NCBI RefSeq assembly: GCF_041821085.1
Contig: NZ_JBGUAZ010000003.1
Location: forward strand, 558,001 to 622,000
Origin: Natrinema sp. HArc-T2
GTDB lineage: Archaea > Halobacteriota > Halobacteria > Halobacteriales > Natrialbaceae
Direction: 5' to 3'
Length of the DNA: 64,000 nt
Shown piece after piece: positions 1 through 64,000 of the stretch; position 1 is the first letter of the stretch, and every line of letters begins with the position of its first letter. A program made the translations under genes and the position numbers. The notes beneath the pieces were generated by a model, which saw only the letters and a program-made list of their open reading frames with translations, had not been told where the DNA came from and searched no databases.

Positions 1-1011
1 GCCGAACGTTCGCTCGAGGTGATTCTCGAGCAGTTTGTTCTTGACGACCTCGACGTTTGCGCTGCGGTTGAGTTCGATGACGATACGGACGCCGTCACGG
101 TCGGACTCGTCGCGCAGATCGGTGATACCCTCGATTTCGCCCTCGTTGACGTCGTCAGCGATGCGCTCGACGAGGCGGGCCTTGTTGGCCTGATAGGGGA
201 GTTCGGTGACGACGATGCGCTCGCGACCGTTTTTCCACTCTTCGACCTCGAACTCGGCGCGGACGCGGATGCGGCCGCGACCGGTCTTGTACGCCGAATA
301 GATGGCGTCTCGACCGACGATGTTCGCGCCCGTCGGGAAGTCCGGTCCCTTGACGTGGTCCATCAGGTCCTCGACGGTCGCATCGGGGTCGTCGATCAGT
401 TCGATGGTCGCGTCGATGACTTCGCTTAGGTTATGCGGCGGGATGTTCGTCGACATCCCGACGGCGATCCCCGACGAGCCGTTGACCAGCAGGTTCGGGA
501 ACGCTGCCGGGAGCACGTCGGGTTCCTGCAAGCGGTCGTCGTAGTTCGAGGAGAAATCGACCGTGTCCTTATCGATGTCCTCGAGTAGCTCCTCGGCGAC
601 GGAGGCCATCCGAGCCTCGGTGTATCGGGGCGCGGCAGCCGGGTCGCCGTCCATCGAGCCGAAGTTCCCCTGGCCGTCGACCAGCGGATAGCGCATCGAG
701 AAGTCCTGGGCCATCCGGACCAGGGTGTCGTAGATCGCGCTGTCGCCGTGAGGGTGGTAATCACCCATCGTCTCCCCGACGATCGAGGAGGACTTGCGGT
801 GGCTCGAGCCACTCGAGACGCCCATCTCGTGCATCGCATACAGGATGCGCCGGTGGACGGGTTTGAGCCCGTCGCGGACGTCGGGGAGGGCCCGGCCTGC
901 GATGACACTCATCGCGTAGTCGATGTAACTCTGCTCCATCTCGTCTTCGATACGGACGTTTTCGACCGCTCTGGCCTCTACGTCCGTCGGATCGGGTACG
1001 TCTGAACTCAT
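1..1011 (-). CDS. gyrA: DNA gyrase subunit A, N-terminal part (runs off the window)
   Basis: Breakage-reunion subunit of DNA gyrase, which introduces negative supercoils together with GyrB. The 337 codons visible start with ATG and continue past the first base of the window, so the C-terminal half is missing. Reading the complement shows the winged-helix/CAP region with the active-site tyrosine in an AAPRYTEA motif (Tyr130) and the quinolone-determining region [10 protein letters not shown], with Ser91 and Asp95 as in drug-sensitive gyrases. The start lies 18 nt after the gyrB stop, so the two are almost certainly one transcript. Identification is firm. Only the length of the unseen part is unknown. 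Confidence 0.97.
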
Positions 1012-1029
1012 GTAGTCACCTCAAACCTG

Positions 1030-2961
1030 CTATATGTCGATCCACTCGGCTTCCGGCGCGTGGTCCTTGATGAACTGCTTGCGAGGCTCGACAGCGTCGC
1101 CCATCAGGACGGAGAACATCTTGTCCGCCGCCGCCGCGTCCTCGATCGTGATCTGTTTGAGGATGCGGTTGTCGGGGTTCATCGTCGTCTCCCAGAGTTG
1201 CTCGGGGTTCATCTCGCCAAGCCCCTTGAACCGCTGGACCTGCGAGGGGTTACCGTCGCATTTCTCTTCGACGATCCGGTCGCGTTCGGCGTCGGTCATC
1301 GCGTCATAGGTCTCGCCGCGATACCGGATGCGATAGAGCGGCGGCTGGGTCGCGTAGACGTAGCCACCCTCGAGTAGCGGGCGCATATGCCGGTAGAAGA
1401 ACGTCAACAGGAGCGTCCGAATGTGTGCGCCGTCGACGTCGGCGTCGGTCGCCATGATGATCTTCTTGTAGCGGACGTCCTCGACGTCGAACTCGTCGCC
1501 GATCCCCGCGCCGATCGCGGTGATCATGTTGCGAATCTCGTCGTTCTCTAAGATTCGATCGAGCCGGTGTTTCTCGACGTTCAGGATCTTCCCCTTGATG
1601 GGGAGAACTGCCTGGAACTCGGGGTTGCGGGCCTGTTTCGCGCTGCCGCCTGCGGAATCACCCTCCGCGATGAACAGTTCGGCTTTCTCGGGGTCTTTCG
1701 TCTGACAGTCAGCGAGTTTGCCTGGGAGGGAGGTGGACTCGAGGGCGGACTTGCGCCGCGTCAGTTCCTCGGCCTTCTGGGCGGCCATGCGGGCTTTCGC
1801 AGCCTCGACGGCCTTGGTGACGATCGCCTCGGCGGTGTCGGGGTGTTCCTCGAAGTAGGTGCCAAGGCCCTCGTGCATGGCGCTCTCGACAATCCCACGG
1901 ACCTCGGAGTTGCCGAGTTTCGTCTTCGTCTGGCCCTCGAACTGGGGATCGGGGTGTTTGATCGAGATGACTGCCGTGAGCCCCTCGCGGATGTCCTCGC
2001 CTTTGAGGTTGTTCTCGAGATCGGAGAGGAGGTCGTTCTCGTTGGCGTAGTCGTTGACTGTCCGCGTCAGCGCGGTCTTGAACCCGGTGAGGTGGGTGCC
2101 GCCCTCGCGCGTGTTGATATTGTTCGCGAAGGCGTGAATCGAGCCCTGCAGCTCCTCGGTGGCCTGCATCGCGACTTCGACCTGGATGTTCTGGTCTTCG
2201 TCGTCGAAGTAGATGACGTCGTCGTGCATCGCCGAGCGCGTCTCGTTCAGATACTCGACGAACTCGCGGATGCCGCCGTCGTACTCGTAGGTCTCGGCGA
2301 CGGGGCCGTCGTCGCTTTTCTCCTCGCGCTCGTCGCGGAGCGTAATGCGGACGCCCGAGTTGAGGAATGCCAGTTCCCGCAGGCGGTTCGACAGCGTCGA
2401 GAACGCGAATTCGCCCGTCTCGAAGATATCCGTGTCGGGCCAGAACCTGATCTCGGTGCCGGTCTCCTCGTCGGGCTCCATATCGCGGACCCGCTCCATG
2501 TCGCCGACGGGTTCGCCCGCCTCGAAGGCGTGGCGGAAGACACCGCCGTTACGTTTGACCTCGGCCTCGAGCCGTTCGGAGAGGGCGTTGACGACCGAGA
2601 CGCCAACGCCGTGGAGGCCGCCGGAGACCTGATAGGACTTGTTGTCGAACTTGCCGCCGGCGTGGAGGACAGTGAGAATGACCTCGAGTGCGGGGCGGTC
2701 GTACTCCTCGTGTGTGTCGACGGGGATGCCACGACCGTCGTCTGCGACGGTCACCGACCCATCCTCGTTGATGGAGACGGTGATGTCGTCGCAGTAGCCG
2801 GCCAGTGCCTCGTCGATCGAGTTGTCGACCACTTCGTAGACGAGGTGGTGCAGTCCTCGAGAATCGGTAGAGCCGATGTACATCGCCGGTCGCTTTCGCA
2901 CAGCCTCCAGGCCTTCTAAGACCTGAATCTGCCCGGCTCCGTACTCGCTTTCCTGGGACAT
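1030..2961 (-). CDS. gyrB: DNA gyrase subunit B
   Basis: ATPase subunit of gyrase, 643 residues, of normal length for the family. Visible motifs in order are the GHKL ATPase site (VDNSIDEA at 46-53, DDGRGIP at 74-80, GGLHGVG near 114-120), then the Toprim domain with EGDSAGG at 433-439 and the metal-binding DADVDG at 506-511. The reading frame is open 15 codons further upstream, but the start at MSQES fits the family N-terminus and lies about 35 nt after a TATA-like tttatta element near 2995. It is followed by gyrA on the same strand. Novobiocin-family drugs would target this site, as in other haloarchaea (family knowledge). Confidence 0.97.
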   Translation of the reverse strand: MSQESEYGAGQIQVLEGLEAVRKRPAMYIGSTDSRGLHHLVYEVVDNSIDEALAGYCDDITVSINEDGSVTVADDGRGIPVDTHEEYDRPALEVILTVLHAGGKFDNKSYQVSGGLHGVGVSVVNALSERLEAEVKRNGGVFRHAFEAGEPVGDMERVRDMEPDEETGTEIRFWPDTDIFETGEFAFSTLSNRLRELAFLNSGVRITLRDEREEKSDDGPVAETYEYDGGIREFVEYLNETRSAMHDDVIYFDDEDQNIQVEVAMQATEELQGSIHAFANNINTREGGTHLTGFKTALTRTVNDYANENDLLSDLENNLKGEDIREGLTAVISIKHPDPQFEGQTKTKLGNSEVRGIVESAMHEGLGTYFEEHPDTAEAIVTKAVEAAKARMAAQKAEELTRRKSALESTSLPGKLADCQTKDPEKAELFIAEGDSAGGSAKQARNPEFQAVLPIKGKILNVEKHRLDRILENDEIRNMITAIGAGIGDEFDVEDVRYKKIIMATDADVDGAHIRTLLLTFFYRHMRPLLEGGYVYATQPPLYRIRYRGETYDAMTDAERDRIVEEKCDGNPSQVQRFKGLGEMNPEQLWETTMNPDNRILKQITIEDAAAADKMFSVLMGDAVEPRKQFIKDHAPEAEWIDI

Positions 2962-3070
2962 GTAAAACCTGCTTTCGGGTAGTGGACCGGCCCTAATAAA
3001 AGTCACGTGTACGCGCGCGAGCGCGAGCCGTCATACGACGGCCTCCCAAGGGCCGACGACGGCTGGCCTG

Positions 3071-3766
3071 TTACAGGAACGCGTCGAACGCCTCGTGACC
3101 CTCGATCTCGACGCCTTCGTCGGTGATCTCCGCGAGGAAGACGCCGTTGCCGGAGCCGGTGTCGCGCTCGACGGCCGATTTGATCGCGCGGGCCGCGATG
3201 GACGTGGCGTCTTCGAGCGAGAGGTCGTCGTCGTACTCCTGCTCGAGGAGGCCGTAGGCCAGTTGCATCCCGGAGCCAGTGACGGTGTAGTCGTCTTCCA
3301 TGACGCCGCCGGCGGGATCGATGCTGTAGACGTGGCTCCCCTCGTCGTCGACGCCGCCGAGGATGGGATTGATCGCCCGGAACGGACCACCGCGGGCGAA
3401 GTTGCCGGCCAGCGTCGCCAGCGCCTCGATGTCCATCGACTCGCCGCGGCGGGCCTCGTAGAGGTCGACTTCCGAGCGCAGCGTTCGGATGAACGACTGT
3501 GCGCCGCCGACCGAGCCGACGAGCGTTAACGCACCAGTCGGGTGGATCTGCTCGACCTTCTGAACGTTCTTGTTCGAGACGAACCGGCCGCCGAGGCTGG
3601 CGCGCATGTCCGTCGCGATGACGACACCCTCGTCGGTCGCGATGCCAATGGTTGTCGTCCCGGTCTTGTTGACGGTGTCCTCGTCGCCGGTCTGACTGCC
3701 GTTTGGAAGCGAGCCGAGTTCGGGCTCGTACGGCGACGGGTCGGTCCCCTGTGTCCAGTTACTCAT
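3071..3766 (-). CDS. psmB: 20S proteasome beta subunit
   Basis: Catalytic beta subunit of the archaeal 20S proteasome, 231 residues. A propeptide of about 36 residues ends in Gly36, followed by TTTIGI, so Thr37 should be the N-terminal nucleophile after autocleavage. A GSG motif and the conserved aspartate/lysine core region follow as usual. Its start codon overlaps the last 8 nt of psmA, which suggests translational coupling and fixed alpha:beta stoichiometry. The C-terminus is short and ends in FDAFL. Identification is firm. Confidence 0.96.
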   Translation of the reverse strand: MSNWTQGTDPSPYEPELGSLPNGSQTGDEDTVNKTGTTTIGIATDEGVVIATDMRASLGGRFVSNKNVQKVEQIHPTGALTLVGSVGGAQSFIRTLRSEVDLYEARRGESMDIEALATLAGNFARGGPFRAINPILGGVDDEGSHVYSIDPAGGVMEDDYTVTGSGMQLAYGLLEQEYDDDLSLEDATSIAARAIKSAVERDTGSGNGVFLAEITDEGVEIEGHEAFDAFL

Positions 3767-4499
3767 CCGTCTCCTCCTGATCGATCTCCCCGATGATCGA
3801 CTCGAGGCGGTCCGTGGCGACCGAACTGAACGCCTCGTCGTCGGTCGTGATCGTCGCGACGTCGACCTCCTCGGCGGCGACGACTTCCTCTTCGGGTTCG
3901 CTGAGCGCGCTCACGGCGAGTTCGATGCCGCCATCCACGTCGAGATCGGACTGGTAGTTGTCCTCGAGATAGCCCTGAATGACGTCACGGTCGCCGCCGA
4001 TAGCGGCCGCCTTCCACTCGTAGTCCGTCCCCGAGGGGTCGGTCTCGAACAGTTTCGGCTCGCCGTCCTCGATCCCGCCGACGAGCAGTGCGACGCCGAA
4101 CGGGCGTGCACCGCCAGTCTGTGTATACTCCTGAATGTGGTCGGTGATCGAGCGCGTCAGCGTCTCGACGCCGATCTGCTGGCCGTAGCGCAGCTGTTCG
4201 CCCTGTGCGCGTCGCCGCGCGAGGTCGACGAGCTGGCGCGCGTCGGCGACGTGGCCGGCGCTTGCGACGCCGACGTGGTCGTCGGCCTTGTGGATCTTTT
4301 CGACGCTCGAGCGTTCCATAAGCGGCGAGCTGACCCGGCGGTTGGCGGCGAGGACGACGCCATCGGGTGTGCAGAGCCCGACGCTTGCGGTGCCGCGTTT
4401 GACTGCCTCGCGTGCGTACTCGACCTGGTAGAGGCGTCCGTCCGGGGAGAAGATGGTGATTCCCCGATCGTAGGCCTGTTGTTGGGATTGTCCTTGCAT
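3759..4499 (-). CDS. psmA: 20S proteasome alpha subunit
   Basis: Non-catalytic alpha subunit that forms the outer gated rings of the 20S proteasome, 246 residues. The N-terminus carries the gate signature AYDRGITIFSPDGRLYQVEY, and the body has the usual proteasome fold. The C-terminus is an acidic tail (EEEVVAAEE..., QEETDE), typical of haloarchaea. The start is supported by a good Shine-Dalgarno sequence 13 nt upstream. It heads an alpha-beta operon with psmB. Many haloarchaea have two alpha genes, and whether this is psmA1 or psmA2 cannot be told here. No RNase P/Pop5 genes are upstream; only a long non-coding stretch precedes it. Confidence 0.95.
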   Translation of the reverse strand: MQGQSQQQAYDRGITIFSPDGRLYQVEYAREAVKRGTASVGLCTPDGVVLAANRRVSSPLMERSSVEKIHKADDHVGVASAGHVADARQLVDLARRRAQGEQLRYGQQIGVETLTRSITDHIQEYTQTGGARPFGVALLVGGIEDGEPKLFETDPSGTDYEWKAAAIGGDRDVIQGYLEDNYQSDLDVDGGIELAVSALSEPEEEVVAAEEVDVATITTDDEAFSSVATDRLESIIGEIDQEETDE

Positions 4500-4511
4500 A
4501 GGTTTTGGTCT

Positions 4512-4518
4512 TCACCTC
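4512..4518 (-). promoter_or_regulatory. Shine-Dalgarno site of psmA
   Basis: On the minus strand the sequence reads GAGGTGA, complementary to the 3' end of archaeal 16S rRNA, with 12 nt before the psmA ATG. It supports the chosen start and indicates a leadered transcript, unlike the many leaderless genes in this window. Confidence 0.7.
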
Positions 4519-5106
4519 GGGTAATGGATAGAAATGTATAGGCCTTCGTCTGAAGGCAACTTCGTCTGCCATGTGATATTCGATGAACTCGTGACACTCG
4601 GCAGCACCGATGAAGTGTCGGCGGTCGTAATCGGGTGTTCGAAGCTGGATTTATTGGATACTCACAGCCGGTAGTACCGTTGGTACCGTGCTACTCGAGT
4701 CATCGTCGCTGCCACTTCGGGTGCGTTTCCGGGGTAATACGATATTACTCACGCCAGCGATCTGACTGATCGTCTGCTATCTCAAGCTTTCCACTCAACG
4801 GGCTCCCGGCTGTTGCTTTCGGTGTCGCGTTCCCTGCTACAGGAAACAGATGCCAGCACGCTGTTCGGTCCTCCTCGAAATGCAGCGTCCGCAAACTCGG
4901 GGAGGCGAGACACCAGCAGCTTTCCAAAACACCCAGAGATGAAACCCCACAGTACCGCGGTGACCGTTCCTATCGAACCGGGAAAAGAGAAAATTCATCG
5001 ATGCGGACCCGGTCCCCGCCTCGCAGCAGCTACTTCAGGGACCGGGTTCGCCTCACGTCCGATCCGACAGCTGTCCGCTGATGAAAACACCACTGGGATC
5101 GATGCA
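4519..5106. other. Long non-coding stretch between psmA and the Nramp-family gene
   Basis: About 600 bp with only short unconvincing frames on both strands. It holds AT-rich patches (tttattggata near 4650; taatacgatatta near 4736) that may be promoter parts, and a perfect 15-bp palindrome at 4734-4748 (GTAATA-CGA-TATTAC). An imperfect inverted repeat around GTAGTACC/GGTACC lies near 4671-4694. No RNA gene could be recognised. Confidence 0.6.
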
Positions 5107-5114
5107 GGAGGTGA
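5107..5114 (+). promoter_or_regulatory. Perfect Shine-Dalgarno site of the Nramp-family gene
   Basis: The octamer GGAGGTGA matches the anti-SD of haloarchaeal 16S rRNA at every position and ends 6 nt before a GTG codon. It decides the GTG start of the transporter gene. Confidence 0.85.
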
Positions 5115-5120
5115 GCGCGT

Positions 5121-6389
5121 GTGAGCGAGCAGTCCGCGTCGGCGTCCACGTCGACATCAGCAGTCGTCGACGCAGTCCCGGGCGGCGAAGTGATCCACGG
5201 AGCTCTCTACAGGTACGGACTGGGCGTGCTGTTCGCTGCCAACGTCTTCGGTGCGGGATCGGTATACATCCTCGCTGACACGGGTGCGAACTTCGCGTAC
5301 TCCTTGCTGTGGGTGCTACCGCTTGCCTTCCTCGTCGACATCGCGCTGCACGACATGAGCGCGCGACTCGCCGTGACCGACGAACCGCTCGCCGACTACA
5401 TCGTCGACGTACTCCCGCTCGGCGGCTCGACGCTGCTGATCGGCATCTCACTGATGTCCGGACTGTGGGCCGTCTCGAACTACGCGGTCGCGGGTGCAGC
5501 CCTGGCCTGGCTGATCCCCGGTCTCGACAACGTCCTCGTCGGGATCGTCCTCGCGGCCGGGATCGGCATCGCCATCGTCCAGATGAAGGTCTACGACCGG
5601 ATCGAAGCGGCGATCGCCGCGATGGTGTTCGCCGTGTTCAGCTCCTACGGCCTGTTGCTGCTCGGCCTCAATGTGCCGTGGCAATCGGTCGCGGCCGGCC
5701 TGCAGCCGATCCTGCAGACCGAAATCGGCTACCTTACTGCGGTCATCGCCCTGCTGGGAACGACGGTCTACTGGCCAAACTTCTTCATTCAGTCGAGCAT
5801 CCAGCCGACCAAGGAATGGACCGACATCTGGGAGTACCGTCGGGACAACGCCGCCGGGATCGCGACGACGCTCGTCATCGGTAGCTTCGTGATGATCGTC
5901 TCGGCGGTCACACTCTCCGGCGGTGAGATGTCGTTGACGACGCCTGGAAAACCGCTCGCGTCGATCCTCGGCGAGTACGCGCTCGTGGTGTTCATCCTCG
6001 CGGCGTTTCTCGCCTCGATCTCTTCGGCTACCGGGACGCTGTTTGGAGCCGGCTTCATGGTGCCACAGGCGCTCGGACGAGACACGGTCTTCGGTGATGC
6101 CGCGTTCCGACGAACGGTTATCGCGCTGATCGTCCTCTCGGCGATCACTGCGCTTCCGATGCTCATCTACACCGGTTTCGGACCGGTCGAAATGGCGATC
6201 ATCATGCCGGCCGTCAACGGCGCGATCGGCCTTCCGGTCACCGTCTTCGCGCTCATCGGTGCCGTCAACAGGTTTCACGACATCGACTGGTATGAAAACG
6301 CTGCGTTCATCGCGGCGGGACTCGTCCTGCTCGTCGGGAGCCTTCTGACCGTCCAGTCGCTCTACGAAACGATCCTGTCCATCCTCTAA
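5121..6389 (+). CDS. Nramp-family divalent metal transporter, divergent
   Basis: Integral membrane protein of 422 residues with about 11 hydrophobic segments. The stretch from residue 34 to 85 (GVLFAANVFGAGSVYIL..., SLLWVLPLAF, DMSARLAV) lines up with TM1-TM2 of Nramp/MntH transporters, which import Mn2+/Fe2+ with protons. The metal-binding DPGN of TM1 is replaced by ADTGAN (52-57) and the MPH motif of TM6 by YWPN (217-220), so substrate and coupling may differ from classical MntH. It starts at GTG behind a perfect Shine-Dalgarno. It is followed by a TSUP-type gene on the same strand after about 110 nt. Confidence 0.8.
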   Translation: MSEQSASASTSTSAVVDAVPGGEVIHGALYRYGLGVLFAANVFGAGSVYILADTGANFAYSLLWVLPLAFLVDIALHDMSARLAVTDEPLADYIVDVLPLGGSTLLIGISLMSGLWAVSNYAVAGAALAWLIPGLDNVLVGIVLAAGIGIAIVQMKVYDRIEAAIAAMVFAVFSSYGLLLLGLNVPWQSVAAGLQPILQTEIGYLTAVIALLGTTVYWPNFFIQSSIQPTKEWTDIWEYRRDNAAGIATTLVIGSFVMIVSAVTLSGGEMSLTTPGKPLASILGEYALVVFILAAFLASISSATGTLFGAGFMVPQALGRDTVFGDAAFRRTVIALIVLSAITALPMLIYTGFGPVEMAIIMPAVNGAIGLPVTVFALIGAVNRFHDIDWYENAAFIAAGLVLLVGSLLTVQSLYETILSIL

Positions 6390-6497
6390 CGGCAGGCAAC
6401 CCGTTTACTCGAGCGGCTTCGAGTGACGGACTCGTGCGCGATACCTGCGTGTCGTCTGACCGGAGGGAAGCAGAAAGGTAGAGTGAGACGGCCCGGA

Positions 6498-7301
6498 ATG
6501 ACAACACACGTCGTGCAAGAGATGATTGCACTCGATCTCGGTCTCTCGCTGATCCTGTTGCTCGTCTCGATCGCGTTCTTTTCGGGGATCGGCATCACCA
6601 CCATCGGACCCGGCGGGATCTTCGTGACGATTGCACTCTACTCGCTGACGCCGCTTGCCTCGAGTCAGGTCGCCGGCACCGCCCACGCCACGTTCGTCGT
6701 CACGGGGCTCGTCGGCAGTGCGGCCTACCTCCACTCGGGGGAGATGAACACCGGCGAGAGTCGCGCGATTGCAGTCATTCTTAGCGGCGCGAGTGTCTTC
6801 GGCGCGCTCGCTGGGGCATCGGTCAACCAGTTCGTTCCGCGCTCCGTCTTCGGGCTCTTGCTTGGCGGCGTCGCGATGGCCGTCGGCGGGATCATCCTCT
6901 ATCGCGAACGGCGGGGGTTTAGCCCGGTCTACGACCTCGAGCCGCTGACTCGCTTCGGGCAAGCGGTCCTTGCGGGGCTCGGGTTTGCCCTCGGGATTGC
7001 CAGCGGCCTGCTGGGGATCGGCGGACCAGTGCTCGCCGTCCCCGCGCTGGTGCTCGTCGGTGTTCCGATGTTGCTCGCCGTCGCCGTCGCGCAGGTCCAG
7101 TCGATCTTTATTGCGACGTTCGCGGCCTCGGGCTACTTCCTGCAGGGGAACGTCCTCGTCCCACTCGCGGTCGTCGTCGGCACGCCGCTGTTGCTCGGCG
7201 TCGTCATCGGCTGGCGCGTCGCCCATCTCGTCGACCCCGAGCGACTGAAAGTCGCGCTGGGGATCGTCCTCCTCGCCGTCGGACCCTACCTTGCGCTGTG
7301 A
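6498..7301 (+). CDS. TSUP/TauE-type membrane permease
   Basis: Predicted anion exporter or permease of the TauE/SafE (TSUP) family, 267 residues with about eight hydrophobic helices arranged as two similar halves. Each half begins with a glycine-rich segment (GIGITTIGPGG near 24-34 and GLLGIGGPVLAVP in the second half), the family hallmark. Known members handle sulfite, sulfoacetate or thiosulfate; the substrate here is unknown. The frame is open upstream, but the ATG of MTTHVVQEM is preferred because the preceding residues are not membrane-protein-like. The neighbours are an Nramp-like transporter and a universal stress protein. Confidence 0.85.
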   Translation: MTTHVVQEMIALDLGLSLILLLVSIAFFSGIGITTIGPGGIFVTIALYSLTPLASSQVAGTAHATFVVTGLVGSAAYLHSGEMNTGESRAIAVILSGASVFGALAGASVNQFVPRSVFGLLLGGVAMAVGGIILYRERRGFSPVYDLEPLTRFGQAVLAGLGFALGIASGLLGIGGPVLAVPALVLVGVPMLLAVAVAQVQSIFIATFAASGYFLQGNVLVPLAVVVGTPLLLGVVIGWRVAHLVDPERLKVALGIVLLAVGPYLAL

Positions 7302-7365
7302 CTGGCCACGGTGCAGGTGACGGACCCAGACTGAAGGCGACGCACGTGGACGTCGGACTGTCCTC

Positions 7366-7794
7366 ATGCCACCGCGGATCCTCGTCCCGTTCGACGACTC
7401 CGAACCCGCTCGCGAGGCACTCGCGTACGCGCTCGAGCTGTTTCCCGACGGCGAGTTCGTCGTGGTGACCGTCGCCGATACGACCTCAGTGCCGTACATC
7501 CCGAACACCGCGGACGATGCCGACACGGCCCACGACCCCGAGGAGTTGCTCGACGACGCCATCGACCAGCTGGCCGCGGCCGAAGCCATCGCCGACGAGC
7601 ACGGCGTCGATATCGACATCCGAACGCGAACGGGAACGCCGGCCCAGGAGATCCTTGCCGTCGCCGAGCGCGACGCCATCGACCACGTCGTCATCGGCAG
7701 CCACGGGCGCTCCGGCGTCGCGCGGCTCTTGCTCGGCAGCGTCGCCGAAGTCGTCGTTCGGCACTCGTCGGTCCCGGTCACCGTGGTTCGGTGA
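7366..7794 (+). CDS. Universal stress protein (UspA family)
   Basis: Small cytoplasmic protein of 142 residues with the Usp alpha/beta fold. The N-terminus ILVPFDDSEPAREAL is the first beta strand and the nucleotide-contact aspartate. The C-terminal signature GSHGRSGVARLLLGS fits the ATP-binding G-2x-G-9x-G(S/T) motif, so it is likely an ATP-binding Usp. These proteins are often coupled to transporters, and here one sits 64 nt after the TSUP permease gene, perhaps as its regulator (inference). Confidence 0.92.
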   Translation: MPPRILVPFDDSEPAREALAYALELFPDGEFVVVTVADTTSVPYIPNTADDADTAHDPEELLDDAIDQLAAAEAIADEHGVDIDIRTRTGTPAQEILAVAERDAIDHVVIGSHGRSGVARLLLGSVAEVVVRHSSVPVTVVR

Positions 7795-7931
7795 CGGGCT
7801 CGAGGCGGTGAGCCGATCGGGGCTCGGGACTTTGCAATGACCGGCAGCGGATGCGCCCAGTCGCGTCGATGATATGGAGATGGCACATTCCGGCATAATC
7901 CCCTTCCCCGCCGTTCCAGTACGATGAGTCG

Positions 7932-9191
7932 ATGCTTCCGTTCGTCGCGATAGCGATCGCTCTCGTCGGTGGCATAGTGGTCCTCGAGGTCGTGTCGTAC
8001 CGAGCGCTCGAACGGCTCCCCTCGGTCGCCACCGAGGAGTTCCCCGAGATCGACCGGGAGTTGTTGGGAAAGTTCAGCAGTTTCGATCCGGAACTCGGGT
8101 GGGTTCCCCAGCCGAACCGTGAGAAACAGAAAGACACGGGCGACCACCTCCCCGGCGAGGAGGTCCGCAGCGTGGTGACCTACTCGACCGACGAGTATGC
8201 GAGTCGGGTCTGCCCCGCCAGAGACCGGGACGAGGACGCCGACGTTACAGTCTCGACCTACGGCGACTCCTACTGTTTCTGCCGGGAGGTCGACAACGAC
8301 GAAACGTTCCAGCATTACCTCGCGGCGGAACTCGACACTCACGTCGCCAACTACGGCGGCGGCAACTACGGGCTCGATCAGGCGCTGATGCGCCTCAAGC
8401 GCACATATCCCGAGGATCCGACCGACTACGTCTTCATGGTCGTGACCGCCTCCTCGATCGCGCGCATCCTGAGCGTCTGGAAACACTACCAGGAGTTCGG
8501 CAATATTCTGGCGGTCAAACCCCGGTACGTCCTCGAGAACGGCGACCTCGAACGTGTCGAGAGCCCGGTCGACGAGAAAGAGGAGTTGCTCGACCTCGAG
8601 TCGAAGGCCGACTTCCTCCGTGAGAACGACTTCCACTACGACCACTGGTTCGAGCCCCACTTCGCGACACGGCCGTACACAGCGGATTTCCTCGAGAAGG
8701 GCGAACACCTCCGGTACGCCGGCTACACGGTCGGGAAGGAACTCGAGCGCCGCCTCGGTCGGTCGATCCCTGGGATCGACTTCGATCTGGCCCAGACGCA
8801 GTCAGCGCTGCGGCTGGAACGGCCTCGCGTCCGATATCACGAGCGGCTGTTCGAGACCCACGAACCCCTCTTCGACGCGCTCATTCGGGAGTTCGTCGAC
8901 TACGCGGACGAGCAGGAGTTCGAACCGGTCTTCGTGATGGTCCAGCAACTCCGCTACGCGAAATACGAGGCCGAACACGGGCCGATCTACGGCGACCTGA
9001 TGGGGCGCCTCGACGAGCGCTACGACGAGCTGACGACGATCGACATGGCGACGCACCTCTCACCCGACGACGGCGAGGTCGAATCGCTGTACGTCGAGCG
9101 CGGGGAGGGTGGCCACTACAGCCCCGAAACGAACGCGGAAATCGCGGCCGTGCTGGCCGACGCCGTCGAGCAGCGAGCGGTCGCCGAATGA
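7932..9191 (+). CDS. Membrane-anchored SGNH-hydrolase-like protein
   Basis: A 419-residue protein with one N-terminal membrane segment (residues 2-22) and a large, probably extracellular, domain. The sequence shows an SGNH/GDSL-type block I, TYGDSYCF at 109-116, an asparagine/glycine block NYGGGNYGLDQ at 140-150, and a C-terminal His (H395) in GHYSPETN in the place of the catalytic histidine block. This resembles the SGNH-like domains of alginate-acetylation proteins such as AlgX/AlgJ (family knowledge), so a role in modifying surface polysaccharide is possible but unproved. Its stop overlaps the start of the channel-like gene by 4 nt (ATGA), so the two are translationally coupled. Confidence 0.65.
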   Translation: MLPFVAIAIALVGGIVVLEVVSYRALERLPSVATEEFPEIDRELLGKFSSFDPELGWVPQPNREKQKDTGDHLPGEEVRSVVTYSTDEYASRVCPARDRDEDADVTVSTYGDSYCFCREVDNDETFQHYLAAELDTHVANYGGGNYGLDQALMRLKRTYPEDPTDYVFMVVTASSIARILSVWKHYQEFGNILAVKPRYVLENGDLERVESPVDEKEELLDLESKADFLRENDFHYDHWFEPHFATRPYTADFLEKGEHLRYAGYTVGKELERRLGRSIPGIDFDLAQTQSALRLERPRVRYHERLFETHEPLFDALIREFVDYADEQEFEPVFVMVQQLRYAKYEAEHGPIYGDLMGRLDERYDELTTIDMATHLSPDDGEVESLYVERGEGGHYSPETNAEIAAVLADAVEQRAVAE

Positions 9192-10192
9192 ACCCGGTCT
9201 ATCTCGCCGTCGGAATCACGCTACTCGTCGGCGGGATTGTCGACATCCTCTGGACGACGCTATGGGTCGACGGTGGTTCGGGGCCGATCTCCGGTCGGTT
9301 CACGACCGCCGTCTGGAAGGGGCTCCGTCGTATGACGCGAGACAACGACCGGGCGCTCAGCCTCGCTGGTCCACTCATACTCACGCTGACACTCGTGTTG
9401 TGGATCGGCCTCCTCTGGGTCGGCTGGACGTTCGTCTTCGCTAGCTATCCGACCGCGCTGGTCGACACGCGCACTGGCGGGACCGCCGACTGGTGGGGGC
9501 GGTTCTACTACGTCGCCTACACGATGTTCACGGACGGAAACGGCGACTACACCCCGCTGTACGGCGGCGACCTCTGGGAAGTCGCCAGCGCGTTCACGAC
9601 CGCCACGGGCATGGCCTTCGTCACGCTCGGCGTCTCCTACGTTCTCACCGTGCTTGGAGCCGTCTCCGACAAGCGCTCCTTTGCCAGCACCGTCACGGGA
9701 CTAGGTGGGCGCAGCGAGGCGTTCGTCCGTGCGGGCTGGAACGGCCAGAATTTCGACGGCCTCGAGCGAATCCTCGAGACGCTCGGCTCGGATCTGAGCA
9801 CGCTGGCCGAGCAACACAAATCATACCCAATCCTACACTATTACCACAGCGAGAAGGGCGAACGTGCCTCGGCCGTGGCCGTCCCTATCTTCGACGAGTC
9901 GCTCACGCTCTTTCGACACGCCATCCCGGACGAGGCAAGCCCCGATCCGGCGGTCGTCGAGAGCGCGCGCTCGAGCGCCCAGAGCTACCTCGAGACGCTC
10001 GACGAGTCCTTTATCGAGCCCGAGCCTGCGGTCCCCCGATCGCCGAACCTCGAGCGGCTCCGTGCGGACGACATCCCGACCGTCTCGGATCCGGCGTTCG
10101 CCGAGGCACTCTCGGAGCTAACCGACCGCCGCCGGCACTTACTCGGCGTGGTCGAAGCCGACGCCTGGGAGTGGCCGCCGCTCGAAGAGTGA
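9188..10192 (+). CDS. Potassium-channel-like membrane protein with unusual filter
   Basis: A 334-residue protein with hydrophobic helices at about 4-26 and 58-84, then a pore-loop-like segment (WWGRFYYVAYTMFTDGNGDY, 102-121) and a last helix at about 133-158. The arrangement pore helix, TxGxGD, inner helix copies the two-TM pore of K+ channels (Ion_trans_2), but the filter reads TDGNGD at 115-120 instead of TVGYGD. About 170 soluble, partly helical residues follow. It overlaps the SGNH-like gene by ATGA. Ion selectivity cannot be predicted. It may be a cation channel or a channel-derived sensor. Confidence 0.6.
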   Translation: MNPVYLAVGITLLVGGIVDILWTTLWVDGGSGPISGRFTTAVWKGLRRMTRDNDRALSLAGPLILTLTLVLWIGLLWVGWTFVFASYPTALVDTRTGGTADWWGRFYYVAYTMFTDGNGDYTPLYGGDLWEVASAFTTATGMAFVTLGVSYVLTVLGAVSDKRSFASTVTGLGGRSEAFVRAGWNGQNFDGLERILETLGSDLSTLAEQHKSYPILHYYHSEKGERASAVAVPIFDESLTLFRHAIPDEASPDPAVVESARSSAQSYLETLDESFIEPEPAVPRSPNLERLRADDIPTVSDPAFAEALSELTDRRRHLLGVVEADAWEWPPLEE

Positions 10193-10314
10193 CGCCGTTC
10201 GCGACCACCGCGGCCGGGGTCGCAAGCCCCGATCACCCGCCGGCGACCTGTTACCGATTCACTTTCACTCCGGTAGCACACAGCTTTTAGCCCCGCCGTT
10301 AGTACAGGAAGACG

Positions 10315-12759
10315 ATGACGTCGTTCCAGTCGACACTCGGTGACGAGCCGGGGATCGCCGAGGAGCTGGCCGAGAGCCAGCAGTCGATCTCCATCGCCGA
10401 GTTCTTCGAGAAGAACAAGCACATGCTCGGCTTCGACAGCGGCGCTCGAGGCCTCGTCACGGCCGTTAAAGAGGCCGTCGACAACGCCTTAGACGCCGCC
10501 GAGGAGGCCGGTATTCTCCCGGATATCTACGTTGAGATTCAGGAAGCCGGCGACTACTACCGCCTGATCGTCGAGGACAACGGGCCCGGGCTCACGAAAG
10601 AATCGCTCCCCAAGGTCTTCGGGAAGCTTCTCTACGGTTCTCGCTTTCACGCACGCGAACAGTCCCGTGGCCAGCAGGGGATCGGGATCTCTGCCGCCGT
10701 CCTCTATTCACAGCTCACGAGCGGCAAACCCGCCAAGATTACCAGCCGCACCCAGGGATCGGACGAGGCCGAATACTTCGAGCTTATCGTCGATACCGAC
10801 AACAACGAGCCCGAGATCAGCGTCGAGGAGACGACCACCTGGGATCGGCCCCACGGCACTCGCATCGAACTCGAGATGGAAGCCAACATGCGCGCCCGCG
10901 GGCAGCTCCACGACTACATCAAGCATACGGCGGTCGTCAACCCCCACGCCCGCCTCGAGCTGCGCGAACCGCAGGAACATTTCAAGTTCGAGCGCGCGAC
11001 CGACCAGCTTCCGGCGGAGACCGAGGAGATCCGCCCACACCCACACGGCGTCGAACTCGGCACCGTGATGAAGATGCTGGCGGCGACCGACTCCCAGACA
11101 GTTTCGGGGTTCGTCCAAGAGGAGTTCACCCGCGTCGGCAAGAAGACCGCCGACTCGATCATCGACGCGTTCCGGGATCGTTACTACGGCCGCGAGATGC
11201 GCTGGCGGCCACCGGCGAGCCACGAGGAGATCGACATCCAGGCTGCAGTCGAGGACGCGACGGCGAATAAAGGGCCCGACGCGACGACCGCCTTCGCCGA
11301 CGCCATCGCCGACGCGGTCGCAGCCGAGGACCGCATCGCTCACCACGAACTGCTCGTGACCGTCGACTCGGCTGCCGCAGCGGTCGCAGACGACCACGGA
11401 ACGACGTTCGGCGACACCGTCCGCGAAAACGCCGTCGAGGCCGTCTGGCTCGAGCTCATCGACGCTGCTGAGGCGGACGACGCTTCCCCTTCCGACGGCG
11501 ACTCGCGGCTGGTCGTCGACCTCCACGACCTCGCGGACGACGCGACGAGCACGCGAAAAGACGACGAGACGATCCACGCCTTCGCAGATCGGCTCGCGGG
11601 GAAATTCGAGGATCTCGAGGACGATCGCCACCGACTCACGCGCGCGGCGCTTCGAGAGTTCGTCGACCGGGCCGCGGACCTGACCGAGGAGTACGACGAC
11701 GTCTCCTTCGGCGAGACGGCCCGCGAGAACGTCGTCGAGGCCGTCTGGGGCGTGATGGCGACGGTCCCCGACGACCCGCCGCTCGTTCGCGAACTGAACG
11801 GCGACCGAGACGCGACGAGCGACCTCGTCGACGCGATGCGCGCGACCGACATCATGGCGCCGCCGACGCGGTGTCTCTCGCCGATCTCGGAGGAACTCAT
11901 CACCGCCGGCCTGGAGAAAGAGTTCGACGCCGATTTCTACGCCTCGGCGACGCGTGACGCGGGCGTCTCCGGCGGCGATCCGTTCATCGTCGAGGCCGGC
12001 ATCGCCTACGGTGGCGACCTTCCCGCCGAGGGAACCGGCGAAGTCATGCGCTTTGCGAACCGGGTCCCACTGGTCTACCAGCGCGGAGCCTGTGCAACGA
12101 CGGACGTGGTCAAGTCGATCGGCTGGCGCAACTACGGGCTCGACCAACCCGGCGGCTCCGGCCTGCCAAACGGGCCGGTCGTGATCATGGTCCACGTCGC
12201 CTCGACGAACGTGCCCTTCACCAGCGAGTCGAAAGACGCCATCGCCAACGTCCCCGAAATCGAAGACGAGATCGAGCTCGCGATCCGCGAGGCGGCACGC
12301 GACCTCAAGAGTTATTTAAACAAGCGCCGGTCGATGCAAAAACGCCGGAAGAAACAGAACGTCCTCGGGAAGATCCTCCCCGAGATGGCCACGAAGGTCG
12401 CCGAAGTCACCGGTCGCGATGAACCCGACATCGACGACGCGATCGCCCGCATCATGAACAACGTGCTCGTCGAGCGGCAAACCAAAGCGAACGGCGATGG
12501 GCAAGCCGTCTCCGTAGTCGTCGAAAACAACTCGAGCACGAACGAATCGCTCGAGATCACCGACATCGTCTCGGCCGAGCCCACATCCCTCTCCGACGGC
12601 GCGACCGTCGTCGAGATGGACGGCGAGTGGTTCGTCAAGTGGGAACCCGAGGTTGGAAGCGACGACGAGGCCGCCCTCGAGTACGAGGTGCCGGACGACG
12701 CGACGTTCGATCTGGACGTGAAAGGCGTCGAAAGCGAGAAACTTACCGTGAAACAATGA
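10315..12759 (+). CDS. top6B: DNA topoisomerase VI subunit B
   Basis: ATPase subunit of the archaeal type IIB topoisomerase that decatenates and relaxes DNA together with Top6A. The 814 residues begin with the GHKL domain: [17 protein letters not shown] holds the Mg-binding Asn, VEDNGPGL is the second motif, and [12 protein letters not shown] the lid. An acidic insertion of roughly 180 residues in the middle makes it longer than crenarchaeal homologues, as is usual in haloarchaea. The C-terminal domain has a conserved run of basic residues ([14 protein letters not shown]). It overlaps top6A by ATGA. Confidence 0.97.
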
Positions 12760-13847
12760 GTGCAGACAACGACCAGCAGGCACGAGAGCAGCTGATCGAT
12801 CTCGCAGCGCAGTTCTACGACCAGTTCGAACTCGGCGAGATCCCCCACATGTCCGTCCCGACGCGGACGAAGAACAACATCGAGTACGACGAGGACAAAG
12901 ACGTCTGGGTCTACGGCGACCGCGAGTCGACCCGGTCGGCCAACTCCGTCCGCGGCGCGCGAAAGCTCCTGAAGGCGGTCTACACCATCGAGTTCCTCGC
13001 CGACCAGCTCGAGGAGGATCGCTCCTCGACCCTGCGTGAACTCTACTACCTCTCGGAGAGCTGGGACAACGAGGAGGCCCAGTTCTCGGATCAGGACGAA
13101 TCGAACGGCCTCATCGAGGACTTGGAGATCGTCTCGGGAGTCACGCGCGAGGACTTCCACATGCGCCCCGAGGAGTCGGGCGCGACGATCATGGGGCCGC
13201 TGCACCTCCGCGAGCAGACCCGTCGCGGCGAACGCGAGATCCACTGTCAGAAAGACGTCGGTGAAGGTGGCTACCAGATCCCGAACAATCCGGATACGAT
13301 CGACTTCCTCGACTGTGACGCCGACTTCATCCTCGCGGTCGAGACCGGTGGGATGCGCGACCGGCTCGTCGAGAACGGCTTCGACGACGAGTACAACGCC
13401 CTGATCGTCCACCTCAAGGGCCAGCCCGCGCGGGCGACCCGCCGGATCACCAGACGGCTCCACGACGAACTCGACCTGCCCGTCACCGTCTTTACTGACG
13501 GTGACCCGTGGTCGTACCGCATCTACGGCTCGGTCGCCTACGGCTCGATCAAGTCCGCTCACCTCTCGGAGTACCTTGCGACCCCCGCCGCACAGTTCAT
13601 CGGCATCCAGCCCGCCGACATCGTCGAGTACGACCTGCCGACCGACCCGCTCTCGGATTCTGACATCAACGCCCTGGAGAGCGAACTCGAGGATCCGCGC
13701 TTCCAGACCGACTACTGGGAGGAACAGATCGAACTGCAACTCGAGCTCGGGAAGAAGTCCGAACAGCAGGCACTGGCGTCACACGGGCTTGATTTCGTGA
13801 CGGAGACGTATCTCCCCGAGCGGCTCGGTGAGATGGGCGTCCTGTAG
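12756..13847 (+). CDS. top6A: DNA topoisomerase VI subunit A (Spo11-like)
   Basis: DNA-cleaving subunit of Topo VI, 363 residues, homologous to Spo11. The CAP domain carries the active-site tyrosine in [11 protein letters not shown], and the Toprim domain shows the acidic cluster VETGG and the [11 protein letters not shown] motif (DxD). The frame is open 43 codons upstream inside top6B, but the start at MSADND sits exactly in an ATGA overlap with the top6B stop and fits the family. The protein ends about 47 nt before a palindromic repeat element. Confidence 0.97.
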
Positions 13848-13893
13848 GTCCACAGCGAGTCGCGGTTCCACCGCTGATTTTCGACGGTCGCTG

Positions 13894-13974
13894 ATACGGT
13901 TTGCTGTAACTGTGTGCCGGTGGGACCGCGACCGTCCTGCGGTCCCACCGGTAATGACTTACAGCAGACCGTAT
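13894..13974. repeat. Palindromic repeat element, copy 1
   Basis: An 81-bp nested palindrome. The outer arms are ATACGGTTTGCTGTAA (13894-13909) and TTACAGCAGACCGTAT (13959-13974), matching at 15 of 16 positions. The inner arms are CCGGTGGGACCGC (13917-13929) and its perfect complement (13939-13951). The same architecture and much of the sequence recur near 18.7, 39.2 and 48.8 kb. It lies 47 nt after top6A, between two genes on the same strand, so it could act as a terminator, but its length and recurrence argue for a REP- or MITE-like element. Confidence 0.85.
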
Positions 13975-14056
13975 GAAAGGAGATTCGGCGTCGCCCTGTG
14001 TCTGCAGGTGCAACCGGTTCCAGTCTGCACGGCTTCGCATCGTCCAGAACCGTGCT

Positions 14057-14362
14057 ATGGCGGACGACAAAGACAGCGAACGACCGATGCACAGCGATCC
14101 GAACGAGGAGGCGATAGACGAGCCGACGACCTCCGGCGCACAGGAGGCCGACGAGACGGCGTGGATGATGAAAGAGGGGGTCTCGGTCGGGCTGATCTCG
14201 ATCGCGGCCGTCCTCGTGCTGGCGCTGGGACTGCTGCAGTGGACCGGTCTCGTCGACGTCTTCGCACCGGTGGCTGACACTGAACTCGGACAGTGGCTCG
14301 CGTTCGGTGTCTTGGTGCTGATCGTTCTCGCGGCGTTCGGCTGGTCGCGCGTCGGCGTCTGA
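14057..14362 (+). CDS. Small two-helix membrane protein, function unknown
   Basis: A 101-residue protein with a hydrophilic acidic N-terminus (about 40 residues, MADDKDSERPMHSDPNEEA...), then two hydrophobic helices at roughly 47-68 and 80-98. The reading frame extends upstream through a non-coding-looking stretch, so the ATG of MADDKD is chosen. No family is recognised. It follows top6A and a palindromic repeat and precedes convergent genes. It looks like one of the many short haloarchaeal DUF membrane proteins. Confidence 0.65.
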   Translation: MADDKDSERPMHSDPNEEAIDEPTTSGAQEADETAWMMKEGVSVGLISIAAVLVLALGLLQWTGLVDVFAPVADTELGQWLAFGVLVLIVLAAFGWSRVGV

Positions 14363-14486
14363 AACTGGCGGCCAAAATCATTCGACGATCGACTCGCTCG
14401 AGCTCGGTCGTCGCCGCCGGAGACAGCTGCTTTTCGCGATCGAGGACTTCTCAGAGAGTACGAACGCCAGCGACGGGCGCGTGGCG

Positions 14487-15191
14487 TTACTCGTCGAGGA
14501 CGACCGGTACGCCCCGGCGTGCGACGTCGACCACGAACGCGTCTGCGTCGGTTTCGATCGCCGCGAACGTACCGTAGTGCACTGGGAGCACGAGATCCGG
14601 CTCGATTCGGGCAGCCAACGCTGCCGCCTCGTGGCGATCCATCGTGAACGTACCACCGATCGGTGGGAGGAAGCAATCGACCGGAACGTCCTCGTGGACA
14701 GGCAGCACGTCGGTATCGCCGGGCCAGAACGCCGTGACGCCGTCGACGGTGACGCCGAAACCACAGCCCTCTCCCTCGGGATGGTAGGGTCGACCGTCGT
14801 CGTCAGTGTGTGGTCCATCCGGATCGTTGTACGCGGGCGTCGTGAACAGATCGAGCGGCCCGAGGACGAACGATTCGTCCGTGCCGACGCGTTCCACGTC
14901 GAACGGCAGGTCGTCGGGACCTTCCTCGACGCGGTCGATCTCGCTCGCGTCGATCGACTCGTGAACGACGACCAGCGCGTCCTCGCGGGCGACCCGTCGG
15001 ATCGAGTCAGGATCGTAGTGGTGGTCGTGGCTGACAAGGATCAGATCTCCGTCACGGGGTTCGAGCCCGTCTAAGGCGCCGTACTCCTTGGGTCCGGGAT
15101 CGATGTAGACGACGGCACCGGTCTGACCTTCGATCCGGACGGTCGCGAGGCCGAACCAGTCGACGGTCACGGCGTCGAAGCGGACGGTCAT
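14487..15191 (-). CDS. Metallo-beta-lactamase-fold hydrolase, UlaG-like
   Basis: A 234-residue protein of the MBL fold. Signs are the opening DWFGLATVRIEG, the metal motif SHDHHYDPDSI near residue 54, a PGDTD motif in the middle and LPVHYGT near the C-terminus, in the order seen in UlaG-like MBL hydrolases. The first metal motif reads HDHHYD instead of the usual HxHxDH, a spacing change worth noting. The substrate is unknown. It is the second gene of a minus-strand pair, starting 13 nt after the stop of an FAH-family gene. Confidence 0.85.
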   Translation of the reverse strand: MTVRFDAVTVDWFGLATVRIEGQTGAVVYIDPGPKEYGALDGLEPRDGDLILVSHDHHYDPDSIRRVAREDALVVVHESIDASEIDRVEEGPDDLPFDVERVGTDESFVLGPLDLFTTPAYNDPDGPHTDDDGRPYHPEGEGCGFGVTVDGVTAFWPGDTDVLPVHEDVPVDCFLPPIGGTFTMDRHEAAALAARIEPDLVLPVHYGTFAAIETDADAFVVDVARRGVPVVLDE

Positions 15192-15204
15192 GCTCGGCTC
15201 GGCC

Positions 15205-15942
15205 TCAAGGGATTCGAACCGTGTGCTCGAGGGTGCCCACGCCCTCGACTTCGATCTCGATCTCGTCGCCGTCGGCGAGCGGCCCGACGCCTTCGGGCGT
15301 GCCGGTCGCGATCACGTCGCCAGGCTCTAAGGTGAGATAGGTCGTGATCTCGGCGATCAGCTCCGGAATGGGAAAGATGAGGTTCTCACGGGAGCCGTCC
15401 TGTTTCGTTTCGCCGTTGACACGGGTTCGGACGGCGGCGTCGGCGGGGACTTCGTCAGGGGTCGCGAGAACCGGCCCCATCGGTGCGGCACCGTCGAAGG
15501 CCTTGCCGCGGATCCAGTTCTGTTCCTGGCGCTGGTCGTCGCGATTCGAGAGGTCGTTGACGCAGGTAAAGCCCGCGACGACGTCCATCGCATCGGCTTC
15601 GGGGACGTGACGACATTGCTCGCCGATGACGATGCCGAGTTCGGCCTCGTGGTCGATGCGGTCTTTCCCCGCGGGCAGGGTGACGGTGTCGCCGTGGGCC
15701 GCGAGCGCGTTCGGCGGCTTCAGAAAGAGCATCGGCCGATCGGGGACCTCCGAGTCGAGTTCGGCGGCGTGGTCGGCGTAGTTTTTTCCGATGCAGACGA
15801 TCTTCGAGGGCTCCGACGGCGGGAGGACGTCGATCTCGTCGCTCTCGAGGTCGTAGCTCTCGTTCGCGAAGTGCACGGTTCCGTTCTCGTACTCGCCACG
15901 GCGGACTGCGCCGGCTGGATCGCGAAAGCGAACGTATTTCAT
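15205..15942 (-). CDS. Fumarylacetoacetate hydrolase (FAH) family protein
   Basis: A 245-residue enzyme of the FAH/HpcE family, which hydrolyses or decarboxylates 2-oxo acids such as acylpyruvates or oxaloacetate with a bound Mg2+. Visible motifs are CIGKNYADHAAE, the metal-binding DHEAELGIVIG, VNDLSNRD and GDVIATGTPEGVG. A start six codons earlier is possible (MPIPPT), but MKYVRFRDP matches the normal N-terminus. The exact substrate cannot be assigned. It precedes an MBL-fold hydrolase by 13 nt on the same strand. Confidence 0.9.
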   Translation of the reverse strand: MKYVRFRDPAGAVRRGEYENGTVHFANESYDLESDEIDVLPPSEPSKIVCIGKNYADHAAELDSEVPDRPMLFLKPPNALAAHGDTVTLPAGKDRIDHEAELGIVIGEQCRHVPEADAMDVVAGFTCVNDLSNRDDQRQEQNWIRGKAFDGAAPMGPVLATPDEVPADAAVRTRVNGETKQDGSRENLIFPIPELIAEITTYLTLEPGDVIATGTPEGVGPLADGDEIEIEVEGVGTLEHTVRIP

Positions 15943-16200
15943 GGTCGGTGGAATGGGCACCGGGGATCAAAAGCGTTGAGGAGGCGGCCAGTGTGCGGTG
16001 ACAGCAATACGTCTCGCGCTCACGTCCCCGCGATCGGCTGGTTCGGTCCAATCTGTTGAAAACCGAGCGTGATCTCGGGATGGGACTCGGCGGAATGTCA
16101 CGCTCTCAACAGTGATTGCTGCCTTGATGGGTACGTGAGAGCGTGCCATCGTCGTCTCGGAACGGAACCCTTTTTACTAGCCCCCGGCAACGATGAGTTG

Positions 16201-16215
16201 CACACAAGGTGTGTG
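16201..16215 (+). other. Perfect hairpin in the leader of tRNA-Glu
   Basis: CACACA-AGG-TGTGTG is a perfect 15-bp inverted repeat ending 7 nt before the first base of tRNA-Glu. A TATA-like tttttact at 16171-16178 would place the transcript start near 16200, so the hairpin would form the whole 5' leader of the precursor tRNA. Confidence 0.6.
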
Positions 16216-16222
16216 ACGGATC

Positions 16223-16297
16223 GCTCCGTTGGTGTAGTCCGGCCAATCATTTCGGCCTTTCGAGCCGATGACCTGGGTTCAAATCCCAGACGGAGCA
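16223..16297 (+). tRNA. tRNA-Glu (anticodon TTC)
   Basis: A complete 75-nt cloverleaf. The acceptor stem GCTCCGT pairs with ACGGAGC and is followed by discriminator A. The anticodon stem TCGGC/GCCGA encloses the loop CTTTCGA with anticodon TTC. The T arm is CTGGG-TTCAAAT-CCCAG. The CCA end is not encoded and no intron is present. A TTTT run follows at once and may terminate transcription. A palindromic leader lies just upstream, and lrp follows about 400 nt downstream on the same strand. Confidence 0.97.
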
Positions 16298-16692
16298 TTT
16301 TACGACGAACAAACTCCTGAGTCGTCAATGCGGCCCTGTATTTGAAGGAGAGAAACGTGATCGATAGCGAGCGTTTCGCGTGATTCAAACACCATATAGC
16401 GCACTTCTACCGAGCTTTTGCGATCCGACAGCCGGTGACGGTGTCAGGGTCGGCGTTCACCGACGAGTCAGCAGTCGACTCGAGCCCGACTGGAGACAGC
16501 GTCACCGGTGACGGTCGCAAACCGAGAGACGATGACAGGATCCTCCTCTGGCAGACACGAACGCTGGCATCGGTCCCACTAATCTACACCTATGAAGGAG
16601 ACTGCCGCTCACCGCGTGACATCGGCTCACTGACTCCGGATAGAACTGGATGTTCGTAAATCTCTAGTACATGGCGTACGTTGGACCAGCTA
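16298..16692. other. Non-coding stretch between tRNA-Glu and lrp
   Basis: About 395 bp. Apart from the T-run that may end tRNA-Glu transcription, only short frames without protein-like composition are seen. The promoter of lrp should lie at its right end, where the sequence taaatctctagta (about 16656-16668) is a weak TATA candidate. Confidence 0.5.
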
Positions 16693-17148
16693 ATGACGTA
16701 TGAGAATTTGGACGCAGACCTGGTAAACGAACTTCTCGGCAACGGTCGGGCCAGTCTCCGGAGTCTGGCCGAAACACTCGACGTTTCGGTCACGACAGTC
16801 TCGAATCACCTCTCAGATCTCGAGGAGGAGGGCGTGATCGAAGGCTACACGCCGGTCGTCGACTACGACGCAGTCGGCTACGACGTCACGGCGGTCATGC
16901 AACTGAAAGCCGAGGGGAGCGCGCTGCCCGAAATCACACAGACGCTCAAAGACCATCGGCAGATGATCTCCGTCTACGAAGTCACAGGGAACTACGACGT
17001 CATCGCGATCGGGAAGTTCAAAGATACGGATGACATGAACGAAGAGATCAAGTCACTGATTACCGATCCCGACATCAAGCAGTCGAACACGAGCATCGTG
17101 CTCAACACCGTCTGCGAGAACGAACAGTTCGAACTCGAGACGGAGTAA
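16693..17148 (+). CDS. lrp: Lrp/AsnC-family transcriptional regulator
   Basis: A 151-residue regulator. The N-terminal winged helix-turn-helix (about 5-55, with [20 protein letters not shown]) is followed by the RAM ligand-binding domain (about 65-145, with [11 protein letters not shown] and [13 protein letters not shown]). The start [11 protein letters not shown] matches the well-known haloarchaeal Lrp, while a TTG four codons upstream is less likely. In many haloarchaea the close homologue sits beside glnA (family knowledge); here no glutamine synthetase gene is adjacent. It probably senses an amino acid such as glutamine, which is inference. Confidence 0.92.
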
Positions 17149-17476
17149 TCGACGCGACGGTCAGCGGTCGGTGCCGACCGCCACGGGCGTGACCGTCGCC
17201 GTTGATCGACCCCACCGTCGGCATCACAGGCAGTGGCCGCTCCCGTGAGTTCCATCGTCGGTCACGTGGTCAGTTGTGTGTTTTATGTCCACGTCTCTGC
17301 CCCGAAGTTTGGGGGTTGCGGTGTCATCCACCACCCGAGCCGTTCGCTCGATATGTTCTCGAGGCCGGTTTCGGACCGCTTGAGACCCGTTTTCTGGCGG
17401 TACTCAGGATCTATAATGGTTGTTAATAATAGATATTCCGAAAGCTACTAATGGTGCGGTGTGGCGGTAGCTCCCA
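17149..17476. other. Non-coding stretch between lrp and a HalOD1 gene
   Basis: About 330 bp without a convincing gene on either strand. The right end is AT-rich (gttgttaataatagatattcc, about 17420-17436) and probably holds the promoter of the small HalOD1 gene. Confidence 0.5.
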
Positions 17477-17731
17477 ATGGAGCAGACAATTGCGGTCGAC
17501 ACTGACGAGGTGTACGAACGAGTCGTTACTGGTGTCGCGGCACTCGAGGGAACCGAGCCGGTCGAGCTACCGCCGTTGTTCGAGGCGATCGATCCCGACG
17601 CACTCGCGGCAGCTTTTGCAACGACTGAGTCTGGGATACGCCGCTCTGGCACGGTTGAATTTACGTACGCAGACCATCAGATTCGCGTCTCGTTTGAGGA
17701 AGCCGGAAACACCGTCGTGACGATCGATTGA
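17477..17731 (+). CDS. HalOD1 output-domain protein
   Basis: An 84-residue single-domain protein resembling the haloarchaeal output domain HalOD1. It has an N-terminal helix region (VYERVVTGVAAL), the core ELPPLFEAIDPDALAAAF, a strand pair around GTVEFTYADHQIRVSFEE, and a final strand NTVVTID. HalOD1 proteins are thought to act as signalling output modules, alone or after a receiver domain. No partner is adjacent. An AT-rich promoter lies about 45 nt upstream. Confidence 0.8.
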   Translation: MEQTIAVDTDEVYERVVTGVAALEGTEPVELPPLFEAIDPDALAAAFATTESGIRRSGTVEFTYADHQIRVSFEEAGNTVVTID

Positions 17732-17875
17732 TCAGGAGACAGCACCTGTCTGTCCTGCGTGGAGTTCTCCATTTCTTTCTCTCGAGTCGTGTCGGAAGCG
17801 ACTCGCTCGCATGAGGGTAGCGACGGGCCGCGGACAGTCGCTACTGTAATGCAACAGCGGTCGATAGGTTCGTCA

Positions 17876-18649
17876 ATGGCACGACTCGATCGGCTCAGGG
17901 CGTATCCGGTGAAGGGACTCGACGGCATCGATCTCGAGCGGGCGGCTGTCCTCGAGGGTGGAACCATCGAACACGACCGGGAGTTTGCCCTGTTCGACGC
18001 TGACGGGGAGGTGATCAACGGGAAACGAACCGTCCGCGTCCACGACCTCGACACCGGGTTCGATCCAGAGACGACCGAACTCACGGTCGCGACGCCCGAC
18101 GGTGAGCACCGACAGTTCGACCTCGAGAGCGATCCGGTGACCGCTGCGGCCTGGTTCAGCGAGTATTTCGGCGTGGAGCTTTCGCTCGAGCGGGATCGAA
18201 CGCTGGGGTTCGTCGACCGGCGCGAGCTGGGGTCGTCGGTGGTCAGCACGGCGACGCTTCGTGTCGTCGCCGACTGGTTCGAGGAGACGACGGTCGACGA
18301 CGTGCGCCGGCGTCTTCGGACGAACATCGAAATCGGTGGCGTCGAGCCGTTCTGGGAGGATCGATTCGTCGGTGCGGACGCGCCAGCGTTCGAGATCGAC
18401 GGCGTCCGGTTCGAGGGTGTCAAGCCTTGTGCCCGGTGTATCGTCCCTCAGCGCGATCCCGATACCGGCGAGGAGACTCCGGACTTTCGGGGCCGATTCG
18501 TTCGCCATCGCGAAGCGACGTTTCCCGACTGGGCGGATGCCGACGCGTTCGATCACTACTATTCACTGACGATCCTCACGCGCGTTCCCGACCGTGACCG
18601 CGGCGAGACGCTCTGCGTGGACGATCCGGTCGAAGTCGTGACGAACTGA
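17876..18649 (+). CDS. MOSC-domain protein
   Basis: A 257-residue protein with an N-terminal MOSC beta-barrel domain (LDRLRAYPVKGLDGIDL) and a C-terminal MOSC domain with the conserved cysteine motif GVKPCARCIVP. Such proteins relate to the C-terminus of molybdenum cofactor sulfurase and to mARC proteins, which bind Mo cofactor and reduce N-hydroxylated compounds (family knowledge). The frame is open 39 codons upstream, but MARLDRLRAYP is the family start. The gene ends 25 nt before palindromic repeat copy 2. Confidence 0.88.
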   Translation: MARLDRLRAYPVKGLDGIDLERAAVLEGGTIEHDREFALFDADGEVINGKRTVRVHDLDTGFDPETTELTVATPDGEHRQFDLESDPVTAAAWFSEYFGVELSLERDRTLGFVDRRELGSSVVSTATLRVVADWFEETTVDDVRRRLRTNIEIGGVEPFWEDRFVGADAPAFEIDGVRFEGVKPCARCIVPQRDPDTGEETPDFRGRFVRHREATFPDWADADAFDHYYSLTILTRVPDRDRGETLCVDDPVEVVTN

Positions 18650-18674
18650 GTCCGATAGCGGTTGGCCGCCGGTT

Positions 18675-18757
18675 CGTGCGGGCTGCTGTTAGTCACTGCC
18701 GGCGCACCCGCGACCCACCGTGGATGCGCCGGGAACCCATGACAGCAGTCCGTATCA
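18675..18757. repeat. Palindromic repeat element, copy 2 (diverged)
   Basis: An 83-bp element of the same design as the one after top6A. The right outer arm TGACAGCAGTCCGTATC pairs with the left arm at 12 of 17 positions. The inner arms are CCGGCGCA (18699-18706) and TGCGCCGG (18725-18732). The inner stem sequence differs from copies 1 and 4, yet pairing is kept, which suggests selection for structure. Its right edge touches the stop codon of a minus-strand gene. Confidence 0.7.
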
Positions 18758-19084
18758 GTGGTCGATTCCAGGATGCTCGAACGTTGTCTCGCCCCCCGAT
18801 TGCTCGTCGTCTGACCCCTCGAGGGCCGTCTCGAGGTCCAACATTGCCAGCAGTTCGTTGCGCTCCGGTTCGCACGGTCGTCGGAAGTAGTACGTGTGTG
18901 CACAGCCGGCGATCAACTCGGAGAGCGGTCGCTCTTGGTCGTTGACGATCGAAACGAGATCCCCCGTCACCGCGATCAAGACGGCGTCGTCTGGCTTGGA
19001 CAGGGCTGCCCGGAGTTCGCCAGCGGTACAGTCGACCGGTAGCTCGAGGTTGACGCCGTCGACGGTCGCCCATCGCGTCTCCAT
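18755..19084 (-). CDS. Conserved haloarchaeal-type small protein, possibly beta-grasp
   Basis: A 109-residue acidic protein. The first 70 residues (TVDGVNLELPVDCTAGELRA, then VLIAVTGDLVSIV and TYYFRRP) suggest alternating strands and one helix in the order of a ubiquitin-like beta-grasp domain, vaguely like multiubiquitin-type domains. There is no C-terminal di-glycine, so it is not an obvious SAMP modifier. A polar, disordered-looking tail follows. It is divergent from the FilR1-like regulator, with about 145 nt between the two starts. The fold idea is weak; the coding call is firmer. Confidence 0.65.
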   Translation of the reverse strand: METRWATVDGVNLELPVDCTAGELRAALSKPDDAVLIAVTGDLVSIVNDQERPLSELIAGCAHTYYFRRPCEPERNELLAMLDLETALEGSDDEQSGGETTFEHPGIDH

Positions 19085-19228
19085 GCGTCAGTAGTCGGAC
19101 ACGCGCATCTATATGATTGTGCCCGCATGCACATGCCGACCGCATTCCAAGGACGCGATTCCAGCGCTCCGTTGCTGGCCTGCGGGGCCAGAGCGATAAA
19201 GTGGATTCACCGGGAGGGCCAATGTGTG

Positions 19229-20023
19229 ATGGCCGATCGAAGGGGTGAGGTGATCGGGACACTCGAGTTCGTGGCCCGGTCTCCGAGTCGCGTTTCGATC
19301 CTCGAAACGCTCACAGAGGAGGGTGTTGCATCGAAAGATTCGCTGGCCGCCGAGGTCGACGTCGTCCGAACGACGCTGCAACGAAGTCTGCAGGGGTTAG
19401 CCGACCGGGGGTTGATCCGTGAACGGGATCGACAGTACGAGCTGACAGCTGCCGGCGCGCTCGTCACGAGTGGGCTGTCAGCGGCGCTCGATCGAGTCGG
19501 CGCGGCGACGCGTCTCGAGCCGGTTCTCGAGCGGCTTCCGGCTGAGACGTTCGAGTTCGACATCGAACGGCTCGCCGATGCGACCGTAGTCGAATCCACG
19601 ACAAGCAATCCCTACGCACCGGTCGATCGCCACGCGGCCAGTCTCGCCGACGCGAAACATGCCCGACTGTTGCTGCCGGCGGTTGGAACCAAGCCGATCG
19701 AAACGACAGGGGACGCACTCGAGTCGGGCGCGACCGTCGAACTGATCGTCACGACGTCGATCGCAGAGACGCTTCGGACGGCGTCACCGATCGCAGAACA
19801 GTTCATGGCCGTCGCTGACAGCGATGGCTTCTCAATCTCAGTCGTCCCGGAGGAGATCGAATTCTATCTCGGGATCGTCGACGACACCGTCCAGATCGGC
19901 GTCCACGACGAAAGCGGCGTTCCGACGGCGCTGCTCGAGTCGACCGACGACCGGGTCAGGCAGTGGGCGACCGATCGGTTCGACGCGTTCCAGCGACGAG
20001 CGAGCCCGTTCGAACGCGAGTAG
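19229..20023 (+). CDS. Winged-helix regulator with FilR1-like domain
   Basis: A 264-residue DNA-binding protein. An ArsR-type winged helix lies at about 8-70 (ILETLTEEGVASKDSLAAEV, TLQRSLQGLADRGLIRERD). The second half resembles the FilR1 middle domain seen in methanogen filament regulators (LLPAVGTKPIE, TVELIVTTSIAETL, FYLGIVDDTVQIGVHDE). The start at MADRRGEV follows a purine-rich gggaggg about 10 nt before it. Two perfect hairpins directly follow the stop. The target genes are unknown. Confidence 0.82.
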   Translation: MADRRGEVIGTLEFVARSPSRVSILETLTEEGVASKDSLAAEVDVVRTTLQRSLQGLADRGLIRERDRQYELTAAGALVTSGLSAALDRVGAATRLEPVLERLPAETFEFDIERLADATVVESTTSNPYAPVDRHAASLADAKHARLLLPAVGTKPIETTGDALESGATVELIVTTSIAETLRTASPIAEQFMAVADSDGFSISVVPEEIEFYLGIVDDTVQIGVHDESGVPTALLESTDDRVRQWATDRFDAFQRRASPFERE

Positions 20024-20028
20024 GGCAC

Positions 20029-20072
20029 CCGTCGGCTTCGAGGGGAGCCGACGGTGTGCACGCCGTGCACAC
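20029..20072. terminator. Two tandem perfect hairpins after the FilR1-like regulator
   Basis: The first stem is CCGTCGGCT/AGCCGACGG (20029-20037 and 20046-20054), 9 bp with an 8-nt loop. The second is GTGTGCAC-GCC-GTGCACAC (20054-20072), a perfect 19-bp palindrome sharing one base with the first. They start 6 nt after the regulator stop. They may end transcription, or the second could be a protein-binding operator. Confidence 0.55.
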
Positions 20073-20309
20073 GCTGTGTGGGGTACACTGATATCGCCTC
20101 GGATCGCCGTTCTGAATGCGGTAGGTGGTGGTGGGTCGATGGCCGCACAGCGGCGTCCCCGTGCAGGCGTTGGATGGAACCCCCTCTCCGTTCGGCGGGC
20201 CACGTCGGTTCGACTGCTTCAACCCCGATCTCGGCTTCGGCCCGGCCCGACGCAGTCTTTCTCGAGGGGGTCAGGAAACGCTTTGAGCGTCCAGTCCGAC
20301 ACTGCGAGT

Positions 20310-20537
20310 GTGAGTGAAAATCGCGTCGTCGAAGGGCGAATGGTGACGGCTAGAAAACTCGCCGAGATCGTCGAGGGAGACTCCGTGATGGAGGTCGATT
20401 CGATCGAAGAGGCCGACCGGGAGTGCCCGGCGTGTGGTGGCTCCGTTCTGACGGTGACCTACATGCCGTCCGTGACCGAACTCGTCACGGGCCGCAAGTG
20501 CCAGGACTGCGACTGGAGCGAGACCGACCGGAACTGA
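20310..20537 (+). CDS. Small zinc-ribbon protein (DUF5795-like)
   Basis: A 75-residue protein starting at GTG. The opening SENRVVEGRMVTARKLAEI is the pattern I recall for the haloarchaeal DUF5795 group, which decides the GTG start over the downstream ATG. The C-terminal half is a treble-clef or zinc-ribbon fold with CPAC and CQDC, ending in DWSETDRN. The function is unknown. It is convergent with a response regulator gene, 33 nt apart. Confidence 0.8.
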   Translation: MSENRVVEGRMVTARKLAEIVEGDSVMEVDSIEEADRECPACGGSVLTVTYMPSVTELVTGRKCQDCDWSETDRN

Positions 20538-20570
20538 TCGGCTTCAAGACCGTTTCTCTCTGCGGCAAAC

Positions 20571-21023
20571 TCACGAGAATACGGACGGCAATGTCGCCTC
20601 GTCGATCCAGAACTCCTCGATGGCTCGCCCGAGTTCGGCGAACGCAGCCGGATCACTCGGCTTCGTGAGATACGCGTTCGCACAGCGCTCGTAGCTTTTG
20701 CGGATATCTTCGGTCGCTTCCGAACTCGTCAGGACGATGACCGGCAGGGGCGCCAGTTCCCGTTCGTCGTTGATGGCTTCGAGCACCTCGAAGCCATCCG
20801 TTCTGGGGAGGTTCAGATCGAGTAACATGAGGTCGATCGTGGGGCCGGACGCAGTGTCTGCGTGCGCTCGCAGGAACTCGAGCGCCGCGCTACCGTCGCC
20901 GACCGTGTGAAACGTCGCTTCGAATCCTGCCGCTCCGAACGCTTCCTGTATCAGACGAACGTCACCAGGGTTGTCCTCGACGAGCAGGATGGACGCTGTT
21001 TCAGAGGCAGACTGTGGGGACAC
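20571..21023 (-). CDS. Response regulator receiver protein
   Basis: A stand-alone receiver domain of about 150 residues with no output domain. ILLVEDNPGDVRLIQEAF carries the acidic pocket, IDLMLLDLNLPRTDGFEVL the phosphoacceptor aspartate (LLD), VLTSSEA the switch Ser/Thr, and LTKPSD the conserved lysine. It resembles Rcp1-like receivers that work with phytochrome- or PAS-type kinases. The frame extends 32 codons upstream with poor composition, so the GTG of SPQSASETASILL is chosen; the exact start is uncertain. No histidine kinase is adjacent. Confidence 0.88.
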   Translation of the reverse strand: MSPQSASETASILLVEDNPGDVRLIQEAFGAAGFEATFHTVGDGSAALEFLRAHADTASGPTIDLMLLDLNLPRTDGFEVLEAINDERELAPLPVIVLTSSEATEDIRKSYERCANAYLTKPSDPAAFAELGRAIEEFWIDEATLPSVFS

Positions 21024-21131
21024 GGATCTGTCGTTCGAGTGGAGGGAAGTGGCGGACTTAAGACTGCGCACAAAGCATGTTGGCACCGCGCCCATCGCGC
21101 CGCTGCGCAGTTGCCACACGGCGGTCGCCTG

Positions 21132-22655
21132 CTACCGCTCAACGATCGTCCCGCCCGCCAGCCCGTCCCACTCGACGCGGTAGTCGAGCCGCGAGAGGAC
21201 GGCGCTCGCGTCGGAGATGCCGTCTTCCTCGAGCACCGCCTCGGCGTCCGCAAGCGTCATCCCGGCCTCGAGATCGTCGGCGATCGCCTCGAGGACGGCA
21301 GGCCGAACCAGCGTCCGGCCGACCCGTTCGTGATCGGGCGTGGCTTTGTCTGCGAGGGCATCCGCGCTCACGCCGTGACGCTCGGCCAGCGCGTCTACCG
21401 TGATGACGTCGTCGTCGGGCCGGAGCGTGTCGGGAAGCCGTGCTGCATGGTCCGCGACGAGTTGGCGTTCGTACTCTCGGAGGACGTCAGCCACGTCTTT
21501 GACCCGCACCGTTCCCGAGTAGGGGATCGCCCGATGATCGCGAGCGGCGATCTCCTCGCCGACGCCCAGCGACTCGTTGACGGCGACTAGCATGGCGACG
21601 TCCTCGAGATCGGCGAGCTGGGAGAGTTTCTTTTGAATGTACTCGGGCGTCCAGAAACCCATAATTTCGAAGTAGATGCGGAAGTCTCCGTGGGCGTACT
21701 CGAAGGCGAAATCGGGGATCATCACCCGTGTACCCGTCGCGAGTGGCTCGGGTTCGCGAACGAGCTCCCAGTCGAGACCGAGATTCGAAAAGCGGGCTGC
21801 GAAGTCGGCCTCGACGCCGCTGTCGAAGCTGACCTCCGCGAGCGGCTCGGCGTCGGGCACCCGAATCGGGTCCGTGTCGGAGAGTGCGAGCGTGCGTTCG
21901 GCCCCCCGGTCGTCGATGGTTGCCTCGAGGTGCCACGCGTCGGCTTTCGCGACGGTCCGCAGGAGTCGCGCAAACCGGATGCCGTACCGTCGCGTCGCGC
22001 GAAAGAGGTGAGTCGGACCGGTGACGACGACCTCGCGCTCGGAAAGCCCATCCGTACTCTCGTCGTCGAGCCGACGTATCTCGTACATCAACCGCAGGCG
22101 CTTGATCGCCGAAATCAGCGCTTTCGGATCGCTCGAGCGCACCCGCAGTTCGGTCGCGTCGAACAGCGACGTCTGAGCTAACGAAAGGTTGTACTGAGCG
22201 AGCAGTCCGTCGGGATCCCAACGGGGCTCGACCGCGGACAGGACCTGTCGCTCCTCGAGATCGGCGTACAGCGCCGCCTCGAGGTCGTCAGCCGACACGT
22301 CGAGCGATTCGCTCGCCCGGATGTGTGCCATCGCGCGCTCGTCCTCGGTGACGACGTCGACCGCCTCGGCGGCCTCGAAGGCGGCCCGACGGGCGCGTTC
22401 GGGCTCGATCACCGCGTCGGTCTCGAACGTCGCCTCCCGTTCGACCAGCGCCGCGAGGCCACGGACGAGTTTGAAATCGTCGGCCTCGCGCTCGAGTCTA
22501 GTGAGTGCGTCCTCGAGTGTCGCCCGCGGCTCGCCGACGTGGCCCTGATAGGTCCCGATGACACGGGCAGCGAGCGGTCGATGCTCGCGACCGGCGAACT
22601 GGGGATGATAGCCGCCACCGGCCCGCGAGACGCGCAACAGGTCCTTCGTCAGCAT
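21132..22655 (-). CDS. Bax1 nuclease, XPB partner (DUF790)
   Basis: A 507-residue DUF790 protein. In other archaea this family is Bax1, a nuclease that binds the XPB helicase and cuts DNA bubbles in repair (established for Sulfolobus and Archaeoglobus relatives). The N-terminus MLTKDLLRVSR is typical. A nuclease core is suggested by MIPDFAFEY and IYFEIMGFWTPEYIQKKL, a PD-(D/E)xK-like region. The C-terminus has a helical DNA-binding-like part. XPB is encoded about 0.8 kb upstream on the same strand, with a diadenylate cyclase-like gene on the opposite strand between them. Confidence 0.87.
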   Translation of the reverse strand: MLTKDLLRVSRAGGGYHPQFAGREHRPLAARVIGTYQGHVGEPRATLEDALTRLEREADDFKLVRGLAALVEREATFETDAVIEPERARRAAFEAAEAVDVVTEDERAMAHIRASESLDVSADDLEAALYADLEERQVLSAVEPRWDPDGLLAQYNLSLAQTSLFDATELRVRSSDPKALISAIKRLRLMYEIRRLDDESTDGLSEREVVVTGPTHLFRATRRYGIRFARLLRTVAKADAWHLEATIDDRGAERTLALSDTDPIRVPDAEPLAEVSFDSGVEADFAARFSNLGLDWELVREPEPLATGTRVMIPDFAFEYAHGDFRIYFEIMGFWTPEYIQKKLSQLADLEDVAMLVAVNESLGVGEEIAARDHRAIPYSGTVRVKDVADVLREYERQLVADHAARLPDTLRPDDDVITVDALAERHGVSADALADKATPDHERVGRTLVRPAVLEAIADDLEAGMTLADAEAVLEEDGISDASAVLSRLDYRVEWDGLAGGTIVER

Positions 22656-22773
22656 CGGTCTCGAGTCGGGGCGGCGGCGGCAAAAGTGACCCGGACGGCG
22701 GCGTCTCGCAGCCGGTTCTCAGGGACGCGCCTCAGCCGCCGGGATTACGGTGACTCCGGTCCAACGGCTCGGT

Positions 22774-23346
22774 ATGGACGATTCGGGCCTCCGGATCGCG
22801 TACGAAACCCACGACGGTGTCAGGGAACTGATCGAGCGGCTCGTATACACGCTCGAGGGGATCAGCCTCGCATTCGACTGGTGGGACGAGGAGTACGTCA
22901 GCGGGCCCGGCCTGTATTTCGCCGTCGTCACTGGGCCGTCAGTCGCCGACTTCGCGGATCCGATGGGACGCAACCGCTGGCCGACCGACCGCTGTCGGGA
23001 AGTCCATCGAGATTTAGACAGCTTCTTCGAGACGGCGCGAGAGGTGGCGATAACCTGTGATGGCGGGATCGTCGTCAGCGTCGACGGCGTCATCCAGGAA
23101 CAGCTGGTCCGATTTCGCGATCTCACGCCCGACGAGCTCGCGGATGCAACCGAGTCGGTGGAGTACAAAGACTGGATGGGCGCCCGTCACATGAGTGCGC
23201 TGGACACCTCACGGCGACCAAACGTGGTCGCGACGGCGACGCTCAGCGAGGAGACCGGTCGCGTGACGCGCTTCCAGCGTGGGTCCTTTCAGACGTTCGA
23301 ACGGGCCGCCCTCGGTGGAGAGTGGAACGTGGTGGGGTACGACTAG
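22774..23346 (+). CDS. dacZ: DisA_N/DacZ-type diadenylate cyclase, probable
   Basis: A 190-residue protein whose second half looks like the DisA_N (DAC) domain that makes c-di-AMP from two ATP. ITCDGGIVVSVDG (94-105) stands where the catalytic DGA motif is found, and GARHMSALDTSRR (136-148) in place of GxRHRAA, followed by VATATLSEETG as in DisA proteins. Length and architecture fit archaeal DacZ. The DGA motif reads DGG and RHR reads RHM, so activity should be checked. The ATG of MDDSGLR is chosen over an in-frame GTG upstream. It lies between bax1 and xpb in opposite orientation. Confidence 0.7.
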   Translation: MDDSGLRIAYETHDGVRELIERLVYTLEGISLAFDWWDEEYVSGPGLYFAVVTGPSVADFADPMGRNRWPTDRCREVHRDLDSFFETAREVAITCDGGIVVSVDGVIQEQLVRFRDLTPDELADATESVEYKDWMGARHMSALDTSRRPNVVATATLSEETGRVTRFQRGSFQTFERAALGGEWNVVGYD

Positions 23347-23418
23347 TCGTGGGCCGCTCGAGAAACCCTCTAGAAGCCACTGAATGTAAGTGTGTAAACC
23401 GTTTCAGTTGTTACTATA

Positions 23419-24870
23419 TTAGCGCCGTCTGTCGGCGACACGCTCTTCCCCAGTCCCCTCGCTCACCACTTCGTAGAGCAGCGCACGGTTGCCATCTGTT
23501 GTCGGTCGCAAGATCCGCCCGAGTCGCTGCGTGAACTCCCGCTCGCTCCCGCTGCCCGAGAGGACGACCGCGACGTTCGCGTCGGGGACATCGACCCCCT
23601 CGTCCAACACGTTCGAGGTCGCGATCCGGGTGTACGTCCCCTCGCGAAAGCGCTCCAAGATTTCCCGTCGCTCCGTCGCGCCCGTCTGATGGGTGATCGT
23701 CGGAATCAAAAACCGCTCGCTGACCTCGTACGCGAGGTCGTTGTGGGCCGTAAAGACGATAATTCGCTCATCGCGATGATCGTCGAGGACATCGGCGAGC
23801 GCCTCGAGTTTGGCGTCACTACCGAGCATGATCTCGCGTGCGCGCTGGCGCGCGAGCAGCGCTTCGCGGGCGTCGGAGTCGTTGCCGGAGCGTTTGACCA
23901 ACTCCTGATAATCCGATCCGCTCTGCATGTTGATGCCCGATTTCGCGAGATAGCTGGTGAACACGTCCTGATTTCGCTCGTATTCCTCGCGTTCCTCGGG
24001 CGTCAGCGACACTTCGAGTCGCTTGATATCGTACTCGGCGAGGTGGTCGCCGGCAAGCGAATCCACGTCGACACGGTTGACCAGCGGACCGACGACCTCC
24101 TCGAGTACCTCGTGTGCGCCGTCGGGGCGCTCGAAGGTCGCGGTCAGTCCCAACCGGGCGGGTGCGGCCAGCAGGCGTGCGATCTCGCGGTAGCCCTTGC
24201 CGCCGAGGTGATGGACCTCGTCGAAGACCACGAAGCCGAAGCGGTCGCCCACCGAATCGGCCTTGAGATACGCCGAGTCGTACGTCGAAACGGTGATCGG
24301 CTCGAGGCGTTGTTCGCCGCCGCCGAAGCGACCGATCTCTCCACCGAATTCGCGTTCGAGTTCGCGCTGCCACTGCTCGAGGAGGTCGATCGTCGGCACG
24401 ACAACCAGTGTCGGGACCGCGAGCCGTTCGATCGCCTTCAGCGCGATGACGGTCTTGCCGCTGCCGGTCGGCAGTTCGAGAACGCCGGCAGGCGCTTGCC
24501 CGAGCGACTGGGGGATCGACCCGTCAGCCCAGCGGTCGGTCTCGAGCCAGGCCTCGAGCGCCGTCTGCTGATAGTCGCGGAGTTCGTACGCCGATGCGAG
24601 GGGAGCTATCGGCTCGAGTTCGAGGACGTGATCGTCGATCGAGGTCGTCGTCCCATCGGTCGTCGTCCCATCTAGTGCAGCCCGCACCTCGGCATAGTGG
24701 GCCGCAGGGAGCCGCCAGCCACCAGTTCGCCGGTCTGTCTCGAGATTGGGAACAGCCGCGCGGAGCGACGACGGCGATCGAGACGACTGCTCGAGTCCAT
24801 CGATTCGGACTGTTCCGTCCTCGTAACGGAGTTCGATTGCCGTGGCATCGTCCGCCGAAGCCCGCGTCAC
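23419..24870 (-). CDS. XPB/Rad25-like DNA helicase
   Basis: An SF2 helicase of about 483 residues, the archaeal XPB that partners Bax1. An N-terminal damage-recognition-like region (about 1-110) precedes Walker A LPTGSGKTV, FDEVHH, the motif GLTATFERPDG, then HD2 with IIVFTAHND, TSNVLDEGVDVPD and the arginine-finger motif FTQRLGRILRP. An ATG lies 9 codons upstream, but it sits inside a TATA-like element (gtatatg) centred 29 nt before GTG 24870, so a leaderless GTG start is preferred. It is divergent from a small zinc-finger gene. Confidence 0.9.
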   Translation of the reverse strand: MTRASADDATAIELRYEDGTVRIDGLEQSSRSPSSLRAAVPNLETDRRTGGWRLPAAHYAEVRAALDGTTTDGTTTSIDDHVLELEPIAPLASAYELRDYQQTALEAWLETDRWADGSIPQSLGQAPAGVLELPTGSGKTVIALKAIERLAVPTLVVVPTIDLLEQWQRELEREFGGEIGRFGGGEQRLEPITVSTYDSAYLKADSVGDRFGFVVFDEVHHLGGKGYREIARLLAAPARLGLTATFERPDGAHEVLEEVVGPLVNRVDVDSLAGDHLAEYDIKRLEVSLTPEEREEYERNQDVFTSYLAKSGINMQSGSDYQELVKRSGNDSDAREALLARQRAREIMLGSDAKLEALADVLDDHRDERIIVFTAHNDLAYEVSERFLIPTITHQTGATERREILERFREGTYTRIATSNVLDEGVDVPDANVAVVLSGSGSEREFTQRLGRILRPTTDGNRALLYEVVSEGTGEERVADRRR

Positions 24871-24894
24871 GGAACACACTCGGGGCAGGAGACA

Positions 24895-24904
24895 CATATA
24901 CGGT
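24895..24904 (-). promoter_or_regulatory. TATA element of the XPB gene
   Basis: On the minus strand the sequence CCGTATATGT is centred about 29 nt before the GTG chosen as start, the spacing expected of leaderless haloarchaeal genes. Confidence 0.5.
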
Positions 24905-25141
24905 CGGGTGTTCAGTGGCTGTGCTCCCGCCGTTTCGGTCACAAACTGGCTGCGTTGGGGGTTTCGATAGCTATAGAAACCGACGCCGTTGGACAGAACT
25001 CGTTTCCAATCGACGTTACACCGATCGCCACCCGGCAGAATATTAATGCAGACGGCGTTCGAATAGAGGTAGATAATATTGTATTTACAGTGGGTAGACA
25101 GTTCGTACTTATCAGAGTGATAGTTTTTGGTACAGTCTGTG

Positions 25142-25351
25142 ATGCGGGGGGAAGGAAAAAACGCGCAGTCTGAGATCGAGTTCTCCTGGATCGACCCGGA
25201 TGGGTTGTCATCGGCTGGTGGGCCACCGACACACTCACCGCACACGATCGATCTGGAGTTCGAGTGGTACCAACTCTGTCATGGCTGTGGGGAACGGAAG
25301 TGGTTCAGCGCGTTGATCTGTGACGAGTGTCGGGAGCAACACGACGTGTAG
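25142..25351 (+). CDS. Small zinc-finger protein
   Basis: A 69-residue protein with two cysteine pairs, CHGCGERKWFSALICDEC, forming a zinc-ribbon-like knuckle at about 47-64, after a polar N-terminus (EIEFSWIDPDG). Haloarchaea have many such CxxC mini-proteins, some affecting growth, motility or biofilm, but the function here is unknown. The ATG of MRGEGKNAQ is preferred over an in-frame TTG. The AT-rich 270 bp upstream is shared with the divergent XPB gene. Confidence 0.65.
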   Translation: MRGEGKNAQSEIEFSWIDPDGLSSAGGPPTHSPHTIDLEFEWYQLCHGCGERKWFSALICDECREQHDV

Positions 25352-25387
25352 GCACGGACGGAACACGGTAATCGGGTACCTCAACCC

Positions 25388-25395
25388 TTTTATTA
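25388..25395 (+). promoter_or_regulatory. TATA box of grpE
   Basis: TTTTATTA is centred 26 nt before the grpE ATG, preceded by a purine-poor CAACCC, so transcription should begin at or next to the start codon (leaderless). Confidence 0.65.
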
Positions 25396-25416
25396 CCGCT
25401 GTTCGTTGACTGCCAT

Positions 25417-26535
25417 ATGAGCGAAGACGAGGGCACGAATGCGTCAGCCCAGGGTGTCCCGTCCGAGGAGCAATCCGACGACGGCGAGACGGCCGACGTC
25501 GATCCCGAGACAGCGACCACTGGTGACTCGGAGTCGACAGCCGAATCGGTCGACTCGGAGTCGACATCGGCGACTGCAGGGGCCGACTCGAGCGCGGAGA
25601 CGACCAATGGGACGACGCCAGCGGAGCCCGAGACCGAAACGACCGACGAAGACGGAATCGGTGGGGCTCCCGAGACGAGCGAGGATATCCAGCGCCTCCT
25701 CGACCGACTCACCGAATACGACGACGAGCTGGCCCACAAGGTCACCTCGATCGTCGACGAAGCCCGCGAGCTAAACGGGACGGTCTCGAACCAGCGCGAA
25801 GAACTCGAGGACCTCGCAGAACGCATCGAATCGCAGGCCGAAACGATCGACGAGCTTCAGGGCGAGCTCGAGGAGTACGAAGCAGCCATCGCGGAGCGCG
25901 ACGAGCAGATTGAGGACCTGAAGAGTCGGCTCAAACGCAAGCAGGCGGACTTCCAGAACTACAAGAAACGGGCCAAAAAGCGCCAACAGCAGATCAAAGA
26001 CCGCGCCACCGAGGACCTCGTCGAGCGACTCATCGGCGTCCGCGATAACCTCAAACGCGCCCTCGAGGAGGACAGCGGCGACGCCGAGAGCCTCCAGCAG
26101 GGCGTCGAGATGACGCTGCGGGAGTTCGATCGCATCCTCGAAGACGAGAACGTCTCCGAGATCGATCCCGAGCCCGGCACCGAGACCGATCCACAGCGCC
26201 ACGAGGTCATGATGAAAATCGACAGCGCCCAGCCCGAAGGAACCATCGCCGACGTTTACACCCCCGGCTACGAGATGGGCGAGAAGGTCATCCAGAACGC
26301 CCAGGTGACCGTCTCGAACGGCGAACTCGAGGAGGAAGCGACCGACGAGTCGGCCAGTGACGGCGCTGCTGATGACGATGTCGACGCTGGCGCTGACGAC
26401 GCGCAGTCCGACGCTGCCGACGCGGCCACGGACGAGGAGGACGACGACGCGATCGAGTTAGGCGGCGAGGTCGCCAGTGACGACCCCGATAAGGGAAGCG
26501 AGGACACGGCTGGCGCAGCCACCGCGGACGAGTAA
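25417..26535 (+). CDS. grpE: Nucleotide exchange factor GrpE
   Basis: Co-chaperone that releases ADP from DnaK, 372 residues, long for the family because of acidic low-complexity tails at both ends (about 1-85 rich in E, D, S, T; about 300-372 rich in D, A, E). The core has the long dimerisation coiled coil (about 115-200, with DFQNYKKRAKKRQQQ) and the beta-domain with HEVMMKIDS and GYEMGEKVIQNAQVTVS. It heads the order grpE-dnaK-dnaJ, with its own leaderless-type promoter and a 178-bp gap before dnaK. Confidence 0.96.
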   Translation: MSEDEGTNASAQGVPSEEQSDDGETADVDPETATTGDSESTAESVDSESTSATAGADSSAETTNGTTPAEPETETTDEDGIGGAPETSEDIQRLLDRLTEYDDELAHKVTSIVDEARELNGTVSNQREELEDLAERIESQAETIDELQGELEEYEAAIAERDEQIEDLKSRLKRKQADFQNYKKRAKKRQQQIKDRATEDLVERLIGVRDNLKRALEEDSGDAESLQQGVEMTLREFDRILEDENVSEIDPEPGTETDPQRHEVMMKIDSAQPEGTIADVYTPGYEMGEKVIQNAQVTVSNGELEEEATDESASDGAADDDVDAGADDAQSDAADAATDEEDDDAIELGGEVASDDPDKGSEDTAGAATADE

Positions 26536-26680
26536 GCCACGCACTGGACGACCGGGCATACGATCGTTCACATCCCTGTCGGCTCGAGACGACCGTTTTT
26601 ACTGCAGCCAAACTACGGGAATTCGACGTGTGAGTGGCTACAGCCACGTTTTATTCGCAGCCCGCTCGTTCCTAGTAACC

Positions 26681-26688
26681 TTTAAAAC
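26681..26688 (+). promoter_or_regulatory. TATA box of dnaK
   Basis: TTTAAAAC is centred about 29 nt before the dnaK ATG, indicating that dnaK has its own promoter in addition to any read-through from grpE. Confidence 0.65.
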
Positions 26689-26713
26689 AAAGTGCGCACA
26701 ATAGCCGTCCACG

Positions 26714-28651
26714 ATGGCGAGCAACAAGATTCTCGGAATCGACCTTGGGACGACGAACAGCGCGTTCGCGGTAATGGAAGGTGGCGATCCGGAGATCATC
26801 GTCAACGCTGAGGGTGAACGGACGACACCCTCGGTCGTCGCGTTTACCGACGACGACGAACGGCTCGTCGGCAAACCGGCGAAGAATCAGGCGATCCAGA
26901 ACCCCGAAAAGACGATCGCCTCGATCAAGCGCCACATCGGCGAAGACGACTATACAGTCGAGATCGAGGGCGAAGAGTACACGCCCGAAGAGATTTCGGC
27001 GAAGATCCTCCAGAAGATCAAACGCGACGCCGAGGACTATCTGGGCGACGAGGTCGAAAAGGCCGTCATCACGGTCCCCGCGTACTTCTCGGACCGACAG
27101 CGCCAGGCGACCAAAGACGCCGGCGAGATCGCCGGCTTCGAGGTCGAGCGCATCATCAACGAGCCGACCGCCGCGTCGATGGCCTACGGCCTCGAGGACG
27201 ACTCCGACCAGACTGTCCTCGTCTACGACCTCGGCGGTGGCACGTTCGACGTCTCGATTCTCGATCTCGGCGGCGGCGTCTACGAGGTCGTCGCGACCAA
27301 CGGTGACAACGACCTCGGTGGCGACGACTGGGACGAAGCCATCATCGACTGGCTCGCCGACAACTTCGAGGACGAACACGGCATCGACCTCCGCGAGGAC
27401 CGTCAGGCCCTCCAGCGGCTCAAAGACGCCGCCGAAGAGGCCAAGATCGAACTCTCCTCGCGCAAAGAGACCGAGATCAACCTGCCGTTCATCACGGCGA
27501 CCGACGACGGCCCGATCCACCTCGAAGAATCGATGACGCGGGCCAAGTTCGAGTCGCTCACGCAGGACCTGATCGATCGCACGGTCGAACCGACCGAGCA
27601 GGCACTCGAGGACGCTGGCTACGACAAAGACGACATTGACGAAGTCCTCCTCGTTGGCGGATCGACCCGGATGCCACAGGTCTCCGACAAGGTCGAGGAA
27701 CTCATCGGCGAGGAACCCCAGAAGAACGTCAACCCCGACGAAGCCGTCGCACTGGGCGCGGCGATTCAGGGCGGCGTCCTCGGCGGCGAGGTCGACGACA
27801 TCGTCCTGCTCGACGTTACGCCACTCTCGCTTGGTATCGAGGTCAAGGGTGGTCTCTTCGAGCGGCTCATCGAGAAGAACACGACGATCCCGACCGAGGA
27901 GTCGAAGATCTTCACCACCGCGGCGGACAACCAGACGACGGTGCAGGTCCGCGTCTTCCAGGGCGAGCGCGAGTTGGCCGCCGAAAACGAACTGCTCGGC
28001 GAGTTCCACCTGACCGGCATTCCGCCAGCCCCTGCAGGGACGCCACAGATCGAAGTCACGTTCTCGATCGACGAGAACGGCATCGTCAACGTCTCGGCCG
28101 AAGACAAAGGCAGCGGCACCACCGAGGAGATCACCATCGAGGGCGGTGCCGGCCTCTCCGACGCCGAAATCGAGGAAATGCAGCGCGAAGCCGAGCAACA
28201 CGCCGAGGAGGACCAGCAAAAGCGCCAGCGCATCGAGGCCCGCAACACCGCAGAGGCCACGATCCAGCGCGCCGAGACGCTGCTCGAGGAGAACGACGAG
28301 CAGGTCGACGACGACCTCCGTGCTGACATCGAGGCCGCGATCGAGGAACTCGAGGAGACGGTCGATGACAGCGACGCTGACGCTGAGGACATCGAGGCGG
28401 CGACCGAAACCCTGAGCAAGGAGCTACAGGAGATCGGCAAGCAGATCTATCAGGAAGCCGGTGCCGCGGGTGCTGGCGGCGCTGCCGGCGGTGCAGCAGG
28501 TGCAGGCGCTGGCGGTGCAGGCATGGGCGGCATGGGCGGCGGCCCGAACCCCGGCCCCGACGCCGGCGCGGGCGCTGCCGATGACGACGAGGAGTACGTC
28601 GACGCCGACTTCGAGGACGTCAGCTTCGACGAGGACGAAGACGACGAGTAA
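26714..28651 (+). CDS. dnaK: Chaperone DnaK (Hsp70)
   Basis: ATP-dependent Hsp70 of 645 residues, normal length. The ATPase domain starts [16 protein letters not shown] (5-20) and has the second phosphate loop [11 protein letters not shown] and the adenosine motif [10 protein letters not shown]. The substrate-binding domain carries [12 protein letters not shown] at its start and a helical lid. The C-terminus is a Gly/Ala/Met-rich linker followed by an acidic tail ending DEDEDDE, as in other halophilic Hsp70s. The family reached archaea by transfer from bacteria (established view). Confidence 0.98.
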
Positions 28652-28759
28652 CGAGAACGGCTCGCCGGCGGTTCCGTGAACCGCTATTTCTTGTTTTAGC
28701 CAGGCGCTCGTGGGAACGTTCGTTTCAAGTGTCTCAACCGACTATCGGTGGAACAACGA

Positions 28760-29935
28760 ATGAGCGAGGACTTCTACGACGTTCTCGGCGTGAGCCCCGA
28801 CGCGTCTGCCGAGGAAATCAAACAGGCGTATCGGACGAAGGCCACCGAGTATCATCCCGACGTCAGCGACGACCCTGACGCCGAGGAGAAGTTCAAGAAA
28901 ATCCAGAAGGCAAAGCAAGTTTTGACCGACGAGGAAAAGCGCCAGGCCTACGACCAGATGGGCCACGACCGCTACGAGCAAGCCGAGAAACACGGCTTCG
29001 ACGCCAGCGACGCGGGCGGTGCCGGCGGCATGGGCGGCGGCCCGTTCGGCGGCATGGGTGGTATGGGCGGTGGTGGCATGGGTGGCGGCGGCCTCGGCGA
29101 CCTCTTCGAACAGGTCTTCGGCGGCGGTGGTGGCGGTCGCGGTCGCCGTCGCCCCCGGAAGGGTCGAGACCTGCGAACCGAACTCGAGATCGACCTTGAG
29201 GAGGCCTACCATGGGGCCGAAAAGCAGTTGACCGTCGAACGGCCCGAAGAGTGTGAGGTCTGTGACGGGGCGGGACATCCGCCGGAGGCCGACGCTGAGA
29301 CCTGTCAGGAGTGTCAGGGCCGCGGGCAGGTGACGCAGGTTCAGCAGACGCCGCTGGGTCGCGTCCAGCAGGCGACGACCTGTCCCCGGTGTGACGGCGA
29401 GGGGACGATCTACTCCGAGACCTGCGATGAGTGTCGCGGCGAGGGCTACGTCCGCAGCGAGGCGACGCTGACCGTCGAGGTCCCGCCGGGCATCCAAGAC
29501 GGCCAGACGCTGCGGATGGAAGGCGAGGGCGCGCCCAGTCCCGAAGGCGGTCGCCACGGTGACTTGCTGATCGACATTTCGATCCGTGAGCACGAACAGT
29601 TCGAACGCGAAGGCGACGACCTGCGCTACCGGCTGCCGATCTCGTTCCCGCAGGCGACCTTCGGTGACACCGTCTCCGTGCCGACGCTCGACGGTGCTGT
29701 CGAGTTCGAGATCCCCGAGGGCACCCAGAGCGGCGAGACGTTCCGTCTCGAGGGCAAGGGCATGCCCCGCCTGCGCGGTCGCGGGCAGGGTGACCTCTAC
29801 GTGCAGGTGCAGGTCGTCACCCCTGACAGTCTGAACGAAGACCAGCGCGAGGCGCTCGAGGCCTTCGCGGAGGCTGGCGGTGACGAGATCGAGGTCAAGG
29901 AAGGGTTCTTCGAGAAGATCAAGCGGGCGTTCTAG
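28760..29935 (+). CDS. dnaJ: Chaperone DnaJ (Hsp40)
   Basis: Class I J-protein of 391 residues that stimulates DnaK ATPase. The J domain occupies about 4-68 with the HPD motif at 32-34. A Gly/Met/Phe-rich linker (GGMGGGPFGGMGGMG...) follows. Four CxxCxGxG zinc repeats are present (CEVCDGAG, CQECQGRG, CPRCDGEG, CDECRGEG), then the two beta-sandwich C-terminal domains. An ATG-like frame opening four codons upstream exists, but MSEDFYDVLG is the standard start. The gap to dnaK is 108 bp. Confidence 0.97.
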   Translation: MSEDFYDVLGVSPDASAEEIKQAYRTKATEYHPDVSDDPDAEEKFKKIQKAKQVLTDEEKRQAYDQMGHDRYEQAEKHGFDASDAGGAGGMGGGPFGGMGGMGGGGMGGGGLGDLFEQVFGGGGGGRGRRRPRKGRDLRTELEIDLEEAYHGAEKQLTVERPEECEVCDGAGHPPEADAETCQECQGRGQVTQVQQTPLGRVQQATTCPRCDGEGTIYSETCDECRGEGYVRSEATLTVEVPPGIQDGQTLRMEGEGAPSPEGGRHGDLLIDISIREHEQFEREGDDLRYRLPISFPQATFGDTVSVPTLDGAVEFEIPEGTQSGETFRLEGKGMPRLRGRGQGDLYVQVQVVTPDSLNEDQREALEAFAEAGGDEIEVKEGFFEKIKRAF

Positions 29936-29983
29936 ATCGGTTTTGGGCCCGTACCCACGTTTTAGGTCCTGTTGTCGCTTCTC

Positions 29984-30000
29984 ATACGGTCTGCTGTCAG
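29984..30000 (+). repeat. Solitary arm of the palindromic repeat
   Basis: ATACGGTCTGCTGTCAG matches the outer arm of repeat copies 1 and 2 almost exactly (copy 1 right arm reads ATACGGTCTGCTGTAA on its complement), but no second arm or inner stem follows. It lies 48 nt after dnaJ and may be a remnant of an element. Confidence 0.55.
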
Positions 30001-30020
30001 TCGAATTAGCTGCTGGTGAC

Positions 30021-30028
30021 TTTATATG
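30021..30028 (+). promoter_or_regulatory. TATA box upstream of the ZIP transporter gene
   Basis: TTTATATG is a strong match to the haloarchaeal TATA element. It lies about 75 nt before the ATG, so the ZIP messenger would have a leader of roughly 50 nt. Confidence 0.5.
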
Positions 30029-30099
30029 TGTGAACTCGGTACACACGAACGAATGGGCGTCAGTGAGCGACGGGACGGTGCTGTGACTCGAGGGACGAC

Positions 30100-30933
30100 A
30101 TGACGTCGCTCGTCGATCTGTTCGTGCAGGTGGCCGGCAGCGACCCGGTTGTACAGGGGCTCGTCGGCGGAATCGTCATCGCGACGCTGAATCTGTTCGG
30201 CGCATTGTTAGTGCTCGTCTGGCGTGACCCCTCGAAGCGGGCGCTCGACGGCGCGCTCGGGTTCGCGGCCGGCGTCATGCTCGCTGCGGCGTTTACGAGT
30301 CTCATCCTCCCCGGGATCGAGCAATATGCCGACGGGAATCCGATCCCGACGCTCGTGGGCGTCGCACTCGGCGCGCTCTTTCTCGACCGGGCCGACGGAC
30401 TCGTGCCGCACGCACACTTTCTCCTGACTGGTCGCACGCGGGCTGACGAAGCCAATCCGAGTACGTCGCTGCCGCTGGACAACGAACGACTGGTTCCTGT
30501 CGTCCTGTTTATCCTGGCGATTACGCTTCACAACATGCCCGAGGGGCTGGCCGTGGGCGTCGCCTTCGGCTCCGGTAACGTCGAGAACGGAATCGCGCTC
30601 ATGCTCGCGATCGGCATTCAAAACATTCCCGAGGGGCTCGCCGTTTCGGTGGCGGCGATCAATGCCGGACTTGATCGGCGCTTCTACGCGGTATTAGCCG
30701 GGATCCGGTCCGGGATCGTCGAGATTCCGCTAGCGGTGCTCGGTGCGCTGGCAGTCAGCGTCGTCGAGCCATTACTTCCCTACGCGATGGGCTTCGCTGC
30801 GGGGGCGATGCTGTTCGTGATCTCCGACGAGATCATTCCCGAAACACACACCCGCGGATACGAGCGAATCGCCACGCTCGGGGTGATGGCTGGCGTGATC
30901 GTGATGCTGTATCTCGATATCAGCTTAGGATAA
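30100..30933 (+). CDS. ZIP-family metal transporter
   Basis: A 277-residue inner-membrane protein with about eight helices, a ZIP/ZupT-like Zn2+/divalent metal permease. The binuclear metal site motifs are present: HNMPEG in helix 4 and QNIPEG in helix 5, where many members have HxxPEG, together with the N-terminal DPSKRALDGALGFAAGVML region. A His-containing loop (VPHAHF) lies before helix 4. Direction follows the metal gradient in characterised members. Haloarchaeal ZIPs commonly look like this. Confidence 0.9.
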   Translation: MTSLVDLFVQVAGSDPVVQGLVGGIVIATLNLFGALLVLVWRDPSKRALDGALGFAAGVMLAAAFTSLILPGIEQYADGNPIPTLVGVALGALFLDRADGLVPHAHFLLTGRTRADEANPSTSLPLDNERLVPVVLFILAITLHNMPEGLAVGVAFGSGNVENGIALMLAIGIQNIPEGLAVSVAAINAGLDRRFYAVLAGIRSGIVEIPLAVLGALAVSVVEPLLPYAMGFAAGAMLFVISDEIIPETHTRGYERIATLGVMAGVIVMLYLDISLG

Positions 30934-31025
30934 CGAGTCTCGATCCCGCCGTATGATGGCGTTTGATGGCAGTGCCGGAAAACCGAGTCGGCGCGCTTTT
31001 TTCGCCGCGCTTCTCACGTTCGAGT

Positions 31026-31766
31026 ATGAACGCCGCGACGGTCGACGACCTACTTACCCGGGAACTCCGCGACGATCGAACCGGGCTCGTCGACGTGACG
31101 GGCCGGGAGTACGACTATCACTGGCTGTGTACCACCGCCTGGAAGTCCGGCAACTTCCTGCGCCACGCGGGCGTCCGCGAGGGCGTCACCGTCGGCGTCG
31201 TCGGCGACGGCCCGCTGGCTCTGCTTGCCTTTCTGGGGACGACGCTGCTCGAGAGCCGGACCCGCTTCGAGCCACCGACTGACCTCGCCGACGATGAAGA
31301 GTTCCGGGCGCTCGTCGCGCCCGTCGACGAACTCGACGACTACGACCTCCCACGGGGCGCACAGCGAGTCGGCTACGGCGACAAGCCCGACGCGCCGGAC
31401 GTCCACCACTTCGATGCCGGCGTCTGGACCGAGAACCCGTCGTTCCCGCCGCTGTCGATCGATCCCGACACCGCAATTCTGACTGACGGCGAGCAAACGG
31501 TGACCCACGAGGAGGTGCTGGACGCCGCCCGCGTGGTCGTCGACGACGTCGGCCCCGAGGCGGACGACCGCGTGGTCATCCGCGCGCCGCTATCGGACCC
31601 ACGGACCGTCACGGCCGGCGTGATCGCGCCGTTGCTGGCCAGGAGCGTGATCGTCTTGCCCGCTGGGGACGAGGAGCCGACCGAACGGGGGACGTACGCT
31701 GTTGCGAGCGAGACTGCGTCGGTGCCGGAACCGAACCGCATCGCTCTCGAGTCGGTCACGCTATAG
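31026..31766 (+). CDS. Acyl-CoA synthetase-like protein without catalytic motifs
   Basis: A 246-residue protein similar to the N-terminal part of AMP-forming acyl-CoA synthetases (YDYHWLCTTAWKSGNFLRHA, then VREGVTVGVVGDG). In haloarchaeal genomes such short proteins are often labelled acetyl-CoA synthetase. The P-loop-like motif (SSGTTGxPK), the GYGxTE motif and the C-terminal lysine domain are missing, so it is unlikely to activate acids. It may be a regulatory or degenerate paralogue. The ATG of MNAATVDDLL is chosen. Confidence 0.65.
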   Translation: MNAATVDDLLTRELRDDRTGLVDVTGREYDYHWLCTTAWKSGNFLRHAGVREGVTVGVVGDGPLALLAFLGTTLLESRTRFEPPTDLADDEEFRALVAPVDELDDYDLPRGAQRVGYGDKPDAPDVHHFDAGVWTENPSFPPLSIDPDTAILTDGEQTVTHEEVLDAARVVVDDVGPEADDRVVIRAPLSDPRTVTAGVIAPLLARSVIVLPAGDEEPTERGTYAVASETASVPEPNRIALESVTL

Positions 31767-32003
31767 GGCGCCCGAATCGGGCGCCGTACGTCGTGATCGG
31801 CGCGGCAACTGCGCCGGAGCGACGGGACCGAGCGAATCAAGTCGCTGTTCTCTGAGGCTGGCTCGTGCTCCACGGCTTCCCGGCACTCGAGCCAAAAGAG
31901 GGCGCTCAGAGTGTCGGATCTTCCGGATGCTGAAGATGGTTGTCTCACGAGTCGGACACATCAGACAGGGTTATAGCCACGGAGTCGGTACGACCCGGTA
32001 GCA

Positions 32004-32657
32004 ATGCAATACGACGCGGTCCTGTTCGATTTCGACGGGGTCGTGGTCGAGAACCCCTCGTCCCAGCGACTCTACGACGCACTCGGCCGAACCTACGAAA
32101 AATTCGGTCGCTCTGGGCCGGCCTCCGAGACGTTTCAGGAACTCATGTGCGGCGACTTCGAGTCGATCGCCACACGATGTCGCAGCCTCGGAATCAAAGC
32201 GGACTCGTTCTGTGCACAGGCTGCCCGAGAGATGGTCCGGACCCAGCGCGAAGAGGTCGAACGCGGACTCCGCTCGGCCTACGACGACGTCGCTGCGATG
32301 CGGTCGCTCGAGATACCGCTCGGAATCGTCAGCGACAACCATCCGACCGTCGTCTCAACGCTGCTCAATCGGTTCGGGCTCCGATCGCTGTTCGAAACCG
32401 TCTATGGCTGTCCGCTGACCCCCGACGGACTGGCTCGGCGCAAACCCGATCCGACGAACATCGAAGCCGCGATCGCTGACCTCGAGTCCGAGACCGCACT
32501 GTACGTCGGCGATCGGGCGGTCGACATTCGAGCAGCCGACAACGCCGGCATCGATTCGGCGCTTATCTCACGGACCGAAGCCGACGAACCCGACCGAGAC
32601 GTGACCCCGACCTACCGGCTCTCGTCGCTGTCGCAGCTTCCGGCTGCGCTCCGATAG
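32004..32657 (+). CDS. HAD-superfamily hydrolase
   Basis: A 217-residue phosphatase-like protein with all four HAD motifs: DFDGVVVE (nucleophile Asp9, Asp11) near the N-terminus, GIVSDNHP as motif II, RRKPDPTNI as motif III, and VGDRAVDI as motif IV. A helical cap lies between motifs I and II, as in phosphoglycolate phosphatase relatives. The substrate is unknown. A TATA-like ttatag about 30 nt upstream suggests a leaderless transcript. Confidence 0.9.
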   Translation: MQYDAVLFDFDGVVVENPSSQRLYDALGRTYEKFGRSGPASETFQELMCGDFESIATRCRSLGIKADSFCAQAAREMVRTQREEVERGLRSAYDDVAAMRSLEIPLGIVSDNHPTVVSTLLNRFGLRSLFETVYGCPLTPDGLARRKPDPTNIEAAIADLESETALYVGDRAVDIRAADNAGIDSALISRTEADEPDRDVTPTYRLSSLSQLPAALR

Positions 32658-32794
32658 GTGGCCTGTTTCTCGATTCACGGTCTCCGGATTCCGGATCGCT
32701 GTCTCGAGCGTGGCACGTCCACTCCAAAACGACGAGTGTCGGGCCGATGCAATTCGTGGCCGCGCTTTTTGCGCCTCCGTGTCGTACACGACGT

Positions 32795-33724
32795 ATGGAC
32801 CCCGACGACACCTGGACGAGCCTGCGGAAACAGTGTGACTCCCTCGAGCCGGGTGCGGAACTGCTCACACCGGTCTCCGAGCGACCGTTCGGCATCGAAC
32901 GAACCGCAGCAGATCGGATCGTCGTCCGGTTCGGGGACAGCGGCGAGCGCCAGTCGCTCTGGCGCGAGCAGTTCGTCGTCTTTCTCGAGCGACTCGAAGA
33001 GGAGGAGGCGATCGCTATCGAGCGGCTGCAGCCGGGAGTCGAACCGTATGCAAGCGTCGTAACTCTCAGCGACGAGTACGCGGTCGACGACGGAACGATC
33101 AGCTCCGACCCCGACGCAGTCGGCGGGGACAGCCCGTTTCTCGTTTCGGCGGCGGACGCACGAGCCCCGCGCGAACGCGTTCACGACGACGCGTTGCTTC
33201 TGGTGGCGCTGCTCGAGCGTCTCGACGCCGACGATCCCGCGGCGCTCGATACCGACTCGCTGACGGATCTGTACGTCCTCGCGTCCGACATCCAGCACGG
33301 GTCCGATCGATTGCGTCGATCGGCGCGCGAACCGCTGCTCGAGCGACTCGGGCCAGATCAGCGGCTTCACGGGCGATACGGGACCGTCAGGCGGACGACG
33401 CGGGAACGTCGTCGACCGAAAGACGCAGAGACCGTGTTCGCCGCGCTCGACGAGCACGGCATCCCTCGTGAGTGGGTCACCGGCATCGATCGGGACAAAC
33501 TGGACGTCGTCCTCGCGGTGACCGACCTCGACGAAGCAGCGGTCTACGACATCGACGAGGACGTCTACGTCCAGAAAACGGGCGTCGACGAGGACGAGAA
33601 GTATTCGCGGCTGCAGGGACTCGCCGACCGGATCGACGACCTCGACGATGCCGAGGGTCGATCCCTGCGCGAGGATCTGGACGATATCGAGACGCGACTC
33701 GAGGAGGCGCTGTCGAACGGCTAG
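32795..33724 (+). CDS. Conserved haloarchaeal-type protein, function unknown
   Basis: A 309-residue acidic soluble protein. I do not recognise a family. The N-terminal half (about 1-95) looks like a beta-rich domain with FGIERTAADRIVVRFGD. The middle has VHDDALLLVALLERL and LTDLYVLASDIQHGSDRL, helical. The C-terminus has GIPREWVTGIDRDKLDVVLA and ends in a coiled stretch rich in D, E and R. The ATG of MDPDDTWTSL is chosen over earlier in-frame codons. It precedes the M48 gene by about 70 nt. Confidence 0.65.
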   Translation: MDPDDTWTSLRKQCDSLEPGAELLTPVSERPFGIERTAADRIVVRFGDSGERQSLWREQFVVFLERLEEEEAIAIERLQPGVEPYASVVTLSDEYAVDDGTISSDPDAVGGDSPFLVSAADARAPRERVHDDALLLVALLERLDADDPAALDTDSLTDLYVLASDIQHGSDRLRRSAREPLLERLGPDQRLHGRYGTVRRTTRERRRPKDAETVFAALDEHGIPREWVTGIDRDKLDVVLAVTDLDEAAVYDIDEDVYVQKTGVDEDEKYSRLQGLADRIDDLDDAEGRSLREDLDDIETRLEEALSNG

Positions 33725-33795
33725 CCGTCCGTCTCGAGCGGGTGGCCCCGCCGACAGTCGTTTCAGGTAGCCGTTCCTTGATCGACGCGAGAACG

Positions 33796-34766
33796 ATGTG
33801 CGCTCGTCGAGCGGGGACGGGAACCCGTCTCCTGATGGCCCTGGTCGGATTCCTGCTGCTGGTGTGGTATCTCTCGCTTGCTGCCGTCAGCTACTGGGCG
33901 CTGTCGGCGCTTCGTGCGTCCGCGCCGGATCTCGGGACGACCGTGGTGATGCTCGTCGGCGGCGGGCTCGTCGGCGGCTATCTGAGCTACCGGTTCGGCA
34001 CCAGACAGCTGCTCTCGCGTCTCGAGGCGGTCGAACTGCCGCGATCACACGCACCTGCGTTCTACCGACGACTCGATGGGCTCGAGGCGCGTATGGATAT
34101 CGACTCGCCGACGATTCTGATTGCGCGGTTGCCAACACCGAACGCCTTCGCGCTGGGTGGTGGTCGCAACGGCGTGATCGTCCTTGACCGCTCGCTCTTT
34201 CGACTGCTGTCGCTCGACGGGCTCGAGGCGCTGGTGGCCCACGAACTCGCCCATCTCGAGGGATACGATGCGTTATCCAGACGCTCGCTTACAGCGTCTT
34301 CCGGACGTTTTCTGGCGTCATCTTTCTGCTATTGCTGCCGGTTGTATTGCCGATCGCGGGGGCCGCGCGATCGATGGCGTGGCTGCGCGGGACACCCCAG
34401 TCGTGGTCGCAGACGGCGTTCGGGCGACTCCTGCGACGTATCGACGGCGGTGTGATGGCTGGCTTGCTGCTCGTAACGCTTGCCGTCCGGGCGCACTCGC
34501 GTCGCCGCGAGTACGCCGCTGACGAACGGGCGGCTGCGGTCACCGGCAAGCCCGTCGCGCTCGCTCGCGCGCTGCGGACGATCGAGCGCGCTGCAACGCC
34601 GCCACCGGGGCTGCTCTCGACGCTGTACGTTCACACCGAGACCGACGAGGATGCACTGACCCAACTGCTCTCGACACACCCCTCGACGGACGATCGGATC
34701 GAGCGATTGCTCGCGTCTGCACGAACCGCCGCCGGTCGGCCTCGAGACACGGTTCGGAAATCCTGA
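33796..34766 (+). pseudogene. M48 (HtpX-like) metalloprotease with a frameshift
   Basis: Two adjacent frames together encode a membrane zinc protease of about 324 residues. Frame one has two N-terminal helices and the zinc motif HELAHLEGYDA. From about 34272 on, the homologous continuation (VIQTLAYSVFRTFSGVIFLL, further membrane helices, then RREYAADERAA with the third zinc ligand Glu) is read in the frame shifted by one base. Restoring one base near 34272 gives an uninterrupted GYDALIQTLAY. Either the gene is inactivated by a 1-nt deletion, or the sequence has an error here. Confidence 0.8.
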
Positions 34767-34896
34767 AGAGAGCGTCGTCTTGGGAACGGCTCGAGGCGGG
34801 AGCGTCCGTCCGGCGAGCGCGAGCATTGTGGCTGCCCTCAATCACTACCCGACGCACGTATACGAGACTGGAACGGGGCCGGCACTCCAGAACAGA

Positions 34897-35079
34897 TCAG
34901 TCGCTTCCACCATCTGTGACGAGTGGTTCGGACGAGCGATCGGATCGGGCCGAGTCCGGAACTGCGGGATGGCACCTCGCGCAGACATCCTTCGTTCGGC
35001 GGTGTGTCATGGTTTCAGTCCGAATTCGCTCGGTAAAGAGCCGGGAGACGTCGTCACCACAGGCAGCGCATTCGACCAT
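34897..35079 (-). CDS. Small CxxC zinc-finger protein
   Basis: A 60-residue protein starting MVECAACGDDVSR, with a second pair CARC at about 33-36, giving a four-cysteine zinc site, then a polar tail. Such mini-proteins are frequent in haloarchaea. The reading frame continues upstream, but the family-like start is MVECAAC. An inverted repeat CATATG-TTGT-CATATG (35087-35102) lies 8 nt before the start and may hold the promoter or an operator. The call is tentative because the gene is short. Confidence 0.5.
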   Translation of the reverse strand: MVECAACGDDVSRLFTERIRTETMTHRRTKDVCARCHPAVPDSARSDRSSEPLVTDGGSD

Positions 35080-35086
35080 GGTGTGG

Positions 35087-35102
35087 CATATGTTGTCATA
35101 TG
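35087..35102. promoter_or_regulatory. Inverted repeat CATATG-N4-CATATG
   Basis: Two CATATG hexamers separated by TTGT form a 16-bp element between the divergent zinc-finger gene and the GNAT gene. Each half is itself a palindrome. It could be an operator or TATA elements for one or both genes. Confidence 0.35.
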
Positions 35103-35232
35103 AGAACAAAACTCTTTGCACCACACCCTCATCGTGAGATATCCGTACGAACTGCTTGGTTGGTCTCGGACTGACCGTCGAGGGTATGGCAACCCACAAA
35201 CCCTTTTGGCTGCACGTCGCCTACGTCGAATC

Positions 35233-35817
35233 ATGTACGTTCGGGACGCGAAAAACAGAGAGGAGGTCTGGTTGCTCGATCATATCGAGGCGATGGGACT
35301 CGACGAGACGGCGTTTCGCTCTCGCGACTACGTCGTTGCTATCGACGAGGAATCCGGCGAAAAGGCCGGCTTCGGTCGCATCCGCGTCCACAAGCCCGAC
35401 GACTCGGACGACGTCTGTGAGTTGACCAGCATCGGCGTCCTCGAAAGCTGGCGCGGGCAGGGCGTCGGGGCTCACGTCATCGAACGGCTCGTGGAGTACG
35501 CCGGTGACGAGGGGTTCGACACCGTCTACGCCCTGACCGGCGAAGGTGCCTATCTCGCCCAGTTCGGCTTCCAGCGGGTTTCGGAGTCAGCCCTGCCGAC
35601 TGTGTTACAGGAGCGACTCGAGGCCAAACGCGAGGGCACCGATCCGGACGCGGTACCGCTGTCGATCGACGTCGACGAGTTCCGGATGCTCGAGCGGCAC
35701 CGCGAGGCGTTCAAGCGCGCGCCGGACGGGCGCGAGGACGTTAGCGACGAGGAGTTACCGGAGGACTTCGGGATCGATCCCGACTCGGCGACGTACAAGT
35801 ACGATACGAGCCGGTAA
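35233..35817 (+). CDS. GNAT-family N-acetyltransferase
   Basis: A 194-residue acetyltransferase. The acetyl-CoA binding motif A is seen in LTSIGVLESWRGQGVGAHVI (RGQGVG), after the typical strand GFGRIRVHK. A further strand FDTVYALTG and an aromatic-rich region QFGFQRV complete the fold. The C-terminal 45 residues are a polar extension (FKRAPDGREDVSDEELPED...). The acceptor substrate is unknown. The ATG of MYVRDAKNREEVW is chosen; the frame is open further upstream but the composition there is poor. Confidence 0.87.
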   Translation: MYVRDAKNREEVWLLDHIEAMGLDETAFRSRDYVVAIDEESGEKAGFGRIRVHKPDDSDDVCELTSIGVLESWRGQGVGAHVIERLVEYAGDEGFDTVYALTGEGAYLAQFGFQRVSESALPTVLQERLEAKREGTDPDAVPLSIDVDEFRMLERHREAFKRAPDGREDVSDEELPEDFGIDPDSATYKYDTSR

Positions 35818-35904
35818 CGATCGGGGCCGCCCACAGCGGCGACGGTCCTGTTGGGTCGTCGACGCCACAACACATATGCGGATGCGGAAGTAGACTCAAC
35901 AGTT

Positions 35905-36234
35905 ATGACTGCGAACGGAGCCGAGGGGACGACCGGGACCGAACACGCCGACGGCAACGAGGAAGACGACGTTCGCGTCTGGCTCGTCGAGCGAACGTAC
36001 GGTGACGACGAACTCAACATCGTTATCCTCGTGTACGCGACCGAAGACGGTCGGCAGTACCATCGCCGGGAGCGAGCGCTAACCAGTTTTACGGGCCCGA
36101 AACGCGAGACCAAAGCCGGATTACTCGTCTCGCCCGAATCGCTCGGAACCGTCGACGACCCGGACACACAGGCTCGCTATGCCGAGGAAGCCTCGCGGAT
36201 GGCCGCCCGACACGAACCGGACGACAACGTCTAG
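35905..36234 (+). CDS. Conserved haloarchaeal-type protein, function unknown
   Basis: A 109-residue acidic protein. The N-terminal 20 residues are low-complexity, the central part (RVWLVERTYGDDELNIVILV, YATEDGRQYHRRERAL) predicts beta strands, and the C-terminus is helical (QARYAEEASRMAARH). No domain is recognised. It lies between a GNAT gene and the methylmalonyl-CoA mutase gene on the same strand, 86 bp before the latter, and may share its transcript (inference). Confidence 0.65.
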   Translation: MTANGAEGTTGTEHADGNEEDDVRVWLVERTYGDDELNIVILVYATEDGRQYHRRERALTSFTGPKRETKAGLLVSPESLGTVDDPDTQARYAEEASRMAARHEPDDNV

Positions 36235-36320
36235 ATCCATACTGATCTATTCGGTGACACGATGGGTGCCCTGAGCGTGTTCATCAAAGTTCAAGCCCCG
36301 TGCCGTCCACGCTTCCGATA

Positions 36321-38006
36321 ATGTTCGATCCCGACGAACTCGAGGAGATCCGTGCCAGCAAGGAGGAGTGGCACGAAGAGGAAGTAGAACCCGTCCTCGA
36401 CCGTTTCGGCGAACGCAAAGAAACGTTTACGACCGATACCGGTGGGCAGGAGGTCGACCGGCTTTACACCCCTGCGGACGTCGATGACCTCGACTACGAG
36501 GAGGACCTCGGCAATCCCGGCGAGCCGCCGTACACGCGCGGTGTCTACTCGACGGGCTACCGCGGTCGGCTCTGGACGATGCGCCAGTACGCCGGCTTCT
36601 CGACGCCCGAAGACACCAACGAGCGCTATCACTATCTGCTCGATGAAGGCCAGACCGGGCTTTCGATGGCCTTCGACCTGCCGACCCAGATGGGCTACGA
36701 CTCCGACGCCGACATGGCCGCCGGCGAAGTCGGCAAGGCCGGCGTCGCGATCGACTCGCTCGAGGACATGGAGACCGTCTTCGACGGCATTCCGCTCGAC
36801 GAGGTCTCGACCTCGATGACCATAAACGCGCCGGCGTCGGTCCTGCTGGCGATGTACATCGCCGTCGGTGACCAGCAGGGTGTCGACCGCGAGGAACTCC
36901 GAGGGACGATCCAGAACGACATTCTGAAAGAATACATCGCACGCAACACCTACATCTACCCGCCGGAATCGTCGATGCGGATCATCACGGACATCTTCGA
37001 GTTCTGTGCCGAGGAGACGCCGAAGTTCAACACGATCTCGATCTCGGGCTATCATATCCGCGAGGCCGGCTCGACGGCCGCCCAGGAACTCGCCTTCACG
37101 CTCGGGAACGGCATCGAGTACGTCGAGACGGCGATCGAGGCCGGCCTTGACGTCGACGACTTCGCACCCCAGCTTTCCTTTTTCTTCAACGGCCACAACA
37201 ACATCTTCGAGGAGGTCGCGAAGTTCCGCGCGGCCCGTCGGATGTGGCACGACATCATCGACGAGCGCTTCGACCCGGACGATCCCAAGTCCAAACAGCT
37301 CAAGTTCCACACCCAGACCGCCGGCTCGATGCTGACCGCCCAGCAGATCGAGAACAACGTCGTCCGCGTCGCCTATCAGGCGCTCGCGGCCGTCCTCGGC
37401 GGTACCCAGAGTCTCCACACCAACGGCAAGGACGAGGCACTCGCGCTGCCGACCGAAGAGTCCGTCCGCACGGCGCTGCGCACTCAGCAGATCCTCGGTC
37501 ACGAGTCCGGCGCGGCCGACACCATCGACCCGCTTGCCGGCAGCTACTACGTCGAGTCCCTGACCGACGAGGTCGAGGAAGAGGCCTACGAGATTCTGGA
37601 CGAGGTCGAAGAGCGCGGCGGTATGCTCGACGCCGTCGAGCAACAGTGGGTCCAGCGCCAGATCCAGGATACCGCCTTCGACCGCCAGCGCGAGATCGAG
37701 GAGAAAGACCGGATCATCGTCGGCGTCAACGAGTTCGAAATCGAAGACGAGGAGCCCGAGATGGACGTCGAAGAGGTCACCGAAGAAGACCAGCAACGCC
37801 AGATCGACAGTCTCGAGGGGACGCGCGCAGATCGCGACGACGAGGAAGTCGATGCGGCACTCGAGGCCCTGCGGGACGCCGCCCAGAGCGAACAGAACCT
37901 GATGCCCTACATCATCGACGCGGTCAAGACCTACGCGACGGTCGGCGAGATCTGTAACGTCCTGCGCGACGAGTTCGGCGAGTATCAGCCCGGCAGCGCG
38001 GTCTAA
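36321..38006 (+). CDS. Methylmalonyl-CoA mutase, catalytic (large) subunit
   Basis: A 561-residue protein with the TIM-barrel domain that binds methylmalonyl-CoA. Visible family features are [20 protein letters not shown], the substrate-site region [17 protein letters not shown], the barrel motif [20 protein letters not shown], and [14 protein letters not shown]. The adenosylcobalamin-binding domain is absent, as in archaea where it is a separate subunit; that gene is not in this window. An in-frame ATG-like start 7 codons earlier exists, but [10 protein letters not shown] fits better. The epimerase gene follows after a STAS-like gene. Confidence 0.95.
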
Positions 38007-38261
38007 CGGTCGCCCTCGAGACCCACGACCCGACTCGTCACAGACCCCGGCTGGCGGCTTCCATTCTCCGCTGAGTACACGCTCGCGCCAGTCGCGCTGA
38101 CGTGAGCTGGCTTGTGAGCATCCCGTGGTAGCGTGCCACTGGTCGATCGTCACCCACGAATACGCTCTTGTGAACCACCAGTTCATAAGCCACCGAATAT
38201 GTCGTAGCGGATACCGCAACGGTAATATCGTGATATTTCGTCACGCCAGCATAGTTCACTA

Positions 38262-38657
38262 ATGTATACAATTGAACGGACGGAGTTCGGGTTTCAGATC
38301 ACTTTTGCCGGGAAGATGGACGAGGAAGCGCTCCACGAGTGGATCGACGACTCGCGAGCGACGCTCCGGAGTTCGCCCGACGAGTTCGGCGTCCTCGTCG
38401 ATATGCGGGACCTGAACCTGCTCAGCGACGACGAACAGCAACTCATGCGGGAGGGACAGCAACACTATCAGGACGCGGGCATGGTTCGCTCGAGCGTCAT
38501 TCTCGATTCGGCGATTCTGACGCTGCAGTTTCGCCGGCTTGCCCAGGAATCGGGCATCTACGACTGGGAGCGGTACATCAACGCCGAGATGACCGACGGC
38601 TGGCACCAGCAGGCTGTCGACTGGCTGGTCGATGGAATTGATCCAGATTATCAATGA
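38262..38657 (+). CDS. STAS-like (SpoIIAA-type) protein
   Basis: A 131-residue protein resembling the STAS/SpoIIAA-like fold: alternating strands and helices, with GFQITFAGKMDEEALHEWID and FGVLVDMRDLNLLSDDEQQL in the place of the strand-loop-helix around the phosphorylation site. No serine is placed exactly as in SpoIIAA, so anti-anti-sigma activity is not implied. It sits between methylmalonyl-CoA mutase and epimerase genes on the same strand. A metabolic link is possible but unproved. Confidence 0.6.
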   Translation: MYTIERTEFGFQITFAGKMDEEALHEWIDDSRATLRSSPDEFGVLVDMRDLNLLSDDEQQLMREGQQHYQDAGMVRSSVILDSAILTLQFRRLAQESGIYDWERYINAEMTDGWHQQAVDWLVDGIDPDYQ

Positions 38658-38828
38658 CACCGGCAGAAACCGTGTCCCGCGGCAGTAATCGCTGATCGAT
38701 TTACACGCTGTTTCTCTCGCTTTCGCAGACGCGCGCGAATCCAACAAAATGTGTTCGGCTCCGCTCGCCATCGGTTCTTCGAGGATAAATCACAACAATA
38801 ACGCGGTCGCCGCGAGGAACTCAGCCTG

Positions 38829-39215
38829 ATGCACTTCGACCACGCCGGTATCGCGACCGACGACGCACAGGCACTCGCTGAACTGTACGGCGATCTCTTC
38901 GGGCTCGAGGTCGTCCACGAAGAGGAGTTCGACGGCATGCGCGTCGTCTTTCTCGACTGTGGCAACGGCTACTTCGAGTTGCTCGAGCCACTCGAGGACG
39001 ACGGCACGATCGCGCGCTATCTCGAGGACGGCGGTGCAGGGATCCACCACCTCGCGCTTGCAACCGACGACATCGAGGCCGCCCTCGAGACTGCACGCGA
39101 CCACGACGTGACGCTCATCGACGAGGAGCCACGCCCGGGCGCATGGGGCCACTCGGTTGCGTTCCTCCATCCGAAAGACACCGGCGGGATTCTGGTGGAG
39201 TTCGTCGAGCACTGA
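38829..39215 (+). CDS. mce: Methylmalonyl-CoA epimerase (VOC family)
   Basis: A 128-residue vicinal-oxygen-chelate enzyme that interconverts (R)- and (S)-methylmalonyl-CoA. Metal ligands are expected from MHFDHAGIATDD (His at position 5 region), HHLALATDD and the glutamate in GGILVEFVE; YFELLEPL is also typical. Its length fits the family, and the location near the mutase gene supports the assignment over other VOC proteins. The TGA stop is the first part of the TGATACG arm of palindromic repeat copy 3. Confidence 0.9.
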   Translation: MHFDHAGIATDDAQALAELYGDLFGLEVVHEEEFDGMRVVFLDCGNGYFELLEPLEDDGTIARYLEDGGAGIHHLALATDDIEAALETARDHDVTLIDEEPRPGAWGHSVAFLHPKDTGGILVEFVEH

Positions 39216-39294
39216 TACGATCCCCTCTCACGAGTGACCGGTGGGCCCGCAGGGCGGTCGTGGTCCCACCGACACTAACTGACAGGAGTTCGTC
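39214..39294. repeat. Palindromic repeat element, copy 3
   Basis: An 81-bp element in the opposite orientation to copies 1 and 4. Its inner part reads, on the complement, GGGACCACGACCGCCCTGCG, nearly identical to copy 4. The inner arms are CGGTGGG(C)CC (39239-39248) and GGTCCCACCG (39262-39271). The outer arms are GATACGATCCCCTCTCA and TGACAGGAGTTCGTC, loosely complementary. The left edge overlaps the stop codon of mce, and a minus-strand lipoprotein gene ends just past the right edge. Confidence 0.8.
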
Positions 39295-39300
39295 TGACGG

Positions 39301-40185
39301 TCATCGATCGTCCGTTTCGTTTTGCGACTCGGACGCCGAATACGTGGCTGTCGCCACCTGTCGGCTCTCACCGCGCGTCTCGTGGCGCACCTCGACACGG
39401 TCGGGATATCGACCCTCGAGGTCGATCGCGGCCTCGTACTCGACGACGCCGAGACAGCTGGCACAGGCGTCGTCCGTTTGCTCGCCGCTGTCGACGACGA
39501 CCGTGAGCACGTCGCGCCCGTCCTCGTACACCGTGTCGGCGAGCGACGGCTCGTAACACGGCGTCGGTGTCGTAATCCGTCCGGTCACGACGACGGCCTC
39601 GTCCGCGAACGCGACGGTCGCATTCCCATCCGTCCTGTCCGTACAGTCTTGGGCTCCGATCTCGAGTGACGTCTCCGCAATTCGCGGTTCGGGACACGAC
39701 GTCGAGCGCGAGGTTGATTCCGTTTCGGTTCCGGTCTCACGTAGCGTGACGGTCGTCCGCGACCGCGTACAGTCGAAGGGCTGTCGGTCGATACTGATGG
39801 CCGTGCGCGACTCGCTGCTATCGTCGGAAGCGCTCGTCGTTATCGAAACGGTGTACGAGCGCGGCTCGACGAGGAGAAACGTGATCGTCTCGCCCGCGGG
39901 TACCGCGACGTCGCGCTCGAGGAGCGTCTCGGTCCCGTCGGCCCTGATCTCGACGGCGGCCGTGCGCTCCGTGTCGCGTTCGGTCCGTAACTCGAGCTCA
40001 TGTGGCGGCTGTGCCGACGGAAACGGAACGGCGTCGGGATCACCGACGGTGATCGGCTCGTCCGAGCCGGAGCCGTCACCAGTGCCGTTTCGTTCCGCCC
40101 CGCCGCGCTCGAGCGCCGAGTCCACACAGCCGGCCAGCCCGCCGAGCGTCCCGACCGTTCCGACGATGAGATGCCGCCGTCGCAT
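39301..40185 (-). CDS. Secreted Tat lipoprotein, function unknown
   Basis: A 294-residue exported protein. The start MRRRHLIVGTVGTLGGLAGC has paired arginines, a hydrophobic stretch and a lipobox LAGC, so lipidation is expected on Cys20 after Tat export. The mature part begins with a low-complexity linker (ERGGAERNGTGDGSGSDEP) and contains beta-rich domains with several cysteines (CTRSR, SCPEPR, DCTD, PCYEP, CASC), which may form disulfides. No enzymatic motif is recognised. The frame extends five codons upstream, less likely used. Confidence 0.75.
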   Translation of the reverse strand: MRRRHLIVGTVGTLGGLAGCVDSALERGGAERNGTGDGSGSDEPITVGDPDAVPFPSAQPPHELELRTERDTERTAAVEIRADGTETLLERDVAVPAGETITFLLVEPRSYTVSITTSASDDSSESRTAISIDRQPFDCTRSRTTVTLRETGTETESTSRSTSCPEPRIAETSLEIGAQDCTDRTDGNATVAFADEAVVVTGRITTPTPCYEPSLADTVYEDGRDVLTVVVDSGEQTDDACASCLGVVEYEAAIDLEGRYPDRVEVRHETRGESRQVATATYSASESQNETDDR

Positions 40186-40350
40186 AGTCGACGCCACCAC
40201 GATGGGGACTAAACATCTTTGTCACAGTCGTTGATCGGTTTTGAGCGCGATTCTCGTCGCTCGATGACGGTATAGAAAACAGGAAAATCGCTGCTCGTAC
40301 TCGGACGATCCTGCGGACCGGTCCTCGAGCCGAACACCGGACTGAGACCG

Positions 40351-40989
40351 TCAGCCGAAGTTCTCGATCAGTGCCTCGTCGGGGTCGCCACCAGCGTCGT
40401 CGACCGCATCGGCGACAAACGTCACGAAGTCATCGAAGCCGAATGCGTACAGTTGGCCGTCCTCGCGGTGGGTTGCGACAGCGTCTGCCAGGTCCTCGTC
40501 TGCGTCCTCGTCGAGGACGGCGACCGTCGCGCCCGCATCTTCGAGTGCCTCGAGCCGGGCTTCGTGGGCGGGGGCGTCGTCCTGATAGATCACGACGGCG
40601 TCGTGGCCCGCCTCGTGAGCCGCTTCGGCGATCGCGACCGCCGCGCCGATGCCCGGTCCTCCGGCGACGGCGACTACGTCGACCTCTCCGTCGTAGGTGC
40701 TCCGACCGAACGGCCCGTCGATAGCAACGGTTTCGCCACCCTCGAGGTCGGCAAGCCACGGCGAGAGATCGCCGTCGGGATCGATGCCAACAGTGAGTTC
40801 GAACGTCTCCCCGACGGACGACGACGAGAGCGTGTAGTGACGGGAAATTACCTCGTCGTCGGGCTCGGCCCGGAGCAAGACGAACTGTCCCGGCTGGGCG
40901 TCGAAGTCTGCGGGTGTTTCGAGCTCGAGTGCGACGGTTCCGGGACCGACTTCGCTGACCGATGCGACGGTGACTGGCGTCCCCTCCAT
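40351..40989 (-). CDS. FAD/NAD(P)-binding reductase-like protein
   Basis: A 212-residue single-chain oxidoreductase of the ferredoxin-NADP reductase superfamily. The N-terminal beta-barrel binds FAD (FVLLRAEPDDEVISRHYTLSS carries the RxYT/S variant) and the second half binds NAD(P) through VAVAGGPGIGAAVAIAEAA. No 2Fe-2S domain is present, so the electron partner is separate, perhaps ferredoxin. It is divergent from korA across about 270 bp. A functional link to ferredoxin-dependent KorAB is possible but inferred only from position. Confidence 0.85.
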   Translation of the reverse strand: MEGTPVTVASVSEVGPGTVALELETPADFDAQPGQFVLLRAEPDDEVISRHYTLSSSSVGETFELTVGIDPDGDLSPWLADLEGGETVAIDGPFGRSTYDGEVDVVAVAGGPGIGAAVAIAEAAHEAGHDAVVIYQDDAPAHEARLEALEDAGATVAVLDEDADEDLADAVATHREDGQLYAFGFDDFVTFVADAVDDAGGDPDEALIENFG

Positions 40990-41234
40990 ATGAACCGGTT
41001 CAGTGGCCGATTGAAAAGACGTTCCGTTTCGACCACAGCGTCGTCCGATATCTATCATCGCCCCGGTATATTTGAATACACGCTATGGAACAAAATCTTA
41101 CCCGGTTCGTTGGCCATTTCTTTCTCTTACTAGCTGTTTCGGCAATAGTATGAAACAATTAATTTAGTGCTATTGGATACCAAACGGTTCGAGCGCTATT
41201 GCGGTGGTTCTGCTGGGGTTTCAGAAGCCTTTTC

Positions 41235-41241
41235 ATTTATG
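41235..41241 (+). promoter_or_regulatory. TATA box of korA
   Basis: The sequence ATTTATG is centred 25 nt before the korA ATG, consistent with a leaderless transcript and with the downstream ATG (MAEDLNW) rather than the earlier in-frame ATG, which would fall within this element. Confidence 0.55.
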
Positions 41242-41262
41242 GGGGGTAAGGCTCAGGACAAC

Positions 41263-43020
41263 ATGGCTGAGGATCTCAACTGGGCGGTCGGTGGCGAAGC
41301 CGGAGACGGTATCGACTCCACCGGGAAAATCTTCGCTCAGGCACTTGCCCGAGCTGGACGGCACGTATTCACGTCGAAAGACTTCGCATCGCGAATTCGG
41401 GGCGGCTACACCGCCTACAAGATTCGCACGTCGGTCGACCAGGTGCAGAGCGTCGTCGACCGTCTCGACATCCTCGTCGCGCTGACACAGCGCACCATCG
41501 ACGAGAATCTCGATGAACTCCACGAAGGCAGCGCCATCATCTACGACGGCGAGCGCTCGTGGGAGGCCGAGATTCCCGAGGAGATGACGGCAGTCGACGT
41601 CCCGCTGAAGTCGCTGGCCGAGGAAGCCGGCGGCGCGATCATGCGCAACATCGTCGCGCTCGGTGCTGCGTGTGAGATTACCGGCTTCGACGTCGAGTAC
41701 TTAGACGAAGCACTCGAGAAGCGCTTCGGCGGCAAGGGCTCGAAGATCGTCGAGAACAACAAGGAAGCCGCTCGGGCGGGCCAGGAGTACGTCCAGGAGA
41801 ACTACGACCTCTCTCACCTCGGCTACGACCTCGAGACGACGGACAACGACTACGTCCTGCTGAACGGGAACGAGGCAGTCGGCATGGGCGCACTCGCCGC
41901 CGGCTGCCGGTTCTACGCCGGCTATCCGATCACGCCCGCAACCTCCATCATGGAGTATCTGACGGGTCGGATCGAGGAATACGGCGGCCACGTCGTGCAG
42001 GCCGAAGACGAACTCTCAGCGATCAACATGGCACTCGGTGGCGCACGCGCCGGTGCCCGATCGATGACCGCGACGTCCGGTGCGGGGATCGACCTCATGA
42101 CCGAGACGTTCGGACTGGTCGCGACCAGCGAGACGCCGCTCGTTATCGCCGACGTTCAGCGCTCGGGCCCCTCGACGGGGATGCCGACGAAACAGGAACA
42201 GGGCGACCTCAACATGGCCCTGTACGGTGGCCACGGCGAAGTCCCGCGCTTCGTCGTCGCCCCGACGTCGATCGACGAGTGTTTCTGGAAGACCGTCGAG
42301 GCGTTCAACCTCGCCGAAAAGTACCAGACGCCCGTGTTCCTGGTCTCCGACTTGGCGATGTCCGTCACCGAACAGACGTTCCCGCCGGAAGCCTTCGACA
42401 TGAGCGAGGTCGAGATCGACCGCGGCAAACTCGTCGACGAGGACGAGGTCGACGAGTGGCTCGACGCACAGGGCCACTTCCGCGCCCACGCCGTCACCGA
42501 CGACGGCGTCAGCCCGCGTGCCATCCCCGGCATGACCGACGGTGCCCACATGAGCACGGGTCTCGAGCACGACGAACTCGGTCGCCGGACCGAAGACGAG
42601 GACGAGCGCGTCCACCAGGTCGACAAGCGCAACCGCAAAGTCGAGACGGCCCGCGAGCGAGAGGACTGGGACTACCGCGAGTTCGGCGACGAAGACGCCG
42701 ACAACCTCGTCATCTCCTGGGGCTCCAACGAGGGCGCACTCGCCGAAGCACTCGAGTATCTCGAGGACGACGGCATCGACGTCCGCGTCATCTCGGTGCC
42801 CTACATCTTCCCGCGGCCGGACCTCACAGAGGAGATCGAGGCCGCCGACGAGACGATCGTCGTCGAGTGTAACGCCAACGGGCAGTTCGCCGACCTGATC
42901 GAACACGACGTGCTTACCCGCGTGAAACGCATCAACAAGTACACCGGCGTCCGCTTCAAGGCGGACGAACTCGCAGACGACATCACCGCGAAACTCTCCG
43001 AAGAGGTGCCAGCACAATGA
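41263..43020 (+). CDS. korA: 2-oxoacid:ferredoxin oxidoreductase, alpha subunit
   Basis: A 585-residue protein fusing the gamma domain (residues 1-190, starting GGEAGDGIDSTGKIFAQALA, with SRIRGGYTAYKIR) and the alpha domain (from about 200, with GCRFYAGYPITPATSIMEYL and TSGAGIDLMTE). With KorB it oxidises 2-oxoacids such as 2-oxoglutarate or pyruvate to acyl-CoA, reducing ferredoxin. Length and close similarity to haloarchaeal KorA favour 2-oxoglutarate, but pyruvate (PorA) cannot be excluded by sequence alone. It overlaps korB by ATGA. Confidence 0.9.
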   Translation: MAEDLNWAVGGEAGDGIDSTGKIFAQALARAGRHVFTSKDFASRIRGGYTAYKIRTSVDQVQSVVDRLDILVALTQRTIDENLDELHEGSAIIYDGERSWEAEIPEEMTAVDVPLKSLAEEAGGAIMRNIVALGAACEITGFDVEYLDEALEKRFGGKGSKIVENNKEAARAGQEYVQENYDLSHLGYDLETTDNDYVLLNGNEAVGMGALAAGCRFYAGYPITPATSIMEYLTGRIEEYGGHVVQAEDELSAINMALGGARAGARSMTATSGAGIDLMTETFGLVATSETPLVIADVQRSGPSTGMPTKQEQGDLNMALYGGHGEVPRFVVAPTSIDECFWKTVEAFNLAEKYQTPVFLVSDLAMSVTEQTFPPEAFDMSEVEIDRGKLVDEDEVDEWLDAQGHFRAHAVTDDGVSPRAIPGMTDGAHMSTGLEHDELGRRTEDEDERVHQVDKRNRKVETAREREDWDYREFGDEDADNLVISWGSNEGALAEALEYLEDDGIDVRVISVPYIFPRPDLTEEIEAADETIVVECNANGQFADLIEHDVLTRVKRINKYTGVRFKADELADDITAKLSEEVPAQ

Positions 43021-43880
43021 GCTCCGACGTACGATTCACCGACTTCAAATCCGACAAGCAGCCGACCTGGTGTCCCGGATGCGGCGACTTCGGGACGATG
43101 AACGGCATGATGAAAGCCCTCGCGAACACCGGCAACGACCCCGACAACACCTTCGTGGTGGCCGGGATCGGCTGTTCCGGCAAGATCGGGACCTACATGC
43201 ACAGCTACGCCCTCCACGGGGTTCACGGCCGTGCGCTCCCAGTCGGCACCGGCGTCAAGATGGCCCGTCCCGACGTCGAAGTGATGGTCGCCGGCGGTGA
43301 CGGTGACGGTTACTCGATCGGTGCCGGTCACTTCGTCCACGCCGTTCGCCGGAACGTCGACATGACCTACTGTGTCATGGACAACCGCATCTACGGGCTG
43401 ACAAAGGGTCAGGCCTCGCCGACCTCGCGATCCGACTTCGAGACCTCGACGACCCCCGAAGGCACCAAACAATCGCCGGTCAACCCGCTTGCACTGGCGC
43501 TTGCCTCCGGTGCATCCTTCATCGCGCAGTCCTTTAGCTCCGATGCGATGCGCCACGCCGAGATCGTCCAGAAGGCCATCGAACACGACGGCTTCGGCTT
43601 CGTCAACGTCTTCAGCCCATGTGTCACGTTCAACGACGTCGACACCTACGACTACTTCCGCGACAACCTCGTTGACCTGCAGGACGAAGGCCACGACCCG
43701 ACCGACTACGAGGCCGCCAAGGAAGTCATCCTCGACAGCGACAAAGAGTACCAGGGCGTCATGTACCAGGACGAAAACTCCGTCCCGTACCACGAGAAAC
43801 ACGGCGTCACTGAGAACATGTCCGAGATCCCCGACGGCGCACCCGACGACGCGATGGACCTCGTTCGCGAGTTCTACTGA
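43017..43880 (+). CDS. korB: 2-oxoacid:ferredoxin oxidoreductase, beta subunit
   Basis: A 287-residue thiamine-diphosphate and iron-sulfur subunit. The cysteines PTWCPGCGDFG (19 and 22) and GIGCSG near position 52 fit the single 4Fe-4S cluster of haloarchaeal KorB. The TPP-binding motif GGDGDGYSIG is followed by DNRIYGLTKGQ. There is no extra ferredoxin domain. It starts in an ATGA overlap with korA. The substrate assignment follows that of KorA. Confidence 0.92.
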   Translation: MSSDVRFTDFKSDKQPTWCPGCGDFGTMNGMMKALANTGNDPDNTFVVAGIGCSGKIGTYMHSYALHGVHGRALPVGTGVKMARPDVEVMVAGGDGDGYSIGAGHFVHAVRRNVDMTYCVMDNRIYGLTKGQASPTSRSDFETSTTPEGTKQSPVNPLALALASGASFIAQSFSSDAMRHAEIVQKAIEHDGFGFVNVFSPCVTFNDVDTYDYFRDNLVDLQDEGHDPTDYEAAKEVILDSDKEYQGVMYQDENSVPYHEKHGVTENMSEIPDGAPDDAMDLVREFY

Positions 43881-44067
43881 GATCGCCGATCGCGTCCATC
43901 GGGACTGATTCGTTCAGCCGTTTTTTCGCGACGTACTCGAGCCGACGACAGCCAGTCGCTCGTCCAGTGGTCGAGCGACAGCGTGTCGCTACTGCCGGTC
44001 ATTGTCACTGCACACTCGGAACCCATCGACCCAGACTTCAAAACCAGTGTCTCGCGGTGCCCTGTGA

Positions 44068-44778
44068 CTACTCGAGACTGACGAGGTACTCGAGCATGTC
44101 GTCGAGTGGCGTGTTCGTGACGGCAAGCGAGTAGCCGTCGATCCGCGCGAGGTCGGCTGCGTGATCCCAGAGATCGGCTTCCTCGATGCCATGCAGGATG
44201 ACCGCGTTAGGCGTCGGATTGACGACTCGCAGCGCCACGAGCGGCGACTCTCCACGGGTCACGCCGGTGAACACGAGCACGCGGTTCGTGCTCTGGCCGT
44301 AGAGGCGGAAGAACTCCTCACTCGAGAGGCGCGTGATCGCCTCGATGCTGTCGATGACGGTGTGACCGCTGACGCGATCGGTGCCGCTCGAGGCCACTTC
44401 GGTCGCCTCGAGGTCGTCGTACAGTCGTGCGAGGGGGATCGAAGTGGCGTACTCTCGGAGGTCGTAGACGACATCGCTCTCGAAGCCCGCCGAGAGGACC
44501 CGACCGTACTGCCGGATGCGCTCGCCGCCGCGTCGTTCGTCGATCGCGAGCAGTCCAGAGACGAGTCGCCCGACGACGCCGATGCCGGGGCTCTCTCGGC
44601 GGCCACTCTCGTAGTCGGAGATCACCGACGACGAGACGTCGAGTTCTGCCGCGAGGTCGGTCTGTGAGATGTCGAAGTCGGTGCGCCATTTGCGCAGCGT
44701 CGCGCCGGGGTCGTCGCTCAGCGTGATTTCGCCGGCAATCTTCTCCGCGAGCTCCCGTTTCGGTCCACGCCCGCTCAT
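44068..44778 (-). CDS. XRE-type transcriptional regulator (COG1709-like)
   Basis: A 236-residue regulator. A lambda-repressor-type helix-turn-helix lies at about 28-75 (LRKWRTDFDISQTDLAAELD, then VSSSVISDYESGRR). The C-terminal part (about 95-236, YATSIPLARLYDDLEA..., RVLVFTGVTRGESPLVALRV) is conserved in euryarchaeal proteins of this type (COG1709). The ligand and targets are unknown. It is divergent from the ABC1 kinase gene by about 180 bp. Confidence 0.87.
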   Translation of the reverse strand: MSGRGPKRELAEKIAGEITLSDDPGATLRKWRTDFDISQTDLAAELDVSSSVISDYESGRRESPGIGVVGRLVSGLLAIDERRGGERIRQYGRVLSAGFESDVVYDLREYATSIPLARLYDDLEATEVASSGTDRVSGHTVIDSIEAITRLSSEEFFRLYGQSTNRVLVFTGVTRGESPLVALRVVNPTPNAVILHGIEEADLWDHAADLARIDGYSLAVTNTPLDDMLEYLVSLE

Positions 44779-44959
44779 ACCCGTCGGTCATCCGGTCGAC
44801 TCAAGTAGCTACCGGAGACCGGTTGGGATTTCGCACCCGCCGACACGGTGACCGATCGCCCGGCGGTATCACCCGCCGGAGCACTGACGTATTTGTGTCT
44901 AGTGTTCGAACACGACGTATGGACGAGCGTCCGATCGGGGTGGCTGGTTCCGACGAGCG

Positions 44960-46528
44960 ATGAGGGGATACTATCTTCGGTACGTTCAGGTCCTCCTTCG
45001 GTTCTTTCCCCTCGCGATCGCGTTTCTCAGGGATCGTCGGCGGTTTCTGTTGGTCGGACCGCCCCGGCAGGTCTCGACCGCAGTCCACCGCGATCGTGCC
45101 CAGCGGCTTACCGAAACGATGCTGGATCTCGGGCCGGCGTTCATCAAAGTCGGGCAGGTACTGTCGACACGACCGGACATCGTCCCGCCGACGTACGTCG
45201 AGGAGTTCGCGACGCTCCAAGACGAGGTGCCAGAAGGGGCAGGTGGTGACCCGCTGACCGTCGTCGACGCCGAACTCGGCGACGAGATCGACCGCGAGAC
45301 GCTCGAGCCGGTCGCCGGCGGCTCGCTGGCGTTCGTCTACACCGCCGCATACGATGGCGAGCGGATCGCCCTGAAGGTCCGGCGGCCCGGAATCGGTGCG
45401 GTGATCGAACGCGACCTGCGGGTCATCAGGGGGTTCGTTCCGCTACTCTTGCTGATCGCCGACGAGCGCCAGCGCTACTCGATCGAGAACCTCGCCGGCG
45501 ACTTCGAGGACATCATCCTCGAGGAACTCGACTTCGCCCGCGAGGCGTCGATCATGGCGGAGATCGACGACAACTTCGCAGACAACGACCGGATCGTCGT
45601 CCCGGAAACCTACCCCGATCTGTGTTCGGAGCGTGTCGTCGCGATGGAGTACATCGAGGGCAGGAAGATCACCGACGAGCGCGCGCTGGCCGAGGTCGGC
45701 ATCGAACCCACCGAGATGGCGACGCTGATCGCCCGCACCTACCTGAAGATGGGACTCGTCGACGGCGTCTTCCACGCGGACCCCCATCCCGGTAATCTCT
45801 CGGTGACCGATGACGGCCGGCTCGTCATCTACGATTACGGGATGAGCCAGCGGCTCACGGACAAAGAGCAAGCCGACATCACCGCGCTCTATCGAACCCT
45901 CGTCCGTCGCGACGTCGACGGTCTCCTGAACACGCTCATCGCGCTCGAGGTGCTCGATCCGTCGGTCGATCGGGTCCAGGTCCGGCGGGTGCTCGAGCTG
46001 GTTATCGAGAGCCTCGAGGGCCGTTCGGAGATCACGTGGCGACAGATCATCACCGAACTGTTCGCGCGGCTCCACGAGTTCCCGTTTCGCATCCCGCCGA
46101 ACGTGATGTTGCTCATGCGCGTCGGTACGGTCGGTGAGGGCGTCTGTCGCACACTCGACCCCGAGTTCGATTTTCTCGAGGTCACGCGCTCGTTTCTCGT
46201 CGACTACGGCTTTCTCGAGAGCGAACTCGAGACGCTGCTGTCGGACGTACGCGGCGATCTGCGCGAGTCACTGCCCGTCCTCGCGCGGGCCCCGGCCCGC
46301 TTTGACACCGTCTTCGGCCAGCTCGAGCGCGGTGACCTCGTCGTTAAAACCGATCCAGCCGAGTCGACCCGTGGCGGTGATCCGGCGGTCGGCTACGCTA
46401 TCCTCGCCGGGTCGCTGTTCGTCGCCGCCTCCGTGTTGACTCTCCACGAGGGATCGCTCGCGATCGCGGTCGGGCTGTTCGGGCTCCTCGTTCTCGGACA
46501 GTACGTCCGTAAGCGACACCATCGCTGA
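44960..46528 (+). CDS. ABC1/AarF/UbiB family kinase-like protein
   Basis: A 522-residue membrane-associated atypical kinase. The UbiB signature KVGQ is at 63-66 (FIKVGQVLSTRPD). The nucleotide-loop region reads VAGGSLAFVYTA (118-129) where bacterial UbiB has an alanine-rich AAASIGQVY. ALKV (137-140) gives the lysine, EELDF the glutamate, HADPHPGN the catalytic loop, and DYG the metal site. Two C-terminal hydrophobic helices end the protein. Relatives assist quinone biosynthesis or lipid homeostasis; the role in haloarchaea is unproved. Confidence 0.9.
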   Translation: MRGYYLRYVQVLLRFFPLAIAFLRDRRRFLLVGPPRQVSTAVHRDRAQRLTETMLDLGPAFIKVGQVLSTRPDIVPPTYVEEFATLQDEVPEGAGGDPLTVVDAELGDEIDRETLEPVAGGSLAFVYTAAYDGERIALKVRRPGIGAVIERDLRVIRGFVPLLLLIADERQRYSIENLAGDFEDIILEELDFAREASIMAEIDDNFADNDRIVVPETYPDLCSERVVAMEYIEGRKITDERALAEVGIEPTEMATLIARTYLKMGLVDGVFHADPHPGNLSVTDDGRLVIYDYGMSQRLTDKEQADITALYRTLVRRDVDGLLNTLIALEVLDPSVDRVQVRRVLELVIESLEGRSEITWRQIITELFARLHEFPFRIPPNVMLLMRVGTVGEGVCRTLDPEFDFLEVTRSFLVDYGFLESELETLLSDVRGDLRESLPVLARAPARFDTVFGQLERGDLVVKTDPAESTRGGDPAVGYAILAGSLFVAASVLTLHEGSLAIAVGLFGLLVLGQYVRKRHHR

Positions 46529-46602
46529 ATTGCAGACGCCAGCTCTCGGTCACGTGTCGCCGCCCCAAACAGTCAAGCCCTCACAGTTCGAGTCGGGGAA
46601 CT

Positions 46603-47238
46603 GTGCCATCGACCGTCGTCCACGTCGCGTTCGCCGGCCTGCTCGGGGCTGCGTTGCTCGCCGACGCGTTCGATACCCGCGCGATTCTGGTCGTGATGGG
46701 CTCGAGCGCGCTCCTCGATCTCGATACGCTGCTCGGAATCGTCATGCTCGGAACGCATCGGGCGGCGTTACACAACATCTGGATCGTCCTCGTTCCCGCT
46801 GCCGTCTTGCTGTGGGACGGCGCGATCCGCGAGGAGTCGCTTGTCCGCAGGCGATGGGGCGACGCCGCCCCGCGCGTCGCGTGGGTTACGCTGGCGGCGC
46901 TGCTGTTCGCACACATCCTGTTCGACGCCTTCTTCAACGGGGTCAACCTCTTCTGGCCGCTTCACGACCGCTTTTACGACCTCTCCGGAACACTGCTCGT
47001 GACCGACCAGCGCGGGCTCGTCCAGACGTTCGTCGAACTCGACGCCGGCGACGTCGCCGCATCGACGGCTCGCGGCACGACCGAGAACACACACTATCGG
47101 ACGGGGTTCGATCCAACCCGCGGTGAGCCCGCGGGTGGCGTCGAGCGGATCTTCCCCATCGCGGCGACCGGTGAGCGGTTCGTCCTCACTGTTGCTGGCT
47201 TCGCGGCGGTCCTCGTCCGCATCGTCGAAAACCGATAA
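46603..47238 (+). CDS. YdjM-like membrane-bound metal-dependent hydrolase
   Basis: A 211-residue protein with about four membrane helices. Metal-site residues typical of YdjM/DUF457 proteins are seen: an N-terminal VVHVAFAGLL histidine, SSALLDLDTLLG, THRAALHNI and FAHILFDAFF. The GTG start is chosen because it begins right at the conserved first histidine block. Related proteins are thought to be membrane-bound hydrolases with unknown substrates. It follows the ABC1 kinase gene on the same strand by 74 bp. Confidence 0.75.
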   Translation: MPSTVVHVAFAGLLGAALLADAFDTRAILVVMGSSALLDLDTLLGIVMLGTHRAALHNIWIVLVPAAVLLWDGAIREESLVRRRWGDAAPRVAWVTLAALLFAHILFDAFFNGVNLFWPLHDRFYDLSGTLLVTDQRGLVQTFVELDAGDVAASTARGTTENTHYRTGFDPTRGEPAGGVERIFPIAATGERFVLTVAGFAAVLVRIVENR

Positions 47239-47466
47239 CCGGCGTGCGACCGCCAGCTGTCAGCGCTACCGTTTTGTAAGTGGTGTGCCAAGTGCGCGTA
47301 TGATCGCGTCTGCTGGCGCGCGGACGACTGTGTCGGTCTCGCCGCCGAGCGCCGTCTCTCGCTCTGTCGAATCGGATGGTCGAAGCCAGCGGCTCGAGCA
47401 CGGAATACGGCTCGCGACCGACCCAGCGATGGTATCGGGACGTATACGACCGACGGTGATCGGACG

Positions 47467-48820
<1,354 letters not shown>

Positions 48821-48822
<2 letters not shown>

Positions 48823-48903
48823 TACGGACTCCTGTCGGTCAGTGCCGGTGGGACCGCGACCGCCCTGCGGGCCCACCGAGACATCGGTACAACAGATCGT
48901 ATA
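48821..48903. repeat. Palindromic repeat element, copy 4
   Basis: An 83-bp element in the same orientation as copy 1. Outer arms: GATACGGACTCCTGTCG (48821-48837) and GTACAACAGATCGTATA (48887-48903), partly complementary. Inner arms: CGGTGGGACCGC (48846-48857) and GCGGGCCCACCG (48867-48878), complementary at 11 of 12. It overlaps the stop codon of the CBS protein gene, exactly as copy 3 does with mce, and marks the left border of a region of accessory character. Confidence 0.8.
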
Positions 48904-49013
48904 AGCCGCCCACCGTCGTCTCGAACTGCTGGCGCAGTACGTTGAAATCGATGACTGTCTCCGAATATGTCTGATCTCACATGTTATGTGGTCGGAGACG
49001 GACTGGTCCTGAT

Positions 49014-49616
49014 ATGGATCGCCGGACGTTCATCACGACCACCGGACTTGGAATGGGCCTTGCAGGCTGTCTGAACACAGCTCGCAACGAATCGGGCGAT
49101 ACGACCGAACCGACCAACGAGACCGACTCCATGGATTCCGAACACGATTCGGCGACGAGCACCGACGAAACCGGGACTGGCAATGACAGTTCTTCCACCG
49201 AACCCACCGCGACGACCGACGGGACGAAACTGGACGTGACCTTCGACTCCTGTGGGCGAGCGACAGTGTCCGGCACGTTCGACGCTGGCGACGTCGCCTT
49301 CGCGAGCACGGGGTTTTATCAGGATGGACTCTACGGCGATACCCTTCTCGAGGATGGCGTCGTCTTCGGAGAGGACGTCACAGCCCCGTTTTCTGGAACG
49401 ATTGTCTTCGAGATCGCTGAGGAGTCGAACGTCCGGGAGCACGATAGCGAGATCGTTATCGAAATTCCGGACTACGGCAGCGGCGGGACCGTCATCTCGT
49501 CACTGACCACCCGACAGGCGGATTACGAGCGGGTCATCCCGACACACGAAAATCCCGACGTAAGCGACTGTCTCAGCGAGTTCGCACCAGACGGACCTGA
49601 TGGCGCGTCGGGATAA
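49014..49616 (+). CDS. Secreted Tat lipoprotein, function unknown
   Basis: A 200-residue exported protein. The N-terminus MDRRTFITTTGLGMGLAGC has the Tat-type RRTF motif and a lipobox with Cys19. A low-complexity linker rich in S, T, D and E (about 20-75) is followed by a compact beta-rich domain (FDSCGRATVSGTFDAGDVAF, then FSGTIVFEIAEE). No known domain is recognised. Haloarchaea have many such surface lipoproteins. It lies at the left flank of the restriction-modification island. Confidence 0.75.
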   Translation: MDRRTFITTTGLGMGLAGCLNTARNESGDTTEPTNETDSMDSEHDSATSTDETGTGNDSSSTEPTATTDGTKLDVTFDSCGRATVSGTFDAGDVAFASTGFYQDGLYGDTLLEDGVVFGEDVTAPFSGTIVFEIAEESNVREHDSEIVIEIPDYGSGGTVISSLTTRQADYERVIPTHENPDVSDCLSEFAPDGPDGASG

Positions 49617-49684
49617 CCGCGCATATGCTGCATAACGGCCTTTCATCGCCTTTACTGGCCTTTGAGCGTCTCATGGACAGCGAA

Positions 49685-49708
49685 TATAGCTCCTATACAG
49701 CTGCTATA
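49685..49708. promoter_or_regulatory. Inverted repeat upstream of the ribbon-helix-helix gene
   Basis: TATAGC (49685-49690) and GCTATA (49703-49708) form an inverted repeat with a 12-nt spacer, in an AT-rich stretch 60 nt before the ribbon-helix-helix gene. RHH proteins bind such short paired sites, so this may be its autoregulatory operator. Confidence 0.35.
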
Positions 49709-49767
49709 GTTGCTGCGGTTCACACAATCCATAATACCTATACTTCGCCTCTCGATGGTGGATAATA

Positions 49768-49911
49768 GTGAGTGACCGCAAGACGACGATACGGGTTGCA
49801 GAAAGTACGAAGGAGCGTCTGAAAGAACGAGGAGAGATGGGAAACGACGACGCGCTCACCCACGTGCTTGACCGGCTCGAAAAACTCGAACACGAAGTCG
49901 ACGATGAGTAA
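49768..49911 (+). CDS. Ribbon-helix-helix-like mini-protein
   Basis: A 47-residue protein with a GTG start, too short for usual gene lists. KTTIRVAESTKERLKERGEM gives a strand followed by a helix, and DALTHVLDRLEKLEHEV a second helix, the ribbon-helix-helix plan of Arc/CopG DNA-binding proteins. A TATA-like cctatac centred about 28 nt upstream fits a leaderless start. Its last 8 nt overlap the start of the DNA methylase gene, so it may control or be coupled to the R-M genes. Function is inferred. Confidence 0.7.
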   Translation: MSDRKTTIRVAESTKERLKERGEMGNDDALTHVLDRLEKLEHEVDDE

Positions 49912-52057
49912 CGAAATGCGGGAGTTCGAGGATATTGCCCCTACCTCGGCGCTCGAGACGGGCATCCCGTTCCAAAAGATCAATCGGCTTGCTGAACTCG
50001 AGGCCTACAACAAACACCACTATCGCCCGACCAACTACCAGCACAAGTGGTGGGCGCGCAGACTCGGGAGCGTTTTCCGCACGTTGAACATCGCCGCGCT
50101 CAGTAGTCCAAGCACTACTGCCGACGAAATCTGGGAGAACGTAACCGACACCTGTAACTTCGAAGACGCTGTCGTGTTTGACCCCTTTATGGGCGGTGGG
50201 ACGACCGGTCAAGAAGCAACACGCGTCGGTGCGAAATTCGTTGGATCCGACCTGAACCCCGTAGCTTGGTTCATCACGCGAATGGGGCTCGCACCACAAA
50301 CGAGTCTGCTGGAAACGTACTTCCGCCAGGTGATGAATCGCTCTCGCGACGAAATCCGCCCGTACTATCGTACTCGCTGCCCGTCGTGTGGCGACGACGC
50401 CGGCGCACAGTTTTACCTCTGGGTACGTCTCGTCACCGACGGCGAACAGACAGTGCGAAAGTACGATACGCTGGTTGTCGATCACGACCGGAACGGCGGC
50501 GCCACGGTTGTCTGTCCGGAGTGTCACGGACTCAGTGAAGTCGACGATCCTGCCAACGCAGTTTGCGGGGAGTGCGAGCACTCGTTCGATGCCACCCGAG
50601 AAGACGTCCATGTCCCTGTTGATACTCCGAGCGTGGTGTTCAACGGCGGTGAGCGTCCGGCATACGAACCATACGCGGTGAAATATCACTGCAAAGACTG
50701 TGAAGAGAGTGCGTTCCGGACGTTCGGAGAATACGACATCGAACGCCTCAAAGCAGCTCGAGAGCGCTTTCGGGAGCGAGCGGAGTCACTGCCGCTTCCC
50801 GACCAGAAGATACCGGAAGGCGGTGAGAAGACTCGTGACCTGCACAACCGGAATTACACCGAATGGACGCAGCTGTTCAACGCTCGGCAACTGCTCGCGC
50901 TCGGAACGCTCCTCACCAACATCAAAGACGTTGATGACGACCTTTCCCGGCACTACCTCACGCTGACGTTCTCTGCGACGCTCGAGTTCAACAACATGTT
51001 CTGCTCCTACAAAGGTGCAGATCCGCGTGGACCGGGTGCGGTTCGGCACATCTTTAGCCACCATGCGTATGTCCATCCCGGTGAGCCGCTCGAGAACAAC
51101 CCGCTCGGAACGAAAGGGCGACAGAGCGGAACGTTCCGGTATCTCTACGAGTATCGTCTGAAGAAGGCCCTCGACTACCAGCACAATCCCATCGAACGTG
51201 TATTGAACGACGATGGGACGGTAAAAGAGAAGAAGTCCATCAGCGGGGAGCAGATCGGTGGACGGCCAGCTGATTCTGTCTCGGAACTACTGGAGGGGGA
51301 TAAGACTCACTACCTCAATTGTGGCGATAGCGCCGCTCTCCCATTCGTAGACGAACTCTCCGGTGAAGTTGATGCGGTCATTACCGATCCACCGTACTAC
51401 GACTCGGTTCAGTACAGTGAGCTTGCCGATTTCTTCTACGTCTGGCAGAAGCAGAGTCTTGAGCAAGACTTCCCGGAGATTTTCTCACGCGACTCTGTCG
51501 TGTCCGACGCGGAAGCAGTCGGGAATCGGACACGTGAGAAGTCACTTGACGATTACCGACGACTCCTCCAGAACGTCTTCGAGTCCTCGTTCGACGTGCT
51601 GAAAGCGGATGGCCCGCTTGCATTTACGTTCCACCACAAACAGCCCAAAGCCTGGGGCGCTGTTCTCGAAGCGATTGACGGGGCAGGGTTCCGCGTCGTG
51701 ACGACGTATCCTGTTCGTGGTGAGAATCGCCTTAGCGTACATATCAAAGGGCAGCGAGCCGTGCTGCTCGATAGCGTGATTGTGTGTCGCAAAGACCACA
51801 AGAAACCGGAGGGCGACTGGAGTGAAATCTACAATACAATCGAGGCGGTGACGCGTGACCGTATTCGGACGTTCCACGAGTCTGATGACGACGACCTCTC
51901 CCGGTTGGACGCCTCTGTCGTGGCGTACGGTACCTGCATGACTGAATACTCGAAATACGAGAGCATCACTGACGACGATGGCGACGAGGTGAGCGAGCGT
52001 GATGCGATGGCGAACATCCAACCACTGATTGACGAACTCAACGACGAAGCGTTCTAA
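49904..52057 (+). CDS. DNA methyltransferase with zinc ribbons (COG1743-like)
   Basis: A 717-residue site-specific amino-methyltransferase (adenine-N6 or cytosine-N4 type). The SAM motif FDPFMGGGTTGQEA and GSDLNP lie near residues 85-115, and catalytic DPPYYDSVQY near residue 490. Between them are cysteine pairs (CPSCGDD, CPECHGLS, CGECEHSF, CKDCEES) forming zinc ribbons. N-terminal YNKHHYRPTNYQHKWWARR is typical of this group. Codon use is less G+C-biased than in neighbours. It overlaps an RHH gene and faces a convergent NotI-like nuclease gene, its likely restriction partner. Confidence 0.88.
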   Translation: MSNEMREFEDIAPTSALETGIPFQKINRLAELEAYNKHHYRPTNYQHKWWARRLGSVFRTLNIAALSSPSTTADEIWENVTDTCNFEDAVVFDPFMGGGTTGQEATRVGAKFVGSDLNPVAWFITRMGLAPQTSLLETYFRQVMNRSRDEIRPYYRTRCPSCGDDAGAQFYLWVRLVTDGEQTVRKYDTLVVDHDRNGGATVVCPECHGLSEVDDPANAVCGECEHSFDATREDVHVPVDTPSVVFNGGERPAYEPYAVKYHCKDCEESAFRTFGEYDIERLKAARERFRERAESLPLPDQKIPEGGEKTRDLHNRNYTEWTQLFNARQLLALGTLLTNIKDVDDDLSRHYLTLTFSATLEFNNMFCSYKGADPRGPGAVRHIFSHHAYVHPGEPLENNPLGTKGRQSGTFRYLYEYRLKKALDYQHNPIERVLNDDGTVKEKKSISGEQIGGRPADSVSELLEGDKTHYLNCGDSAALPFVDELSGEVDAVITDPPYYDSVQYSELADFFYVWQKQSLEQDFPEIFSRDSVVSDAEAVGNRTREKSLDDYRRLLQNVFESSFDVLKADGPLAFTFHHKQPKAWGAVLEAIDGAGFRVVTTYPVRGENRLSVHIKGQRAVLLDSVIVCRKDHKKPEGDWSEIYNTIEAVTRDRIRTFHESDDDDLSRLDASVVAYGTCMTEYSKYESITDDDGDEVSERDAMANIQPLIDELNDEAF

Positions 52058-52205
52058 CGCCGCTTCAACTCTTATACCGAACACCAGTCAGTACAGACTC
52101 GAGCGCATCTCAACGGCGTCACCGCTGGTGCCAGCGTCTCGAGTCCGACCGCGGTCTGGCCCGTGTTGGCCGACACTCTTACTCGGCGCTGTCGAACACG
52201 AGTTC

Positions 52206-53078
52206 CTAACGGCGTTCACGGGAAAGACGGTCTTCGAGGCTGTTCGCGAACTCCTCGAGCGCCGGTGCCTTCGACGCACCGATGGCCGCTTCCATCGCCT
52301 CGTACGTCGTTGGGAATATCTGGTTCAGCTCCAATCGGTACTGCGGGGTGTCCTCGACGTAGTCGTACACGAACCAGTAGAACGTGGCTTCGTCTTCCGG
52401 GACGCGGTCGATGCGCTGTACGAACTGTGAATTCTCGAACGCAATCGTCTGTACAATCGCCCCGAGAGGCTTGCCCCACGCTTCGGTGACCTCGATTTTC
52501 TCCTCGATCTGCGGGAGGAGGCGCTTGTCGATACAGCTGCGGTAATCCATCTGCCGGGCGTCTTTTGGAGGGAGTGGCGGTTTTCCCTCGTTAATATCGT
52601 CCATGTACTCATTGAACTCGGGACGAATGCTGTCCCCTGAGAAGTATGAGGATTGGATTTCTATCGCTGCGAAGTCCTTGATGTCACCATCGTCGTGCAC
52701 GACGGGGATGAGATCGACACGACCCGTGTTTCCAAGGCTCCGTTCTTCCAGCACGTGGAAGGAGTACTCCGTGTTGGGGAAGAGATAATCTTTCAGGTCC
52801 TGGTAGACCTTCGTCGATTTGAATCGGTCAGGACAGGTGATGACGGCGTGTCCGTCCGGCGATGATGCACTGCAGACGCCGAGTGGTCGTGTCATTCCGT
52901 GTTCGTCGTCTTTGCTCGTCGACTTCGTACAGCCGTACCCCAGGTATTCACAGGGACTCGACCAGATGTCACTGCCAGATTTCGTTTCTAGTACGCGCTC
53001 GTACCGGTCATCGACCCGTTCTTCGGAATGATAGGTATAGGCCTCGCGGAATAAGGGAGAATCCTGACTATCTGCCAT
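52206..53078 (-). CDS. NotI-family-like restriction endonuclease, probable
   Basis: A 290-residue protein. Four cysteines in SPCEYLGYGC, GVCSAS and ITCPDRF resemble the metal-binding cysteine cluster of NotI-type enzymes. A PD-(D/E)xK-like core is seen as GRVDLIPVVHDDGDIKDFAA (Asp) then IEIQSSYF, giving the D...ExQ variant described for NotI (from memory). The frame is open far upstream, but MADSQDSPLF is chosen since preceding codons look non-coding. It is convergent with the methylase gene, 148 bp apart. The recognition site is unknown. Confidence 0.75.
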   Translation of the reverse strand: MADSQDSPLFREAYTYHSEERVDDRYERVLETKSGSDIWSSPCEYLGYGCTKSTSKDDEHGMTRPLGVCSASSPDGHAVITCPDRFKSTKVYQDLKDYLFPNTEYSFHVLEERSLGNTGRVDLIPVVHDDGDIKDFAAIEIQSSYFSGDSIRPEFNEYMDDINEGKPPLPPKDARQMDYRSCIDKRLLPQIEEKIEVTEAWGKPLGAIVQTIAFENSQFVQRIDRVPEDEATFYWFVYDYVEDTPQYRLELNQIFPTTYEAMEAAIGASKAPALEEFANSLEDRLSRERR

Positions 53079-53207
53079 AGCATACCCTACTATGGACGGC
53101 CCATAAATCCCAACGAGTTGATGGCTTGCCGGCGTCGAGAGAACCTTCGCATTTCGATTCGAGGAACGCTGCCGCACGAGAGTACCAACAGAAACGAGTG
53201 ACACACT

Positions 53208-53230
53208 GATCGCACAACTATCGTGCGATC
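53208..53230. promoter_or_regulatory. Perfect inverted repeat before the PIN remnant
   Basis: GATCGCAC and GTGCGATC (8-bp arms, 7-nt loop) end 8 nt before the ATG of the small PIN-like gene. It could be an operator of a former toxin-antitoxin unit or a simple hairpin. Confidence 0.45.
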
Positions 53231-53238
53231 GGCTGTGC

Positions 53239-53499
53239 ATGACGTTCTTGGTGGTCGCCTCCCGCGAGGAACGTGATACCGACCGCGTCGTTTCGAACGC
53301 CGCCAACCTCGTCGCGGTACGCGGTAACGTGGAGACGGTCGTTACGGTGGCGACATATGTGGAAGACCACGGGTGCGCACCGTTCGACGCACTTCACCTC
53401 GTTGAGTCGAATGGAGAGACCATCGACTCAAGCGACGAGACGTACGAGGACGTCACATCATGTTTGGACCTGAAGACGGTCGACGAGCACGAGGAGTGA
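53239..53499 (+). pseudogene. C-terminal remnant of a PIN-domain (VapC-like) protein
   Basis: An 86-residue frame whose second half, YVEDHGCAPFDALHLVESNG then TIDSSDETYEDV, matches the end of haloarchaeal PIN-domain nucleases (usual pattern PFDAFH...SSD). The N-terminal part with the first catalytic aspartate (usually MxxLDTN) is absent, and upstream codons in the same frame show no PIN-like start, so it appears truncated. No antitoxin gene is seen beside it. It lies between the R-M island and rfcL. Confidence 0.5.
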
Positions 53500-53542
53500 G
53501 GCTCCGCAACCACTAAACGCGGCTCACCCTTACCACGATGCA

Positions 53543-54994
53543 ATGAGCGACTGGACGGAGAAGTACCGCCCGACGACGCTGTCGGAGGTACGCGGCAACA
53601 ACAAAGCCCGCGACAAACTCGAGGAGTGGGCCGAAACCTGGGACGAGCACCGGAAGTCGGTGATCGTCCACGGCAGCCCCGGTGTCGGGAAGACCTCCGC
53701 CGCCCACGCGCTGGCCGGTGACATGGGCTGGCCAGTGATGGAACTCAACGCCAGCGACAGTCGGGGGGCGGACGTCATCGAGCGGATCGCCGGCGAGGCC
53801 GCCAAAAGCGGCACGTTGACTGGCGGCGAAGCGGGCCGCCGACTGGTGATCTTAGACGAGGCAGACAACTTCCACGGTAACGCCGACTACGGCGGCTCGC
53901 GGGAGGTGACCCGCGTCGTCAAGGACGCCAATCAGCCGATCGTACTCGTGGCAAACGAGTTCTACGACATGAGCCAGTCGCTGCGCAACGCCTGCGAGAC
54001 GATCGAGTTTCGCGACGTCTCGAAGCGCTCGATCGTGCCCGTCCTGCGGGACATCTGTCGGCGCGAAGGCGTCGAGTTCGAGGAGGAAGCCTTAGCGAAG
54101 ATCGCCGAGTCGACCAGCGGCGACCTGCGCTCGGCAGTCAACGACCTGCAGGCGGTCGCCGAGGAGACCGAACGGCTGACCGTCGAAGACGTAGTCACGA
54201 GCGAGCGCGACACCACCGAGGGGATCTTCGACTTCCTCGACGACCTGATCAAGGAGAAAGACGCCGAAGGTGCGCTGCGTGCCTCATACGACGTCGACGA
54301 GACCCCCGACGAGCTGTTGAACTGGATCGAGGACAACGTCCCGAAGGATTACGCCGGCGCTGAACTGGCCGATGCCTACGAGTTCCTCTCGAACGCCGAT
54401 CGCTGGTTGGGCCGTGTGCGGGCCACACAGGACTACTCGTACTGGCGGTACGCGACGGACAACATGACCGCCGGCGTCGCCGCCTCCAGACGCGGCAGCA
54501 AGGGCGGCTGGACCCGCTATAACCCACCGAGCTACTGGTCGAAGCTCGGTCGCACCAAGGGAACCCGGAACACCCGCGATGCGATCGCCGAACGCATCGC
54601 CGAGCGCGAAGGCGCAAGCGTCGCCACCGTCCGCCGCGAGATCCTCCCGTTCCTCTCGGCGATGACACACCACTGCCGAAATCGAGACCTGACCGTCCGG
54701 ATGGCGGCAGCCTACGACCTCGACGAAGCTGAGGTCTCGTTTATCACTGGCAGCGGAAAAGACACCAACAAGGTCGAGTCGATCGTCGCGGACGCCGACG
54801 AACTGAAAACCGAGCAGGCGGTCGAACACTCGGGCAATGCCTTCTTCGAGGCCGAGGCCTCGAGCGAGGACACGACCGAGCAACGCGAGAGTGACGCCGA
54901 GGGAGAGCAGACGCAGGCGGGCTCGGCGGCTGCCGACTCAGCGGCAACCGACGAACCGGACGGCGACCAATCCGGCCTGAGCGACTTTATGTAG
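53543..54994 (+). CDS. rfcL: Replication factor C large subunit
   Basis: Clamp-loader large subunit of 483 residues that opens PCNA and loads it on primed DNA. The AAA+ motifs are Walker A GSPGVGKT (44-51), Walker B VILDEAD, and NASDSRG as an early box. The second half is the RFC collar. An acidic linker (about 440-472) leads to a C-terminal QSGLSDFM, which fits the PCNA-interaction motif QxxLxxF. The length fits haloarchaeal RfcL. It starts 43 nt after the PIN remnant and shows normal genomic composition. Confidence 0.97.
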   Translation: MSDWTEKYRPTTLSEVRGNNKARDKLEEWAETWDEHRKSVIVHGSPGVGKTSAAHALAGDMGWPVMELNASDSRGADVIERIAGEAAKSGTLTGGEAGRRLVILDEADNFHGNADYGGSREVTRVVKDANQPIVLVANEFYDMSQSLRNACETIEFRDVSKRSIVPVLRDICRREGVEFEEEALAKIAESTSGDLRSAVNDLQAVAEETERLTVEDVVTSERDTTEGIFDFLDDLIKEKDAEGALRASYDVDETPDELLNWIEDNVPKDYAGAELADAYEFLSNADRWLGRVRATQDYSYWRYATDNMTAGVAASRRGSKGGWTRYNPPSYWSKLGRTKGTRNTRDAIAERIAEREGASVATVRREILPFLSAMTHHCRNRDLTVRMAAAYDLDEAEVSFITGSGKDTNKVESIVADADELKTEQAVEHSGNAFFEAEASSEDTTEQRESDAEGEQTQAGSAAADSAATDEPDGDQSGLSDFM

Positions 54995-55134
54995 GCTAGT
55001 GGCCTCACTGCGACCGTTGAGCGTCGCTCAGGGGCTGATCGGCATGTTCAATTCGCTACAGAGTGCTAGGATATCTTACTGATCGACACTATTACGTCGA
55101 TGAACGGTGAGAGTGGCTGTTGGTGACCGCCCGA

Positions 55135-55332
55135 ATGACAGAACCACGTCGCTGCCCGCTTTGTACGGAAACGTACACCGACCGAACCGACCTCCGGGTT
55201 CACCTCGAGGTCGAACATCGGAAGTCCGAAGTAGTGTCACATCTCGTCGACGGCCACGTCGAGGATAGGCCACTACCATCGGAGAGCGAGCAGTCGACAG
55301 TCGACGAAGAGCGGCCAGCGCCGTCGGCCTGA
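55135..55332 (+). CDS. Small C2H2-type zinc-finger protein
   Basis: A 65-residue protein with CPLCTETYTDRTDLRVHLEV, that is Cys-x2-Cys followed by His in a C2H2 finger (second His in EVEH), and a further His/Val-rich helix (SHLVDGHVED). The tail is polar. Such C2H2 mini-proteins occur in haloarchaea and may bind DNA or RNA; the function is unknown. ATG 55135 (MTEPRRC) is preferred. It is convergent with bioD, the two stops only 8 nt apart. Confidence 0.75.
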   Translation: MTEPRRCPLCTETYTDRTDLRVHLEVEHRKSEVVSHLVDGHVEDRPLPSESEQSTVDEERPAPSA

Positions 55333-55340
55333 GGGTGTAA

Positions 55341-56039
55341 TTAGCTGCTTTCTACCGGCAGTAACTCACGGAACGCCGGCGACAGTGCATCCCCGACGCC
55401 ACTAGCCATCTGACGCGGATCCGAAGGAGCATTGTCAGCCAGCGGCGGCACTGTCTCGACTTCGTAGCCGGTCATGCGCTCGAGTTCGGTGGGGTTGGTC
55501 CGTTCGGCGACCGTCTCGCCGGCGTACTCGTTGCAGACGATGCCGACGATGTCGATTCCGCGGGCCTCGAGTGCGTCGATCGAAAGCGCGGTGTGGTTGA
55601 GCGTTCCCAGTCCCGATCGCGTGACGACGACCGCCGTGGCCTCGAGGTCGGCGACAAGGTCGATCACCTCGCGGTCGCCGGCCAGTGGCACCCGCAAGCC
55701 GCCGATCCCCTCGACGAGCGGAACCGGCGTTGCGTCGATTTCGCGCTCGCAGGCGGTCCGGATCGTCTCGTACGTGAGTGATTCGTCGGCGACCTCGGCT
55801 GCGACCCGCGGGGCCAGCGCCGGCCCGAGATAGCGGGGACAGGTCGCAGCGTCGGGATCCTCACAGGCCGTGGCGACGAATTCCGCATCGTCGTCGGGCG
55901 GATGGCCCGTCTGGGCCGGCTTGATCGCTCGCGCGTCGTGGCCGGCCTCGCGAAGCGCGCGCGTGAGTCCGGCCGTGATGACCGTCTTCCCGACGCCGGT
56001 TCCGGTGCCGACGACGGCGATCGGCTGGGTCGCACTCAC
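55341..56039 (-). CDS. bioD: Dethiobiotin synthetase
   Basis: Converts 7,8-diaminopelargonate, CO2 and ATP to dethiobiotin. It has 232 residues. The P-loop GTGTGVGKTV (11-20) opens the protein, followed by KPAQTG (substrate carboxylate site), VEGIGGLRVPL, and CNEYAGE in the nucleotide-base region. It is the last gene of the biotin group, and its start overlaps the bioF stop by ATGA, so the two are coupled. Confidence 0.96.
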   Translation of the reverse strand: MSATQPIAVVGTGTGVGKTVITAGLTRALREAGHDARAIKPAQTGHPPDDDAEFVATACEDPDAATCPRYLGPALAPRVAAEVADESLTYETIRTACEREIDATPVPLVEGIGGLRVPLAGDREVIDLVADLEATAVVVTRSGLGTLNHTALSIDALEARGIDIVGIVCNEYAGETVAERTNPTELERMTGYEVETVPPLADNAPSDPRQMASGVGDALSPAFRELLPVESS

Positions 56040-57259
56040 AGGATCCCGACCTCCTTACCCGCGGCGCGGAACGCCTCGAGACAGGCGATGACGTCGTCCT
56101 GATCGTGCGTTGCCATCGGGACGACGCGAATCCGACTGGTTCCCTCGGGAACCGTCGGCGGTCGAATCGCCGGCGCGACGACGTCCCGTTCGCGGATCCC
56201 GTCTGCGAGCGCGAGTGCGTCCTGTCGGTCGCCGATGACCACGGGCAGGATCTGGGAGTTGCCCCACACCTCGAAGCCCATCGTCTCGAGGCCATCACGG
56301 AGGTGGGCGACGTTCTCCCAGAGACGATCACGGACGTCGCTGTGACGGGCGATATGCAACGCCTCGCTCGCAGCGGCGGCCGCCGTCGGCGCAAGTCCCG
56401 TCGAGAAGACGAACGAACGTGCGTCGTTGATCAAACACTCGATCAGTTCGGTACTGCCGGCGACGTAACCGCCCTGACTGGCCAGCGCCTTCGAGAGCGT
56501 GCCCATCTGGATCTGAACCCGGTCCTCGAGTCCTTCGGCCTGAACGACTCCGCCGCCGTTCGCGTAGAGGCCGGTCGCGTGGGCCTCGTCGACCATTACC
56601 CACGCGCCGTACTCCTCGGCGGCGTCACAGATCGCCGCGAGCGGGGCGACGGTGCCGTCCATGCTGAACACCGAGTCGGTGACGATCAGCAAGGATTCGT
56701 CGGCTGGCGCTCTGCCGTCTTGTCTCGTCTGCTCGGCGCGTTCCGCGAGCTTCGATCGCAGACTCGCCGCGTCACAGTGATCGTAGACGACGGTCTCGGC
56801 GTCGGCGAGCCGACAGCCGTCGATGATGCTCGCGTGATTGAGTTCGTCGGAGAAGACGACATCCGGCTCGAGCGCCGTGATCGTCCCGACGTTCGCGGCG
56901 TAGCCCGACGAAAAGGCCAGCGCGCGCTCGGTTCCTTTCGTCTCGGCGAGCAGCCGCTCTAGGTCCCGGTGGACCATCGTGTCGCCCGTGACGAGCCGGC
57001 TCGCGCCGGCTCCCGTGCCCACGGTCGCGGCAGCCTGCCGTGCGGCGTCTTGGACCCGCTGGTCGTCCGTCAGCCCTAGATAGTTGTTCGAGGCAAACAC
57101 AAGCGCCTCCGCCGAATCGAGCACGGGCAGGTCGCCGCCCGAGGGCTCGGCGAAGTAGCCGCGCTCGGCGACCCGATCGACGGGCGAAAGCGAGCGTTTC
57201 AAGTCGTGTTCCTCGAGAGTCTCGAGTCGCTTCTCGAGGTCGAACCCACGGTCGGCCAT
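56036..57259 (-). CDS. bioF: 8-amino-7-oxononanoate synthase
   Basis: PLP enzyme that condenses pimeloyl thioester with alanine to give 8-amino-7-oxononanoate. It has 407 residues. FASNNYLGLTDD is the typical start of the fold, DEAHATG at 224-230 binds the cofactor, and MGTLSKALASQGGYVAG carries the Schiff-base Lys257. The ATG of MADRGFDLEK is chosen; eight more codons are open upstream. A 158-bp gap separates it from the bioU-like gene, with a weak second operator-like motif just before the start. Confidence 0.96.
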   Translation of the reverse strand: MADRGFDLEKRLETLEEHDLKRSLSPVDRVAERGYFAEPSGGDLPVLDSAEALVFASNNYLGLTDDQRVQDAARQAAATVGTGAGASRLVTGDTMVHRDLERLLAETKGTERALAFSSGYAANVGTITALEPDVVFSDELNHASIIDGCRLADAETVVYDHCDAASLRSKLAERAEQTRQDGRAPADESLLIVTDSVFSMDGTVAPLAAICDAAEEYGAWVMVDEAHATGLYANGGGVVQAEGLEDRVQIQMGTLSKALASQGGYVAGSTELIECLINDARSFVFSTGLAPTAAAAASEALHIARHSDVRDRLWENVAHLRDGLETMGFEVWGNSQILPVVIGDRQDALALADGIRERDVVAPAIRPPTVPEGTSRIRVVPMATHDQDDVIACLEAFRAAGKEVGIL

Positions 57260-57417
57260 TCGGCTAAACGGACTCAGCGCCACGGTTTGACTCTCACGAT
57301 TCGGATCGATCGGCGGGTTCGGCTCGGTTCGGTCGGCTCATCGCCGGGACGCAACGATTTCGTGCCATCGTGTGTATTCATCTCATAGAAAGGGCGAAGA
57401 AGCTCGTCCCGCTGTCG

Positions 57418-58485
57418 TCAGAAGCCGGGCATCAATTCGGCGGGGCCGAAGACGCCGTACTCACCGGCACGGTTCCGTCGCACGCCGGCTTTCAGATAGC
57501 CCAGCGCGGGCCCGTTGACGTTCGCTTCCATGCTCGTCTCATCGCCGAGCTGGAAGGTGTTCGTCGCGGTCTCGCCGTCGAATGTCCGGCCAGTAACACG
57601 CACTGTGGTCGTCGTCGGCTTCTCGTCGTTGTACACGTCGAGGATGCCGCCGACCGTGACGTCCTCGGCGTCGCAGATGCCCGCACGCTCGAGTAACACG
57701 TCGTCTGCGTGTTCCATGTCTTCGAACTCGATGACGCCATTGTGGTCGTCGATGATTTCTTCGATCTCGTCTTCGGAGAGGTCGCGCGCGGTCTCGATGT
57801 CGTACTCGGGGAGGTGAGCGATGTCCTCGCGGACGGTGCCGCGGTTGTCCTCGTAGCCGGATTTGAGGCCGACGCCCCAGTGGATGTCGACGTCGGTGAC
57901 CTCGACGAACGACTGGGCAGCGAGTGCCGCCGCGCCGGTCAGCAGGCCGGGCGTCGCGCCCGCGCCACAGATGAAGGTGATGCCGGCGTCCTCGAACGCC
58001 TCGCGGCGGTCGTCGAGCATGTCAATCACGCGCGAGCGTTTGAGCACGTCGATCATGACCCCGGAGTAGTCTCCCTCGATGAACCGCTCGGCGGTCCGTG
58101 GGATGAAGTCGTGTTCGTAGTTGGGCAGCGCGAGCAGGACGGCGTCGATCTGGTCACCGTGGTCGATGATGTCCTGGATCGAATCCTCGCTGGGACGGGC
58201 CTGCTCGGAGGCGACGACACCGAGCTCTTCGCCGTGTTGTTTGACGCCGCCTTCGGCGGTCGCGGCGTCCGCTCCGCCGTCAGTTGCAACCTCGTTATCA
58301 ATGTTGCCCTCGGTTGCCTCGAGCAGTTCGTCGACGTCGAGACCGTCGAAATCGATCGCGACCCCGTGGCGGTCACACGCCGCGACGGGTGTCAGGGCGT
58401 CTTTGTGCTGGCTCACTTCGAGTGCTCGTCGGCCGATACCACCGGTTCCGAGTACCGCAAACGTAACTTCGTCCATGATTGTCAT
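57418..58485 (-). CDS. Saccharopine-dehydrogenase-like oxidoreductase, candidate BioU
   Basis: A 355-residue NAD(P)-binding protein. The Rossmann motif VLGTGGIGRRALEV is at 11-24; ALPNYEHDFIPR and CGAGATPGLLTGAAALAAQS lie in the middle; the end is a catalytic-like domain (GRTFDGETATNTFQLGDE). It sits inside the biotin cluster, between bioB and bioF, and no bioA is present. BioU of cyanobacteria and a haloarchaeal homologue are reported as the substitutes for BioA in making diaminopelargonate (from memory), and this protein fits that family by context and fold. Confidence in the function is moderate. Confidence 0.65.
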   Translation of the reverse strand: MTIMDEVTFAVLGTGGIGRRALEVSQHKDALTPVAACDRHGVAIDFDGLDVDELLEATEGNIDNEVATDGGADAATAEGGVKQHGEELGVVASEQARPSEDSIQDIIDHGDQIDAVLLALPNYEHDFIPRTAERFIEGDYSGVMIDVLKRSRVIDMLDDRREAFEDAGITFICGAGATPGLLTGAAALAAQSFVEVTDVDIHWGVGLKSGYEDNRGTVREDIAHLPEYDIETARDLSEDEIEEIIDDHNGVIEFEDMEHADDVLLERAGICDAEDVTVGGILDVYNDEKPTTTTVRVTGRTFDGETATNTFQLGDETSMEANVNGPALGYLKAGVRRNRAGEYGVFGPAELMPGF

Positions 58486-58503
58486 GATCTGTCGTGTCTT
58501 GAA

Positions 58504-59610
58504 TCAGTCGTCGCTCGGTTCTGCGCCTGTACTCGCTGCCGCCTCGGTCGACGACTCCGCGGCGTCGCTGTGGCGGGTCTTCACTTCCTCGGGATCGAAC
58601 TCGTTGGTCTCCCGGTTGGGCTCGAGCCCCGCGCGTTCGATGATCTCGATGTCCTCGCCGGGCGACTGGCCCTCGGTCGTGAGGTAGTCGCCGGTGAGCA
58701 AGCCGTCCGCGCCGGCTTCCAGCGGCAGGTGCTGCTCGTCGGGTGCGAGGTTGACCTCGCGGCCACCGGTCAGGCGGACCCGCGATTCGGGATGCAGGAG
58801 TTTGTACACCGCGACCGTCTTGACGATCTCTTCGGTCGAGATGTCGGCCCCCTGTTCGTACAGCGGCGTTCCCTCGACCGGGTTGAGAACGTTGACCGGC
58901 AGCGAGGAGATACCGATATCCTGCAACGCGATGGCAGCCTCGACGCGGTCGGTCGGGGTCTCGCCCATGCCGAGGATGACGCCCGCACAGAGGTCCATGC
59001 CGGCCTCTTTGGCGACTTCGAGGGTCTTCACTCGATCCTCGAAGCTGTGGGTGTCGACGATCTCGGGGAAGTAGTTCGGCGAGGTCTCGATGTTGTGATT
59101 GTAGTGGTTGATCCCCTCGTCGGCAAGGATCGCGGCCTCTTCCTCGGTGAGGATCCCGAGGGAGGCGTCGACCTCGAGATCACACTCGTCGCGCACGAGG
59201 CGGATCGACTCGATGACCTCCGCCCACTCCTCGGGCCGGTGTTCCTTCGAGACGCCTTTCTCCGCGACGACGATCCCGAAGCGCTGGGCACCGTCGCGTT
59301 CGGCGCGTTTCGCGGCCTCGAGGACCTTCTCCGGGCCGAGGAAGCCGTAGGTTTCGATGCCGGTGTCGAAGTGGACCGACTGCGCACAGAACCCACAGTC
59401 CTCGGCGCAGTTGCCCGCTTTCGCGTTGACGATCGAGCAGGCGTCGACCGTGCCGTCACCGAAGTGATCGCGCACGGCCGCACCGGCTTCGGCGAGGACG
59501 TCGACCGGCTGGGCCATCAGCGCCAACCCGTCGGTCCGGTCGAGTCGCTCGCCGGCCACGACCCGCTCGAGTGCGTCGTCGACCGTCTCGTTTCCAGTCT
59601 CGTAAACCAC
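58504..59610 (-). CDS. bioB: Biotin synthase
   Basis: Radical-SAM enzyme inserting sulfur into dethiobiotin. It has 368 residues. The 4Fe-4S motif AGNCAEDCGFCAQS has Cys68, Cys72 and Cys75; a TIM barrel follows, with NHNIETSPNYFPEI and NVLNPVEGTPL. The C-terminal about 50 residues are acidic and extra to the usual core. The GTG start is favoured because a TATA box is centred 26 nt upstream (leaderless) and a BirA-like operator covers the start. It is followed by the candidate bioU, 18 nt apart. Confidence 0.96.
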   Translation of the reverse strand: MVYETGNETVDDALERVVAGERLDRTDGLALMAQPVDVLAEAGAAVRDHFGDGTVDACSIVNAKAGNCAEDCGFCAQSVHFDTGIETYGFLGPEKVLEAAKRAERDGAQRFGIVVAEKGVSKEHRPEEWAEVIESIRLVRDECDLEVDASLGILTEEEAAILADEGINHYNHNIETSPNYFPEIVDTHSFEDRVKTLEVAKEAGMDLCAGVILGMGETPTDRVEAAIALQDIGISSLPVNVLNPVEGTPLYEQGADISTEEIVKTVAVYKLLHPESRVRLTGGREVNLAPDEQHLPLEAGADGLLTGDYLTTEGQSPGEDIEIIERAGLEPNRETNEFDPEEVKTRHSDAAESSTEAAASTGAEPSDD

Positions 59611-59631
59611 ACTCAGAATGGTGGTTAACGA
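59600..59631. promoter_or_regulatory. BirA-like biotin operator over the bioB start
   Basis: TCGTAAACC (59600-59608) and GGTTAACGA (59623-59631) with a 14-nt spacer. Compared with the BirA consensus TTGTAAACC-N14/15-GGTTTACAA, 8 of 9 left and 7 of 9 right positions match. It spans the presumed transcription start and the GTG codon and abuts the TATA box, a position suited to repression by a biotin protein ligase repressor. Confidence 0.65.
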
Positions 59632-59632
59632 G

Positions 59633-59639
59633 TATATAA
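59633..59639 (-). promoter_or_regulatory. TATA box of bioB
   Basis: On the minus strand the element reads TTATATA, centred 26 nt before the GTG start, and directly follows the BirA-like operator. Confidence 0.65.
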
Positions 59640-59677
59640 TGTTTTTGGACGGTCACGATCTCGTGATCGTTCGTCGC

Positions 59678-61204
59678 TTACAGGCCGGTTTCGACGCTCT
59701 GCTCGAACGCGTGCGCGCTCGAGAGCACCGTCGCGTCGTCGAACCGTTCCCCAATCAGCATGAGCCCGACCGGCAACCCGTCTGCCGTCCCAGCAGGCAC
59801 CGACGTCGCCGGATGGCCGGTCACGTCGAACGGGGACGTGTTGTGAAGCATATTGAGCGCACGGTCGATCGCCTCGAGGCGTGAGATCGACTCGTCGACC
59901 TCGTGGGCGGTCTGTGGCGTCGTGGGCATCGCGAGGACGTCAACGTCAGCGAGCGCATCGTCATATTTTTCCGCCAGTTGTCGGCTGAGATTCTGTGCTT
60001 TCGCGTAGTAGTGGCCGCGGTACTCGTCCGCGAGGTACTCGCCGAGGACGAGCGTGAGCTTCAGCGTCGTGATGTAGTCGTCGGCCTGTGCGCGCCGCGC
60101 TCGCCCGAACGCATCGGCCAGTTGCGTATCGTAGAAGCCCTTCCCGTAGTGGCCGACGCCCTCGCTGTCGACCGTCGCGGCCGTCTCCTCGAGGGCGATA
60201 GCGTTCCAGATGGTTAGGCCATCGAGGTGCATCGGCACGGAGACCTCCGTCACCGTCGCGCCGGCGTCCTCGAACGCGGTGAGCGCGTCGCGAACGGTGT
60301 CGTCGACGCCCGACTCACTGACCTCGTGTCCGAACCCCTCCTCGAGAACACCGACGGTCACGTCCGACGGATCGTCCGAAAGCGCTTCGCGGTAGTCGTC
60401 GGTCGGCACGGCTCCCTGGCGAGGGTCGAGGCCGTCCGCTCCGGCGATCACGTTCAGTACTCGCGCGCAGTCGTCGACGGTCGAACAGATCGGTCCGGCG
60501 TGGTCGAACGAGCGACCGAGCCCGGCGATCCCGGTGTACGGAACCAGACTGTGGGTGGGCTTGTGTCCGACGAGGCCGCTCCACGCGGCGGGGATTCGAA
60601 CCGAGCCGCCCTGATCGCCGCCGATAGCGACGTCGACATCGCCGTTGCCGACGGCTGCTGCCGACCCCGACGAGGACCCACCCGCGATGTAGTCCGAGTC
60701 GACGGGGTTCAGTACCGGCCCGGTCGCGGAGAGTTCGCCGCTTCCGGAAAACGCCATGTCTTCCATGTTGAGTTTCCCGGTGATGGTCGCACCGGCGTCG
60801 AGTAGCCGCGTCACGATCGTCGCGTCCGTCGACGGAACGTATCCCTCGAAGAGCTTCGAGCCGAGCGTCAGCTCGACGCCGGCCAGATTGACGTTGTCTT
60901 TGAGCCCGACCTCGTAGCCCTCGAGCGGGCCGTCGTCCGCGCCCCTTACTTCGCACTTCGTGACGAAGGCGTTGAGCGGATCTTCGTCGGGTCCCGGCCG
61001 GTAGCCGGGATCGCGGTCGGTGTATTCGAGGCGGGGTCGATAGTCAGGAAGTCGATCCAATCGCTCGTAGCCCAGAAGTGTCTCTGCGATGGCGGCTTCG
61101 AAGTCTTCGACCTCTTGATCGGTCAGATCGATGTGATGGCGTCGTGCGTACTCGCGGATCTCCGCCGGCGTCGGCGGCTGGACGTTCGGTGGTGATTCTG
61201 GCAT
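59678..61204 (-). CDS. Amidase (amidase signature family)
   Basis: A 508-residue hydrolase cleaving C-N bonds with the Ser-cisSer-Lys triad. The lysine is in GLKDNVNLAG, the cis-serine in IAGGSSSGSAAAV, and the nucleophilic serine in GGDQGGSVRIPAAW. A long N-terminal extension (residues 1-80) resembles enantioselective amidases rather than GatA. The substrate is unknown. MPESPPNVQPP is chosen as start; the frame is open 52 codons further but looks non-coding. It ends about 70 nt before bioB on the same strand. Confidence 0.92.
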   Translation of the reverse strand: MPESPPNVQPPTPAEIREYARRHHIDLTDQEVEDFEAAIAETLLGYERLDRLPDYRPRLEYTDRDPGYRPGPDEDPLNAFVTKCEVRGADDGPLEGYEVGLKDNVNLAGVELTLGSKLFEGYVPSTDATIVTRLLDAGATITGKLNMEDMAFSGSGELSATGPVLNPVDSDYIAGGSSSGSAAAVGNGDVDVAIGGDQGGSVRIPAAWSGLVGHKPTHSLVPYTGIAGLGRSFDHAGPICSTVDDCARVLNVIAGADGLDPRQGAVPTDDYREALSDDPSDVTVGVLEEGFGHEVSESGVDDTVRDALTAFEDAGATVTEVSVPMHLDGLTIWNAIALEETAATVDSEGVGHYGKGFYDTQLADAFGRARRAQADDYITTLKLTLVLGEYLADEYRGHYYAKAQNLSRQLAEKYDDALADVDVLAMPTTPQTAHEVDESISRLEAIDRALNMLHNTSPFDVTGHPATSVPAGTADGLPVGLMLIGERFDDATVLSSAHAFEQSVETGL

Positions 61205-61317
61205 ACGATCACGGTAGTCGACAACAATGAACAAAAAGATTCGCCGGAGCGTCGACGCTCGAGGGTCGATTGGATCTCCCGCCGAGGGATGGAAGCCGTT
61301 TCCATCGGCGACCGCGA

Positions 61318-61815
61318 TCAGCGTCGGTCGGCAAAGAACGTCCGAAGCAGCGGATACCACGCGCCGAAGACGGCCCCGAACGTCGACAGCCCGACGAAAC
61401 TCCCCCAGTGGTCGACAGGAACCGGATACATACGTGATGTCGCGAGCCCGAGCAAAAGCGGGCCGCCGTAGGCGACGACGCCCACCCAGAGGATGACGCC
61501 GTAGGAAAGGCCCAGACAGGCCCCGAGAAACGGACTACGATAGCTCTCGGCGAGCGGTCGCGGGACGTATCGGCCCCGCGAAAGCCGGGTGACGAGCGCC
61601 ACGAACGGCCCGCCCGCGATGAGGCTGTGACAGAAAACCAGCGTCCACTCGTTTACCACCCCCTCGAGTCCGTAGACGCCGGCCACCGATCGAAGACTGC
61701 CGGTCGCGTGTAACACGCCACCGAGCGCCGCCCCGGCGATCAGGGCAGCCGTCACCGTCGTGAGGACCGTCGTCGGCGACGGACTCCCACCACGCTGTGA
61801 CTGTCTATATGCCAT
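61318..61815 (-). CDS. Four-helix membrane protein, function unknown
   Basis: A 165-residue protein with four predicted helices (about 16-38, 50-72, 92-118, 137-158). LEGVVNEWTLVFCHSLIAGG and SRMYPVPVDHWGSFVGLSTF are the most distinctive parts. The family is not recognised; it resembles short haloarchaeal membrane proteins of the histidine-kinase-associated type only by its helices. A TATA element is centred 24 nt before the start. It lies between the amidase and RuBisCO genes on the same strand. Confidence 0.72.
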   Translation of the reverse strand: MAYRQSQRGGSPSPTTVLTTVTAALIAGAALGGVLHATGSLRSVAGVYGLEGVVNEWTLVFCHSLIAGGPFVALVTRLSRGRYVPRPLAESYRSPFLGACLGLSYGVILWVGVVAYGGPLLLGLATSRMYPVPVDHWGSFVGLSTFGAVFGAWYPLLRTFFADRR

Positions 61816-61835
61816 TACTGTATGTCTCAGCCACA

Positions 61836-61842
61836 TTTATAT
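61836..61842 (-). promoter_or_regulatory. TATA box of the four-helix membrane protein gene
   Basis: On the minus strand the sequence ATATAAA lies about 24 nt before the ATG, in an AT-rich stretch downstream of the RuBisCO gene. It suggests a separate leaderless transcript. Confidence 0.55.
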
Positions 61843-61925
61843 GTATTTATCTGAATTCTATACGACTGTCTAGTTAAGTGAGTGTTTCCGGTCGGTAGCC
61901 GGGCATCCCAGCCACTCCGACTGCG

Positions 61926-63176
61926 TCACCGCGGCGTCTCTGCCCCCCACTTCTCGAGGGCTGTCGCCAGTTCCGTGTGGTCCTCGGCGTACGACTCGAG
62001 TGACTCGCCCGCCATCGACGCCTCGACGGACTGTCGGAGGGCTTTCGCGCCCGCGTGGGTGCCGTCGGGGTGGCCGTGGATCCCGCCGCCGGCCTGGACG
62101 ATGATGTCGGTCCCGAGCGCCTCGAGGAGTTGGTCGACGACACCGGGATGGAGTCCGCCGGACGCAACCGGCAGCACTGGCTTCAGTCCGTGGCACTCGC
62201 CCGTAAGCCAGGCGTTGATCCCCGGCGTGTCCTCGTTTGCGAGTTTGCCGAGTCCTGCAGTGCCGGTGTGGATGTGATCGACGCCACAGAGCCGGGCGAT
62301 CTGGGCGATGACCCGCATCGAGACGCCGTGGTGCTCGAGTCGATCGAAGGCGGCGTGCATCGCACGATGGGCGTGGATCGCCAGGCCGTGCGCCTCGCAG
62401 CGCTCGCGGACGCTCTGGACAGCCGCCCAGCCGGTAGTGATCACGTCGACCATGACGAAGCCGCCGCCGTGTTCGGCCACGAGATCGACGCGGTCTAACA
62501 TTTCAGTGGTTTCTGCGGTGACGTTCACGAGGTAGTCCTTGCGCTCGCCGGTGTCCTCCTGTGCGCGGTCGCGAGCCGCGAGACTCTCCGTCAGGCGGTC
62601 TTCGAAGGGATTGAAGTCCTGATCAGTGAGGTTCTCGTCGTCTTTCAACAGGTCGATCCCGCCGCGCCAGGCTTCCTCGCCGACGCGGGCGTGGGCGTCG
62701 GTCGAGAGGCCGACCTTCGGTTTCGGGACCGTTGCCAGGACCGGTCGCTCGCCGGCGTCGAGTTTTTCGTGGGCAACGCTCGTGCCAAACTGCGGGCCTG
62801 GGAAGCCGTCGACGATCGATTCCGGCCAGTGGCAGTCCTCGAGCCGGATCGAGTCGACGGCTTTCATCCCCAGGATGTTCCCCGCGATACACGAGAGGAT
62901 CTGGGGCATACTGCCGTCCTCGAACAGTGCATCGGGGTAGGCGACGGTGGTCTCATCACCGTCGATCTCACAGGCCACCGCGCCGAGGTCCGTCAGTTCG
63001 TCTTCGTCGACGTGTAAGGCTGCCCAGGTACCGTTCGAGGATTCGGAGGCGACCCGGCTCGCCGCGGCCTCCATCGACATGTCCGCGGCGGGTTCAATCG
63101 TGAACTCACAGGTCAGGTCCGCCGTCGCGGGCTCGTATGCGAGGTCCAGAAAGTCGTCGTACTCGATTCCAGTCAT
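61926..63176 (-). CDS. rbcL: Ribulose-bisphosphate carboxylase, type III
   Basis: Archaeal form III RuBisCO of 416 residues, which carboxylates ribulose-1,5-bisphosphate made from nucleoside monophosphates in the AMP pathway. Active-site segments are SSNGTW (46-51), VPKPKVG with Lys152/Lys154, GIDLLKDDE with the carbamylated Lys178, HAHRAMHAA near 268-276, and VASGGLHPG near the C-terminal third. The ATG of MTGIEYDDF is chosen; the frame is open five codons upstream. The AMP phosphorylase and R15P isomerase genes are not in this window. Confidence 0.95.
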   Translation of the reverse strand: MTGIEYDDFLDLAYEPATADLTCEFTIEPAADMSMEAAASRVASESSNGTWAALHVDEDELTDLGAVACEIDGDETTVAYPDALFEDGSMPQILSCIAGNILGMKAVDSIRLEDCHWPESIVDGFPGPQFGTSVAHEKLDAGERPVLATVPKPKVGLSTDAHARVGEEAWRGGIDLLKDDENLTDQDFNPFEDRLTESLAARDRAQEDTGERKDYLVNVTAETTEMLDRVDLVAEHGGGFVMVDVITTGWAAVQSVRERCEAHGLAIHAHRAMHAAFDRLEHHGVSMRVIAQIARLCGVDHIHTGTAGLGKLANEDTPGINAWLTGECHGLKPVLPVASGGLHPGVVDQLLEALGTDIIVQAGGGIHGHPDGTHAGAKALRQSVEASMAGESLESYAEDHTELATALEKWGAETPR

Positions 63177-63449
63177 GGTACCGAATCGCATTCACCGTGT
63201 CGACTAATAGGGCTTGCGCCGATCGTCGGCTGGCTGGGATCGGGTAGCCTTCTTTCGGTCCCGCCGCGCGAAACGCGATTCGCTGGATCGACAGCTTCGA
63301 TGCCGTTCGACTGGGCGTTTGTCAACCTTCAATCCGGTCGTCCCCCGACCACGGCCAGTAGAGTAATACGTCATCGATGTAATTCGACTGGACTGAAAAA
63401 ATTCCAAAAGTTAAAGTCTCGTGATAATCCACTAGCATAGAACGAGCGC

Positions 63450-64000
63450 ATGACAGATAGTACGACAGACAGGCGGTCGGGCGACGCCGGGTTCGACGTG
63501 GGCTCGAGCGCTGACCTGTTCGGGGAGATCGAATCGGATGGCGAGTCAGGAGACGACACGCGAGCCGAGACCGACAACGGAGACGAATCCGATGTCGGCG
63601 ACGAGCAAACGGCCGCTGATGTCTTCGACCAGCTCCGGATAGATGCCGACGACGAGGACGGTACCGACGACATCCTCGCGGACGAGAGCCCGGACGACAT
63701 CATCGCGAGTGCCGACGAACCCGATCCCGAACCCGAGGAGGCTGTCGATGCGGACCTGCTGGCCGACGACGACGAACTCGCAGACCTCCTGCTCACTGGT
63801 CGCTCGAAGGACGATGACGGTGAGTTTCTCTGGATCGATCCCGACGCGGATGATGCGGGAGAGCCCGAACCTGACAGCGACAGCGATGCGGACGACGACG
63901 CCCTCGAGACGGGTGAGTCGGTCTCGAGCGAGACAGAAGCCGACCCCACAGCTGACAGCGAGACGGAAGCCGACGATGCTGAGACGGCATCCGTTCCCGA
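63450..64000 (+). CDS. Acidic protein, function unknown, cut by the window end
   Basis: An open reading frame from ATG to the window edge (183 codons seen, no stop), omitted by a search for closed frames. It is extremely acidic (DDEDGTDDILADESPDDI, ADDDELADLLLTGRSKDDD), with only short hydrophobic patches. FLWIDPDADDAG and repeats of E-T-A-D appear near the end. It looks like a disordered N-terminal part of a larger haloarchaeal protein. The family cannot be assigned. It is divergent from rbcL. Confidence 0.7.
   Translation, partial: MTDSTTDRRSGDAGFDVGSSADLFGEIESDGESGDDTRAETDNGDESDVGDEQTAADVFDQLRIDADDEDGTDDILADESPDDIIASADEPDPEPEEAVDADLLADDDELADLLLTGRSKDDDGEFLWIDPDADDAGEPEPDSDSDADDDALETGESVSSETEADPTADSETEADDAETASVP

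Follow-up and report, generated by a model that had tools for sequence, protein, structure and literature searches.

A stretch at positions 49626..53245 of the window (the whole 64,000 nucleotides of DNA analysed here) is best explained as a recently acquired type II restriction-modification (R-M) system, and we consider this reading very probable. It holds a NotI-family nuclease, which would cut unmodified CGGCCG, and a short COG1743-type methylase, which would modify a cytosine of CGGCCG in the host DNA and in this way protect the host. The modification is most likely N4-methylcytosine, since CGGCCG contains no adenine and the enzyme is an amino-methyltransferase. While the nuclease family is known, its partner and its host are unusual, and a site can be predicted for it. 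It is difficult to recognise a restriction enzyme and seldom possible to predict its site from sequence. In this case, carrier genomes were compared blindly with their kin, and the one hexamer that emerged also forms the core of the site known for the NotI family; hence, the two-gene island becomes a precise and cheap prediction.

The two enzymes

The nuclease gene (52206..53078, minus strand) encodes 290 amino acids, counted from the ATG at position 53078, and was assigned on the basis of PF12183, invariant residues, a PDB profile match and the predicted fold. The match to the Pfam NotI family (PF12183) reaches an E-value of 4.5e-22 and 79 bits (curated cut-off 22). In an alignment of nine homologues, four cysteines (C43, C50, C69 and C82) are invariant, as is a core of E112, D122 and E140-x-Q142, i.e., a PD-(D/E)xK arrangement with Q for K (ExQ); this bears out the Cys cluster and the D...ExQ core that the earlier note had read into an endonuclease convergent to the methylase. 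Searched against the PDB, a profile of these homologues hits NotI at 3.7e-4 and aligns the Cys module. The structures of NotI (PDB 3bvq and 3c25) were reportedly described by Lambert et al. in 2008. An AlphaFold2 model of the nuclease (28 sequences, mean pLDDT 74, first 40 residues poor) superimposes on 3c25 with a Z-score of 16.1 over 257 residues (rmsd 4.0), the second-best family reaching 9.2, so that the structural comparison proposed earlier returned NotI as the best match. Judged by profile, residues and predicted fold, the nuclease is a NotI-family enzyme. It has the PF12183 family, the Cys4 module, the ExQ active site and the modelled fold in common with NotI, but differs in its length (290 versus 383 amino acids) and shows 16% identity in the structural alignment. 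In NotI, Q likewise takes the place of K, and the Cys4 site binds iron (PMC4081073).

The methylase gene (49904..52057, plus strand) encodes 717 amino acids and, according to motifs, Pfam and tree, a short COG1743-type DNA amino-methyltransferase with zinc knuckles, which is the predicted CGGCCG modifier. It matches N6_N4_Mtase (PF01555) at 6.6e-13, with motif I (DPFMGGGTT) at residues 93–101 and DPPYY at residues 495–499. Between these motifs, eight cysteines in CxxC pairs form the zinc knuckles, which are kept in the sole close relative; the description as a COG1743-type zinc-ribbon methylase, thus, holds. Partial matches to the HmaB, DUF1156_antiphage and PglX profiles could place the methylase in a larger Hma-, BREX- or DISARM-like defence system, with the nuclease as a bystander. 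This is very improbable, given that the methylase scores 142 bits against a DUF1156/HmaB cut-off of 1000, is more than 200 residues shorter than these profiles, and has neither Hma-type partners nor a helicase or ATPase gene adjoining it, while a related short methylase adjoins a HaeII-type restriction enzyme. In that locus (L143, in G392 C69), the short COG1743-type methylase directly follows the HaeII-type endonuclease (Pfam 1.3e-118), which indicates that methylases of this family work with type II nucleases of several unrelated kinds.

The pair and its predicted site in Halobacteria

The methylase and nuclease genes are convergent, with about 150 bp between them. Of the 391 Halobacteria genomes searched, only two gave a strong NotI match—G000, the haloarchaeon with the pair of the window, and G223, a member of a different family. 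The one close relative of the methylase in this set is likewise in G223 (73% identical; the next is 36%). The G223 pair is also convergent, with about 72% (methylase) and 64% (nuclease) identity over full length, and its flanks, a histidine kinase and a permease region, are unrelated to those in G000. Methylase and nuclease are, thus, adjacent and co-inherited in both strong carriers, as in a type II R-M system, so that the proposal of a likely R-M pair is upheld, also with regard to its distribution in other archaea. A second, divergent haloarchaeal NotI-family group (L003, L004 and L005) is convergent with a beta-class N6_N4 methylase; a weak NotI match (L006) was dropped because it overlaps a TrkA-like gene. 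A two-gene system of this kind is rare in archaea. When archaeal R-M systems were surveyed, the type II nucleases captured by sequence fell into only three groups, without a NotI-type group among them (PMC10609329), and NotI is not mentioned in a survey of haloarchaeal R-M systems (PMC6471742).

The recognition site was approached indirectly, through site depletion, and blindly, with no site assumed. Hexamers were scanned in 464 kb of G000 and 400 kb of G223, and the scans were backed by whole-genome pattern counts, for which the reversed hexamer GCCGGC served as control. In the G000 sample, CGGCCG occurs 226 times versus 466 expected, the largest deficit among the 64 six-base palindromes, and it also shows the strongest palindrome deficit for both carriers combined. 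Of 1115 hexamers compared with kin, it is the most depleted in each carrier separately (z -11.8 in G000, -9.8 in G223), with observed/expected values of 0.30 versus 0.73 in kin (G000) and 0.43 versus 0.84 in kin (G223). Over whole genomes, the CGGCCG/GCCGGC ratio is 0.39 in G000 (1541/3931) and 0.57 in G223 (3116/5501), compared to 1.11–1.56 in 25 same-genus kin of G000 and 1.04–1.70 in ten other genomes of the G223 genus from the class sample. When genomes with fewer than 1000 control sites are left out, the two carriers have the lowest ratios of the 391 Halobacteria; among the small-count genomes, six (G014, G021, G218, G313, G316 and G382) have ratios of 0.05–0.44 without the pair. In the three genomes of the divergent group (L003–L005), CGGCCG is not depleted, and this group apparently reads another site.

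EagI recognises CGGCCG, which also forms the core of the NotI site. The nuclease might be an isoschizomer of NotI and cut the octamer GCGGCCGC, as its family and a predicted NotI fold that covers almost the entire chain would allow. We regard this as highly unlikely, because every flank context of CGGCCG is depleted alike: GCGGCCGC makes up 21 of 226 sites in G000 and 85 of 783 in kin, and the octamer is not below its Markov expectation. The predicted site, therefore, has six and not eight bases, in contrast to that of NotI, and the long, G+C-rich and rare site that the earlier note had expected gives way to the common 6-bp CGGCCG in any flank.

Alternatively, the pair could be a genuine R-M system with another site, and the loss of CGGCCG could stem from an m5C methylase with subsequent deamination or from another R-M system. 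Many Halobacteria possess a Dcm-like m5C family that has CGGCCG among its predicted sites (PMC6471742), and no depletion is seen in G391 (CGGCCG/GCCGGC 13741/3595), a Chloroflexota genome in which a NotI-type nuclease lies next to a same-clade methylase, from which it follows that the methylase clade may read more than one site. Although the m5C family is widespread, the strongest depletion among genomes with enough control sites is that of the two carriers. Moreover, no C-to-T deamination product of CGGCCG is enriched in G000 and G223 alike, an argument against m5C deamination as the cause, and the hexamer coincides with the EagI site and the NotI-site core. This alternative is, thus, unlikely, albeit the least so of those considered, and we favour the convergent pair as the probable cause of the depletion, with CGGCCG as the putative common site of both enzymes.

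In Chloroflexota, carriers of NotI-type nucleases show a median CGGCCG ratio of 0.40 versus 0.76 (p 0.005, G391 left out), a trend that is only suggestive because the baseline is wide. As a separate observation from this phylum, CGGCCG is extremely depleted in G443, G452, G461 and G501 (L149, L151, L152 and L154; e.g., 27 versus 5815 control sites), which carry a COG1743-type methylase of another clade; G434, G445 and G541 are equally poor in CGGCCG without that methylase.

Relatives and possible exchange of partners

A single-protein scan of genome contigs gave no close relative, and phage records gave no relative of the nuclease. A profile scan of the contigs yielded 488 bacterial relatives, of which 80 were kept; most of these 80 NotI-type loci adjoin a D12-type methylase, a few a C5 methylase, and one a COG1743-type enzyme. 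Bacterial NotI-family R-M systems, such as those of Thermus brockianus and of Sedimenticola and Aeromonas plasmids, resemble the island in the nuclease family and the adjacent methylase, but differ in that the methylases are of the D12 type or C5 and the nucleases are about 27–33% identical to ours. EagI, which we take to be a relative of NotI, is linked to the nuclease described here by the identical predicted site CGGCCG. M.EagI has been treated as a C5 methylase (PMC4722110), whereas the partner in the island is an amino-methyltransferase.

In the methylase tree, the enzyme, its G223 orthologue and five Chloroflexota proteins form one clade (100/99). Two of these five adjoin NotI-family nucleases, one found via the nuclease (L075) and one via the methylase (L172); these pairs differ from the haloarchaeal ones in being tandem rather than convergent and in that their nucleases come from other NotI lineages. 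None of the other 21 tree rows has a NotI-type nuclease in the surrounding sequence examined, and L164, L174 and L175, of the same clade, hold no NotI remnant. Relatives of the methylase on Tabrizicola and Acidiphilium plasmids are not adjoined by a NotI-type nuclease, and no relative was found in the viral contigs scanned. L080 was rejected as a further NotI-COG1743 pairing, as it is a lone nuclease at a contig edge and, elsewhere in its genome, a HaeII-type enzyme is the partner of the COG1743-type methylase.

Taken with the predicted site, these neighbourhoods tip the balance, if slightly, towards a COG1743 methylase subfamily that makes N4-methylcytosine in CGGCCG and has been recruited more than once by NotI-type nucleases, which would swap partners across four or more methylase classes (D12, C5, beta-class amino and COG1743). 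Should the methylase indeed make N4-methylcytosine, the label “adenine-specific” attached to the widespread COG1743 family would need revision.

Acquisition of the island and its accessory features

The island of about 3.6 kb was delimited by comparing the window with eight loci of the same genus (blastn) and is flanked by a lipoprotein gene and the gene for the replication factor C large subunit (rfcL). In the nearest kin, G387, the window positions 49625 and 53246 are only 580 bp apart (blastn), and this 580-bp stretch together with the next gene encodes an AbrB-type antitoxin and a PIN toxin. The toxin gene is intact in kin (Pfam PIN, 4.3e-8), whereas in the window, as the comparison with kin shows, a remnant is left (53239..53499, plus strand), an open reading frame of 86 amino acids corresponding to the last two thirds of the toxin (approximately residues 40–126 of 126). 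Hence, a toxin-antitoxin module was broken where the island now lies. The empty site in kin supports horizontal acquisition of the island, as had been suspected, initially from codon use. The lower G+C bias itself stands, with GC3 values of 0.67 (methylase) and 0.69 (nuclease) compared to 0.82–0.85 in rfcL, CBS, ABC1 and bioF, and a GC content of the island of 56% versus 63–65% in its surroundings; however, GC3 alone is no proof of transfer, because the adjoining native lipoprotein gene also has a value of 0.68.

The broken toxin gene at the right edge could be taken to mean that the system, while intact in sequence, is silent or inactive today. This is quite improbable, considering that all catalytic and metal-site residues are kept, that 64% (nuclease) and 72% (methylase) identity to the sister pair is retained, and that the depletion of CGGCCG is genome-wide, which implies long exposure to the nuclease. 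An R-M system that is probably active is, thus, the preferred reading.

At the right junction, a repeat of about 65 bp with the palindromic core CTGATCGCAC...GTGCGATCGG (53175..53245, plus strand) was recognised by blastn against plasmids and comparison of the copies. Copies with 81–88% identity are found in unannotated stretches of many haloarchaeal plasmids, and the junction of the island coincides with the end of the repeat, which is possibly the end of a mobile element. In L192 (5285–5346), L194, L198 and L199, a second copy of the rfc start region (~60–75 bp) precedes the AbrB-PIN cassette, and the cassette in these kin looks as if it had been inserted with target duplication.

Upstream of the methylase, an open frame with a GTG start (49768..49911, plus strand) encodes a DUF7557-like ribbon-helix-helix (RHH) protein of 47 amino acids and overlaps the methylase start by 8 bp. 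Because of this overlap, a role of the RHH protein in methylase regulation is possible in G000. Of the regulator put forward in the earlier note, the open frame is confirmed, but its match to the haloarchaeal Pfam family DUF7557 (0.048) falls below the cut-off and the G223 locus has no RHH counterpart upstream; the RHH gene is not part of the conserved pair. Two inverted repeats, TATAGC-N12-GCTATA upstream of the RHH gene (49680–49760) and CCATAG-N9-CTATGG at the start of the nuclease gene (53060–53110), are possible candidate operators.
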